DNA of 64,000 nt from Tetrahymena thermophila SB210 (Eukaryota; Ciliophora; Oligohymenophorea; Hymenostomatida; Tetrahymenidae), in contig NW_002476343.1 in assembly GCF_000189635.1 (NCBI RefSeq), positions 68,727 through 132,726 of the forward strand. The letters run 5' to 3'. This document shows, in pieces, positions 1 to 64,000 of this stretch (position 1 is its first letter; every line of letters starts with the position of its first letter). A model generated the notes under the pieces. It made no database searches, was not told the DNA's origin, and was given only the letters and a program-made list of their open reading frames with translations. The position numbers were made by a program, and so were the translations under genes.

Positions 1-959
1 TTAATGCCAATTAAAAAAATTAAACATTCTAAATTAATAATTTATATGAGTGTTAAAATTATGCATGCAGTAGTTTAAATATGGGTACAAATTCTTTTGT
101 TATAAGATTATATTTATAAGTTATTCTCACATAATAATTTTGGTACCATCTTAAATTAAAAGTTCTAGTTTTTTTGAATGTTGATATTTATTATTTAAAA
201 TGATATTTCATTTTTTATTTAAAAAAGAGCTTGCAAATTTATTTATTTGTTTGTTTTTTGTAAAATTGATGATAATAATCATACACTAATAAGTAACAAC
301 TATACACTTAATAATTTCAAAGTAATTCAATAGGTTATATATTTATTTTTTTAACATTTTCAGGTTATTTGTTTGTATAAAGAATTTAATAATTTGTATT
401 ACTTTTGTAGTTTATTTTGGCAATATTAATTAAGAAATATTTATTAATTAGTAGATAAGTTCAATCATTCAATAAAAAAATGAATGATAACATCTTGATT
501 GCTATACATTATAAAATTAATAAATAAATAGATAAAGGAAATTGATACAATATTAGAAAATGCATGAGAAACGCAATAAATAAATATATAAATAGATTTG
601 ATAACATATTAGATAAATAAGTAGGTAGAAGTGCTTTCGTTTTTAAAGATTAGTTTATTGAATATAAATAAATGAAATAGTGGTTTTTCTTATTAGAATT
701 CAATAGAAAGGCTTAATTTGAATGATAAAAGTATATCTACTCTATCTTATATTAAAGTAATCTTAGTGTTAACTATAAGATACATTAAAAATTACATATT
801 GATAGAAGATTTCCAGAATGAATATAAATTAATATAAACTTTTGAAATTTGTCAACAAACAATTAATAATTAATAAATTAAAACAATAAATAATCAAACT
901 ATTAAAAATAATCATAACTAATTAACATAAATTTACTTAGCATAACAATAAATTCAGAA
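1..959. other. AT-rich intergenic, upstream of pirin gene
   Basis: I see no coding pattern here on either strand: there are no long frames free of TGA with mixed codon use, and no RNA-gene signals. The sequence is very AT-rich with short A and T runs. The last 150 bases before 960 are especially A-rich, as is usual just upstream of Tetrahymena start codons. Confidence 0.6.
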
Positions 960-2024
960 ATGGCTTCTAAGGCTTTAAGAAGAATATCAAAAGTTTTTTC
1001 TCCTCCTCAACAAAATGAAGGAGTTGGTGCAAGAGTTCATAGAATCATAGGTATGAATAATATTTAAGTGAAAATGTTGTTTTATACAATTTGTATAAAT
1101 TTAGGTAACTAACAATGTAGAAGATTGGACCCTTTCTTGATGCTTGATTACTTCTAGGTGAAATTACCTGCAGGTTTTCCTGATCACCCTCACAGAGGAT
1201 TTGAGACAGTTACATATATGCTTGATGGTACTATGTTGCATGAAGATTTCAAGGGAAATAAAGTAAATTCATTAAAATTTACTTTCCAACAAATTTATAA
1301 TTAATCCTTTTTTAACTAGGGAAATTTAGAACCAGGTGATATTCAATGGATGACAGCTGGTAAAGGTATTGTTCATGCTGAAATGCCTGGGTCATTTGAC
1401 AAAACTTCAGTTGGATTTTAATTGTGGGTTAATTTAGATAAAAAGAATAAAATGTGCGATCCCGAATATCAAGAATATAAATCTGAAAAACTTCCTATTG
1501 TTAAAAGAGATGGAATATGGATCAGACTAATTGCTGGTGAAGCTCTTGGAGTAATTTTATAAAATTTTTAAAAGCAAATTTTTATTAGTTTATTTTAATT
1601 ATAGGAAAAAGGTCCCATTTTCACAAGAACTCCTGCTTTCTATATGGATGTTAGACTTGAAAAGAATGTTTAATTTGACTAACATATCCCAAAGGATTAC
1701 CAAGGAATGGTATTCTTATATGAAGGAAGCATTAAAATTGGTGAAAACTAAAAAGAAGTTCAAGATAAATAAGCAGCTATCTTTGAGCCAGAGGAAGGAG
1801 AAAATTTAAATATTATTTCTGGTGACAAAGGAGCTAAATTTATCCTCTTTGCTGGTAGACCGATAAAAGAACCTGTATACAGCTATGGGCCATTTGTTTT
1901 AGATTCTTAGTCTAGTTTAAATGATACCTTTGAAGACTATCAAGAAGAGAAAAATGGATTTGAAGGTGCTAGTCAATGGTAATCTGAAATATAATTCTTA
2001 GCAGAGCTTAATAAATCAAAATGA
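960..2024 (+). CDS. pirin family protein
   Basis: Four exons (960-1050, 1105-1262, 1320-1550, 1605-2024) join in frame to give 299 residues ending at TGA. All three introns are GT..AG and 54-57 nt long. The pirin N-terminal cupin domain is clear: [15 protein letters not shown] and [18 protein letters not shown] carry the His-x-His and His-x-Glu residues that bind iron in human pirin, so the metal site looks intact. A second, weaker cupin half follows, as in the family. Pirins are cupin-fold proteins that act as transcription cofactors or quercetin dioxygenase-like enzymes; which role applies here cannot be read from the sequence. Several Gln codons are TAA or TAG, for example in the DYFQ stretch. 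The ATG at 960 is preceded by an A-rich leader and opens the conserved N-terminus. Confidence 0.95.
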
Positions 2025-3473
2025 AAAAAAAATAATTCTTTTTCTATCTGTAAATATTCTATATAAATACTTATAATGTATGCATTGAATAATATACTTA
2101 AATTTAAATAATTTTTATCATTTAAAATTTCTATTTGAAAATAAAACTAAATCATTAACTCTTTTTATTTATTTTATTATTTTATTGAATGAAATAAAAT
2201 CAACAAAAATAAAATAATTAAATATTTTATTATTATTTTTAATAAAATCTGAAATGAAATAAAATTATTTTAATTTATTAATCCTAAATAATAACAAAGA
2301 TCGATCATGAAGAAATATGTCATAATTTTTTTATAAGTAAAAGAGCTTTTTTAGATTAATTAGTTGATAGTGAAAAATTCAATAATAGTTTTTGTAATTA
2401 TTCTCCTAAAAACAATTAAAAAAGAAAATAACTAACTAACTAACTAATGTCTTAATTTGATTTTACTCTTATTATTTTTTGAAATAAGATCAATTTTTTT
2501 TATAAAAAATATTTTTATCAATTATTTTCATGGTTATTTAATTAGTATTACTTAAAAATTGACAATCGTTATCAATAAGAGTTTTAAAATTTATATTTAA
2601 ATCATGTTTTTAAAAAATAAGGAATATTAATATTATTAACTAAATAAAAATTGAAATGGTTTTTAAATTTTTATTGCGATTATTCTCTTTTAAGTAAATA
2701 AAAAGCAAAATAATCAAAGAATAAATTGATTTTCTTCTAAAAAAATTGTAAAAAAATAATTTTAATTTATACTTTTATTTAGAAATAAGTCAATTCTAGA
2801 TATTATTTATTTATTTATTTATTTACTTCTTTATTTTTGTTTGCATTTAAGTTGTTTATAAAATGAAAATATGAATGGAATTTTTATTTTTTGAAACTAT
2901 AATCTATATTTTAAATGAATTATTTTAAGCAGAAATATAAATATTTAAGATTATAATAAAATTAAAAATTTTAATTATTAATAAAATTATTTTTGAAATT
3001 ATAGAATAAATGGAAATATTATGTTAAACCTTTTTGAATCAATAAATTTAGAATACTAAAGACACATACTATTTTTAAAATTTGATAACATAAATGTTCT
3101 AAAAATAATAATTTATTTCAAAGATGGGTATTATTGTATGTAATTAATATATTTATAAAGATATTTATAATCAGTAAATGGATCGAAACATCTATTTTAC
3201 TTTTTAATTAAAATTACTATCAAATCAAATATAGATATTTATTAAATAAAATAAGAGCAAGTAGGAAAAATTCTAAAAAGAAAAGATCTATTTGAAGATA
3301 ATAGTTTATAAAAATAGATTAGATATTTATTTTACTTATTTATTCAACAAATATTAAAAAAGAATGATAGAGAATATATATTTTCTATACAATTTAATTA
3401 TTATAATAACTAAATACTTCAAAATATTGATTTAAGATTATAGGTTTTATGCATTTTATTTAGCAATTATTCC
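2025..3473. other. AT-rich intergenic between convergent genes
   Basis: This stretch separates the 3' ends of the pirin gene (+) and the dehydrogenase-like gene (-). I see no reading frame worth calling. It holds simple tracts such as ttta repeats near 2799-2823 and long mixed A/T runs, and presumably both 3' UTRs. Confidence 0.5.
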
Positions 3474-4364
3474 TCAAAAGAATCTTTTGTACAAAAAGGC
3501 TAAAGAAATGGCTAATAAAGAAACTAATACTAGATTGATCATTCTTTTTGCTTAGACGTGGTTTCCTCTAACTATGCTCGATTCATCATCTGGTTTGAGT
3601 TGAGAACCATTGAAAGGTTAATATTCTTCGCTAGATTGCTATTTAGTACTATAGCATTCAAAAGTTAACTACTTGGGTAAATTTTATGCCTAAAGAGCTT
3701 CAACTATAATTTTAGCTACTGTGGCTCTTGTTATTCTTCCATTACTTCTATCTCCTTATTCAATTGTATAGTTTGTCGTTTTTTTATCTTTTTATGTGCC
3801 AACTAATCCTCCTGGTCTCACTATGATGTAGTTTAATCCACTTTCTCTTAGAGCGTTTTCACCATAAACCTTGTAGCCTAGAGCATTTGATGCGAATGAA
3901 TTAATTAAATAGGAGACAAAATGATAAGGACGAGTGACGCACATAGAGCTTGTGAGAATAAAGTTTTTAACATTGTGCTTTTTGCATAATTGGATTAACA
4001 ACTAAATTACAGTCTCCTCAACTATTCTGGAATCATCTGAGCTTTTGTAATTGTATCCAAGGGCGCTAACTACAGCCTAAACTTTTAATCCTTTTCTGCT
4101 TGGCTCAAATGCTAAGTCCAAAATAGACTTCACTTCTTTTCCACTTTCAATCTTGCTCTTTTACATTTTTGCTTCCTAGAAAAGATCACATTCAAAAACA
4201 GATTCCATTTAAATCAAATCTTATTTGAAAGATTCTTCTGCTGATTTACGGTTTCTGCTAATCAATCTGATTTGAAAATTCTTACTCAAAAGTTCTTAAA
4301 CAACATGATAGCCAGTTCTTCCTGTTCCTCCTACAACTAAAATTATTCCGTTTTCTGGGTTCAT
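3474..4364 (-). CDS. NAD(P)-binding Rossmann-fold (atypical SDR / NmrA-like) protein with C-terminal membrane anchor
   Basis: One uninterrupted frame of 296 residues starts at the ATG at 4364-4362 and stops at TGA 3476-3474. The N-terminus has a strand followed by VVGGTGRTGYHV, the glycine-rich dinucleotide loop of extended and atypical short-chain dehydrogenases. Further on, VSALGY, FILTSSMCV and an NYIIVRPGGLVGT stretch match the usual order of strands in NmrA/epimerase-like proteins, where the last motif precedes the substrate pocket. The family's catalytic YxxxK may be YKVYGENAL, but I am not sure. The C-terminus is a hydrophobic helix followed by YKRFF, a probable tail anchor that would hold the enzyme on an organelle membrane. 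The substrate cannot be told. About a dozen Gln codons are TAA or TAG. Confidence 0.85.
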
Positions 4365-5688
4365 TTTTTTTTTACTTTTCTAGTTTACTTTTTGTTTTTT
4401 TTTAATACTTGCTTGATTAAATTAAAATTTTTGATAAATATTTATTTATTTATTTTGATAGAAAGTAAAAATTGTCAAGTACTTAATAAATTGTGGAAAT
4501 TTCAAAGAATTTTAAATTTTGCTTTTTATTTTCAAAATATTTTAAAATGAAAAAAATATTAATTTATTTTATTTTTTTAATTTTTAATAAAATTTTTAAA
4601 AAGTAAAAACCCCCACAAAGTAATAACTTATTTTGAAAATTTTTAAACTGAAAATGAAATGATCAAGTGAGTTAAGCAACTTAATTAATTATCACAAAAT
4701 GCATATTTTTTAAAAAAAATTATAAACTGATATATATTTTGATAAGTTAACTGAGGAAATATCCTCCTATATTTTTTTGTTTTTAATAAGTTTTTTTCTT
4801 AAAATTTAGAAAAAAATTATAGTTTAGCAAGAAGAAAGAAAATAAAGACTAATTAAAAAATTATTTAGGTTCGCAAAATAATCCATCGTTTTAGTTCCAA
4901 TAACTTTAATTTTTTATATTCGCTTTTTTGGAGTTAGTTTCTTCGTTTATTGGTTTAATTTTAGCTTAAATTATTTAATTAACATTATAAGGTTTTAGCT
5001 TATCTTATGAAATTTTTTTGTTGTTTAACTTATCAATACAATAATAAAATGTTTAGAGATTACTTTTAGTTTAAATAAAGCTTAAAAAAACTTTATGCAA
5101 ACATTTTAATTCAAATAATTAAATTTTTAAATTGTTAATTTAGGATGTCTTTTTTTTAATATTAAGTTCTATTTATTCAAGATTGGTCGATTAGCAATAA
5201 ATCAATCAAGCAACCAGCCAAATCATAAATAAATTAATCAAGAAATAAAGAAATAAAATCAAAGCAGCCAGCACATTTTGGTTAGAAATCTATTTTTATT
5301 CTTTTTTTAATGTTTGCTCAAAAGCAGAATCCAAAAAATAACGAAGATACAGTGTTAAGAGTTAGGATATATTTAGAAAGGAATTTAAAGGTTACCTTCA
5401 ATAATTACTTGAATTGTTGTTGGGTAAAAGTTAAAGCACAATGGGGTAAAGAAGTACTAGGCGCTGATATTTATCTTGGATATAGTTTTACTTTTCTTTA
5501 TTTGACTTATTTATTTATGTATTACTGCAAAATCTAATTGCTGCTATTTTGTTTATGCTTATCACATGATTTATTTTAAAAGAAGGCATAACAAAAAGAT
5601 ATAAATAATATAAACATACCTATATATATTATGATAAAACTTTAATTTTTAAATAATTGAAATCAAAATCATTGTAAAATAATAAAGG
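4365..5688. other. intergenic, divergent promoter region
   Basis: This lies between two divergently transcribed genes, the dehydrogenase-like gene (-) and the TPR gene (+), so it should hold both promoters. Most of it is AT-rich without coding character. A frame at 5310-5660 (listed separately) is the only candidate gene. The tract at 5190-5270 has repeated caatcaa-like and ataaataa motifs. Confidence 0.45.
5310..5660 (+). CDS. hypothetical small ORF, doubtful
   Basis: With the ciliate code, the ATG at 5310 opens 116 codons to TGA 5658-5660. The first 75 codons have somewhat mixed codons and no TAA or TAG; the rest is AT-rich filler. I recognise no domain. The middle has a hydrophobic run (YSFTFLYLTYLFMYYC) that could be one membrane segment. 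It sits just upstream of the TPR gene on the same strand, so it could equally be an upstream ORF, a misread 5' exon or chance. Confidence 0.2.
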
Positions 5689-7832
5689 ATGAACGAAGCA
5701 AATTATTAAGCAGAGAACTTTAAAGGTTTTGCTGAGAAGCAATTTAATCAAGATGGATAGAAATAAATTTTCGGGAATCATAATTAAAATTAAATGCACA
5801 ATGTACTTAGGTAGTCTTATTCAGCCACTATCAATGGCAGTTCGCCAATGGTTAAAACCACAAGCCAAATTTATTAAGCGAAGACTGGTCATAGTTCTTA
5901 GCAAGTCAAGGATCTGACAAATATTAAGAAATTATTTAACAATAAGCAATACGAGTAGGCTCTTGAAAGCATTGAGAAATATTTATCTCTTTATGACCCT
6001 AAGAATCCGCATTACATTTAAGGATAGGAAAATAATTTGAGTAGCAACAGCAATAACAATCTCAATTAAAATTAGATGAATGGGATAAACAGCAGCAGCA
6101 ATCATAGCAGCAGTCAAAATTTAGAATCTGATGATAAAATGGATATTGAAGATAAAAATAAGGAGAAAGAAAATGAAATTATCATGCTCATTCAAACTAA
6201 AAGCGACTGTTTCCTTCATTTAAATAGAAACGAAGAATTTTTCCGTTGTCAAGACCAGATATTTGCTAGAGACAATTCTTAAACAAAAGTTTTCATAAAT
6301 AAAGGAAGCATTTATTATTAAGTCAAAAGATATAAAGAAAGCTTGGATGAATTTAAAAAGTATGTTGAACTCGTTCATAACGATTTTGAGGCATACTATT
6401 GGAAAGGTTTAGTTGAGGAAAAACTTAAATTGCATCAAGACGCACTCAATAGTTTTGAATAGTCATTATTCATAAATCCTAACTAAATTAAAGTTGTACA
6501 AAAGAAAACTTCGCTGCTAGCAACACTTTAAAGATATGAAGAAGCAATCGAAAATCAAAGAAAAGTTATCCAATATTTTGAACATAATAGGAACAAGTAA
6601 AATACAAAATAAATGTACTAGCATTACTTCATGATGGGCAAATTGTATTTCCATATGAATAGAGTGCAAGATTCTTACACCTATTTAGAAAAAGCAATTT
6701 CAGAGCGCAGCGATCACTCGGAAACTTATTTCTACTTGGGAGAATGTTTCCGCCTTACAAACTAATTGGAAAATGCTATTGAGTGTTATGAAAAAGCCGC
6801 ACTATACGATTCTAATAACGATATGGCGATGTAAAGAAGAGAAGAAGTGCAAAAAAGATTAATACAAGAATAACCAAGTAAAGCATAATATATATAGTAA
6901 TCTTCTTCTTAAATGATAGAAGAAGAAGCCTAAATAATTACTTTAGATGATATAAAAAAAGGTAAATTTCTCAAAAAATTAGTTTTTTTCCTCAAATGAT
7001 CTTTTTCAATTACTTACTTTTTAAATATTTAACGATTAAAAAAATTTGGTAAAATACATAAATACATTCATAATCTCCATATTTCAAAGCCAGCGCACAC
7101 ACTTTAAATCTACCAAAATTGTCAAACCAATAAGACTTACATTTTTAATTTAAATTAAATTCTAGACAAAAATAAGAAAAATGACAATAAATTTCTCAAG
7201 TAAAATAAATAGTACTAAATTTTAATTTAGATTGCTTAGAAAAGCAAATTGAATTAAATCAGAGAAAAATTAATAACTAATTTAATACGCATTATTTATT
7301 ATATTTTCTTAGCTGTATCTTTAAATTTAATTAAAAATAGATATAGAGCAACTTGAATAAGGTAAACGAAGTCAGATATAAAAAATAAAGGAAGGAAAAG
7401 GTGTAGACTGTGATGCTTTTGAACTAGAAAGTACTCGTACACTAGTTTAGCAATACTCCCTTAATCTAGCTGCTTTTAAGAGTTTTCTCAGAGTTTAAGA
7501 TTAAATTGATAGAGCCTCAACCTATTCTAACAGTAATTAATAAACATTAAATAAAAATAATTTACTAAAATTTTCTTCATTTTAAATAAAAAGTGATGTC
7601 TTCCAAATTCAAACCAGTTTAATAGCCTCAACTCATATAAGAGAAAGACGATGACAGTGAAGATAACTCTCAAAAGTAAATTAAAACCCATTCTAAATAA
7701 AAAAGTCTGTTTATGTCAAGTAAGAATTAAAAAAACTTTAATTAATTTTGATAACTTTTAATGTTATTTTTGAATAATAAAGGTTAGATTTTCAGAGCTC
7801 CAAATAATGTAAACCATCCAAATAATTAATGA
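5689..7832 (+). CDS. tetratricopeptide-repeat (TPR) protein
   Basis: The model joins exons 5689-6961, 7341-7532, 7618-7719 and 7783-7832 (538 residues, ending at TGA). Residues of the first exon from about 70 to 395 contain several degenerate TPR helix pairs; the clearest are HYFMMGKLYFHMNRVQDSY and SETYFYLGECFRLTNQLENA followed by IECYEKAALYD. TPRs are protein-protein scaffolds, so a partner-binding role is likely but unspecified. An N-rich, low-complexity segment interrupts the early repeats. The tail exons are Gln- and Lys-rich. Exon 1 and the intron 1 junction keep phase (G|AT), as do introns 7533-7617 and 7720-7782. The last intron is uncertain: reading through it gives an alternative end at TGA 7749-7751. 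Intron 1 (379 nt) is long for this genome and may hide a further exon. Confidence 0.75.
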
Positions 7833-9547
7833 ATCAACCAATCAATCAATAAATGACCTAAAGTGTACTTTTTCAATAAATCATTAATAAATGATCAATT
7901 AATTAAGGAATTAAACAAAAAAAACCATATTATAGGTTGGTTAACAGAATTACTTTATACAAGCATTTCAATCTGCGACTAACTAACTAAATAAATTATA
8001 TTCTCCTCTTAATTATAATTAGTTTTTAAATACTAAAAATTAACAAATAAAAAAATAATTTTCTCATACTAATTAGGTATTGATAATAAATAAATAAACA
8101 AATAATATATTCATTCATTCCTCTCTAAATAAATAAATATATTGGCTCAGCTATCCATCTATTTATCCATCACATTAAATCATCTTAACCACAATAATAA
8201 TACGAATATTTATTTAATAATAAACTTAGCTTAATAAATTTTATTCATAAATTAAATAATAACAGATGAATATACTTGCCTCCTATATGTCTAATATTTT
8301 TTGCAAAAATTCAATTTGATTAGATTAGTGAATTAGTTTATGATTTAGTCCTTTTAAGTAATTTAAGGACTTTAAAGTTGTATGAATTATAATCCAAATT
8401 AGCTTTGCTTTAATTAAAGTAGATTTGATCACAAAGTTTTAGATTTTTAATTTACTCTAAAAAACTAACATCTAATTAAATAAATAAATAACTAACTAAC
8501 TTAGATTTACCTAACTTGCTTATGCTATAAATTTTATTTTATTTTATTTTTTAAATAAATAAATAAATAATTACTTCTTTTATAATTAAATTATATCTAT
8601 GTGATCTTAATATTTATACTTTAAATTTTCTATAATATTTATCAGTTTATAATCATAAAATTCTTAAATAATCTTTATTTATTTTAATTTTATCTCTTCC
8701 TCTCAAATATTTAAATACATTATTTTTTAAAAAAAGATTCTATATAATAAATTATAAATCAATTATTTTATTTATTTTCAAAGCTTAATAATTTATAGAA
8801 AAAATTAAATAAAAAAAAATTACACACAAATTTTATTATCATAAGAAAAATGTAATAAAAAGTAGAGGTATAATTGTTTAAAATCAAATAAATATTTAAA
8901 TAAGCTTGCTTTGATCAAAACCACACACATAAAATATAAAAGAGTGGATTCAAAATTTTATATAACTATATACCTTAATTTTCAATTACTTGCACAATTC
9001 GTTTATAAACAGTGTTTAAAAAGTTTTTAAATTTTAACTGTATTAATTTTATAAATTTTATAAATAGAAGCTATTTGAGCAAATCTAAAGAAGTACAGTA
9101 ATTATTATTTTTAATAGATTTTTTTTTTCATTAAAATACTTCATAATTTATTTATTTTAACTTCTAATAGATGATTCATTAAAAATGATAAATTAGTCAT
9201 CATTTTGATTGATTTTTATTAAAAGACAAATTTTAAAAAATCAGATTAATTAACATTTTTATAAAAAAAACAAAAATTAGATGAATAATCTGTTTCTTAA
9301 AAATAAAAACACATTTTTTTAGAATATCAATAAAATGCATAAAAGAGTATAAAATTTTGATCTCTTAATAATCCGATTTTAAAAAAGTAAATAAAAATTA
9401 TAATGTAGAAGAATTATTTATCAGAATTTTATTAAAAATAATTCTTATTAGTAACTAGATAATTAATTCCTGATATAATTTAAAATATCTTTTAAGAAGA
9501 TTAATTAAAATTAAAAACAAAGGATAAGTTATAAATTATAATAATAA
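7833..9547. other. AT-rich intergenic
   Basis: I see no gene here. There are many simple atta and aatc runs, for example near 7840-7920 and 8470-8570, and only short frames. It must contain the TPR gene 3' UTR and the promoter of the nucleotidyltransferase gene. Confidence 0.5.
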
Positions 9548-10432
9548 ATGGATAAAAAAGTAAAAGGAGCTATTTCTGAATTAGAAGCGATCAAATAATT
9601 TTTATAAAATTTTGAAAAAGAAAATAAAATAAAATTTATATACGTTGCTGAGACTGGTAGTAGAGCTTACGAATTATCAACTAAATCCTCAGATTATGAT
9701 TTAAAGGGTGTTTTTATAGACTAAAAGTTAGCCTATAAATAATTAGAATAAGAGTAGTTCTAAGATGAATCTTTTGGAAAAACAAAGCTACAAAGACTTA
9801 AACAAACAGGAGTAAAGGTAAAAAATATATAAACTGAGGTTGATATTGACTTTTTTGAGCTAAATTTTTTCTTCTCAAATCTGTAGAATGAAGAAGAAAG
9901 TCTTTTATATTGGTTGAATAGTTAATCCATTTACATTAATTGTTTGGAGTAACTCATACAAAGCATTTTATTTGAAATGAATCTACCAAGGAAAGAGATA
10001 TTAGAAAGAATATAGAAAGATTATGCAAAAGTTTAAAACAATTAAAAGAGAGAAGCTAAAAAAAATATTAATATGATAATAGATTCCTTAAGATTGCTGT
10101 ATATTTAGAGATTTGAATAAAATTCACCCTACGTAGTTTCTTAATTAATAACAGAGTTACAAGAAATATTTTAAAGAGATGAGTTACCTTCGCCTGTTAA
10201 TGAAATAGTCTAAAATATTGATTAAGAAATTTAAGACTTATATTATATGAAAAAAAATGGTAAAGGCTCTCAATAAATAGTTGCTAAAGAAGAGTGGATT
10301 AAGCTTGTTTAATATGTTATCGATTAAGAAAAAACAAAGTCTAAAGTCCTAGGTGATAAACATAAATCAAATAACTAGATTAAAGAAAGCCTATTTAAAA
10401 TATATAATGAAATGATATAAAAAATCTAATGA
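9548..10432 (+). CDS. predicted nucleotidyltransferase, COG3541 / RlaP-like DNA polymerase beta superfamily
   Basis: A single exon of 294 residues runs from ATG 9548 to TGA 10430-10432. Near residue 37, GSRAYELSTKSSDYDLKG gives the Gly-Ser followed by Asp-x-Asp (D49 and D51) that binds the metal-nucleotide in polymerase-beta-type nucleotidyltransferases. VDIDFFEL near residue 98 supplies the expected third carboxylate. The GSRA-x(n)-SDYDLKGVF form is the hallmark of the bacterial and phage YcgL/RlaP group (COG3541), which has been linked to RNA repair. The C-terminal two thirds are helical and Lys/Glu/Gln-rich, as in that family. The substrate is unknown. No intron is seen. Eukaryotic members are scattered, so transfer from bacteria or a giant virus is possible, but codon use and TAA/TAG content match the host. 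Confidence 0.8.
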
Positions 10433-11186
10433 AATAAATGTTTTATTTTACTAAAAGAAACCTAGAATATTAATCAAATTCAATTCTCCTTTAAAAATAT
10501 TAAATTTGTAATATGAATTGTGTTCAATAAAAATATGAAATATATTAAATTGTATCGGTTTATCTTTTTTGCAATTATAATTTAATTTATTTTATTTTTA
10601 AAATAATTTTTATTTTATTTTTTCAAAATTAAAGAATCCTAAAAATATTTATTAATAAAATGTAATAATAAAATTTTTTAATTTAAAACATTTTTAAGAC
10701 AGATACAAATAAAGAATATGTTAATGCTTCCTAAAAATTTTTCAAAAATTAATTTTAATTAGTTTTTTTAATTTAATATACATAAGTATCATAATCAAAG
10801 ATATTAAGAATATTTATAAAAAAAAATTATTAAAAAATTTTTATAATAAAGAAAAACAACATATTGATTTTATTATCAACCAGTTTAAAATACATCCTTA
10901 GGACCTCAATATTTTTAAATATATTATATTTAGTGAATAAGTAAAAATAGAATATTAACTTAACACTTGACTGAATATTTATTTGAGAAGTTAATTAATT
11001 ATTTATCTATTTAATGTAATGTGAGATATCATATTTGATGTTTTAAATTTTATAAAAATTATTTTATTTTGAAAGAAAAACTCAAAGTATTATTTAATAT
11101 GAATAAAATAATAAATTATAAATAGATTTATATGTTAAGTAGCCAATATAAAAAATACAACAGAAATCTTAAAATGTAAGATAAAA
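10433..11186. other. AT-rich intergenic between convergent genes
   Basis: Nothing coding or structural is recognised. The stretch separates the 3' ends of the nucleotidyltransferase gene (+) and the mitochondrial-type gene (-). Confidence 0.5.
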
Positions 11187-13069
11187 TCATTTTTTAGCTA
11201 AACCGATTTGACTACGTTCTATTTTTAATCTTTCTACTGCAATACCAGATTCTTCTTCTTTCTTAATAACGAGTGATATCATATATAAACCAATACTAAT
11301 GGCAACACTTGCTAAAATCCAATTATAAACAGTGTCCTTCTTAATTTCGTAATAGAAACCTCTTCTAGAAAGAGCTTCAACCTTTTATTGATGTTCTCTC
11401 ATTTGTCTTTCACTGATGGGGATCAAAGGAGTGTGTCTGAATTCCTCAATAGGTCTTAATTCCTTTAAGAATTTATGAGGATGTTCTAATTCAATAGCTC
11501 CTGGCATATTGAAGTTAACTGTGACGTGTCTTCTCATTCTTTCCATATAATCAACATTGGTTAAATGGTATTGAGGAATAGCTCCATCACCAAGTTCTTT
11601 CTATTGCTACTCTCTGATCAATGCCTGATTTAGAAAAAGAAAGAAAGATTCATATGTAATTAATCATTGTTTGTAAATGATTAAATTGAGATTTAAAATT
11701 TAATTTGGGATTTTATTTAAATTTGTTTTGTATAAAATTTATAAAAATTAATTTTTTAAATTAATTAATAAATTAGCATGAGTAACTTTAAAAATATGAA
11801 TCTGGGTATACCGNNNNNNNNNNNNNNNNNNNNNNNNNNNNNNNNNNNNNNNNNNNNNNNNNNNNNNNNNNNNNNNNNNNNNNNNNNNNNNNNNNNNNNN
11901 NNNNNNNNNNNNNGAAGTTAAGCGCCTTAAGGCTGGGTTAGTACTAAGGTGGGGGACCGCTTGGGAAGTCCCAGTGTCGACAACCTTTTTTTAAAAATTA
12001 ATTTATTATTTGTAAAGATTAAATTTGTTTGTTTGTATATTATTTTTTTGCAACACTAAAATTTTCTATTTAAAGACATCTCTTAAATAATAGTATTACT
12101 GAAATAGATTGTAGTTACTAAGTTAGTTTTAATTACAAAATAATATTATCAATTTTGTTGTCGGCCATACTAAGGTGAAAACACCGGATCCCATTCGAAC
12201 TCCGAAGTTAAGCGCCTTAAGGCTGGGTTAGTACTAAGGTGGGGGACCGCTTGGGAAGTCCCAGTGTATACCCAGATTCATATTTTTAACTTTGATTAAA
12301 TTGTAATCGATTTTCAACTGTAAATAGAACATTCCATGCAGGATATGCAAATTTATTAATGAAATTTGCAAAATTAAATAAACTGGTATTTATGAATGTA
12401 TTCTACTTCTAAATATATTCTTGAAGCAAATTGATAAATTACCTCGTCTTAAATATCTCCGTACATATCGAGTTCATTATTAAATTTATGTCTTAATGAA
12501 AGTTCGTATGTTTCATAGGGTGTATTTTCGTTTAAGTTAAGTAGAGCCCACAATCTTTAATTTGATGTTTCGTACTCTCTTTTGGCACGCTCAAAAGGAT
12601 CAACAATACCCACGATTTCGGGATCAATATTTGGGATTGGCAAATCATATTTATAGTATTTAACTTAAACTCTTGTTTCATCATCTAATCTTCCTGTAAT
12701 AATTCCTTTGCCTGAAGAGGTAGAAGCGATTGCTTAGCCATCTAAGTAATCATCGCTTTCTTCTGATAATGTCTAATTTGCATTGTAATTCTTAGGCTTT
12801 GATTATATTTCTTGAAGGGTTTCTTTTATGTCTTTTTCATATGTTTGATCTTAACTGATTTCAGTAGCAAATACTACAGACTATTTCTCTTTCTTTGGTC
12901 TCTTTTTCAAAACATTATCTATTTCATCGCTTGAAAGCTCGTATTAATCTGAATATTTAGAGTTAGGAGGCTTTTGAGCTATCTAAACGAATCTATAATG
13001 AGGAGTTTGGCTGCTTAAAGAAGAGCTGATAAGTCTATTTAAAAGAGAAAATTGCTTAATGTTTCTCAT
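11187..13069 (-). CDS. probable mitochondrial inner-membrane protein, ciliate-specific; host gene of intronic 5S rRNA
   Basis: Two exons on the minus strand, 13069-12443 (627 nt) and 11624-11187 (438 nt), join in phase 0 to give 354 residues. The N-terminus (MRNIKQFSLLNRLISSSLSS) is rich in Arg and Ser and lacks acid residues, as expected of a mitochondrial presequence. The middle is charged and hydrophilic. A single membrane helix lies near residues 308-330 (YNWILASVAISIGLYMISLV), followed by a short basic-acidic tail. This layout resembles accessory subunits of respiratory complexes or ATP synthase in ciliates, but I do not recognise a named family. The intron (11625-12442, 818 nt) is much longer than its neighbours' because it contains 5S rRNA sequence on the other strand and a scaffold gap. 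Confidence 0.8.
11788..11811 (+). repeat. left arm of 24-bp inverted repeat around 5S cluster
   Basis: The arm reads ttaaaaatatgaatctgggt followed by atac. Its exact reverse complement lies at 12266-12289. The arm is two bases from the scaffold gap. The pair encloses the whole 5S-containing segment. Confidence 0.85.
11814..11913. other. scaffold gap of 100 N
   Basis: Exactly 100 N, so a placeholder rather than a measured length. It removes the 5' part of the first 5S gene and possibly further 5S repeats. Confidence 0.99.
11914..11985 (+). rRNA. 5S ribosomal RNA, partial (5' part in gap)
   Basis: The visible 72 bases (gaagttaagcgcc ... gtcgacaacc) match the 3' part of the second 5S copy base for base up to the last nine bases. 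They include the internal control region with the A box, the intermediate element and the C box (gggaccgcttgggaagtcc). The 3' end gtcgacaac is complementary to the 5' end gttgtcggc of the other copy, as helix I requires. A run of seven T follows directly, a good Pol III terminator. This copy therefore looks functional apart from the missing sequence in the gap. Confidence 0.95.
11986..11992 (+). terminator. Pol III T-run terminator of first 5S gene
   Basis: A run of T directly after the mature 5S 3' end, the standard RNA polymerase III stop signal. Confidence 0.85.
12157..12267 (+). rRNA. 5S ribosomal RNA, 3'-truncated copy
   Basis: The 5' end gttgtcggccatac and the body, including the internal promoter boxes, are those of a Tetrahymena-type 5S gene. 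After ...cccagtgt the sequence leaves the 5S consensus and enters the 24-bp inverted repeat, so the last eight or nine bases that should pair with the 5' end in helix I are missing. Because the Pol III promoter is internal it may still be transcribed; a TTTTT run lies about 15 bases downstream. A stable 5S product seems unlikely. It is separated from the first copy by 171 bases of AT-rich spacer. Confidence 0.9.
12266..12289 (-). repeat. right arm of 24-bp inverted repeat around 5S cluster
   Basis: Exact reverse complement of 11788-11811. It begins within the last two bases shared with the 5S consensus, replacing the 3' end of the second 5S copy. Confidence 0.85.
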
Positions 13070-14191
13070 GTAAGTTCTCTATCTAAAATATTACTATTGA
13101 CTAAATAATTATTGAAACTTTTGAAATTTTATATCCGAAAGATGCAGATGTGCTTGCTAGTTTATTTTTTTTGCTTGCTTGCTTGATAGGGAATTGAATA
13201 AATAAACTAATAGATTTTGGTTTAGTTATTTTAATTAATTAACACTATTTTGATTATTTTAATCAGGAGACAGAGAGAAATATAAAGAGTTAGCTTGTTA
13301 ATTAATTAATTAATATATTATTTTTTTTTGAATTATCAAAATCTTATTAAGGCCGCCTTGTCAGTCGATTGCATGCAACTTATTATGATTTATTATTAAA
13401 AAACCTATGTTTTATTGTATTTAATTATATTGGGTAAATCAATTAATTTTCATAGTAGTTAAATGTAAATTCACATATATTTTTTAGGTAAACATTATAA
13501 CCTACTCAGTGTAAATGTAGTTATTAAATGTCTAGAATAAATTTTTTGAATATTTATTTATAACTTTTAATTCTTTGCATCAAAATATACATTTTTCAAA
13601 TACCACTTTTCATTAAAATATTTAAAATTTTAAAATGGACTTAGAAATGTCCTTACAAAATAGCCATAAAATTTTCCTTTTAAAATAAATATGTAAATAG
13701 AAATATGAACAAAAATTTAAATAAGGTTTTAAGAATGAAAAATTATTTAGAATTTACTTTAAATGCAATTTAACATAAAGAAATATAAAAAGCTTAAAAG
13801 CAAGCTAGAATATAAATAAAAATATTTCTATAATAAAATAAGAAAAATTAGAAAGAAATAACTTGAACCTAACTTTGATTGTAGAAATTTATAAAAAAAT
13901 GAAATAGAAAAGAATTATAAATTGTAATTATAATTATTAATTTAAATTATAGGTTATTATTAATTTTTATTTGTTGTATCTTTAAAAGATACATTAAAGA
14001 TACTTTTAATTATAAATGATACCTCCAACAATTAACTAAACTGATATTTACACAGGTTGTCTTTAAATCTCTACCAGTCATTTAATTTAGATTTGCAAAT
14101 TAGAAATAATAAAAAATCAAATAATTCAACAAAAACATAAAAAAAGCATTTACAAAACAAAATAAAATTAATCACACTTTAATATTCAACC
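13070..14191. other. intergenic, divergent promoter region
   Basis: It lies between two divergently transcribed genes. I see no coding frame. A short GC-richer patch near 13345-13380 (ggccgccttgtcagtcgattgc) stands out but has no tRNA- or RNA-like fold that I can see. Confidence 0.5.
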
Positions 14192-16537
14192 ATGTCTGGT
14201 AAATTTAAAATTGACGTTGCTCGTAGTCAAACACTCTCATATATCTCTTCATTCGCTGGTGCAGAAAGCAATAACGTTGAGGATGAGCAAAAGAATAAGA
14301 ATAAACTAGCTCAATCAGATAATTATCACATTGGATCAAAACCTCATGACTTTTTGCTAAACATACCTAACAGCAAAAGGGTTGACTCTCTGAGGTAATT
14401 TAATTATTTTATATACCACTTCAATATTAAACAAACATAAAATGAAACTTTAAATGATCGTTTGATTGATTTTTTTCATTCATAAAAAATAAATTTTAAT
14501 TCTAATTTATTTATATAAAATGTTTGAAGATTGTCTCCTTTCCAAGCGAAGGCTTTAAGCAACAAGTTAAAAAATTTGGACATTGTTATAAATGCAAGCA
14601 GTGAGTATGACTTAGATAAAGACTCAATTGTTTAGAGCAGAGAATCCCTCGAGCAAGATGCTGCCATTAATTAAAATGCTAAATAGAATTACAAGGAAAG
14701 TGCTTTTAAGCAAAATTTCAATTAAAATCTTAAGAAACACCTTTAATCTTCGCTTTTTAGTGCAAATTAATTAGAAAACAGCTCTAATGTGACAGGAATC
14801 CCAGCCAATCTTGCTGTTAGCTAAGACTAAGGAGAAAATCGTTTCAGCTAGATCATGAGTATGCTAAAGGTTCCAGAAAATCAAAATGGACTTGATGGAT
14901 CTTAATATGGAAGTATATATTCTAGCAAGCAACTTAAAGCCTCAAACGCTTTTAAAGAAAAAGACTGCTCTATTATATACAATAGCTGTCAAATAAATAT
15001 TAGCTGTAGTCTCTCTGTGTAATTACTCAATCAATCAAAGAAGTTGTAGTAAAAATAATAATCTTAAAATCTCCAAAAAAAAAATAGTCTTGCTGAAGAA
15101 GATGAGGAAAACTCTTCTATGCTATTTTCAAATCCTAAGTACAATAAAGACTAAATCTCTTCACCGGATGTTGAGAAGCAAATTATCAAAGAATACACTT
15201 AAAGTACCATCTCTAAAATAATGTATTTAGATTCCAAGACAAATGAATTAGAATCCCTAGAAAATTAAGATGTCAAACTCTCGAAAAAAATAGCTAAGTA
15301 TGTAACTAATAGACTGAGATTGGTTAAGCGTGCTCCTTTTAGTTCCATTTAGCTCTCCGACTAATTATGTACATCTTCAACTATTTCATAAAGTAATTTT
15401 GCTAAGAGTAATGGTATAAGTATGAATCATAGATTTATGTCTAATCAGGACTATTAGACATTCCACAGTAATCAACCATCTATTGTTAAAAGAAACCCAC
15501 ACTATATTTCTAAGATACATTTGGACATTGACTGCCTAATTCAGAGAGACATCTGCTTAACTTCAGAAGAATTTTATACTTTTGTTCTTCCTCTTGATGC
15601 CCATTTCCCTAACGTTATAATGACAGGAACACTTACTGGTAAAATTTTACTATTTTAGCTCTGCAAAGATTAACAAAGAAAGAAATACGTTCAGAAACTA
15701 TCCAAATAAATTTTCCCTAAATCAAGTGAAGAAAGGTAGGTTTATCCAACTTGTGCTGCCTAGTTTAAATCTAACTTTTACATAGGTGGTAGTGATGGCT
15801 CTGTTTACCTATTTGACTTCAAGAAGAAAGAAGTTGTGAGCATCCTTGAAAATTAGTGCTCAGTTATTCCTGATAACTGCAATCTTGAATGCAGTGTTGC
15901 TTTTGGACTATCTCTAGGACTAGAATAGAATGAAGAAAATGAAGAAAAAAATAAAACTGCTTTTTCTGTTAAAAATTTGAAAGCTACATCAAAAAAATTA
16001 ATTTTTGGAAGAAATGATGGAATGGTTATTGTGGTTGACTCGTAAAATTTAAACGAAATAATATTCTAAAAGAGATTTGAAGGATTAGTCAAGTGTGATT
16101 TCTCATGTGGCAATGAAGACAATATTATTGTGCTCACCGATGAAAAACTTGAGGTCATTCACACAACAAAAGAAAAAGTAATTTTTAAAATGAAGTCAAG
16201 TGTGCAAGAACAAATGAATTTCGCTGACTTTTAAGTAAATTCAGTGACTAAAGAAATAATTGTGTTGTAGAACAATCAGATGATATAAACATCTAAAATT
16301 TAAATACTAAGAAATTCATCCTCTAGAATAAGAACAGTTGAAACCATAAAAATTGAAAATTTGATAATTTCTATTGCACTTGATAAATAGATGGAAAATA
16401 TGTTTTGCATCTCATAGACCGAGATATGTATTTGGAATATCTTTAATTAAAAAGAATTTTAACAAATCCAGTAATCCATTTTAGAAAAGGTGCAAGATCC
16501 TGAAGATATTTTGACTACCAATGACTCTTGCTATTGA
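14192..16537 (+). CDS. WD40-like beta-propeller protein with long low-complexity N-terminus
   Basis: Two exons, 14192-14394 and 14530-16537, join in phase 2 (AG|A) across a 135-nt intron to give 736 residues ending at TGA. Residues 1 to about 370 are Ser-, Asn- and Gln-rich and probably disordered. The C-terminal half has propeller-type blades: FPNVIMTGTLTGKILLFQL, SNFYIGGSDGSVYLFDFKKK near residue 486, and LIFGRNDGMVIVVDSQNLNE. WD40 proteins act as scaffolds. A ciliary, basal-body or signalling role is possible, but nothing in the sequence decides it. The WD dipeptides are mostly replaced (LFD, VVD), so the blades are divergent. The segment TSSTISQSNFAKSNG and its surroundings offer many potential phosphorylation sites. 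Confidence 0.75.
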
Positions 16538-17081
16538 TTATTTTCTCATTTTCATCTATAAAATTAAAGAACTTATTTCATTTAATTTGTTAATCGCTAA
16601 ATAATTTCAAGAAGAAGAGATAAAAAAACAAAACTCTAATCAAATCTAAAACTTATTGTTTGATTAATTTTAACTTATTTAGTTAGTAACATGATATTTT
16701 AGCCTTATTAATAATGAACACCTGTAAATCAATTTGATTTCTAATCCTTCCTTATATTGTAAAAACTATATATAAATTATATGTGTTAGATTGTTTAATT
16801 TTTATTTCTAATTCTAATATCTTCCCTTCTACAACATAAAAAACTATTATTCCTCCTTTCAAGGCTTCTAAAATTCGATATTTAATTTCTCAAAAAAATA
16901 TTATTTTTAAATATAAACAATTCTTGATTTTTAGAACCCTTAAATTATTTGCTTATTTGTATAAAAACAAGTAAAAATTATTTGTAATAAATGAAGTTGG
17001 TAATTTATAATAAAATACAATTGAATATATAAATATGTATGCTTGTATCTACCTTAAGATTTTGTAAAAACTAGTTCACTT
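16538..17081. other. intergenic between convergent genes
   Basis: AT-rich 3' flanks of the WD40-like gene (+) and the coiled-coil gene (-). No feature recognised. Confidence 0.5.
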
Positions 17082-17977
17082 TCACTTTGTTTGTTAATTT
17101 CTCTTTTTAAGTTCTTGAGCTAAAAAGACTAAAGGATTAAAGACATGAAAAGATTGATTACGTTGGTAGCTGTCTCTCTAAATAATATCCATTCAAAATT
17201 CAAAATTATAAATAAATTTGAATTATAAAAATTAATAAAATTGATATTAATTACTCTTATGTACTCATCTGGATCTGTACCATTATCAGAAGAAGCTTCA
17301 GAAAATCTATCAATTCTTTTAAATTTATTTTAAGATTTAGAAGATTCCTCTCCTTCCGCTTGATTGTTCCTGCCATTTATATTATTCTACTATTCTATCA
17401 CTTAATCTTCATAATATTGCTTTTACTATGATTTTATATATTCATTTAATTGCTCTTATCTGCTAGTTCTTCTATTTGAATCCTATTAACTTCTATCTGT
17501 TTTAATGTGTTCCATTTCATTCTTGTGCAAATTTTCAAAATTTTTAATCTTTTGATCTACTTTTTTCTTTTCATCATCTGAGCTTTAATCATAATCAGAG
17601 CCTTTTTAAAAATAAATATTCTTAAACTTGCTTTATTTTTGCTAAAAATAATAATAATTTATCTTCCATATTAATTTATATAAAACACATTTTACCTTAT
17701 TCTTATTATCCTTTTTTAATTAAATCTTCTCTTTCTTGAAGAAGAGATTCATACTCTTCCCTCCTTTGAGCTCTATACTAATCTAAATGTTCTCCAGATT
17801 CCATCAAGTACTATACAAGCTATTATTATTTAAATTATTGAAGTATTGTGATTTCTTATATCTATTGTTATTAAGCTTACATACATACAAAAATGATTCC
17901 TTTAGCTTTGGATAAACCTTTTCTTACAAATAAATAATCTCGTCTATCTCAATATCTTCAGGTAACTTCCAATTCAT
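17082..17977 (-). CDS. small coiled-coil protein, possible split DPY30/RIIa-like helices
   Basis: Four minus-strand exons (17977-17885, 17819-17696, 17601-17255, 17177-17082) keep frame across three introns (65, 94 and 77 nt) to give 219 residues ending at TGA. Residues 12-45 form a helix containing YLQEKVYPKLKESFLYLVQY. A charged stretch (YRAQRREEYESLLQEREDLI) and a long Gln/Asp/Ser-rich region follow. The C-terminus has FNPLVFLAQELKKRN, which resembles the second helix of DPY30/MYCBP-type dimerisation motifs (NPxxFLAxxLLK), while the N-terminal helix resembles the first. In known proteins the two helices are adjacent; here about 150 residues separate them. If real, it may dock to an A-kinase-anchor-like helix in cilia. 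The acceptor of intron 2 (AAAAAG) is atypical and is chosen to keep frame. Confidence 0.65.
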
Positions 17978-19346
17978 TGTTGATTATAATGATTTTTGCT
18001 TTTAAAAGAGAAATATGCTAATTATTTTAAATGTATTTTAATTTTTCTTAAAAGTCTTAGTTTATTATACAAACAAATAATTAATTGTGAGGCTAAGAAG
18101 TAAATAAGAAAATTAAATATCTATTCATAACAAGAAAAATATATTTAACATACTCTAAACAAAAATCACTAATTTATTTATCTTTGATATCCATCCATAC
18201 AGCCATAAGTTATAAGTAGACTTTAAAGACTAAGTAAGCATTAGCATTTCAGAATTTTAAATAGAATTTAAATATTTTTAAAATCTAAACTTTATAATAA
18301 TTTTCTAAATAAGATAATTCCTGTTTAACTCACTTATATATCATTAAAAATGATTTTTTAAATTATAGTAGGATCAGACTATTGGCATAACATTTAAATA
18401 TTTTATAGATTTATATAAAATTTGAATTCCCAAATAGTAAACATCATTATATTGTTATTTTAAATTATGAAAAAAACAGAAAAGCTATTTAATATAATTA
18501 ATTTAAATAAAAAAATCATAAACAACTGACATTTTTTAACAAATTGCTTTAACTTATTTGAGTTGATTAGATTAATATATATAAAAAAGCAAATTCTAAT
18601 TTGTTTGTATCAATCACTCCTGTATACTTTAGAATATACAGTCTAGTTTTTTCATTTTGACTGGCATATAGTTATATTGATATTTTGTATAGAATTATAG
18701 TATAATAAAACTTTATAAAATTAATATCTTCTTGATTAATGTTTTATAACAATTTAATTACAGTGTTTTCATTAGTATTTTTAATTACTGTAATGCTTAG
18801 ATAAGAATCTGACAGAAATCCAATATGTAGATTTTTAACAAAATATTAATTCCTCGTTAAAACATTACATCTTTTTAAATAAGAAGCATCCTATGTTAGA
18901 ATAATTACAGAGTATTAGAAATTAATTATTTATTTTTAAATTAAATATTACAGTAAACAAAAAATTATTAAAAAAATATAATTTAATTTAATCCTAAAAA
19001 TGCTTTATTATGAGACAAAATAATATTAAATAATCCTTGAATTACTTGCACTTAAAATGTAATAAATATTTAAGCTTGTTACATTTGACTATAACTAATA
19101 AATAATATCAAAAAGCGAAAAGAAATTTTAATATAATGTTTAGAGGTAATTTTTGGATTTCAATAAATAGAAAGTAAAGATAGATAGATATAATATTTTG
19201 AGGAGAAAAAAATTAAATTTATAATTAGTTTATGGATAATTATTTATTTATTAAAGTTTGTTTGTATTTTTTTGTTGCTTTATTATACTTTGATAATCTT
19301 TGAATTATTAATTACATATAAATAATTAATATTTCTTCTTCACAAA
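17978..19346. other. intergenic, divergent promoter region
   Basis: AT-rich stretch without a recognised gene between the coiled-coil gene (-) and the channel gene (+). Confidence 0.5.
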
Positions 19347-22300
19347 ATGTAGTCAAATAATACTGATATTAATTCTATCTAATTTACTTAGCAACTACAA
19401 ACTACTCCTTAAAGGATAGATACAGATATCTTTTCAAAATAAGAATTTAGTGAAATCGTTGATGAAGAGCCTTTTAGCTAGGCACCTAAAGTTTTATAGT
19501 CTGTCTCTTCAAAGAAAGTTAGAAAAGTGGTGAACACAAGTCCTCAAAAGGTCGATGCCATTAGCCAATTGAATTTAATTTCTAACAACATTATCGACTA
19601 AGATATCGAAAATAAAAGTGGGTTTATACCTATCTTTTTACATAAAAGTGCTAAGTCTAAAAGCTCAAATAAAAATTTGCTCTGCTCCTAAATAAATATA
19701 GGAAATGCATCAATGATTAGCGAGTAGGATAAAAGTTAAGTTGGATTAACTTTAATGACTGAAGAGTAACCTCTTTAGCCTTAGTAGCAAAATCAAGCAT
19801 TATATATTTAAAATTAGTTAGGATAAAGCAGACATTAAGGATTAAATCTTTACCAAATGAGAGAGAAACAAAATATAAAACTTTCAAATAAATTAGATGA
19901 GAATAAGGATGAATAAACTCCTTATGATAAATACATACAGACAAGTATTTAGATGGGGATTATAGATGATGATAATAATTATGCTTTGAAAAATAAATAG
20001 TAAATGAATTAATAAGGCAATTAACAATAAACCAATAATAAATAATAATAAAATGTAAATGAGCAAACAGCAGGAAAAATGACAAAATACAATTAACTTC
20101 TTAAAGATTTTGTTTAAAAGAAAAAGTAGAAAGAAATAAAGTAGTAAAACTCAAAACTGTCTGTTATTAACTAAGAAAGCAATCAAGATTAATCAAATAT
20201 TTTGAAATCAACAAATGTAAAGGTCAAAAATCTAGTTTAAAAAGCTGTAATGCAATGGAAAGAGTATTCAAGTTCATGGGTTTAGCAATAGCTTAGTGAA
20301 AATGCATATAAAATAGTTAATGACAAAGCATATTTGACTGAGTAGTAGCTGCTAGAGTCTGAGAATTTTAATTCAAGTTTGATTTCAAAAACTAGAAAGC
20401 GATTTAACAGAAGAGTGGCAACGTTATATAAACAAAATAAAATGAAAGTAAAGAATTGCTTATTTGAGATAGTTCAAAAGTGGAAATCTATTAAAACTAT
20501 TGAACCAAGTAGTACAATCCTTCTCTATTGGGATATTATCCATATACTTTGCATAATCTTCAATATTTATTATATTATAATTGAATGGGTTACTGAAATT
20601 AACTTCAAGTCAAATTATGGTCTTCCTTGGATTATATCGATCCTCATCAGTTTAGCTATCTTTGGCATAGACATGGTTTTAAATTTTCATAAAGGATTCT
20701 ATTATGAAGGGGTTTGTATTTACGATAAGTGGAAAATAGCCAAATTTTACATGACCAAAAATTTCTTTTTTGATATGTGTGCAATAATACCGTTAATAGT
20801 CAGTATTTAAGAATACAGTGGTTATATAAAGATTTTAGCTGTATTGATTTTATTTAAGCTCCAAACTGTTATTTATATCTTATCAAAATATAAAGACTTA
20901 TACTCTACATTATCTTCTAACTACTATACCTCTCCTATTATTTACTTAATCAAGCTAGCACTAACTATTCTCTTTGTTGCTCACATCTTTTCCTCTTTCT
21001 TTTTAGGTATAAAATATTATTTAACTATTTTATTTTATGCTTTTCATCATTTATAAATAAATCAATGAATGAATGATTCATTGTTTAAAAATATGAAATA
21101 GCTATTTTCTTTTGATAATTTATAATAACATTTTTGATATTTTATATAGTTATTTTGTTAAATATTTTTTTTTCAATTTTAGGACTGGCGATTCATATTG
21201 AAAAAAATTAGACATATGATACGACTTGGATTATGCAAAGAGGACTTTAATAATAGTCATGGCTAATTTAGTATATATTTTCTTTTTATTGGGCTGTGTG
21301 CACTATGACAACTGTTGGATATGGAGATATCACTCCTCAGAATCCCATGGAAGCTGGATATGTCATAGTGACGATGTTTCTTGCTTGTGGATTTTTTGGA
21401 TATACCTTTAACACAATTGGATCTATGGTCTAAGAAATATAAAATAGGAGTAAAGAATTTAATGAAGTAATATTTTATTTGCTTGGTTAAAATGATTTAT
21501 ATTTGTTAATAATTATTTATTTAGTAAATGAAGGTGGTTAATGTTTTCTTGCAAAATAACTCTGTTTCTAACGACCTCAAACTTCGAATTAGGAAATATT
21601 TTGAATTCAAAAGAAGCTCAAATAGAACAGAAATTTCTAAAAATTAAGAAAATGAAATATTGGAATAATTAGATGAAGAACTAAAAGATTTAGTTATTTC
21701 TGAAATAGGAGTGCAAAGATACAAATAAATTAAGGATATAACTTAAATATTTGAGCCTTTCAGTGATAAAATGAAAAAATAGCTACATGAAATCACTGAA
21801 GAAATCATAATTAGAGGAGAAGAATCTAAATATTCTATTATATAAGCAGGTCAAATTGAGGATTTCTATGATTTTTACATTATTTTGAATGGTAAAGCGA
21901 ATATCTACATGAAAGAAGATTAAGGATACCCAAACGAAGTATCATCAGTAGGAGGCTTTTTTGACGCAGCTAAGAGTGAAATGATGAATTAGGATAAGAA
22001 AGAAAATAAAAAACAATAAATTCCTTAACCTGTTTATGTCTTGCAAAGCAAATCATTTTTTGGAGAGACATCTTTTTTTACAAGTAAATTGTTTTAAAAA
22101 TTATTGTTTTAATTAATTTTCTATTTTAAAAATAATCAATAACAGATTAACCTCGAAAGTTTACAATAAAGTGTGATAAAAATACAAAACTTTTGAGGAT
22201 TTCTTAGAAACTCTTTTTGGATCTAGTTAGATAGAATGAAGAAGATTACGAAACTTTTTGTTAAATGAGAGATGATATGATTTTAAATTAGAATTTTAGC

Positions 22301-23005
22301 TAAATAGGATCAACTTGCTTGGCTTGTAATAAATAAGGACATGATATTGTTAGATGTAAGTATATACACTATAATATTGACAAGTATTCATTTATGTAAA
22401 GAAAATTACTGTCAGAGAAATATGAAAATGAGAATTAAAAAAATGAAAATATTTCGTTCAAAAGAAAGAGAAATAAAAAATATAAATATTATTAATTTTT
22501 GAATTATAATAATTCTATAACTGACAAAACGCCAAATTAGAAGACATAAACTCCTCTCTCTAAAAAGTCACTTAAATCAACATCTTTTAAATAAATACCA
22601 GTTTTGCTTACAATCATGTCAAATAATGAGGAAAAAAATGATACTAGAGAATATTAAAATCTAGATTAATCAGACCAAATGCAAGAATTTAAATATTATT
22701 TTCCTGAATCAAACTTTTCTTGTGTTTTATTGAAAATATTGATCTTTAATTTCAAAAAACAAAAGAAAAAAGAATATTTATGCTAATAAAGCGATATATC
22801 TTCTGTTCTTAAGTAAATAAACAACAAACAATCTACTTTTAGTGTTTTTAGTAACAATTTTAATACCAAAAAATTTAGTAATCTAAATATAAATAACAAT
22901 AGCAATAATATCAACTAAGGCTTAAACTAACCTAAGAAAAAGTTTAAATCGATAAGAGAAATAGTTGAAGCACTAAAAAACAATCTTAAAAGTTAATAAT
23001 AATGA
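19347..23005 (+). CDS. K+ channel with cyclic-nucleotide-binding domain (CNG/HCN/EAG-like)
   Basis: Four exons (19347-21006, 21183-21466, 21525-22083, 22146-23005) join in frame to 1120 residues. Residues 1 to about 340 are a Gln/Asn-rich cytoplasmic region. Membrane segments S1 to S5 occupy roughly residues 388-553, starting with YWDIIHILCIIFNIYYIII. The pore helix and selectivity filter CTMTTVGYGDITP (about 593-605) have the K+-selective TVGYGD signature. S6 follows, then a C-linker (SVSNDLKLRIRKYFEF). The CNBD spans about 725-860, with the phosphate-binding-cassette sequence FFGETSFF. After it comes CLACNKQGHDIVRCKYIHY, a Cys2-His-Cys-like knuckle, and a basic, Asn-rich tail. The S4 region has few regularly spaced Arg or Lys residues, so voltage sensing may be weak. 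The protein would sit in the ciliary or plasma membrane. The introns are 176, 58 and 62 nt. Confidence 0.93.
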
Positions 23006-23606
23006 TAATTATAAAATATTTTAAAATTTCTTACTCTATTTAAATTTAGAACTTTTATATTAAGATTTTGGTTTAATATTGACTGATAAATCTAATAGAA
23101 TCTCAATTAATTAAAATTTGAGTGTATTTATATAATTATATATTTCTTTTTTTATTAAATTGTAAAATACTTTTGTTAGAATTTATAATGTATTTCTTCT
23201 TCTTCATTTGGGTTTATTAAATATTTAAATCTAAAAAAATATATAGATTTTATTAAAAATATTCAGAAGCTACCCAGTGTCAAGAAAATATTTATTATAA
23301 CTTTTATTGGTGTATTCATCTTTCTAATTTTTTCTGCTTTTAAATATGTATTTTTCTTATTTAGTAATACTGTTTATCCTATATGAAAATAACTTTTGAA
23401 AAGCATTTAAATTTAATATAAGGAAAAGAAATAAAAAATTAAATATTTATTTTTGGTGAATTTAGTAAAAATATTTTTTAAGACAATTATTTTGAAAAAA
23501 ATTATTAGCTGAAGAATAATATACTCCTAGAAAGAAAGAAATTACAACGCTCTTTTGGAACACATAAATTTACTTTAAAAAATGGAATATATTAATTTTT
23601 TTATTA
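23006..23606. other. intergenic between convergent genes
   Basis: AT-rich 3' flanks of the channel gene (+) and the small Cys-rich gene (-); no feature recognised. Confidence 0.5.
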
Positions 23607-24008
23607 TCACAATAGTAAAGCTATAAGAGATAATAATAAAGCAAAAACTAATAAAGTAGAATTGCTTGTGCATACCCAACTGTTACTAACAGTGGCACCT
23701 TTGCATGAATTGCTGCAACTAGAGCCATAGAAGTATTATCCATCAGGAACACTAGAACCAGAGACACCATTACAAGATTAGCAAATCCATCCATTAAGAC
23801 TAGCAGGTTTAGTAGAACAATCGGTGAATTTACAGTTACCATTATTAGAAGAGTCGTATGTGAATAAAGCTTAACTAGTAGCGTCACCACAATTGCTGCA
23901 GTTTGAACTAGCAGTAACAGCACAAGCTACTCCATTACCAGTAGAAACAGCTTAAACAGAAACAACAGAAACAGAAAGGATCAAAGCAAAAGCAGTAAAT
24001 TTGTTCAT
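23607..24008 (-). CDS. small secreted, probably GPI-anchored Cys-rich protein
   Basis: One exon of 133 residues runs from ATG 24008-24006 to TGA 23609-23607. The first 20 residues (MNKFTAFALILSVSVVSVQA) are a signal peptide. The middle contains about a dozen Cys, including CSNCG and CQSCNG pairs, and many Ser, Thr and Asn. The last 18 residues are hydrophobic with no charged tail (TLLVFALLLSLIALLL), preceded by a small-residue SNS patch: the form of a GPI-anchor signal. In layout it is a miniature of the immobilization antigens further right, but it lacks their GFDTDG repeats. Its role is unknown; a cell-surface coat protein is the natural guess. The CxxC spacing is too irregular to name a domain. 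Confidence 0.85.
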
Positions 24009-26431
24009 TTTTTAGTTTTATTTTTCGTATTTTAATTTTCTTAAATAAAAAATGATTATATTTGCATCTGTTTAATATAATTTAAATAAAAGTTTTCTTT
24101 CTGAATGAAATTACAACGAATAATTACAGATAATTAGCTTATTTTCAGAGTAATTTAAAGAATGAAGTAAGTAATTAAAGTATTTTTTTTGTGGCTTTTG
24201 GGTTAACAGTTTGAATTATTGAAATATATTTTTTATTCATCATTTCATAAAAAAGATAGAGTTTACTATTTAATTAATTTTCTGATTAATTAGGATGATT
24301 AGAGCCAATTTTAAAATTTGGCAAAGTAAATCTGAATACTTAGATTAAAATAATATTGCTTATAATATCCTTATCTGAACTCACTACTAAAAGAATCAAA
24401 ATAAGAATATACAATTAATATAACATTAATTAGTCGTACTTTATATAAGTAAATATTATTTTGAAAAATTAACCATTATATTCAAGTAGCATTTTTAAAA
24501 AGATTTTTTAGTATTAAAAAATAGAAAAAATGTTAAATTTGTTCATAACACTAAAATAGAAAATTTATTTTAATCTTCTCAATAGATTCAATAATTTTAT
24601 TTTTAAGTATTCAATTAAGAAAAAAAAAAAATAGACTAATTTGAATAATCTTAGACTTTTACTGTGGTATTTTTTTCTTTCTATTTTAATTTAGATTACA
24701 TTGATTTTTAACAAACTATTGGAAAAAGTAAATATTGATTTTAAAAAGCACCAGATTAATTAAATTGTAAATCAAAATTTATTAAAGCAATCACATACTG
24801 TAAGCTTTAAAAATATATAGAGAGATTGATTTTAATTAAAAGATACTAACTCATTTAATACTCAAAATAAGTAGATAGATAAATAAATTCATTACTGAAG
24901 AATCATAAAGAAAAAATTTATTTGCTTTTAACAATGAGGTGTTAGTTGAAGGGTAACCAAAAAAATATTTGCATTGGCAATTAATATATTCAGTGAACAA
25001 AAAATTCTTATTAGCAAATCTTGTTTAAAAAAAATATAATTAATTAATTGGATACATGAAATTAATTATTTGATTTAAAGCGTGAAAAAAAATCAAATAT
25101 TTTTTTAGATTAGAAATGATTAGTTCTTACTCATAATTAATTACATTTTTGAAAAAGAAATAAATTAAAGATTATTATCCTGTTAATGATATTTGATTTT
25201 CTTAAAAAATCATAAAGAAAAGCAGAATATTAGTTTTTATATGAATCAAAACTTTGAAAAGTGTAATTAGAATTTTTTTATTTATATTTTAATATCAGCT
25301 TATTTAAATAGAATTTTGTAAAATATTTGTTTGTTTTAAACAAATTTCTAATTTCAATTTATCATTTTAAATTGTCTATCTAAAAATAAAAAAACTTATT
25401 TTACTTTGTTTAAATTTATGATTCTTAAAATTTCTTTGAAAAAATAAATAAATTATTTTATTATTAATAAAATAGAATGAAAAATTTTTTTAATTTTCAA
25501 ATTCATTAAAATACAAACATTATTTGAATAAATTTTGATCAAGTTGAATTTTCTGAAAATAATTTAAATTATGATGTTTAAGTGAAGACATATAGCAGCA
25601 CTTAAATTTATACGCTTGCAAGGTTATTGATATTTTGACTTGATATGAAGTTAGGAGTAAATTATTTAATTATTTGAATAATTTAAATTATTAGTAGAAT
25701 TTAATCTAATTAGTTTGCAATTATACAAATATTTGTAAAAAAACACCTAATAATATGTTTTTGTTATTTTATAAAAAAAAAAAAAAATTATTAAACAAAT
25801 TGAATTGTTTGTTTTATTTATTCTTGTTTGGTTTTTTTAGTCACTTAATTAATTTCATTATCTATTATTTTGAAAAATATTCATAAATTTAATGCTAAAA
25901 TTTAAAAAAAGAATAAAAATAATTTGGTATTTTAAAATACTGGAAAGATTCTATAGATGAATTTTAATAATATTTAAAAATTTAAATCATAAATTAATTT
26001 TTTAAACTGATTCTTAACATTTTTAGTAAATTTTTGATTGATTTTCATTAAAATCACTAAAATTTATAAAATTTTTACTTATTTTATTTAATTTTTTTCA
26101 TTAACTAAAATTTGCTTTAATTTTTAAGTTGGTTTTTGTTTCAGTAAAATCTGTAAGAGTTATTTATTTTCAATATAAGCAAAGTTATTAAATTTTAGAA
26201 AGAATAATCTTACTAAATGTAGCTATAAATAGAAATAATTATTAAATCTTAGACAGTATATTTGAAATAATTTCTAATTTTAGAAATTTTTTGTCTGATA
26301 AAAATATATATTTAGTAATATTTATTATGATAAGTAGCAAATAAATTTTTAATATCATTTGATTTATTTATCCGCTTCTTTATCTATCCACAAATAAATT
26401 AATTAAAAAAGAAAAACAAAATTTTAAAAGT
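24009..26431. other. long AT-rich intergenic
   Basis: About 2.4 kb without a gene that I can support. Frames are short and of A/T filler codons. It lies between divergent genes for two surface-type Cys-rich proteins, so both promoters fall here. A run of 13 A lies near 25775. Confidence 0.5.
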
Positions 26432-29400
26432 ATGAGAAAAGCAATAAAAATTCATTTATTAATAGGAATTTTAATTTTACTATTTATCAAAGTTAGCCAT
26501 TGCAGAATAAATATTTTTGATGAAAGTCTAGGTATATATGAATGTTAGAACAATAGTTTGGTTACAAATATTTAATTTTGTGATTTTAACAGCTGCTCAT
26601 ATAATTAATTTTACTCTTTATATTACAGTAAATGCATGAACTATTGCCAAAACGGACTAATTTCATAAGATAGTAATTGTTCGTCTACTAATATTTGTAT
26701 AGATGGATATGAATGGAATTATTCTGATTAAAAATGCAAGAAATAGTCAATTTGTAATGAAAGTATAATAGATAAAAATCTAAATCTTTTTTAATGCCAA
26801 AATTGCAGCTTGACTACTGATTTAAAATAATGCTAAAACTCTTGTTTTCATTATCAGTATTATTCATAATCTTATGGTGAATGTATGACATATTGCGGAA
26901 ATGGGTCTGTAGTAAAACAAGAATAACCTAGCTGCTAAAGTTTGTTTACATGCATAGATGGACTGGAATAGAGTAAAATAGATGATAAGTGTGTTAGATA
27001 ACAAACTTGCAGTTAAAAGATTTATGATGCAAGTTTAAATTTATTTTAATGTCTAAATTGTACCTTAGTTTCAGATTTTAAACATTGTGAAAATAAATGT
27101 GACAGTAATTATTTTTCAGCAGAATATGGATGCATGGCTTATTGCGGAAATGGAATAATTGCATCAAATAAAAAAAGCTGCTAATTAAGTAATCTTTGTA
27201 TTGATGGATTTTAATGGAACCTTCAAAATAACTCATGTAAAAAATGTGATTCTCTTGTTGTTGATAAAAATCTAAAATTACATCAATGCCCAAATTGTAG
27301 CATTGTTTCAGATACTTAATACTGTTAGAATCAATGTAAGAAAAATTAATATTTCTCACAAAAAAATAACAATTGTTTTTAATAATGTGAAAATGGAAGA
27401 ATTTAAACTGAAACAAAAGATTGTTCAGAATCTCCTATTATTTGTATTGATGGATTTGAATGGAATAAAAATGATAATAAGTGTGTTCAATGTGATTAAA
27501 GTATTTTCGACTCAAAATTTAATATTTATAGTTGCTCAAATTGTAGTTTAGCTTCAGATGTAAAAGATTGCTAAAACAATTGCTAAATGTCAGAGTATTT
27601 TTCTTAATTTAAAAATTAATGCATGAAATATTGCTGGAATGGAATTATATCAAATTTAAATGAAGATTGCTCACTTTCTTAACTTTGCACAGATGGGTTT
27701 TATTGGGATTTAACAACTTAAAAATGTGAAAAGAGTTGTGATTAAAAGGTCTTTGACTCGAATTTATAAATTCATTAATGCTAAAATTGTAGTTTCGCTT
27801 CAGTTATAGACTATTGCCATAATTGCTCTAGCCTTGAGTATTATTCAGCTGAATTAAATATGTGCAAGTATTATTGTGGAAGTGGAATAATTGCGCCAGA
27901 TAAGGAAGGTTGTTAATTTTCAAATTATTGCATAGATGGGTATAGGTGGAGCAAATAAGATAATTAATGCAGAAAATGTGAAGGAGATACTTTAGACAAA
28001 AATTTAAATTTATTTGTATGCTCAAATTGCAGTTTTACTTCAGATATCTAAGCTTGCAATCGCTGTTAAAGTACTTATTACTACTCTTAATAACACAGCT
28101 AATGTGTAACATTATGTGAAAATGGATTAATTTTACTTGACTATGAATATAGATGTTCATCAGCTAAGGCTTGTGTAGATGGGTTTTAATTGAATAATTC
28201 AAGTAATAAATGTGAAAAATGCAATCAAACCCTTATTGATGCAAATTTTAATCTCCATTAATGTCCAAGTTGTTTTTTTGTTACAAATATTGAGTTTTGT
28301 TAAAAAAAATGCTTAAATTCTCAATATTTTTCATAATAATACGGATGCATGACATATTGTGGTAATGGATTTATCGCATTGGATTAAAGTAGTTGCTCTA
28401 AAACTAATGTTTGCATAGATGGATTTTAATTTAACGAAAGTGATAAAAAGTGTGAAAAATGCAATCAAAGTATTTTTGATAATAGTTTAAACATACACAG
28501 ATGTGAAAACTGTAGCTTGGTTACTGATATTAAATTTTGCTCAAACAATTGCACAGTTGATCAATTTTATCTAAAGGAATAAAGTAAATGTATGAATTAT
28601 TGTGAAAATGGGCTCATTGCTGAAGATATATCAAGTTGTTTTTCAAATCTGTTTTGCTTAGATGGATCTTAATGGAATTTTATAACTAAAAAATGTGAAA
28701 CAAATTTATAAACTAAATGTCCTTCTGGAAATCTTCCCGATTCTTATGTAAAAGTATGTAGTAATTGTAGTTTTGTTACTGATACTTAATTTTGCAAAAA
28801 TAGCTGCTACCTTTCAAATAATTCATATTTCTTTGAGTAAAAAAATTAATGTTGGTATTATTGCGGAAATGGATTAATTTCATAAGACAAAAGTGAATGT
28901 AAAACTTCTGAGATATGCGTGGATGGATTTTAATGGGATTTTTAAACTAAAAAATGTGAAAAAAACTATAACTGCCCTAGCATACTACAGGATGCTTATG
29001 TAAAATTATGCAGTAACTGTAGTTTAGTTACTGATACTAATTTTTGCTAGAATAAAAGTTTTGATTCTTTTAAAAAAGTGTCTATGTATTACGATTAGTA
29101 ATAGAATAAGTACATGAATTATTGTGGAAAAGGATAAATTACTTCAATTTAATCTAGCTGTAATGTATAGACTACAAATACTTGTATAGATGGATTTTAA
29201 TGGAATTCTCAAAATCAATAATGCGAAACAAATTAATAAACTCTTTGCGCATCTTATTCTTTGTCTGACTCATATGTAAAAATATGCAGTAATTGTAGTA
29301 TTGTGAGTGATACCGACTTTTGCTAAAATAACTGCTCTGCTTCAAAAGACTATTTTTATTATTATTCTTAAAAGTTAGATGCATGTATGTATTATTGTGG

Positions 29401-30436
29401 TAATGGACTAATTGCTAACACGAAGAGCAATTGCAAATCTATAACTACCTGCATAGATGGATTAGTATGGAATTTTTTAACAAATAAATGTGAGTCAAGT
29501 TTAAAATAGAACTGTCCCCACGATTCATTACCAGATGATTATGTAAAAGTATGTAACAATTGCAGTTTTGTTACTGATACTTAATTTTGTTAAAATGAAT
29601 GTTTAGCTTCCTAAAAATCTTATTACTACCATTAATAATCAAATCAATGTATGTATTATTGTAAAAATGGGCTTATTGCTAATGATTATTCTCTATGCTA
29701 ATTTTCAAATACATGTGTAGAGGGATATTAATGGAACAATTAAAGTAGAAAATGTGAAAAAAAATAAATATGTGAGGAAAAGATTTTTGATAGTAGTCTT
29801 GGAATTTATTAATGTCCAAATTGTAGTTTAGTAGTAAATACTTAATTTTGTTAAAATGACTGCAATCATTCTTAATTTTACTCATAAGCAAATTGTATGA
29901 TTCATTGTGGAAAAGGACTTATTGCAAAAGACTAAAAAAGTTGCAAATTATCCAACCTTTGTATTGATGGGTTTATTCTTACTGAAGAAGGCAAGTGTAA
30001 CCCATATGGTGCTTTTATTAATCAGAAAATTGACTAAAATTTTTTGATAATGAATATCTTAATTCCTTTGTTATTTATTTTTGTCATTATTATTTTTGTA
30101 ATCTGGGTTGTAAAAAAAGTTAAAGGTGTCGTTAAAGCGTAAGCAGGACACTCAGAAATAATAAAAAAATAATAGCAAGAAGCATAAAAATATATGATTG
30201 CACATTAAGAAGAAATAGAAGCATTAAAATAGAAATTATAAAAAATATAGTCAGTTGAAATCAATTAAAATGAAATTATTCTAAGCATGAATAACCAAAA
30301 AGAAGATTTAGAAGAATAATCTTTAAGTAAATAGACAGTAAATATGATAGAAAATTTTAAGGAACTTTAGTAAGATTAATATTCTTAGTAGTAGTTTTAA
30401 GAAAATCCAGCTTTTGATAATCAGCATAGCCAATGA
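26432..30436 (+). CDS. large single-pass membrane protein with about 14 Cys-rich extracellular repeats
   Basis: A single 4005-nt frame gives 1334 residues with no intron. Residues 1-24 (MRKAIKIHLLIGILILLFIK...) are a signal peptide. The ectodomain consists of about 14 repeats of 75-95 residues. Each has an xCxNCSLVTD-type segment, a YYS...CMxYCGNGLI segment and a CIDGFQWN segment; the last occurs 14 times in variants (CIDGYEWN, CTDGFYWD, CVDGFQWD). Cys spacing is largely kept, but the repeat near 29000-29170 has lost several Cys. There are many NCS-type N-glycosylation sites. One transmembrane helix near residues 1205-1228 (NILIPLLFIFVIIIFVIWVV) is followed by a basic stop-transfer segment and a Gln/Glu-rich coiled-coil tail of about 100 residues. 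It looks like a surface receptor or adhesion molecule; the ligand is unknown. Confidence 0.88.
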
Positions 30437-30781
30437 AACCCTAATTAATTAAAAATAGAAATTTGAATCCTAGTATTTTTGATAGGCTCTTATTTATCGT
30501 CAGAAGACAAATTTTATATTTTTTTTTTACTTTTATCTAATTAGTGATATCATTTTTAGATAGCTACATTTGAAAATTAAAAATTATTTGTTAGTTTGCG
30601 ATTTTTGATTGAATTTAATTAATTTATTTATTTATTAGTATATTTTCATTTCTCTAACTTTATTTTTTAATTCATTTTATTTTTTTCATAATTTATGTTT
30701 ATATAGGTCCTGCCAAAAAAAACATACACTTTTATTATGAAAAATATTATAGTTATATCATACATATTTTATATTAGTTTT
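30437..30781. other. intergenic between convergent units
   Basis: AT-rich 3' flank of the Cys-rich membrane protein gene meeting the 3' end of the decayed protease-like gene. The inverted duplication begins at about its right edge. Confidence 0.5.
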
Positions 30782-31856
30782 TCATTACATGATTTACTAC
30801 CCTCTAAAGTTTGATGTTTTTTGTTTTTAGGCTTTTTCTACTATTTGAACTGATTGATTTTAAAAATCAAATCAATATAATAAGTGTCAAATATAGTGTT
30901 ACCAAATGCAATATAGTTAAGATCATCTGATTATTATTAAATTAATAGCTAATATTTGCCGCTGGGTAGTTATCTGTAAATTTAATAAGGTTATAGGGTA
31001 ATTGTGTAAATCTTTCCATACCTATTTTAGAGGTAGATGTAGAGAGGTTATAATTAATCAACTGATGATAAAAACATATCGGCATGCTTAGAAGTTGAAC
31101 TTATATAACTCTGTTTTAAAATTATTTTAGTTGAATATTTGAAGGATTTGATTTACAGATTCGCTTGGAAGTTAAGTGAAAGGAGAATCTAAGTTAAAAT
31201 GTGCATAAACATGTGCTCCTAGTGCATAGCTTAAATAGACAGCTCCTCTACAATAAGAACTGTAAAATTTTTTATCAGGAATAGTGTAGACTGCTAATTC
31301 AACAATAGAATAATCTTAATTAATCAAAGATGCATCTGGCTCTCCTATTTCAAGACTTCCAACAACCATATCATCACTAACATTTTACCTAATTTTACTG
31401 TTTAAGTATATAAGTTATTTGATTCTAAATAAGTTTGTCTTCAAATAATTCAACAATAACATATTCTTATTTAAACCACTAATAATAAAATCAAAGTTAT
31501 TTTTTTTCTATCTATTCATTACGGCTAACGAATTAAATATTTCCCTTAAAAATTACCTAATTAAAATTCAGTAGAATAGTTAGGTTACTTAGTGTAATTA
31601 TCAACACCAATATATTAAGCTCCACAGAGGTTAGTTTAGTTAGAAGAACTAGAAATAATGTTAAGCAGTCTTGGTTGAATACAGGAAAGACATTGATTTC
31701 ACATTTTTAAGATCCGTATAATACTGGAAAGTAAAGAGCTCCTTCTTTGTTCTACTTCAAGGCTATAGTAACTTTAGAAGCAAAAGCTTAACTGCATCCA
31801 AGTAGCATTACTACTGATGCTATTATAAGATTTAAATGGTTTTTTCTTTAATTCAT
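30782..31856 (-). pseudogene. decayed copy of pepsin-like (A1) aspartyl-protease-like gene
   Basis: Read on the minus strand, this matches the intact gene at 45360-46442 almost along its whole length, from the shared start region (31856) to the shared TGA (30784-30782). Compared with that gene it has several single-base deletions that shift frame: in the GACTGC(T)ATAAC stretch near the N-terminus, in AAATACAG, in GTTGCAAC and in TTGGATTT close to the C-terminus. The stretch around 31500-31560 is also rearranged. The signal-peptide region and the C-terminal GFDF-type motif are still recognisable. It is the left arm of a large inverted duplication and shares its upstream region with the right arm. 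Confidence 0.8.
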
Positions 31857-33122
31857 CATTTTACTTTATTATTATATTTTTAATTATTTTATTCAAATCA
31901 ATCAATTAATTAATATTTTTGCATAAATCCTAAATTTTTCTATTTATGAAGGTTTTTTCTATTAAAAATAAGTAAAAAATTACATATTTAATAAGTTCAA
32001 ATTCATGAAAATATTTACACAAAATTTATAAGAAAAAAAATAAATCATTAAAATAAATTACTTAGAAAAAACTTTAATAATATATTGTTGAGAATATAAT
32101 TTCAGGATTTATAAGTAAGGAAATTTATTTGATTGGATGATTATCAGATCTATGCAACAACTTTTTCATTAATTATTCTTTAAATTTATTTAAAAATTTC
32201 ATTTGTATTTTTTGGTAATTACATATGCTTATCTATAATTACAGAATTATAAAAATGTTATTTAGAAAGATATTTTAAAAAATCTTTTTTAGTTAATGTT
32301 TTCTTATTTCTTTAATATTTTGAAGTTAGTATAATCTTTTGGTTTTGTGATAAATATACTTTTGATCTTTTCTGATAATTAGATGTATAAGAATTATATT
32401 AAAAAGTAATTTCTAGCTGTGATTGTCTTTTTTAATTAAGAATATAATTCTTCAGAATTCTTTCCAAAATTCGATTTACAATAAATAAAAATGTAATTAA
32501 TCTGAACAGTATTTTATTATTTTTGAAATTAAAGCTAAGGTAAAATTAAATACTTTGAAATATGAATGATGTTATTTCTAACTAAAATATCAAATATATT
32601 TTCTAAGAATTCAAAAAATGAAGAAATTTATTTTAGGTGAAAATTAAATAATTTTATTTTTTAATTTATTAATTAAATAAAAATAAAAATGATTTACCCA
32701 AAATTAACTTCTTATTAATATTTTTTGCTTTAAATAATATTTCTAATATTTTTAAATTATTAATAATACTTTGCAGATAATACTCTCGGGCAATAATTGC
32801 TAACCTAAAAATATATATTCATATTATTATTTACCTTATTTATTTCAGGTTTCCTAATGACATAATCAATAAAATAAGTCAATTAATAATATTAATCATT
32901 ATTATTTATTTAAAGTAATTCTAATTTTTTTGAAAAAAAATGTTATATTTAAAGAAATGACAAAATTTCATGAATTAGTTTATTAATAATTATAAATTTT
33001 TTGAAATTGCTTTAAAGAAAATATTTTTTTTTTCAATAAAATAAATAAAATAGAATTATTCTAAATAAATATAAGGAGTAATTTGTTTTACTAAAAATAA
33101 ATAATATTAATCATAATTTCAT

Positions 33123-33297
33123 TTTTCTATTATGATAAGTACAGATTTAACACTAAGATGCTGATTTTGTAAGTTTAAATGATAAAATTTATTGAATGAA
33201 TTTATTTATTTATTATAAATTATAAATTTTTTAAATTGCTAAAAATATAAAATCATCATCTTAATGTTAAATTTATACTTATGATAATAGAAAAATC
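33123..33297. repeat. imperfect inverted repeat forming a long hairpin
   Basis: The arm at about 33123-33175 (ttttctattatgataagtac...) is repeated in inverse orientation at about 33240-33297 (...ttatacttatgataatagaa) with few mismatches, leaving a spacer of about 65 bases. A single-arm relative of the right half is present at about 58800-58850 in block 4. Confidence 0.7.
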
Positions 33298-34514
33298 AAA
33301 TGATTATTGACATTATTATTTCAAATTTTCTTTAATAAAATTATTCATTTGTCTTTCAAAAATGTTTCTTATTTTTATTTCATCTTAAAAATAAAATCTA
33401 TGTTTTTTTTCTTTTGTATAAACTCAAAACAATTTTACTTTCTATTCCATATTTAGATACTACTTAAAAAATTCTACCTTAGAAATATTAAAATTTTTTA
33501 AAATCCTCTATTTATATCTAATTTCAAAATTATAAATATTGAAAACAGTTAAGTTTTCTAGAGGTTTTATTTAGTTTTTTTTCATATTCTATCTAAATAA
33601 GATATTTTCCTTTTTAAAACTAGTTGTAAATGTAATAATTAAAAAAGATTCTAATTAAATTTTGAATTTGGTAATATAATTCTCAATTCATCAAAGATAT
33701 TATTTGTAGACTTTAAATATATCAAATAATCATCAAAATAACAAATCTAAACGATATTTATTAAAAACCACTAGAATTATATTAAAATCTTTCTTTTTAG
33801 ATTTTATTACTAGTAATTACAATTAAACATAGCGCTTTATATATTTTTATGTATAAAATCTAACAACTTATAAATTGATAGACTTTTTAATTGGTCTATT
33901 TGATGAATATATGAATTAAAATTCAAAAATCAATTAAAGATACTCTAAAAGATTATCACTTTAGGAAATTATTGAAAATGCTATTAAATACTCTTTTGAA
34001 GAAATTTTTCTTGCCTACTCTTATAGCTACAGAAACATTAAATTGATTAATTATTATATATTTCACTAAAAATTTAAAACTTTAATGGTATTTTTATGAA
34101 AATATTTTAAATTTTATTTGCTATTTGAAAAAAATAAACATCAAATAGGCCTGACAGAGTCGCTAAATATAGTTTTTTATGCAATAATTAATCTTCAAGT
34201 TTAGTTATAGAAAGTTTAAATTTAATAAAAGATAGAAATAATTCTAAATATTCAAAAAGTTAGGTTAATAATTAATTACAACTAAATATTAGCAGATTAC
34301 TTTTTATTTAAATCAAGTTTACAAAACAAAAAAAATCAAGATAAAAACTGTTTAAAACTTTTATAAATTGTAATATTAATTATTTACACATATTTCAATT
34401 TCGGAGTCTATACAATTGTAAATTTAAAATGTAAACAATAATAAAACAAATTTTTTACTTAATTATTAATATGATTTTTATTATTATTCATATAGCTATT
34501 CTTGAATAACTATT

Positions 34515-34526
34515 TCTCGCGCGAGA
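34515..34526. other. GC palindrome in AT-rich DNA
   Basis: tctcgcgcgaga is a perfect 12-base palindrome with three CpG steps, which is striking in a background of about 80% A+T. It could be a protein-binding site. No copy was noticed in the other antigen blocks. Confidence 0.5.
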
Positions 34527-35574
34527 GTATACTCAAATCCCGTTATTTTTTTCAAGCATTTGGAATATGTGGGATCAACATTTTATAATTTTTTAAACTG
34601 AGCAAGAGTCCACATTTTACTATATATATCCAAAAATAGTTATATCTAAAAATATAGACATCTTAAGTAAATAAATGTACTAGTCACTATCATTATAAAT
34701 TGGAATAAATAATATATCACAATTAAATATTTAATCGATAATTTAATCAGCAACTTAAAATTTTTAAATTTGATTTTTGAAATTAAAGATATAAGATTTT
34801 ATTATATTGGAATATTTAATCTTGATAAAAGTAATGATATTTATTAGTTTACAAATCCAAAGCTAAAAATTATAGATAATTAATCAATAAACTTTATTTT
34901 ATTTATTGGAAGTAAGTTATCCATTTAAAATGTTTTATAAAGATGATTTTTTTTTATAATATGCCCGAATATTTAGAAAAAATCATAATCTTTAAATAAA
35001 TTTACTATTACTTTTATATATTTTCAGTAATAGTCAATAAGCAAAGTATTTATTAAATCCCACTTGATTTGAAGGATTAAAATTTTTTGAAAGTATATCT
35101 AAATAAGAGTATATTGTAAATATTACTAGTCAATTTGTAAAATTTGTTCAATTCTATTCTAACCAATAACTTAAAGTATTTGGATTTAATTTTTGAGATT
35201 ATAGATACAAGATTTTAATATTTTGGAGTGTCTTTATCTTGATAAAAATAATTATTTGAGTTCATAAATCCAAAATCAAAGAAAAATTGATAGATAGTTT
35301 CTTACAGCTTTATCACATTTCAATTTCTTATTGAAAGTAAGTTTATCAATTTAAAATGTTTTAAAAAGATGATTTTATATGTAATGTGTGAATATTTAAC
35401 GAGTCAATAAGAATAAATAAAGTCATTATCTTTAAATTAATTTACTAATACTTTTATAAATAAAGTAATAGTCTTTGAGTAAAGAGTTGATTAATGAAAA
35501 TACTTAAATCTTACTATTTGTAAGATTACAATTTTTTTAAAAATTCATCTAAATAGAAATTAGAAGGGAATTAG

Positions 35575-35701
35575 ATACTCAATCAATTAAAATAAATCGA
35601 ACATTTTAAGAAGTGGTTAACACTCAACTACTTATAAATAATTTATAAACTAAATTATAAATAATAAACTAATTAAATTGTTAAACCTTAATCATTAGTA
35701 A
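35575..35701 (+). promoter_or_regulatory. conserved antigen-gene promoter-proximal element, copy 1
   Basis: The stretch containing aatcgaacattttaagaagt, ggttaacactcaa and ccttaatcattagtaaATG recurs with few changes directly before all four antigen genes, ending at the same distance from the ATG. Conservation over about 125 bases suggests core promoter and 5' UTR. Confidence 0.65.
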
Positions 35702-37846
35702 ATGAGTAAAAAATTGATTGCTTTTATAGCAGTGTTATACTTCTTAGAAGTTGCTTTCGCTGCTGATTGTGCTATTTGTAAATATAGCTCTACTGGTAAT
35801 GACACTGGTGCTGCATGTACCGACTGCCCTGTAGGAGAATGTACAACTGGAACTGGAACTATTGGAGCTGATAAAAGTGTATGTACTACTAAAGCATGTG
35901 CTAAAGGTAGCTATTCTAACTTAGGATTTGATACAAACGGATTAGGAGCTGGATGTAATGCTTGTAATCCAGGTACATCAACTGCAAATGCTTAAACTGT
36001 AGGTGATTCTTAAGATGCTTGCACTGCTAGACCATGCGCTAAGGGTAGCTATTCTGACTCAGGATTTGATACAAACGGATTAGGAGCTGGATGTATTGCT
36101 TGTAATTAAGGTACATCAACTGTAAATGCTTAAACTGTAGGTAATTCTTAAGATATTTGCACTCTTAAAGAATGTGCTAAAGGTAGCTATTCTGACTCAG
36201 GATTTGATACAAATGGATTAGGAGCTGGATGTAATGCTTGTAATCCAGGTACATCAACTGTAAATGCTTAAACTGTAGGTGATTCTTAAGATGCTTGCAC
36301 TGCTAGACCATGCGCTAAGGGTAGCTATTCTGACTCAGGATTTGATACAAACGGATTAGGAGCTGGATGTAATGCTTGTAATCCAGGTACATCAACTGCA
36401 AATGCTTAAACTGTAGGTGATTCTTAAGATGCTTGCACTGCTAGACCATGCGCTAAGGGTAGCTATTCTGACTCAGGATTTGATACAAACGGATTAGGAG
36501 CTGGATGTATTGCTTGTAATTAAGGTACATCAACTGTAAATGCTTAAACTGTAGGTAATTCTTAAGATATTTGCACTCTTAAAGAATGTGCTAAAGGTAG
36601 CTATTCTGACTCAGGATTTGATACAAACGGATTAGGAGCTGGATGTAATGCTTGTAATCTAGGTACATCAACTGCAAATGCTTAAACTGTAGGTGATTCT
36701 TAAGATGCTTGCACTGCTAGACCATGCGCTAAGGGTAGCTATTCTGACTCAGGATTTGATACAAACGGATTAGGAGCTGGATGTATTGCTTGTAATTAAG
36801 GTACATCAACTGTAAATGCTTAAACTGTAGGTAATTCTTAAGATATTTGCACTCTTAAAGAATGTGCTAAAGGTAGCTATTCTGACTCAGGATTTGATAC
36901 AAACGGATTAGGAGCTGGATGTAATGCTTGTAATCCAGGTACATCAACTGCAAATACTTAAACTGTAGGTGATTCTTAAGATGCTTGCACTGCTAGACCA
37001 TGCGCTAAGGGTAGCTATTCTGACTCAGGATTTGATACAAACGGATTAGGAGCTGGATGTATTGCTTGTAATTAAGGTACATCAACTGTAAATGCTTAAA
37101 CTGTAGGTAATTCTTAAGATGTTTGCACTCTTAAAGAATGTGCTAAAGGTAGCTATTCTGACTCAGGATTTGATACAAACGGATTAGGAGCTGGATGTAA
37201 TGCTTGTAATCCAGGTACATCAACTGTAAATGCTTAAACTGTAGGTGATTCTTAAGATGCTTGCACTGCTAGACCATGCGCTAAGGGTAGCTATTCTGAC
37301 TCAGGATTTGATACAAACGGATTAGGAGCTGGATGTAATGCTTGTAATCCAGGTTCATCAACTGTAAATGCTTAAACTGTAGGTGATTCTTAAGATGCTT
37401 GCACTGCTAGACCATGCGCTAAGGGTAGCTATTCTGACTCAGGATTTGATACAAACGGATTAGGAGCTGGATGTAATTCTTGTAATCCAGGTACATCAAC
37501 TGTAAATGCTTAAACTGTAGGTAATTCTTAAGATGTTTGTAATCTTACTCTTAAAGCATGTCCTGCTGGATAATATAGTGATTCATCTTTTGATACAGAT
37601 GGTAAAGGAGCAGGTTGTATTCAATGTGGTGCTAATACTTTTTCTACTCAAGGTGCTACTTCTTGTACTTCTTGCACTAATGATCGTACCTCTCCAGCTG
37701 GATCTACTGATGTCACTGCTTGTGTATGCCCATAAAGTAAATCTGGTCCAACAGATGGTATCAGTGTATGTTCTAATAGTACTACTAGTGGTTAAAAAAT
37801 CACTGTTTTTGTATCACTCATTTTTATTTTAATGTCTGTATTGTGA
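35702..37846 (+). CDS. immobilization antigen (SerH-like), 12-repeat variant
   Basis: One exon gives 714 residues. A signal peptide (MSKKLIAFIAVLYFLEVAFA) comes first, then a short Cys-rich head (CAICKYSSTGNDTG), then 12 tandem repeats of exactly 46 residues (138 bp; unit starts at 35897, 36035 and so on to 37415). Each unit has the form CAKGSYSDSGFDTNGLGAGC followed by xxC and a GTSTxNAQTVG stretch, with four Cys per unit. A non-repeated Cys-rich tail follows, with a hydrophobic C-terminal GPI signal (ITVFVSLIFILMSVL). These proteins form the GPI-anchored surface coat of Tetrahymena and switch with temperature and other conditions. The other three copies in this window have four repeats, so this one is expanded. 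Units alternate between two subtypes (ending ARP or LKE), showing duplication of two-unit blocks. Gln codons in the repeats are nearly all TAA. Confidence 0.93.
35897..37552 (+). repeat. 138-bp coding tandem repeat, 12 units
   Basis: The unit length is exactly 138 bp in all 12 copies. Most units are almost identical at the DNA level and differ at a few codons that define two subtypes: NAC-NPG...DSQDACTARP and IAC-NQG...NSQDICTLKE. The order is A B A A B A B A B A A, then a hybrid last unit. Confidence 0.95.
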
Positions 37847-37869
37847 TGCTAAAGGAAATAAACTATATT

Positions 37870-37916
37870 TTAATATTTTCAGTATAATCCGTGTTTATAC
37901 ATGTGTTGTTACTAAT
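37870..37916 (+). promoter_or_regulatory. conserved antigen 3'-UTR element, copy 1
   Basis: It contains gtgtttatacatgtgttgtt, matching gtgtttacacatgtgttgtt at the same distance after the stop codon in copies 2, 3 and 4. The acacatgtgt core can pair with itself. Conservation while neighbouring UTR bases drift suggests a role in mRNA 3'-end formation or stability. Confidence 0.55.
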
Positions 37917-40409
37917 TTTAACTCTAAAGTTTATTTCCAAAAGATATTTTTTAAAAGCAATAAATCATGAAACCTTATTTATTTACCTTACCCAATAGAA
38001 TTTGGTATATTAAAAAATTATATATTATATTTCATAACAAACTACAAATACCCATACAAATATACAGATTTTATATAAAATTCAATATTTAATAACATCA
38101 CCCTCTCTTTATTTAAGTGGTTATATTTTTTATTGGAGAGAATCATAATAATTTATAATTATTTCCTTGATTTTTATAGAATTTTAAACTAACTTATACA
38201 TTTAATCTTAATTTTTAAATATTCCAGAGATTAATAAACTTATTATTTTAGATAAGGTCAGGTATTCTCAATAGTGTGAGATCACAAATATAAGCAGTCC
38301 AGTCCTGGCATTTGAATTTCCTACTCTTTTAGCCATTCTATAGTTTACTTCCCTGTGTGAAAGCTAGCATTCCCATGCTAAAATATAGTCTTTTTAACTA
38401 ACTATTTATTACAATTTTCTTAAAATTATTCTAATACTTCATTGTATTTTTCTTAAATGATACTGTTATTTAATCTTTAAATATATAGAGGACCTGCTAA
38501 ATATGAAAAAAATCCTCAAATCTTTACCTTTAACAGAAATTTAATCCTCTTTTCATATAATTCTGGTGTGATACTCTTTTTTTCTCACTTATAAGAATAT
38601 TTTACAGATTGCAGTAGCTTGATTCATCATCACTCTTCATGATGCTTTTCATTTACCATTAAACCTGAATCATTTAATGTTAATCTAATCTAATCTCTAC
38701 TTATATTTTATTAGTTTATTATATAATAAAATTTGAGAACATTAACTCACTCAAATAACCATCTATATATTTCACTTTACTCAAAAAATCGAATAAGTTC
38801 TTTATCTAAAATTTTGCTAGAAAAGCAAGTATATTCGAAATTGCTTATTTCAAGTATAAATTAAATGAAAAACTTATTATAAAATTTTGTGTAATATTTA
38901 TTGATGAAGAAATAGTGTAACAAAATACTTTAATTTATAAAATATAGATAACGCCAGAATAAATAAAGACGTTAGTATAATAAATACTTTTGATAAATTA
39001 ATATAATAAACTCAATAAAAATATAAATCTAAATGTAAATCTATATAAATTAATTAAAAACCACATAAAATTTCATTAAAAAATCATTTATTTGATTTTA
39101 TTACGAAAAATTAAACATAACTAACGCTTTATATATTTATATGTGTAAATTCCTTTATTTAATATATTCATAAACTGGAAACTAAAAATTGGTTTATCTA
39201 TTTTATTTACAAATTAAAAAAATTCAAAAATCTATCAAAGATACTCTCTTAAATCATTAGTTTAAAAAAATCTTCTTCCCCATTTTTAAAGCCATAATAA
39301 CATTAGAATATTTAACTATTATAAAACATTATTTAATAACATTTTATGTCTTAATGAATAAGATAAAAATTTCAAAAAAATAAGAAATTCAGTTTGAATG
39401 ATTATTTTACCAGATTCAATTTCTAGAATCTTAATAACTTAAATGTACTTTTGAAAGTAAAAAGAAATGAAATCTTAAAAACAAAAACATTTTTTATTTG
39501 TTATAATCTGCTTTAAAAAAGTACAATTAATGGTATTTTTTGAAAATATTTTAAATCTTATTGAGATTAATCTTCAAATTTAGTTAAAAAAATTTTATTT
39601 TTAATAAAAGCTAGAAATAATTCCAAATTTTCAAAAAAAGTCAGAATTATGCTAAAAAATGGCTTACACTTTTAAATATTTTAAAATTAATTCTTTACGC
39701 ATATTTTAATATTTGAAAGTCTTTACAGATTACATATTTAAATTTTAAACTAAAATAAAAAATTTTCGTCTATACCATTTGTGCGTTTTTTATTATTATT
39801 TATATCTATAAAATAGACAATTTGAGTAAATAAATATACTACTAAGTGTAATTATTGCTAGAATAAATTAAGAAATAATAGATAAAAATCTCAAATAAAT
39901 ATTAAATCCATAATTAAAATTAATTCACGTAAATATTAATTAGTCAATTTGTAAAGTTTCTTCAAAATTATTCAGTAATTTAATCAGTAACTTAAAATAT
40001 TTCGATTTGATTTTTTAAATTTTTGGTAGAAGATTTTTATTTTTTGTACTATTTTTATCTTGATAAAAGTAAATATATTAGTTTTCAAACCCTAAAGCAA
40101 AAATAGATAGTTAGTCAGTCAATCAGAAAACCCTATTTTTTATCAATTTCTTTATTGAAAGTAAGTGAATTCATTTAAAATGTTTTAAAAAGATTATCTT
40201 ATTTATTAGATGAGAATATTTAACAGCCAATAAGAATATACAAAAATTAATTATCTTTATATTAAAATTTACGAATACCTTTATATATTTAGGAATAGTA
40301 AATAAGTAAAGTAAGTATTGATTAAAGTAAATAATTAAATCCCACTTTATTTGAAATATTACAATTTTTGAAAATATATCTAAATAGAAATAAACAGGGA
40401 ATTAGATAG

Positions 40410-40557
40410 ATACTCAATCAATTAAAATAAATCGACTATTTTAAGAAGTGGTTGACACTCAAATACTTATTAATAATTAATAAACTAAATTATAAATAAT
40501 AACTACTTAAATTAAAAATACCAACTAATTAAATTACTAAGCCTTAAACATTAGTAA
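40410..40557 (+). promoter_or_regulatory. conserved antigen-gene promoter-proximal element, copy 2
   Basis: Same element as before antigen gene 1 (aatcgactattttaagaagt, ggttgacactcaaatac, cattagtaaATG), at the same distance from the start codon. Confidence 0.65.
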
Positions 40558-41607
40558 ATGAATAAAAAATTATTTGCTTTTATAGCAATTTTATGCTTCT
40601 TAGAAGTTGCTCTCACTTATAATCCATGTGCTATTTGTACATATAGTCCTACTGGCGATGACGCAAATGGCGCATGTGTCAGCTGCCCTCCTGGAGAATG
40701 TACCAATGCAACTGGAATTGCTGGATCTAGTCCTAGTGTATGTACTACTAAAGCATGTGTTTAAGGATATTATAGCGCAACAGGTTTTGATACAGACGGA
40801 GCTGGAAGTGGATGTGTTGCTTGTACTTCTGGTACATCAACTCCTAGTACTTAAACTGCAGGAATATCATAATCTGTTTGTACTGTTACTCTTAAGGCCT
40901 GTGCTAAAGGTAGTTTTTCTGCCTCAGGATTTGATACAGACGGAGCTGGAACTGGATGTACTCCTTGTACTGCTGGTACATCAACTCCTAATACTTAAAC
41001 TATAGGAACAGCTTAATCTGTTTGCACTCTTAAGGCCTGTGCTAAAGGTAGCTTTTCTGCCTCAGGATTTGATACAGACGGAGCTGGAACTGGATGCACT
41101 GCTTGTACTACCGGAACATCAACTACTAGCACTTAAACTGTAGGAACTGCTTAATCTGTTTGCACTCTTAAGGCCTGTGCTAAAGGTAGTTTTTCTGCCT
41201 CAGGATTTGATACAGATGGAGCTGGAACTGGATGTATTGCTTGTACTGCTGGAACATCAACTCCTAACACTTAAACTGTAGGAACAGGCTAATCTGTTTG
41301 TAGTGTTACTCTTAAGGCATGTGCTGCTGGATCATATAGTGCTTCAGGTTTTGATACAGACGGTAATGGAGCAGGTTGTACTTAATGTGCAGCTAATACT
41401 TACTCTGCTTAAAGTGCTACTTCTTGTATTTCTTGCACTAATAATCGTACCTCTCCTGCTGGATCTACTGCTGTCACTGCTTGCGTATGCCCATCAGGAA
41501 CAACTGGTTCTACAGATGGTGTTAGTACATGTTCTGATAATACTACTAGTGGTTAAAAAATCACTGTTTTTGTATCTCTCATTTTTATTTTAATGTCTTT
41601 ATTCTGA
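40558..41607 (+). CDS. immobilization antigen (SerH-like), 4-repeat copy
   Basis: A single exon of 349 residues. It has a signal peptide (MNKKLFAFIAILCFLEVALT), a Cys-rich head (NPCAICTYSPTGDDANGAC), four repeats of the CAKGSFSASGFDTDGAGTGC type with CTAC and GTSTPNTQTVG segments, then the shared Cys-rich tail (CAANTYSAQSATSC, CTNNRTSPAGSTAVTACVC) and a hydrophobic GPI-signal end (ITVFVSLIFILMSLF). Size and layout are those of classical SerH antigens. It is very close to copy 3, differing at few positions outside the repeats. Repeat lengths are 46 or 48 residues because some units end with VTLKA and others with LKA. The gene lies on the same strand as the other three copies, at no fixed spacing. 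Confidence 0.94.
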
Positions 41608-41642
41608 AACTAAAAGAAATAAACTATACTTTAATATTTTTA

Positions 41643-41682
41643 GTATGATTCGTGTTTACACATGTGTTGTTACTGATTTTAA
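41643..41682 (+). promoter_or_regulatory. conserved antigen 3'-UTR element, copy 2
   Basis: Contains gtgtttacacatgtgttgtt about 45 bases after the stop codon, as in the other copies. Confidence 0.55.
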
Positions 41683-41950
41683 TTCTTAAGTTTATTTTCA
41701 AAAGAAGATATTTTAAAAGCAAAAAATCATAAAACCTAATTTTTATTAATTTTTTATTGCTGATAAGCAAGCTTAGACTATTTATTCCATAATTTTTTCT
41801 ATTTAAAAAATTGTTAAATCAAATAGTTATAAATGCACAATATTTATGAAGTTGTATAATTTATCAAAATATTAAATAATTGGATAAGCGTTTTTATCTT
41901 TTAATTTATTTGCCAATTTCGAAACCCACTCCGAAACCTATTTTTAATTC

Positions 41951-41953
41951 TAT

Positions 41954-42016
<63 letters not shown>

Positions 42017-42018
42017 TA
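41951..42018. repeat. (TTTA)n microsatellite
   Basis: About 17 uninterrupted tetramer copies. The equivalent site in block 3 (about 56961-56976) has only about four, so it changes length quickly. Confidence 0.95.
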
Positions 42019-42364
42019 CTTATAATAAACTTTTAATCTAATCAAATGTTTATGGACAAGTAACTAAATAAACTTCTCTAAAATAGCAATTCTGTAAAAA
42101 AATACATATGTATTAGAAGGTAATATAAAACATTCTACAAAATGTTTTTTATTTTATTTTAAATACAATTTAATGTGGTAAACTTACGAATTTAAGATAT
42201 AAGATATAACTAATTATAATTTCTTATATATTTGAGAGAGTTCAATGTTTTTTATTAATAGAAATTTTTTCATTTTATTTTATTAGTCAAAGTAAAATTT
42301 ATTAAAAATTGGAAGGTATTTTACAGAGTTAAGGTTTCACTCAATAAATATGATTGATAGAGAT

Positions 42365-42790
42365 CGATTATGATGTATGGTACCAGATGCAAACTAATCA
42401 TTAATAAATTTAGAGCTAGCAACATGAATATGTACTTGCAAGTCGAGCTATTCATTTTCCAAAACTTTTATCTGCATATTTTTCAGCATAAAACTAAGCA
42501 TCCTTGTTAAGAAGCTATAAGGACTAACAGGTACACTAGCATATCCTGAATTTCAGACGCAGATTTTTATCAAGACTTAGTTAAGTATAATTTTTAGCAT
42601 AGAATTTACAGCAGGTGAAATTAGAAGTATTTTAGACCATTTTCACAACTTTTACAAATGGTATTCTCCATAAAAGTTGAATATTAACTTACACTACATT
42701 AAGTGCAAATAGAGCTTATAGATTTACTTGAATATGTTCCTGCTGGGCTAGCAGTACATTTATCAGAAGCTTTAAATTAAGCTGTTTGTA
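42365..42790 (-). pseudogene. Cys-rich surface-protein gene remnant, copy A
   Basis: On the minus strand from about 42790, a frame related to the copy at 57310-57750 encodes CTA-x-PAGTYSSKSISSIC. A Cys codon of the CTAC motif is changed to Ser (tgctagccca). Downstream bits such as the QAGKYADKSF-type and CKSCENG-type segments survive only in shifted frames. There is no start codon and no long frame. It lies in the same place after antigen gene 2 as copy B does after antigen gene 3. Confidence 0.6.
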
Positions 42791-45359
42791 ATATCCTTAA
42801 AATTATATAATAAATTTTGCAAAAAAGTATATATTTTACCTTAATTTTTTTTAATTTTACAAAATATTATGAAATATAAATTAATAAAAAAAAATATTAA
42901 ATAAATTAGATTTCTTATGAAATAATTTTAAGTTTTTGATTTCATTAGTTCAAGAAATTAATTTTAATTTTATTTAAATTTCATCTATCAAAGTGGGTAT
43001 GGGATAATAAAGGCACCTTTATATTAAGGGTAAAATTTTTACAAAAAATAATTTTTTAAAGCAAACTGGGTATACAAAAAATAAAAGTATTTCAGTAAAT
43101 TCATTTGTAAAATAATTATTCTAGAATAGCTTTTAGAATAATAATAAAAATTATATAAATCATAAAGTCAAAAATTTATTTAATTTTAGTTTGTTTAGGT
43201 TTTAAATATATAGTTTTTATAGACTTAGAAATTGAAATATGTGTAAATAATTAATCTTACAATTGATAAAGTGTTAAAAATTTTTATTTTAGTTATTTTT
43301 TGTTTTTTAAACTTGATTTCAATAAAAAGTAATCTGGCAATATTTAGTGTAATTAATTATTAACCTAACTTTTTTGAATATTTGGAATTATTTCTATTAT
43401 TAATAAAAATAAACTTTCTATAACTAAACTTGAAAATTAATTAAGGTATAAAAAAGTATATTTAGTAACTTTTCAGATATATCTGATATTTAATTTATTT
43501 GAAAAATGCCAATAAAATTTAAAATATTTTTTAAAAAATGACATTAAAGTTTATAATTTTTTAGAGAAATTTATAATAATTAAATAATTTGATGTTTCTT
43601 TGTAGGCAAGAAAATTTTTTCAAAAGATTATTTAATAGTATTTCAATAGTTTCCTAAATTGATGATCATTTTGAGCATTTTTAATAGATTTTTGAATTTG
43701 AACTCATATATTATTCATCAAATAGATCAATTTTTAAGTCTAAAAATATATAAGTTATTAGATTTTATACATATAAATTATAAAGTGTAATGTTAAATTG
43801 TAATTATTAGTAATAAAATCTAAAAAGAGAGATGTTAATATAATTATAGTGGTTTATAATTAATTAATATCAACTTATCGTTTAGACTTGTTATTTTGAT
43901 GATTATTTGATATATTAAAAGTCTAAAAATAATATCTTTGATGAATTGAGAAATATATTACCAAATTAAAAATCTAACTAGAATCTTTTTTAATTATTAC
44001 ATTTACAACTAGTTTTAAAAGGAAAATATCTTGTTTATATAGAATATGAAGTAATACTAACTAAAAACATTAATAGAAAACTTAACTGTTTTCAATATTT
44101 TTTGAATTGAAATTAGATAATAAATAAATAGAGGATTTTTAAAAAATTTTAATATTTCTAAATCAGGATTTTTAAGTAGTAACTAAATCTGTAATAGAAA
44201 GAAAAATAGTTTTTAATTATAAAAAAGAAAAAATCATCGATTTTTTTTTTTTAAGATGAAATAAAAATAAGAAACATTTTTTGAATACAAATGAATAACT
44301 TTATTAAAGAAAATTTGATTAATTGATTTATTTTATTCAATAAGAGACTTGAAATAAATAAGGTAAATAATAATATGAAAGATTAAAAATAGAAATTTTC
44401 TTAAATCTAATAAAAAGGAGTAAAAAAAATGTTTATTTAAAGTAAAAGATATTAATTATAAGTTAATTTTGGGTAAAATATTTTTATTTTTATCTAATTA
44501 ATAAATTAAAAAATAAAATTTAATTAACACCTAAAAATAAATTATTGATAAAAAATAATTTTCTTCATTTTTTGTATCCTTAGAAAATATGTTTGATCTT
44601 TTAGTTAGAAATAATAACATCATTTATATTTCATAGTATTTACTTTTACTTTCAAAAATAATAAAAGACTTTTCAAATTAATTACATCTTCATTTATAGT
44701 AAATAGAATTATGGAAAGAATTCTGAAGAATTTTATTTTTAATTAAAAAAGACAATCACAGCTAGTTACAAATTGCTTTTTAATATAATTCTGATGCATA
44801 TAATTATCAGAAACAATCAAAAGTATTTTTATCACAAAACCAAAAGATTATACTAACTTCAAAATATTAAAAGAAATAAGAAGAAAACATTAACTAAAAA
44901 ATGTTTTTTTAAATAATATTTTTATAATTCTGTTATTTTTAGTCATAAGCATTCGTAATTAGTAAAAGATCCAATCAAATTTTTAAATATATGCAAAGAA
45001 TAATTAATATCAATTAATAATTGATGAAAAAGTTGTTGCATTGATCTGATAAGCATCCAATCAAATAAATTTCTTTACTTATAAATCCTGAAATTATATT
45101 ATCAACAGCAATATATTATTAAAGATTTTTCTAGGTAAAAGAGTAATTTATTTATTTATTGTTTGTTTGTTTGATTAATTTTTTTTCTTTTATGTTTTGT
45201 GTAAATCTTTTCATATATTTATTTGAACAAAAATCACGAGCTATTAAATATTTAAATTTATCCTTATTTTTAATAGAAAAAACCTTCATAAATAGAAAAA
45301 TTTGGGATTTATGAAAAAAATATTAATAATTGATTTGAAAATAATAATAAAGTAAAACG
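42791..45359. other. AT-rich region, mostly right arm upstream of protease-like gene
   Basis: No gene is seen. From about 43190 it is the inverted counterpart of the 31.9-34.4 kb region. Confidence 0.6.
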
Positions 45360-46442
45360 ATGAATTAAAGAAAAAACAATTTAAATCTTATAATAGCATC
45401 AGTAGTAATAATACTTGGATGCAGTTAAGCTTTTGCTTCTAAAGTTACTATACCCTTGAAGTAGAACAAAGACGGAGCTATTTTCTTTCCAGTATAGTAT
45501 GGATCTTAAAAATGTGAAGTCAATGTCTTTCCTGTATTTAATCAAGACTGCTATAACATTATTTCTAGTTCTTCACACTAAACTAACCTCTGTGGAGCTT
45601 AATATATAGGCGTTGATAGTTATACTAATTAACCTAACTACTCTACTGAATTTTAATTAGGTAATGTTAAGGCAAATCTATTATTTGTTAGCCCCGACAA
45701 TGAATAGATAGAAAAAAGATAACTTTGCTTTTCTTATTAGCAGTTTAAATAAGACAATGTTATTGTTGAATTATTTGAAGACAAACTTATTTAGAATCAA
45801 ATAACGTATATTAACTTAAATAGTACAACTTTGTAAAATGTTGGAGATGATATGATTGTTGGAAGTCTTGAAATAGGAGAGCCAGATGCATCTTTGATTA
45901 AATAAGATTATTCTTTTGTTGAATTGGCAGTCTACACTATTCCTGATAAACAATTTTACAGTTCTTATTGCAGAGGCGCTGTCTATTCAGGCTATCCACT
46001 AGGAGCTCACGTTTATGCACATTTTAACATAGATTCTCCATTCACTTAACTTCCAAGTGAATCTGTAAATCAAATCCTTAAAATATTCGACTAAGATAAT
46101 ATTAAATACAGAGTTATATAAGTTGCAACTTCTAAGCACGCTGATATTGTTTTATCATCTGTTGATAAATTATAACCTCTATATATCTACCTCTAACGTA
46201 GGTATGGAAAGATTTACACAATTACCCTATAACCTTATTAACTTTACAGACAATTACGCAGTGGCGAATATTAGCTATTAATTTAATAATAATCAGATGA
46301 CCTTAATTATATTGCATTTGGTAACACAATATTTGACACTTATTATCTTGGATTTGATTTTTAAAATCACTCAGTTCAAATAGTAGAAAAAGCCTAAAAA
46401 CAAAAAACATCAAACTTTAGAGGGTCTTAAATAATGTAATGA
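43190..46442 (+). repeat. right arm of large inverted segmental duplication
   Basis: Matches the reverse complement of 30782-34440 in order. It contains the intact version of the protease-like gene. Confidence 0.75.
45360..46442 (+). CDS. secreted pepsin-like (A1 fold) protein, probably catalytically dead
   Basis: One exon of 360 residues ends at TGA 46440-46442. It has a signal peptide (MNQRKNNLNLIIASVVIILG...), then an N-lobe start (VTIPLKQNKDGAIFFPVQYG) as in pepsin-like proteases. Where the first catalytic DTGS is expected the sequence is FPVFNQDCYNIISSS, so that motif is missing. The second site region is HFNIDSPFTQLPSESV near residue 225: it keeps an Asp but lacks the following Gly-Thr. 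The C-terminal family hallmark is clear (IAFGNTIFDTYYLGFDFQNH, matching the GNxFLRxYYxxFD pattern). It therefore has the fold but probably not the activity. It may be a binding or storage protein, or an inhibitor-like surface protein. A frameshifted sister copy lies in inverted orientation at 30782-31856. Confidence 0.82.
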
Positions 46443-46530
46443 AAAACTAATATAAAATTTATATGATATTTTTGGAACTGTTTAGTATCATTTTAACTTA
46501 TATATTAGTATAATTTTATATAAAATAAAA

Positions 46531-46563
<33 letters not shown>

Positions 46564-47292
46564 ATATATATATTTGAATAGCCATCTTTTATTTTCAACA
46601 TCATTACGAATATTTTAAGATTCTATTTTTAATTTCAAAGACATTTATTTGACTTATCTCATATAAATAATAAGATTTCCAAATGTATGTAATTTTAAAT
46701 TTAATTTCTTTATTAGATTTCTAATTTTTATTTTTTCATTAAATTTTGAAAGATTTCTTCTTTTTTTTGTTTAAATCCTAACTAAATTTTGTATAGATTC
46801 GTTTAATTTGTAGGGTTTAAATATTTTTATTGCATTTTAGTTATGACAAACAAATTATTTAATGTTAAATATATAATTTTCGAAGGCAACTGTTATCTTA
46901 ATGAATATAAACTGAGCTATTATTAAAAATTCATGCAATATAAATTTAAATCAAGAAGAGTTATAAAGAGACAACACAAAATAAATATTTTTTTATTTTA
47001 TAATTTAATATACTGAAGAAAAAAAATAATACAAAATTGATAATTAATTATAAACACAAATAATGCAATTTTATTATTTTATCATTAAATTTAATAAATA
47101 ATTATAATATGATATGTACTCTTCTTTAAAGAGGGTCGGGTCCAAATATAACTTATTTCTAAATTTTACTCTCATATCAAGAAAATTGAAAGGGGTTTCC
47201 AAAATTTTTACAATAACAATAGTAGAACACTTAAAGTTATTAAATTTCCATAAATTTAAATTGATATTTAATAATTTTCAAAATAAAAATCA
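46443..47292. other. intergenic
   Basis: AT-rich, with an (AAAT)n tract of about eight units at 46528-46561. A 60-codon frame at 47114-47296 has slightly less AT-biased codons but no recognisable product, and it overlaps the proposed start of the LRR gene. Confidence 0.5.
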
Positions 47293-50200
47293 ATGATATA
47301 ATAGAATATCTGTTTCTATGATATAGAAGAAGTAAATATTAATTTTTTTTATTAATAATGTTTAAATTTATTATTCATAAAAAAAGGTTTTAAGCTCTTC
47401 ACTTTAATCGCATTAGACACTCCATATTGATCTGAGGTATAATTAATTTATTATTATTTCTTTTTTTATATTTAATATTCAAGTTATTTACAATATTATT
47501 TTTCTAATTGAAATACTCATCAATATTAATAAGTTTTTTTAATTATTTTAAATTAACTTTCACTTAATTATTATTTTGATTGTTGAATTATTCATTTTTT
47601 TACATTTCATCTTTAATATTCATTTATCTTTCTAACTTAATAATTAAATATATTTTTTTATTTAATATTTAAAAAGTTGGAAAGAAATTGATTATAAAGG
47701 TGCTTCAGCCTTATGTTTCGGTTTATCAAATTGCACTAATCTCTCAAATTTGATACTTGATCTTTAGTAAAAACAGATTTTTTGTTATTGATTGTGACAT
47801 TTTTAAATCTAAAAATGAATTTAAAACGATATAACTAACTTTTTTAATTTATTAAATTATTAGCTTTTTATTTGATTTATTTTTATTATGCTTGTGTTTT
47901 TTTTGTTTATTTAATTCATTTTTTCATTTTCAACTTCTGTTTCTATTATTTATTTAATAATTAATTAATTTCTTATGATTTCATATTCAATTTTTCCTTC
48001 TTACTAACTATTTAACTAAATATTTTTTCTTCAATATTTAAAAGGTCGAATTAAATTGGTGACGAAGGTGCATCAGACTTAGGTTCTGGTTTAGGAAAGT
48101 GCACTAATCTCTCAAATTTGAAATTTGATCTTTAGTAAAATTTTTTATTGGTTTTTTTTAATATAAAAACGAATTCAAATAACATTAATAACTTTTTTAA
48201 TTTATTAGATTTATTATTATTTCTTTTTTTTTCAGCTTGTGTTTTTTTATATTAGTTACTATGTTTGCTTGCTAATTTAACTCATTTTATAATTAATTTT
48301 AATTATTATTTCATATTTTTTCTTGATTTTTTCTTTCTAACTAAATAATAAACTATACAATTTTTCAAATAAATTAACCACCACTTTTTGTATATATTTT
48401 GATTTTTAATTATTATATAAAAGAGCAATACACATAAAAAAAACAAGGGTTAATTTATTTGAAACATCTGTATATTTTTTTCTTCAATATTTAAAAAGTA
48501 AAAATAAAATTGCCGTATTTGGTGCATCTGGCTTAGGTTCTGGTTTAGGAAAGTGCACTAATCTCTTAAATTTGGAGCTTAATCTTGAGTAAAAACAGTT
48601 TATTTGTTTGGATTGTGATACTTTTGAAATTTAAAAATGAATTTAAAACAAAAAAACTAATTATTTTAATTTATTTATTTGTTAATATTTAAAAAGGGAC
48701 AATTAAATTGGCGATACATACATACATACATACTCGCACATGGTTACATGCACTCGGGATAGGGGCCCTATATATAATTACTTATACATTATTATTATAC
48801 GTATACCAATTTATTTATATATAATTGTGGGTAATATACTAGAAGGGAAGGGTCACCTACACCCTAATGGCATTTCTACTAATCTTCCATGATTTGACTA
48901 CGCATTATGCTCGCTTCCCATTTGTATTCCAGATCTTCTGTTCAGAATGGGGCCTCCTCTTTACCTCCTATCAGATTTGGCCCTTCCCTCCTACCAAGGA
49001 GACCGCTGGTAACATTCACATTTTTACATGGAATTTTTCGAAATAAAGGGGGCGGTATAGGATTCGAACCCCCGATATCACTGCTAAGACCCTCCGACTC
49101 GCCCACTCGAGTCGCTTAGCCCTTCTTTTAAATTGGCGATTAAGGTGCATCAGATTTAGGCTCTGGTTTAGGATATTGCACTAATCTCTCAAATTTAACA
49201 CTAAAATTAAGGTAAAAACAATTTATTTATTTTAGACTGTGATATTTTTGAATATAAAAATGAATTTAAAGCAAAAAAACTAACTAAATCTTTCATTTAT
49301 TTATTAGTTTTTTATTTGATTTATTTTTCTTTTTATGTTAATTTTTCTTGTGTGTTTTTTATTTCTTTGTTAATCTAACTGAATTCTTATAATTTCATAT
49401 TTTTTCTTCATTTTTTCCTTCTAACTAACTAATTAACTAATTAAATATTTTTTTTTCAATATTTAAAAAGTGGGAATGAAATTGGTTCAGAAGGTGCATC
49501 AGGCTTATGTTATGGTTTAGGAAAGTGCACTAATCTCTCAAATTTGGTACTTTATCTAGAGTAAAAACTGTTTATTTGTTTTAGATTGGGATATTTTGAA
49601 ATTTATTTATAAGTTTTTCATTTGATTTAATTTTCCTTGTTTTTATTCTACTTTTATTTTTTTATTTGTTTGTTTGTTCGTTAATTTAATTCATTTTTTA
49701 ATTTTCAACTTTGGTAGATGTAAATTTTTAATTAATCTCTTATGATTTCATAGTAAACTAAATATTTTCTCTTCAATATTTAAAAAGGGAGAATCAAATT
49801 GGTGATGAAGGTATATCAGACTTAGGTTCTGGTTTAGGAAAATGCACTAATCTCTCATATTTGACACTTTATCTAAGGTAAACACTTTTATTTGTTTTTG
49901 ATTGTGATATTTTTGAATATAAAAATGATTTTAAAGCAATATTACTAATTACCTCTTTTAATTTTTTTATTAGCTTTTTATTTTATTTATTTTTCTTTTT
50001 TTTTTGCTCTGTTTGTGTTATTTATTTATTCATTTCTTTATTTTTTGTTAATTAACTTCTTTTTCATTTTCAATCTTTTCTTTATAGTTAATTAATTAAC
50101 TCATTTCTTATTATTTCATATTTTTCTTTATTTTTTCCTTCGAACTAATTAAATATTTTTTTCTCTTCAATTTTTATAAAGGTTTAATTAAATTTGTGCA

Positions 50201-52674
50201 GTTGGTACATCAGGCTTAGGTTCTGGTTTAGGAAAGTGTAGTAATCTCTAAAGTTTAAAACTTGATCTTTAGTAAAAAGAATTTTATTTGTTTTGGATTA
50301 TGATATTTTTGAATATAAAAGTGAATTTAAAGCAACTCTTTTAATTAATTTATTAGATTTATATTTCATTTATTTTTATTTTTTTTATTTTATTTGTGTT
50401 TTTTTTTATTTATTTATTTCTTTGTTTTTTTGTTAATTTAACTCATTTTTTCATATTGAATTTTTGATTATATTTTAATTAATTAATTTCTTATTATTTC
50501 ATATTTTTTCCTTCTAATTAACTAATTAATATTTTATATTGAATATTTAAAAAGGGATAATTAAATCAATGGTGAAGGTGCATCGGGCTTAGGTTTTGGT
50601 TTAGGAAAGTGCACTAATCTCTCAAATTTGACACTTTATTTTGAGTAAAAACAGCTTATTTACTTTGGATTGTGATATTTTTGAAAATAAAAATGAATTT
50701 AAAACAATATAACTAACTCTTTCATTAATCTAAAAGACTAACTAGTTAACCTATTATTTCTTCAATATTTAAAAAGTAAATATTAAATTGATGTAATTGG
50801 CTAATTAGGCTTAGGTTTTGGTTTAGGAAAGTGCACTAATCTCACAAATTTGACATTTAATTTTAAGTAAATACAGTATATTTGTTTTGGATTACGATGT
50901 TTTTGAGTATAAAACTCTTTAATATAATTAACTCTTTTTATTTATTTATATTTTTATTTACTTTTTATTTTATTTATTTTCCTTTTATTATTCTTATCTA
51001 TTTTTAATTTTTCTTACTTTGTTTGTAAATTTATCTTTTTTTTTGATTTTCAAATTTGAATTAGCAATTTTTTTTTCTTCAATATATTAAAAGGCAACTT
51101 TATATTGATAGTTAAGCTGCATCATGCTTAGGTTCTGATTTAGCAAAAAGTACTAATCTTACAAATTTGGCACTTAATCTTGAGTAAAAACAGTTTATTT
51201 GTTTTGAATTGTGATATTTTCGAATATAAAAATGAATTTAAAATAATATAACTCACTCCTTTATAGATTTATTTTATTTATTTATTCTATTTGTAATTTT
51301 TTTTGTTTATTTTTTGTTAATTTAGTTTCATTTTAATTTATTTATTTATTTTTATCATTTCAAATTTTTCTTCATTTATTTTTTCATTTTATATTTTTTC
51401 TTCAATATTTCAAAAGAAAAAAAGAAATTGGTGATACAAGTATATAAATATTAGGTTTTGTTTTATCAAACTTGACAAATCTCTCAAATTTGACACTTAA
51501 TCTTAGGTAAAAACATTTTATTTGTATTTTTGAAAACTATATAAATATATCTTTTAAATATTTGCTATTTATTTTATTTATTTTTCTTTTTTTATTCTGC
51601 TTTTGTTAATTTATATTTTTTTGTTTGGTTAAAGGGGGGGNNNNNNNNNNNNNNNNNNNNNNNNNNNNNNNNNNNNNNNNNNNNNNNNNNNNNNNNNNNN
51701 NNNNNNNNNNNNNNNNNNNNNNNNNNNNNNNNNNNNNNNNCCCCCCCCCCCCTTAAATTAACTCATTATTGCAATTCTAATTTTTTATTATTAATTAATT
51801 TCTTATTATTTCATATTTTGCTTCATTTTTTAACTAACTAATTAAGTATATTTTTTTTCTTCAATATTTAATAAGTAAAAATTAAATTCGTGATGAAGGT
51901 GTATATATCTTAGGTTCTGATTTAAGAAAGTGCACTAATCTCTCAAATTTGACACTTAACCTTGGGTAAAAACAGTTTATTTGTTTTTTAATTGTATTTT
52001 TTTTGAAAATAAAAATAATCTAAAACAATATAACTAACTCTAATAATTTATTGATTAGATTTTTATTTGATTTATTCTTCTTTTATTTTTTATACTGCTT
52101 GTGTTATTTATTTGTTTGTTTCTTTGTTTAATTGTTAATTTAACTCATTTTTTATTCAACAATTAATGAATACATTTCTTGTTATTTCATATTTTTTCTT
52201 CATTTTAACCTTCTAACTAGCTAATTAACTAAATCTTTTTTCTTCAATATTTAAAAAGGTTTAATTATTTAAATTACTAAGGTGCATTAGATTTATGCTA
52301 TAATTTAGGATAGTTGACTAAACTCTCAAATTTGACACTTGATCTTTTGTAATAAAAACAGTTTATTTTTTTTGTGTTATGATATTTTAGAATATAAAAA
52401 TAAATTTAAACAACACAACTAACCTTTTAATTTATAGGCTTTTTATTTGATTTCTTTTTCTTTTTTTTTATTCTGATAATTTTTTATTTATTTACTGATT
52501 TAAAATATAAATTTTATTTAAAAATTTTATTCTCTTTATTTTTTTTATTAATTTACAATAATTTATATTAAAAGCAAAAACAAAATAACGAGATCAAACA
52601 ATTTGAAATTAAAGTGTCTGAAATCAAAAAGATTAGTTATCTTAAAAATGTATATTGATGATAAGAGTTGGTGA
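47293..52674 (+). CDS. leucine-rich-repeat (ribonuclease-inhibitor-like) protein, one LRR per exon; one exon split by SINE-like element
   Basis: I assemble 16 exons: 47293-47331, 47387-47436, then 13 of exactly 90 nt (47677-47766, 48045-48134, 48499-48588, 48697-48715 plus 49141-49211, 49471-49560, 49788-49877, 50182-50271, 50555-50644, 50777-50866, 51094-51183, 51417-51506, 51876-51965, 52259-52348), and 52575-52674 ending at TGA. Each 90-nt exon has an A-rich acceptor (ttcaatatttaaaaag), a GTAA donor, phase 2 at both ends, and encodes one 30-residue LRR: NQIGDEGASGLGSGLGKC then TNLSNLTLDL. The last exon encodes CLKSKRLVILKMYI, a typical cap. Without the insertion the product is 452 residues. 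LRRs bind proteins. The insertion puts a TGA (48890-48892) in frame, so the gene is broken unless that exon is skipped. More exons may lie in the gap. The first two exons are the least certain. Confidence 0.75.
48703..48715 (+). repeat. target-site duplication, left copy
   Basis: ttaaattggcgat, identical to 49128-49140. The adjoining bases differ on both sides (a/t before, a/t after), so the duplication is exactly 13 bp. Confidence 0.9.
48716..49127 (-). mobile_element. tRNA-derived SINE-like retroposon
   Basis: This 412-bp insert is much richer in G+C than anything around it and is flanked by a perfect 13-bp direct repeat. On the minus strand it starts (at 49127) with a tRNA-like head: AGGGCTAAGCGACTCGAGTG, a possible A-box region with a perfect GACTCG/CGAGTC stem, then GGGGTTCGAATCC, which contains the perfect Pol III B box GGTTCGAATCC (49060-49070). 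A tRNA-unrelated body follows, and the far end is a simple-repeat tail, (TATG)n, next to the other target-site copy. Head, body, short-repeat tail and target-site duplication are the hallmarks of a SINE moved by a LINE reverse transcriptase. No protein is encoded. The tRNA parent looks class-II-like (Leu or Ser) but is too diverged to name. Confidence 0.85.
49048..49123 (-). ncRNA. tRNA-like head of the SINE with Pol III promoter boxes
   Basis: The B box and T-loop GTTCGAATC are perfect, but the T stem pairs only partly (GGGGG against CCTAT) and the acceptor ends do not pair, so it is not a functional tRNA. The D-arm-like hairpin GACTCG-AGTGGG-CGAGTC is strong. Transcription would run leftward, opposite to the LRR gene. 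Confidence 0.7.
49128..49140 (+). repeat. target-site duplication, right copy
   Basis: ttaaattggcgat, the second copy of the 13-bp duplication. The LRR exon resumes at 49141. Confidence 0.9.
51641..51740. other. scaffold gap of 100 N between G and C homopolymers
   Basis: Exactly 100 N, preceded by a G run and followed by twelve C. It lies within an intron of the LRR gene and may hide further LRR exons. Confidence 0.99.
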
Positions 52675-55555
52675 AAAAAAAGGCAAATAAATAATATATT
52701 TGAATACCTTAATAAAATTCGTTTTATTTTTTAATACTTTGTAATCTGATAATTTTATCTAAAATAGATAGATTTATTATTTTTTTTAAATTTATAAATA
52801 TCATATTTTTTTAATTTAGTAAAATTTTATAAAAAAAACTAAATTTAAGTATTAAATTCTTCTAAAATCATCTTGGAGCCTTCTGTAAAAAGATTAAAGT
52901 TTTGATCAATTGCTGTTACCTTACTTACTATGTTTTATTTAATTAAATAAATCAAAGCTTATATATTATAGATATTTATAATGGAAATTAATATTTTTTT
53001 AAGAATAAGTAAAGTTTAAATAAATTACAATATTTATTATTTAATTTTTTTATTATATTAAAAAATTTGGCAATATATTTTCTTAACTTAGTAAAGATGC
53101 TTTATTTATACTTTTAATATATCATATTATCATTAAAAATAATATATAAATTGATTTATATTTATTACATAAAATAGTACATGATAAAAATACGATTGGC
53201 TAAATTATTGATTTGAATTGTATCATTTAATATTTGCATATGTATTTTATATGAGATAGAAAGAATAAAAATTCAGGCAATAAGTAAACTAATTGATTAA
53301 TTTAATTTATCTATATCATTAATTCATCCAATAATATCCACATTATGATATTTTTTTTAGTTACAATATAAAAATAAGTTGAAGCTATTTTTTACAAAAA
53401 TGGTTAACTAAATACTACTAACTATATTCTTAAATTATTTATAACTTTATTATTTGAAAGTAAGATTTAAAAATATGAATACTTTATATTTTTAAAAAAT
53501 CAATCTTTTAAAGGACCTCTAATTAGTTTTTTACCCCAAATTAGTACACTTTAAGGATTACTACCTAATTTAAATTGTCTATCTTTTTTTCTACCTCAAA
53601 TTAAAATAGTCAATATTTATATTCAAAAAAATTGTAATTAACATATTAAATTTTTACAAAATTGCTATTATTACAATAATTAATATTTTAAAATCCAAAA
53701 ATAGAAATTTAAACAAGTTTTATATAAATTTGTAAATTAAATAATAAGTTCTTTATCTAAAATTTTGCTAGAAATGCAAATATATTCGAAATTGCTTATT
53801 TCAAGTATAAATTAAATGAAAAACTTATTATAAAATTTTGTGTAATATTTATTGACGAAGAAATAGTGTAACAAAATACTTTAATTTATAAAACATAGAT
53901 AACGCCTAGAATAAATAAAGACGTTAGTATAATAAGCGAATACTTTTTATAAATTAATATAATAAACTCAATAAAAATATATATCTAAATGTAAATCTAT
54001 ATTAATTAATTAAAAACCACATAAAATTACATTAAAAAATCATTTATTTGATTTGATTACGAACAATTAAACATAACGCTTTATATATTTATATGTGTAA
54101 ATTCCTTTATTAAATATATTCATAAACTGGAAATTAAAAATTGGTTTATCTATTTTATTTACAAATTAAAGAAATTCAAAAATCTATCAAAGATACTCTC
54201 TTAGATCATTACTTTAAAAAATTATTGAAAATGGCTTCAAACAATTTTTTGAAAAAAAATCTTCTTGCCCATTTTTAAAGCCATAATAAAATTAGAATTT
54301 TTAATTATTATAAAACATTATTTAATAACATTTTATATCTTAATGAATAAGATAAAAATTTCAAAAAAATAAGAAATTGAATTTGAATGATTATTTTACC
54401 AGATTCAATTTCTAGAATCTTTATAACTTAATGTACTTTTAAAAGTAAAAAGAAATGAAATCTTAAGAGCAAAGACGTTTTTTATTTGGTATAATTTGCT
54501 TTAAAAAAATACAATTAATGGTATTTTTTGAAAATATTTTAAATCTTATTGAGATTAATCTTCAAATTTAGTAAAAAAAATTTTATTTTTAATAAAAACT
54601 AGAAATAACCAAATTTTCAAAAAAAAGTCAGACTAATGCTAAAAAATGACTTACACTTTTAAATATTGTAAAATTAATTCTTTACGCATATTTTAATATT
54701 TGAAAGTCTTTACAGATTACATATTTAAATTTTAAACGAAAATAAAATAAATTTTCGTCTATACCATTTGTGCGTTTTTTATTATTATTTATATCTATAA
54801 AATAGACAATTTGAGTAAATAAATATACTACTAAGTGTAATTATCGCTGGAATAAATTAATAAATAAATAATAGATAAAAATCTCAAATAAATATTAAAT
54901 CCATAATTAAAATTAATTCACGTAAATATTAATTAGTCAATTTGTAAAGTTTCTTCAAAATTATTCAGTAATTTAATCAGTAACTTAAAATATTTCGATT
55001 TGATTTTTGAAATTTTCGGTAGAAGATTTTTATTTTTTGGACTATTTTTATCTTGATAAAAGTAAATATATTAGTTTTCAAACCCTAAAGCAAAAATAGA
55101 TAGTTAGTCAGTCAGTCAGAAGACCCTATTTTTTATCAATCTATTTATTGAAAGTAAGTTAATTCATTTAAAATGTTTTAAAAAGGTTCTCTTATTTATT
55201 AAATGAGAATATTTAACAGATTTAACAGCCAATAAGAATATACAAAAATTCATTATCTTTATATTAAAATTTACTAATATTTTTTTTTATTTGGGAATAG
55301 TAAATAAGTAAAGTATTGATTAAAGAAAATAATTAAATCCCACTTTATTTGAAATATTACAATTTTTGAAAATATATCTAAATAGAAATAAACAGGGAAT
55401 TAGATAGATACTCAATCAATTAAAATAAATCGACTATTTTAAGAAGTGGTTGAAACTCAAATACTTATAATTGATTAATAAACTAAAATATAAATAATAA
55501 CTACTTAAATTATAAATACCAACTAATTAAATTACTAAGCCTTAAACATTAGTAA
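52675..55555. other. intergenic, block-3 upstream region
   Basis: AT-rich with no gene seen. From about 53000 it matches the upstream regions of antigen genes 1 and 4; from about 53750 it is close to that of gene 2. Confidence 0.6.
55408..55555 (+). promoter_or_regulatory. conserved antigen-gene promoter-proximal element, copy 3
   Basis: Same element as in copies 1, 2 and 4; here ggttgaaactcaaatac replaces ggttgacactcaaatac. Confidence 0.65.
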
Positions 55556-56617
55556 ATGAATAAAAAACTATTTGCTTTTATAGCAATTTTATGCTTCTTA
55601 GAAGTTGCTCTCACTTATAATCCATGTGAAATTTGTAAATATAGCCCTACTGGCGATGACGCAAATGGCGCATGTGTCAGCTGCCCTCCTGGAGAATGTA
55701 CCACTGCAACTGGAATTGCTGGATCTAGTCCTAGTGTATGTACTACTAAAGCATGTGTTTAAGGATATTATAGCGCAACAGGTTTTGATACAGACGGAGC
55801 TGGAAGTGGATGTGTTGCTTGTACTTCTGGTACATCAACTCCTAGTACTTAAACTGTAGGAATATCATAATCTGTTTGTACTGTTACTCTTAAGGCATGT
55901 GCTAAAGGTAGTTTTTCTGCCTCAGGATTCGATACAGATGGAGCTGGAGCTGGATGTACTGCTTGTACTGCTGGTACATCAACTCCTAATACTTAAACTG
56001 TAGGAACAGCTTAATCTATTTGTACTGTTACTCTTAAGGCATGTGCTAAAGGTAGTTTTTCTGCCTCAGGATTTGATACAGACGGAGCTGGAACTGGATG
56101 TACTGCTTGTACTGCTGGTACATCAACTCCTAATACTTAAACTGCAGGAACAGCTTAATCCATTTGTACTGTTACTCTTAAGGCATGTGCTAAAGGTAGC
56201 TTTTCTGCCTCAGGATTTGATACAGACGGAGCTGGAACTGGATGTACAGCTTGTACTGCTGGAACATCAACTCCTAACACTTAAACTGTAGGAACAGGCT
56301 AATCTGTTTGTAGTGTTACTCTTAAGGCATGTGCTGCTGGATCATATAGTGCTTCAGGTTTAGATACAGACGGTAATGGAGCAGGTTGTACTCAATGTGC
56401 AGCTAATACTTACTCTGCTTAAAGTGCTACTTCTTGTACTTCTTGCACTAATAATCGTACCTCTCCAGCTGGATCTACTGCTGTCACTGCTTGCGTATGT
56501 CCATCAGGAACAACTGGTTCTACAGATGGTGTTAGTACATGTTCTGATAATACTACTAGTGGTTAAAAAATCACTGTTTTTGTATCTCTCATTTTTATTT
56601 TAATGTCTTTATTCTGA
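55556..56617 (+). CDS. immobilization antigen (SerH-like), 4-repeat copy
   Basis: A single exon of 353 residues. The layout is as in copy 2: signal peptide MNKKLFAFIAILCFLEVALT, head NPCEICKYSPTGDDANGAC, four GFDTDGAG repeats, the shared Cys-rich tail and a GPI-signal end. All four repeats here end with VTLKA and are 48 residues long, unlike copy 2 where two end with LKA, which accounts for the four extra residues. The head differs from copy 2 at a few positions (CEIC for CAIC, TTATG for TNATG). The remaining tail is nearly identical, so copies 2 and 3 are recent duplicates or have been kept alike by gene conversion. Confidence 0.94.
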
Positions 56618-56652
56618 AACTAAAAGAAATAAACTATACTTTAATATTTTTA

Positions 56653-56692
56653 GTATGATTCATGTTTACACATGTGTTGTTACTGATTTTAA
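56653..56692 (+). promoter_or_regulatory. conserved antigen 3'-UTR element, copy 3
   Basis: Contains catgtttacacatgtgttgt, the shared palindrome-centred element, at the usual distance after the stop. Confidence 0.55.
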
Positions 56693-57309
56693 TTCTTAAG
56701 TTTATTTTCAAAAGAAGATATTTTAAAAGCAAAAAATCATAAAACCTAATTTTTATTAATTTTTTATCACTGATAAGCAAGCTTAGACGATTTATTCCAT
56801 AATTTTTTCTATTTAAAAAATTGTTAAATCAAATAGTTTTATATGCACAATATTTATGAAGTTGTATAATTTATCAAAATATTAAATAATTGGATAAGCG
56901 TTTTTATCTTTTAATTTATTTTCCAAGTTCGAAACCCATTCCGAAACCTATTTTTAATTCTATTTATTTATTTATACTTATAATAAACTTTTAATCCAAC
57001 GTATTTATTTACAGGATTCCTATTTTAGAGAATTTTATTTAGTTAATTGTCTATAAATATTTGAGTATGTATTAGAAGGTAATATAAAACATTCTACAAA
57101 ATGTTTTTATTTTTTTTAATACAATTTAATGTGGTAAACTTACGAATTTAAGATATAAGGTATAACTAATTATAATTTCTTATATATTTGAGAGAGTTCA
57201 ATGTTTTTTATTAATAGAAATTTTTTCATTTTATTTTATTACTCAAAGTAAAATTTATTAAAAATTTGAAGGTATTTTACAGAGTTAAGGTTTCACTCAA
57301 TAAATATGA

Positions 57310-57750
57310 TTGATAGAGAGAGATCCATTATGATGTATGGTACCAATACAAACGAATCATTAATACATTTAGAGCTAGCAACATGAATATGTACTTGCAA
57401 GTCGAGCAATTCATTTTCCAAAACTTTTATCTGCATATTTTCCAGCTTAAAACTAAGCATCCTTGTTAAGAAGCTAGAAGGACTAACAGGAACACTAGCA
57501 TATCCTGAGTTTCAGATGCAGATTTTTATCAAGCCTAATTTAAGTATAATTTTTAGCATAGCATTTACAACTGGTGAAATTAGAAGTATTTTAGACCATT
57601 TTCACAACTTTTACAAATGGTATTCTCCTTAAAAGTTGAATATTAACTTACACTGCATTAAGTGCAAATAGAGCTTATAGATTTACTTGAATGTGTTCCT
57701 GCTGGACAAGCAGTACATTTATCAGAAGCTTTAAATTAAGTTGTTTGTAA
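57310..57750 (-). pseudogene. Cys-rich surface-protein gene remnant, copy B
   Basis: Minus-strand reading from about 57750 gives KASDKCTACPAGTHSSKSIS, then ICTQCS and, in the same frame, NTICKSCENGLKYF. A TGA ends this frame near 57530, and further related segments (CKCYAKNYTQIR, AQFQAGKYADKSFGK) continue in another frame. The CTACPAG and CxxC spacing is that of Tetrahymena Cys-rich repeat proteins. It lacks a start, a membrane segment and a continuous frame, so I call it a remnant. The GTAAGT after TGCAGT could be an old intron donor. A less preserved relative may lie near 63600-63850. Confidence 0.6.
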
Positions 57751-60700
57751 TATCCTTAAAATTATATAATAAATTTTGCTAAAAAGTAATATTTTACCTT
57801 AATTTTTTTAAATTTTACAAAATATTATGAAATATAAATTAATAAAAAAAATGTTAAATAAAATTTTTAATATGTTGTTCGTAAATTACAAATTGCGAGT
57901 TACAAGTTAAAAGGTATTACAGTAATAGATAAATAAACCAATTATTCAAATATTTTATATTTATTTTTTTTGTATACTTTATTCATATTTTTAATTTTAG
58001 AAAAAAATTTTTTATCTTCTTATAATTTTGTTTTAATAATGAAGATTCATAGAATTAAAACTTGTCTCTCTACCCTAAATATAATATATTATTCGAGAAA
58101 AAAAAAAATATTCTCTGAATTAGTGGTACTTATTTTACTGATTATCTCTTATTAAAATACTATGAAATTAAAATAAGCTCTTTGAATAAATAAAATGGTA
58201 TTTAGTTTGTAAAATAAATTATTTTATTATTTAATTGCATTTTATTTTTGTTACTTTTTAAATTTAAAGTTCAATAATAGTAAGTTAAAAATCCTTTGTA
58301 GAATTCTTATAATATAAATTTACTAGATGAGAGATAAAACATTCTAATTATGAATAATATTGTTTGAATTACTTCCTTAAAAAAATTATTTTTTAAGTTT
58401 TAAATATTTATAAGCTTAATTAATCAAAATCAATATTTTAAATTTATTTTATAAACTATTTTGAATTATTTTGTAAAAAAAATTAAAGCCTACTTTCTTC
58501 TAAATAATATTTTTGATTTCTTATATTTATTACCTATTATTTGTTACTTAATTTAATTTATTTATTTATTGTATTTAAAAATTTCTATTTTTTAATCCTT
58601 ATTTATAACAATTTTGTATTCATATTCAATTTAACTTATTTTTTTCAAGTCGCTTGATATATAAAATAAATCAACTCAAATTACCTATTATAATTTATTA
58701 AAAATAATTCTAATTTTATTGTAAAAGATATTTTTTTTTAAAGAAATGATAAAATTTTATAAAGTAGTTTATTTATAATAAATTATAAAATTTTTGAATT
58801 GCTAAAAGCACAAAATCAGCATCTTAACATTTTTATGATAATAGAAAAATGAAATCATAATTAACATTAGAATTTTCTTTAATAAAATTATTCATTTATT
58901 TCAAAAAGTGTTTCTTCTATTGATATTTTTATTTCATCTTAAAAAAATCGATGTTTTTTTCTTTCTATTAGTTAAAAAAAGAAAAATTGTCTTTTGATTC
59001 CAGACAGAAATTAGATACTACTCAAAAATACATACCTTAGAGACATTAAAATTTTTAAAAATCCCCTATTTAGATATTATCTAATTCCCTTTTTATAAAT
59101 ATATTGAAAACAGCTAAGTTTTCTAGTAGTATTTTTATTTAGCTTTACCATCTAATCAAAAGATTTTCCTTTTGACAGCTGGCTGTAAGTAAAAATAATT
59201 CAAAAAGATTCTACCTAAATTTTTTATTTTGGCAATATATTTTCTTCAATTAGTAAAGATACTATATTTATACTTTTAATATATCAAATAATCATTAAAA
59301 AGAATATATAAATAGATTAATATTGATTACATAAAATAGTCATGTTAAAAATACATTTTTAGTATTTATGATTAGATAAATTATTGATTTGAATTGTATC
59401 ATTTAGTATTAAATATGTATTTTCTATGAGATAGAAAGAAAAAAAATTCAGGCAATAAATAAACTTGTTTGATTAATTTAATTTATCTTACATCATTTAA
59501 TTTGACCAATAAATTTCACATTATTATATATTTTTTAGTTACTGAATATAAAAATAAATTATTTTTATGAAATTAAGTACAAGCTATTTTTTACAAAAAT
59601 CGTTAATTGAATACTACTAACTATAGTCTTAAATTATTTATAACTTTATTATTTGAAAATAAGATTTAAAAATATGAAAACTTTATATTTTAACAAAATT
59701 AATCTTCTTAATTACTTCTTATTAGTTATTTACCCCGGATTAATATACTTATAGAATTACTACCTAATTTAAATTGTCTATCTTTTTTTCTACCTCAAAT
59801 TAAAATAGTCAATATTAATATTCAAAAACATTGTAATTAACATAGAATTTTTTACAAAATTTATATTATTACAGTAATGAATATTTGAAATACAAAAATA
59901 GAAATTTTAACAAGTTTTATATAAATTTGTAAATTAAATAATAAGTTCTTTATCTAAAATTTTGCTAGAAAAACGAGCATATTTGAAATTGCTATTTCAA
60001 GTATAAATTAAATGAAAAACATATTTTAATATTTTGCATGATATTAATGAAGAATAGTGTAACAAATTATTTTAATTTATAAAACATAAGTAACGACTAG
60101 AGGAAATAAAGAAGTAAGTGGGATGAGCAAATACTTTTGATAAATCAAAATTATTAACCCAATAAAAAAATAAATCTAAATATTAAATCGATATTAATTA
60201 ATTAAAAACCATTAGAAATTCATTAAAAAATCATTGATTTTAGATTTGATTACGAATTATTACAATTAAACATAACACTTTATATATTTATATGTGTAAA
60301 TTCTTTTGTTTAATATATTCGCAAACTGTAAACTAAAAATTGGTTTATCTGATTAATTTACGAATAAAAAAATTCAAAAATTTATCAAAGATACTCTCTT
60401 AGTTTATTACTTTAAAAAACTATTGAAAAATGGTTTCAAACACTCTTTTGAAGAAATTCTTCTTGCTTATTTTTAAAGCTATTATAACATTATAATTTTT
60501 AACTATTATAAAATATTATTGAATACTATTTTTATTCTTAATGAACACAATAAAAATTATTAAAAAAATGAAATTTAGCTTGAATACTTCCAAGATATTT
60601 TATTTTTTCAGATAGAATTTCTAGAAACTTGATAACTCATTTGTACTTTTGAAAATAAAAAAGAAATGAAATCTTAAAAACAAAAACTTTTTTTATTTGG

Positions 60701-61849
60701 TATAATTTGCATTAAAAAAATTTAATTTATGGCATTTTTTGAAAATATTTTAAATCTTATTCATTATATAAAAAAATGAAAAACCAATTTAGTATCACGA
60801 GTCATAAAATATAGTTTTTAATACATTAATTTTCAAATTTAATAAAAGAAATATTACTTTTAATAAAAGCGAAATAAATCCAAATTTTCAAAAAAAGTCA
60901 GGCTAATAATTAATTACTAGTAAATATCATCGAATTATTTTTTCTTGAAATCAGGTTAACAAAACAAAAAGAATTCACGCTAAAAATGACTAATTCCTTT
61001 ATATATTGTAAGATTAATTATTTACGTATATTGTATGTAATATTTGAAAGTCTTTACAGATTACATATTTAAATTTTTAACTAAAATAAAATAAATTTTT
61101 ATCAATACCATTTATGCAATTTTTAAAATTATTTATATCTTATCTAATAGACATTTTGAGTATATATATATACTACTCAGTGTAATTATAGCTAGAAATA
61201 ATTAATAATAGATAAAATTACACAAATAAATATTCAATCCATTATTCAAATTAATTCACCTAAATATTAATTAGTCAATTTGTAAAGCTTCTTCAATGTT
61301 ATTCACAAATTTAATCAGTAACTTAAAATATTTCGATTTTATTTTTGAAATTATAGGAAGAAGATTTTTATTTTTTGGAGTATTTTTATCTTAATATAAG
61401 AAATGATATTAGTTTTCAAATCCAATGCAAAAAAGATTTTTAGTCAGTCAGAAAACCCTATTTTTTGTCTATTTTTTTATTGAAAGTAAGTTTTTCCATT
61501 TAAAATGTTTTAAAAAGGTTCTCTTATTTATTAGATGCGAATATTTAATAGCCAATAAGAATATAGAAAAAGTCATTATCTTTAAATTAATTTACTAATA
61601 CTTTTATATATAGTAATAGTCAATAAGCAAAGTATTGATTAAAGAAAATATCTAACTAAACACTTGATTTGAAATTTTACTATTTTTGAAAATATATCTA
61701 AATAGAAATAAACAGGAAATTAGATACTCAATCAATTAAAATAAATCGACCATTTTAAGAAGTGATTGGCACTCAAATATTTATAAATAATTAATAAACT
61801 AATTCATAAATAATAACTAATTAAATTACTAAGACTTAAATATTAGTAA
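57751..61849. other. long intergenic, block-4 upstream region
   Basis: About 4 kb without a gene. Its right 3 kb is the fourth copy of the antigen upstream block. A 61-codon frame at 57970-58155 is AT filler. Confidence 0.6.
61724..61849 (+). promoter_or_regulatory. conserved antigen-gene promoter-proximal element, copy 4
   Basis: Same element as before the other three antigen genes (aatcgaccattttaagaagt, ttggcactcaaatat, tattagtaaATG). Confidence 0.65.
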
Positions 61850-62884
61850 ATGAATAAAAAACTTTTTGCTTTCATAGCAGTGTTATGCTTCTTAGATGTT
61901 GCTTTCGCTGATCCATGTGCTGCCTGTACCTACAGCGGTACTGGTGATGACACAGGTGGTGCATGTACCCAATGCCCTGCTGGATAATGTACACCTGGAA
62001 CTGGAACTACTGGAGGCAGTGATACTGTATGTACCGCTAGACCATGTTCATAAGGAAAATTTAGTTCAACAGGTTTTGATACAGATGGAGCTGGAGCTGG
62101 ATGTACTGCTTGTACTGCAGGTACAACAACTCCTGGTGCTTAAACTGTAGGAACAGCTTAATCTGTTTGCACTCTTAAGGCCTGTGCTTAAGGTAGTTTT
62201 TCTGCCTCAGGATTTGATACAGACGGAACTGGAAATGGATGTACTGCTTGTACTGCCGGAACATCAACTCCTAGCACTTAAACTGTAGGAACAGCTTAAT
62301 CTGTTTGCACTCTTAAGGCTTGTGCTAAAGGTAGCTTTTCTGCCTCAGGATTTGATACAGACGGAGCTGGAAATGGATGTACTGCTTGTACTGCCGGTAC
62401 AACAACTCCTAATACTTAAACTGTAGGAACAGCTTAATCTGTTTGCACTCTTAAGGCTTGTGCTAAAGGTAGCTATTCTGCCTCAGGATTTGACACAGAC
62501 GGAGCTGGAACTGGATGCACTGCTTGTACTGCCGGAACATCAACTCCTAGCACTTAAACTGTAGGAACAGCTTAATCTGTTTGTACTCTTAAGGCTTGTG
62601 CTGCCGGATCATATAGCGCTTCAGGTTTTGATACAGACGGTAATGGAGCAGGTTGTACTCAATGTGCTGCTAATACTTACTCTGCTTAAAGTGCTACTTC
62701 TTGTACTTCTTGCACTAATAATCGTACCTCTCCAGCTGGATCTACTGCTGTCACTGCTTGCGTATGCCCATCAGGAACAACTGGTCCTACAGATGGTGTC
62801 AGTACATGTTCTGATAATACTACTAGTGGTTAAAAAATCACTGTTTTTGTATCACTCATTTTTATTTTAATGTCTTTATTCTGA
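61850..62884 (+). CDS. immobilization antigen (SerH-like), 4-repeat copy
   Basis: A single exon of 344 residues: signal peptide MNKKLFAFIAVLCFLDVAFA, head DPCAACTYSGTGDDTGGAC, four repeats of the CAKGSFSASGFDTDGAGNGC type, then the same Cys-rich tail and hydrophobic GPI-signal end as the other copies. The tail is nearly identical to copies 2 and 3, while the head and first repeat (CSQGKFSSTGFDTDG, TARPC) are closer in style to copy 1. That mixture suggests exchange between paralogues. All four repeats end with LKA and are 46 residues long. As in the other copies, the variable head and repeats are what antibodies against serotypes are known to see. Confidence 0.94.
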
Positions 62885-64000
62885 AACTAATAAAAATAAA
62901 CTATACTTTAATATTTTCAGTATGATTCGTGTTTACACATGTGTTGTTACTGATTTTAATTCTTAAGTTTATTTTCAAAAAGATATTTTAAAAGAAATAA
63001 ATCATGAAACCTAATTTTTATTAATTTTTTATTGCTGATTAGTAAGCTTAGAAGATTTATTCTATAACTTTTTCTATACAAAAAATTGTTAAATCAAATA
63101 GTTTTATGCACAATATTTATGAAATTCAATTTATCAAAAAATTAAATAATTGGATAAGGGGTTTTTATCTTTTAATTTTTTGCCAGGTTCAAAACCTATT
63201 TCGAAACCAATTTTTGATTCGATTTATTAATATTTACAAAAAAATTTTAATTCAACTAAATATTTATTGACTAATAACTAAATAAAATTCCTCAAATAAC
63301 AATCCTTTTACAGTAAAACTCGGTAAAGAGATAGATAAGTATTACAATGTAATGTAAAAAACTCTTCAAAATTTTGTTTTTTATAAATAAATATGTTTTA
63401 AAGTAGTAAATTTATGAATAAAAGAGGTTAGGTAGGTATTACTAACTATTATTTCTAAAATGTAAGATTGAATTCATTTTTTTTTGTATTTGAAATTTTA
63501 TCATTTTATTTATTTTTGTTTCTTAAAGGAAAATTTATTTAAAATTGAAAGGTATTTTTATGAGTTAAGGTTTTACTCAATAAATTGATTGATATATACT
63601 CACTATGATGTATGCTGCAGCCCAATCATACATACTATTATCTTAATTTCCCATTTATAACAGTTTTAATTCGTTCATACTAAAACTTTAATTTTCTAAA
63701 ACCCATACATATTTTTTATAAGATCAAATTATTATAGTTATAACTCTCATAAGAATATATTTCATTTTGGAGTACCTTAGTAGCAGGTTTTTATGACAAT
63801 TAACTAGATTTTTTCTGTTCTAATCAGAAATAAATATGTTTTAAGTCTTAATTTTTATGAATAACCTAATTGATTTAATATGACATTATCCACTTTGATT
63901 TTTCTAGTTGATCTGACTTTATTCCAATTTTTTTCTATTTTAGTTATCATAGCATTACAGATGAAAAATTTGCTATTCTTTATATTTTTTCCATATTTAA
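62885..64000. other. antigen 3' flank and right end of window
   Basis: The first 700 bases match the 3' flanks of copies 2 and 3, including the 3'-UTR element at about 62919-62960. Beyond about 63600 the similarity fades; no gene is recognised up to the window end. Confidence 0.55.

Follow-up and report, generated by a model that had tools for sequence, protein, structure and literature searches.

A SINE-like insert between 13-bp direct repeats in an LRR exon of Tetrahymena thermophila

Introduction

tRNA-derived SINEs with short tandem-repeat tails are a general class, and the length limit of SINEs lies at about 600 bp. Among the described systems, the tRNA-related SINEs of Aspergillus are reported, in the abstract of that work, with duplications of 4-14 bp. 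In ciliates, putative SINE consensus sequences have been described in Paramecium tetraurelia, where they were defined by copy number and a lack of coding potential, and where 0.09 of 0.12 Mb lies outside the macronucleus-destined compartment (PMC5405496, in part); the terms "tRNA" and "target site duplication" are absent from the main text of that paper. The repeat annotation of Cryptocaryon includes 0.10% SINEs (PMC8790277, in part). Given these two reports, as far as the cited portions go, a new SINE-like sequence would not be the first from a ciliate. For Tetrahymena itself, no described SINE was found in the literature searched, subscription papers such as the original REP paper lying outside its scope. 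The word "SINE" is absent from the main text of a study of ten Tetrahymena species (PMC6564038) and, by word count, from a paper on Paramecium coding-region internal eliminated sequences (IESs) (PMC8354472) and one on Loxodes (PMC11441545), and the text of the T. thermophila germline paper (PMC5182062) likewise lacks both "SINE" and "SINEs".

Retroposition into a particular kind of Tetrahymena gene has been described for the non-LTR LINE known as Tt.REP or Tm.REP, an autonomous element with two open reading frames that is found in and beside units of LRR genes, favours their introns, and carries a 54-bp tail matching LRR units (PMC6564038, in part). These genes form a class defined in Tetrahymena by 90-bp exons between phase-2 introns (Xiong et al., 2019; PMC6564038, in part). 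LINE machinery landing in LRR genes can be regarded as documented, because 76% of Tt.REP co-localise with LRR units, and 169 copies of the REP tail persist in the T. thermophila macronucleus (PMC6564038, in part). In the germline of this species, retrotransposons have been reported as infrequent and non-LTR elements make up 4.75% of the repeated DNA; elimination affects 95% of the putative transposon sequence, with about 1 Mb staying in the macronucleus (PMC5182062, in part), while in Loxodes thousands of LINE-related sequences are kept in both nuclei (PMC11441545, in part).

Here, an insert in a 64-kb window of T. thermophila DNA (the whole stretch that was analysed) is compared with these systems. 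The original prediction had proposed that a recent SINE-like retroposon lies inside a coding exon of this window, in DNA where a recognisable element of this kind would be unexpected.

Results

The interrupted exon and its restoration

The host gene carries an array of LRR exons (Table 1), 12 of which are intact, all of them exactly 90 nt long, with AG/GT borders, no in-frame TGA and an open frame in the ciliate code, while exon four is interrupted. The introns are in phase 2 and measure 108-369 nt, the longest including a 100-N gap. Since all 12 intact exons and the restored exon described below are 90 nt long and lie between phase-2 introns, the host can be assigned to the Tetrahymena class of 90-bp-exon LRR genes. 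Relatives of the LRR protein were found at 2 loci in a viral contig collection, at 34-43% identity. Two introns of the array are short, 48589-48696 (108 nt) and 50645-50776 (132 nt) as against 227-369 nt for the other ten, and the 108-nt intron adjoins the interrupted exon on its 5' side. The gapped stretch of intron at 51634-51752 is edged by seven G and twelve C, and resembles an assembly or sequencing artefact.

The insert of 412 bp lies between two direct copies of TTAAATTGGCGAT, which are identical at 13 of 13 positions. When the insert and one repeat copy are removed, a net gain of 425 bp is reversed and pieces of 19 and 71 nt join into a 90-nt exon, which is open, has AG before it and GT after it, and reads DNQIGDQGASDLGSGLGYCTNLSNLTLKL, a normal LRR repeat. 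In addition, when 7 of the 12 sister exons were combined into a profile, its alignment with the right-hand piece began at 49128, where the second repeat copy starts (envelope from 49123). The boundaries at 48716 and 49127 are thus borne out by both the repeat copies and the exon profile, and the predicted exon length of 19 + 71 = 90 nt, equal to that of all 12 sisters, and restored LRR frame were likewise confirmed.

Table 1. Features of the insert and its host exon, with positions in the window
Feature	Position	Strand	Basis
LRR exon array, 13 exons of which 12 are intact (90 nt) and one is interrupted	47677..52348	+	
5' piece (19 nt) of the interrupted 90-nt LRR exon	48697..48715	+	AG acceptor just before; sister-exon homology
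Target-site duplication copy 1, TTAAATTGGCGAT, tail side of element	48703..48715	+	Exact match to copy 2
SINE-like insert, 412 bp	48716..49127	-	Boundaries from 13-bp repeat and exon homology
(GTAT)n tail, 4.5 units inside insert, 5 counting AT of the duplication	48716..48733	-	
Non-coding body	48734..49047	-	No protein-family match
tRNA 3'-part-like stretch, element nt 54-80	49048..49074	-	23/27 identical to phage tRNA-Val
B box GGTTCGAATCC, element nt 58-68	49060..49070	-	Motif scan and shuffles
Weak candidate for an A box, GACTCGAGTGG, at element nt 15-25 (2 mismatches; 43 nt 5' of the B box; not significant)	49103..49113	-	
Target-site duplication copy 2, head side	49128..49140	+	Exact match to copy 1
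3' piece (71 nt) of the interrupted exon, then GT donor at 49212	49141..49211	+	Exon profile; splice border

An origin of the 13-bp repeat from two homologous exons was ruled out, since the region concerned (exon nt 7-19) is identical in 0 of the 66 pairs that can be formed among the 12 sister exons; none of these exons carries the 13-mer TTAAATTGGCGAT. Across the whole window, 37 exact direct repeats of at least 13 bp occur at a spacing of 400-450 bp, 28 of them with at least 4 G/C, and 27 of these 28 fall by their coordinates in tandem arrays with a period of 138 or 144 bp, the remaining one being the pair that flanks the insert. The tandem arrays themselves form four related stretches in long open frames (35895-37539, 40781-41300, 55779-56335 and 62070-62602), with several cysteine codons per unit as judged by eye and a GC content well above that of the surroundings. 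No Pfam match was found in the one plus-strand frame scanned over each stretch; the arrays resemble ciliate surface-antigen repeats.

As predicted, the insert is relatively GC-rich (0.42 as against 0.19 in the 5-kb flanks). Such a difference would also be expected if the insert were an assembly chimera, a contaminant or filler DNA from the repair of a break, and two gaps of 100 N are present in the assembly, one of them inside the LRR gene with poly-G/poly-C edges. A chance join, however, would not produce a perfect 13-bp duplication whose register follows that of exon nt 7-19, together with a tail that merges into it, and similarity of the insert to phage and plasmid records (411 of 412 bp as query) does not exceed 32-34 nt, which argues against a contaminant, and we consider an origin of this kind most improbable.

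Structure of the insert

The sense strand of the element is the minus strand, so that the insert is antisense to the LRR gene, and the original prediction's claim that the direction is fixed was upheld. It begins AAGAAGGGCTAAG and carries a perfect B box close to its 5' end, placed as in the heads of SINEs. The strict B-box motif GGTTCGANTCC, counted on either strand and at any position, was obtained in 8 of 20,000 dinucleotide shuffles of the insert (0.0004), and the sequence suggests a candidate Pol III promoter element. An A box did not stand out against shuffles: among candidates at the right spacing, the best shows 2 mismatches, and 25% of shuffles contain a candidate with no more than 1 mismatch (P 0.25). 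At the other end, the tail is the only TATG-type run of at least 4 units in the window, in agreement with the (TATG)n tail of the original prediction, and it shares the bases AT with the duplication, such that tail and target-site duplication merge. A TTTT terminator is missing from the element, a result that is uninformative (shuffle P 0.67), and RNA folding is ordinary, with z -0.56 for 411 of the 412 nt and z -0.70 for the head.

In size and in coding content the insert agrees with a SINE, since it is 412 bp long and none of its six frames gives a Pfam match below E 0.3 (one match was obtained at E 0.35). Inverted stretches common to both ends, with starts no more than 25 nt from each end, reach 5 nt at most, and for want of terminal inverted repeats an identity as a DNA transposon or MITE was rejected. 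Like the tRNA-derived SINEs, the insert combines small size, a B box near the 5' end, a non-coding body, a simple-repeat tail and a duplication, here of 13 bp. Like the putative SINEs of Paramecium tetraurelia, with which it can be compared by description only, it is a candidate for a short non-coding retroelement in a ciliate (PMC5405496, in part).

The ends of the insert also bear on a second class of ciliate sequence, the coding-region IESs, of which six in T. thermophila have TTAA direct repeats (PMC5182062, in part). The insert is likewise short and lies in a coding exon, its 13-bp repeat starts with TTAA, and cutting between both TTAA also restores the exon, which is what would be seen if an IES normally excised at this tetranucleotide had here been retained or if the sequence came from germline DNA. 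However, the inner terminal inverted repeat 5'-CACTTT-3' of the known coding-region IESs (PMC5182062, in part) is missing, the corresponding positions being occupied by ATTGGC and, at the other end and on the other strand, AAGAAG; the duplication is 13 bp as opposed to 4, and neither its length nor a tetranucleotide tail would be expected of an IES. Identity with a coding-region IES was set aside because the CACTTT motif is missing, and we regard this origin as highly improbable.

Similarity of the head to tRNA

The original prediction had described the head as tRNA-like, and this was partly supported, through its 3' part. The only phage match to the insert, itself weak (E 0.4, in two records of one phage), overlaps a tRNA-Val gene, and element nt 54-80 agree with that tRNA at 23 of 27 positions, in its T arm and 3' acceptor strand, with the B box (0.0004 of shuffles, as above) inside this stretch. 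When the 5' half of the head was aligned with the same tRNA, the alignment was no better than those of shuffles (P 0.19), and of the 21 positions in a cloverleaf anchored on the B box, 13 are paired, compared with a mean of 13.5 in shuffles (P 0.76), so that the cloverleaf is not significant either. The Rfam tRNA model gave no match to the insert at E<=10. ARAGORN reported no tRNA in the window and none on the insert in three of four settings, the normal settings included; with thresholds cut to 60%, one intron-bearing candidate appeared on the complement strand of the insert and was set aside as implausible. Unlike tRNA-derived SINEs, the insert has a weak cloverleaf and no significant A box. 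At the level of sequence, these comparisons support a Pol III-type B box with a putative remnant of a tRNA 3' part, while a whole tRNA head is without support.

Copies of the insert and genomic context

No second copy of the insert was found within the window when 411 of its 412 bp were used as query, the next best match being an AT-rich stretch of 60 nt at 46.5 kb (E 0.02). Pattern scans gave 0 matches in viral contigs (4 patterns) and genome contigs (2 patterns); the collections scanned hold viruses, plasmids and prokaryotes, and zeros there say little about Tetrahymena. The 3'-terminal 85 nt of the element are without a counterpart in the LRR array of the window, and the array matches the insert only in AT-rich pieces of 12-17 nt at element nt 302-325.

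A single copy in the window is what would be seen if a cellular non-coding RNA had been retrocopied once, or if the insert were the 3' end of a 5'-truncated LINE, in either case by target-primed insertion and with no SINE family behind it. The same anatomy would be expected from such an event, and Rfam assigns the insert to no known RNA family at gathering threshold, two matches at E 1.9 and 9.1 being dismissed as chance, far below gathering scores. On the other side, the B box is placed as in a SINE head, and no remnant of a reverse transcriptase, endonuclease or other protein was detected below E 0.3 in any of the six frames, a search that a 3' untranslated fragment alone would escape. We consider a one-off event of this kind unlikely, although it retains some weight.

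The window is AT-rich, with long open frames in the ciliate code and a 5S rRNA match, and its genes include those for a pirin, an NAD-binding protein and a TPR protein; a match to the SerH surface antigen is sub-threshold (E 0.00015, 21.2 bits as against a cut-off of 22). No transposon domain was found in the 20 open frames scanned out of 39 listed, and the window has no telomere repeat and no exact chromosome-breakage site (three sites with two mismatches), which is compatible with macronucleus-destined DNA but no proof of it. Two 5S rRNA copies lie within 11788-12289, one of which is partly lost in the 100-N gap at 11814-11913, its end reading GTGTCGACAACCTTTTTTT. The second copy (12157 on) departs after GTGT, and the 24 nt at 12266-12289 are the exact reverse complement of 11788-11811, such that this locus represents either an inverted duplication or a misassembly.

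Discussion

The best explanation of these observations, to which we assign a probability of roughly 0.7, is LINE-driven, SINE-like retroposition of a short B-box transcript with a (GUAU)n tail. That the insert is a retroposon in a coding exon, as first proposed, is well supported by the exact 13-bp duplication, the 412-bp insert, the tail and the lack of inverted ends, and that it is a SINE is probable. With one copy known, the sequence makes it probably the first copy seen of an undescribed Tetrahymena SINE.

In the mechanism proposed, a LINE (non-LTR retrotransposon) would supply the reverse transcriptase and endonuclease, and the template copied into the genome would be a short Pol III-type transcript that contains an internal B box and a non-coding body and ends in a 3' (GUAU)n tail. 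The endonuclease would nick the top strand of the LRR exon at GGCGAT^TAAGG, and the terminal AT of the freed GGCGAT-3' end may then pair with AU of the RNA tail and prime the first strand. A staggered second nick would give the 13-bp duplication. Because the tail adjoins the left duplication, the first cDNA strand would be the plus strand. Target-primed reverse transcription fits the insert because a long staggered duplication, a simple-repeat tail on one side, missing inverted ends and an internal B box occur together.

As to the partner LINE, REP is a possible source of the machinery, given that it occurs at sites like that of the insert, in and beside 90-bp-exon LRR units (PMC6564038, in part). 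The insert sits in an exon, as opposed to the introns favoured by REP, and a partnership with REP is unsupported by sequence, since the REP tail matches LRR units and no match to the LRR array of the window was obtained with the final 85 nt of the insert.

Two expectations attached to the insert were only partly upheld. The original prediction had called the insertion recent; the two duplication copies have indeed 0 mismatches in 13 positions, but this allows up to about 21% divergence at the 95% level, so that the age is weakly bounded. It had also called retention in macronuclear DNA unexpected. A retained element is less unexpected than it had seemed, because about 1 Mb of transposon DNA (PMC5182062, in part), the 169 REP tails (PMC6564038, in part) and the Loxodes LINEs (PMC11441545, in part) all persist.

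If the exon were kept with the insert, the frame would shift and a TGA would be in frame at 48890 after 64 codons, while the other twelve exons, joined without the disrupted one, form one open frame. Because the exon is 90 nt long between phase-2 introns, exon skipping would preserve the frame, and the LRR gene may tolerate the insertion in this way. A wider possibility, which we put forward tentatively and consider somewhat doubtful, is that an undescribed LINE-dependent SINE family lands in LRR arrays and survives in macronucleus-destined DNA, the arrays serving as a safe harbour for retroposons that are as a rule purged by genome editing, since any 90-nt phase-2 exon could be skipped, or lost by unequal crossing-over, with no break of frame.

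For the biology of Tetrahymena, a precisely bounded SINE-like insertion in an exon of a fast-evolving LRR gene would mark LINE activity. It would test how such elements escape elimination, and whether modular arrays of 90-bp exons tolerate inserts by exon skipping.
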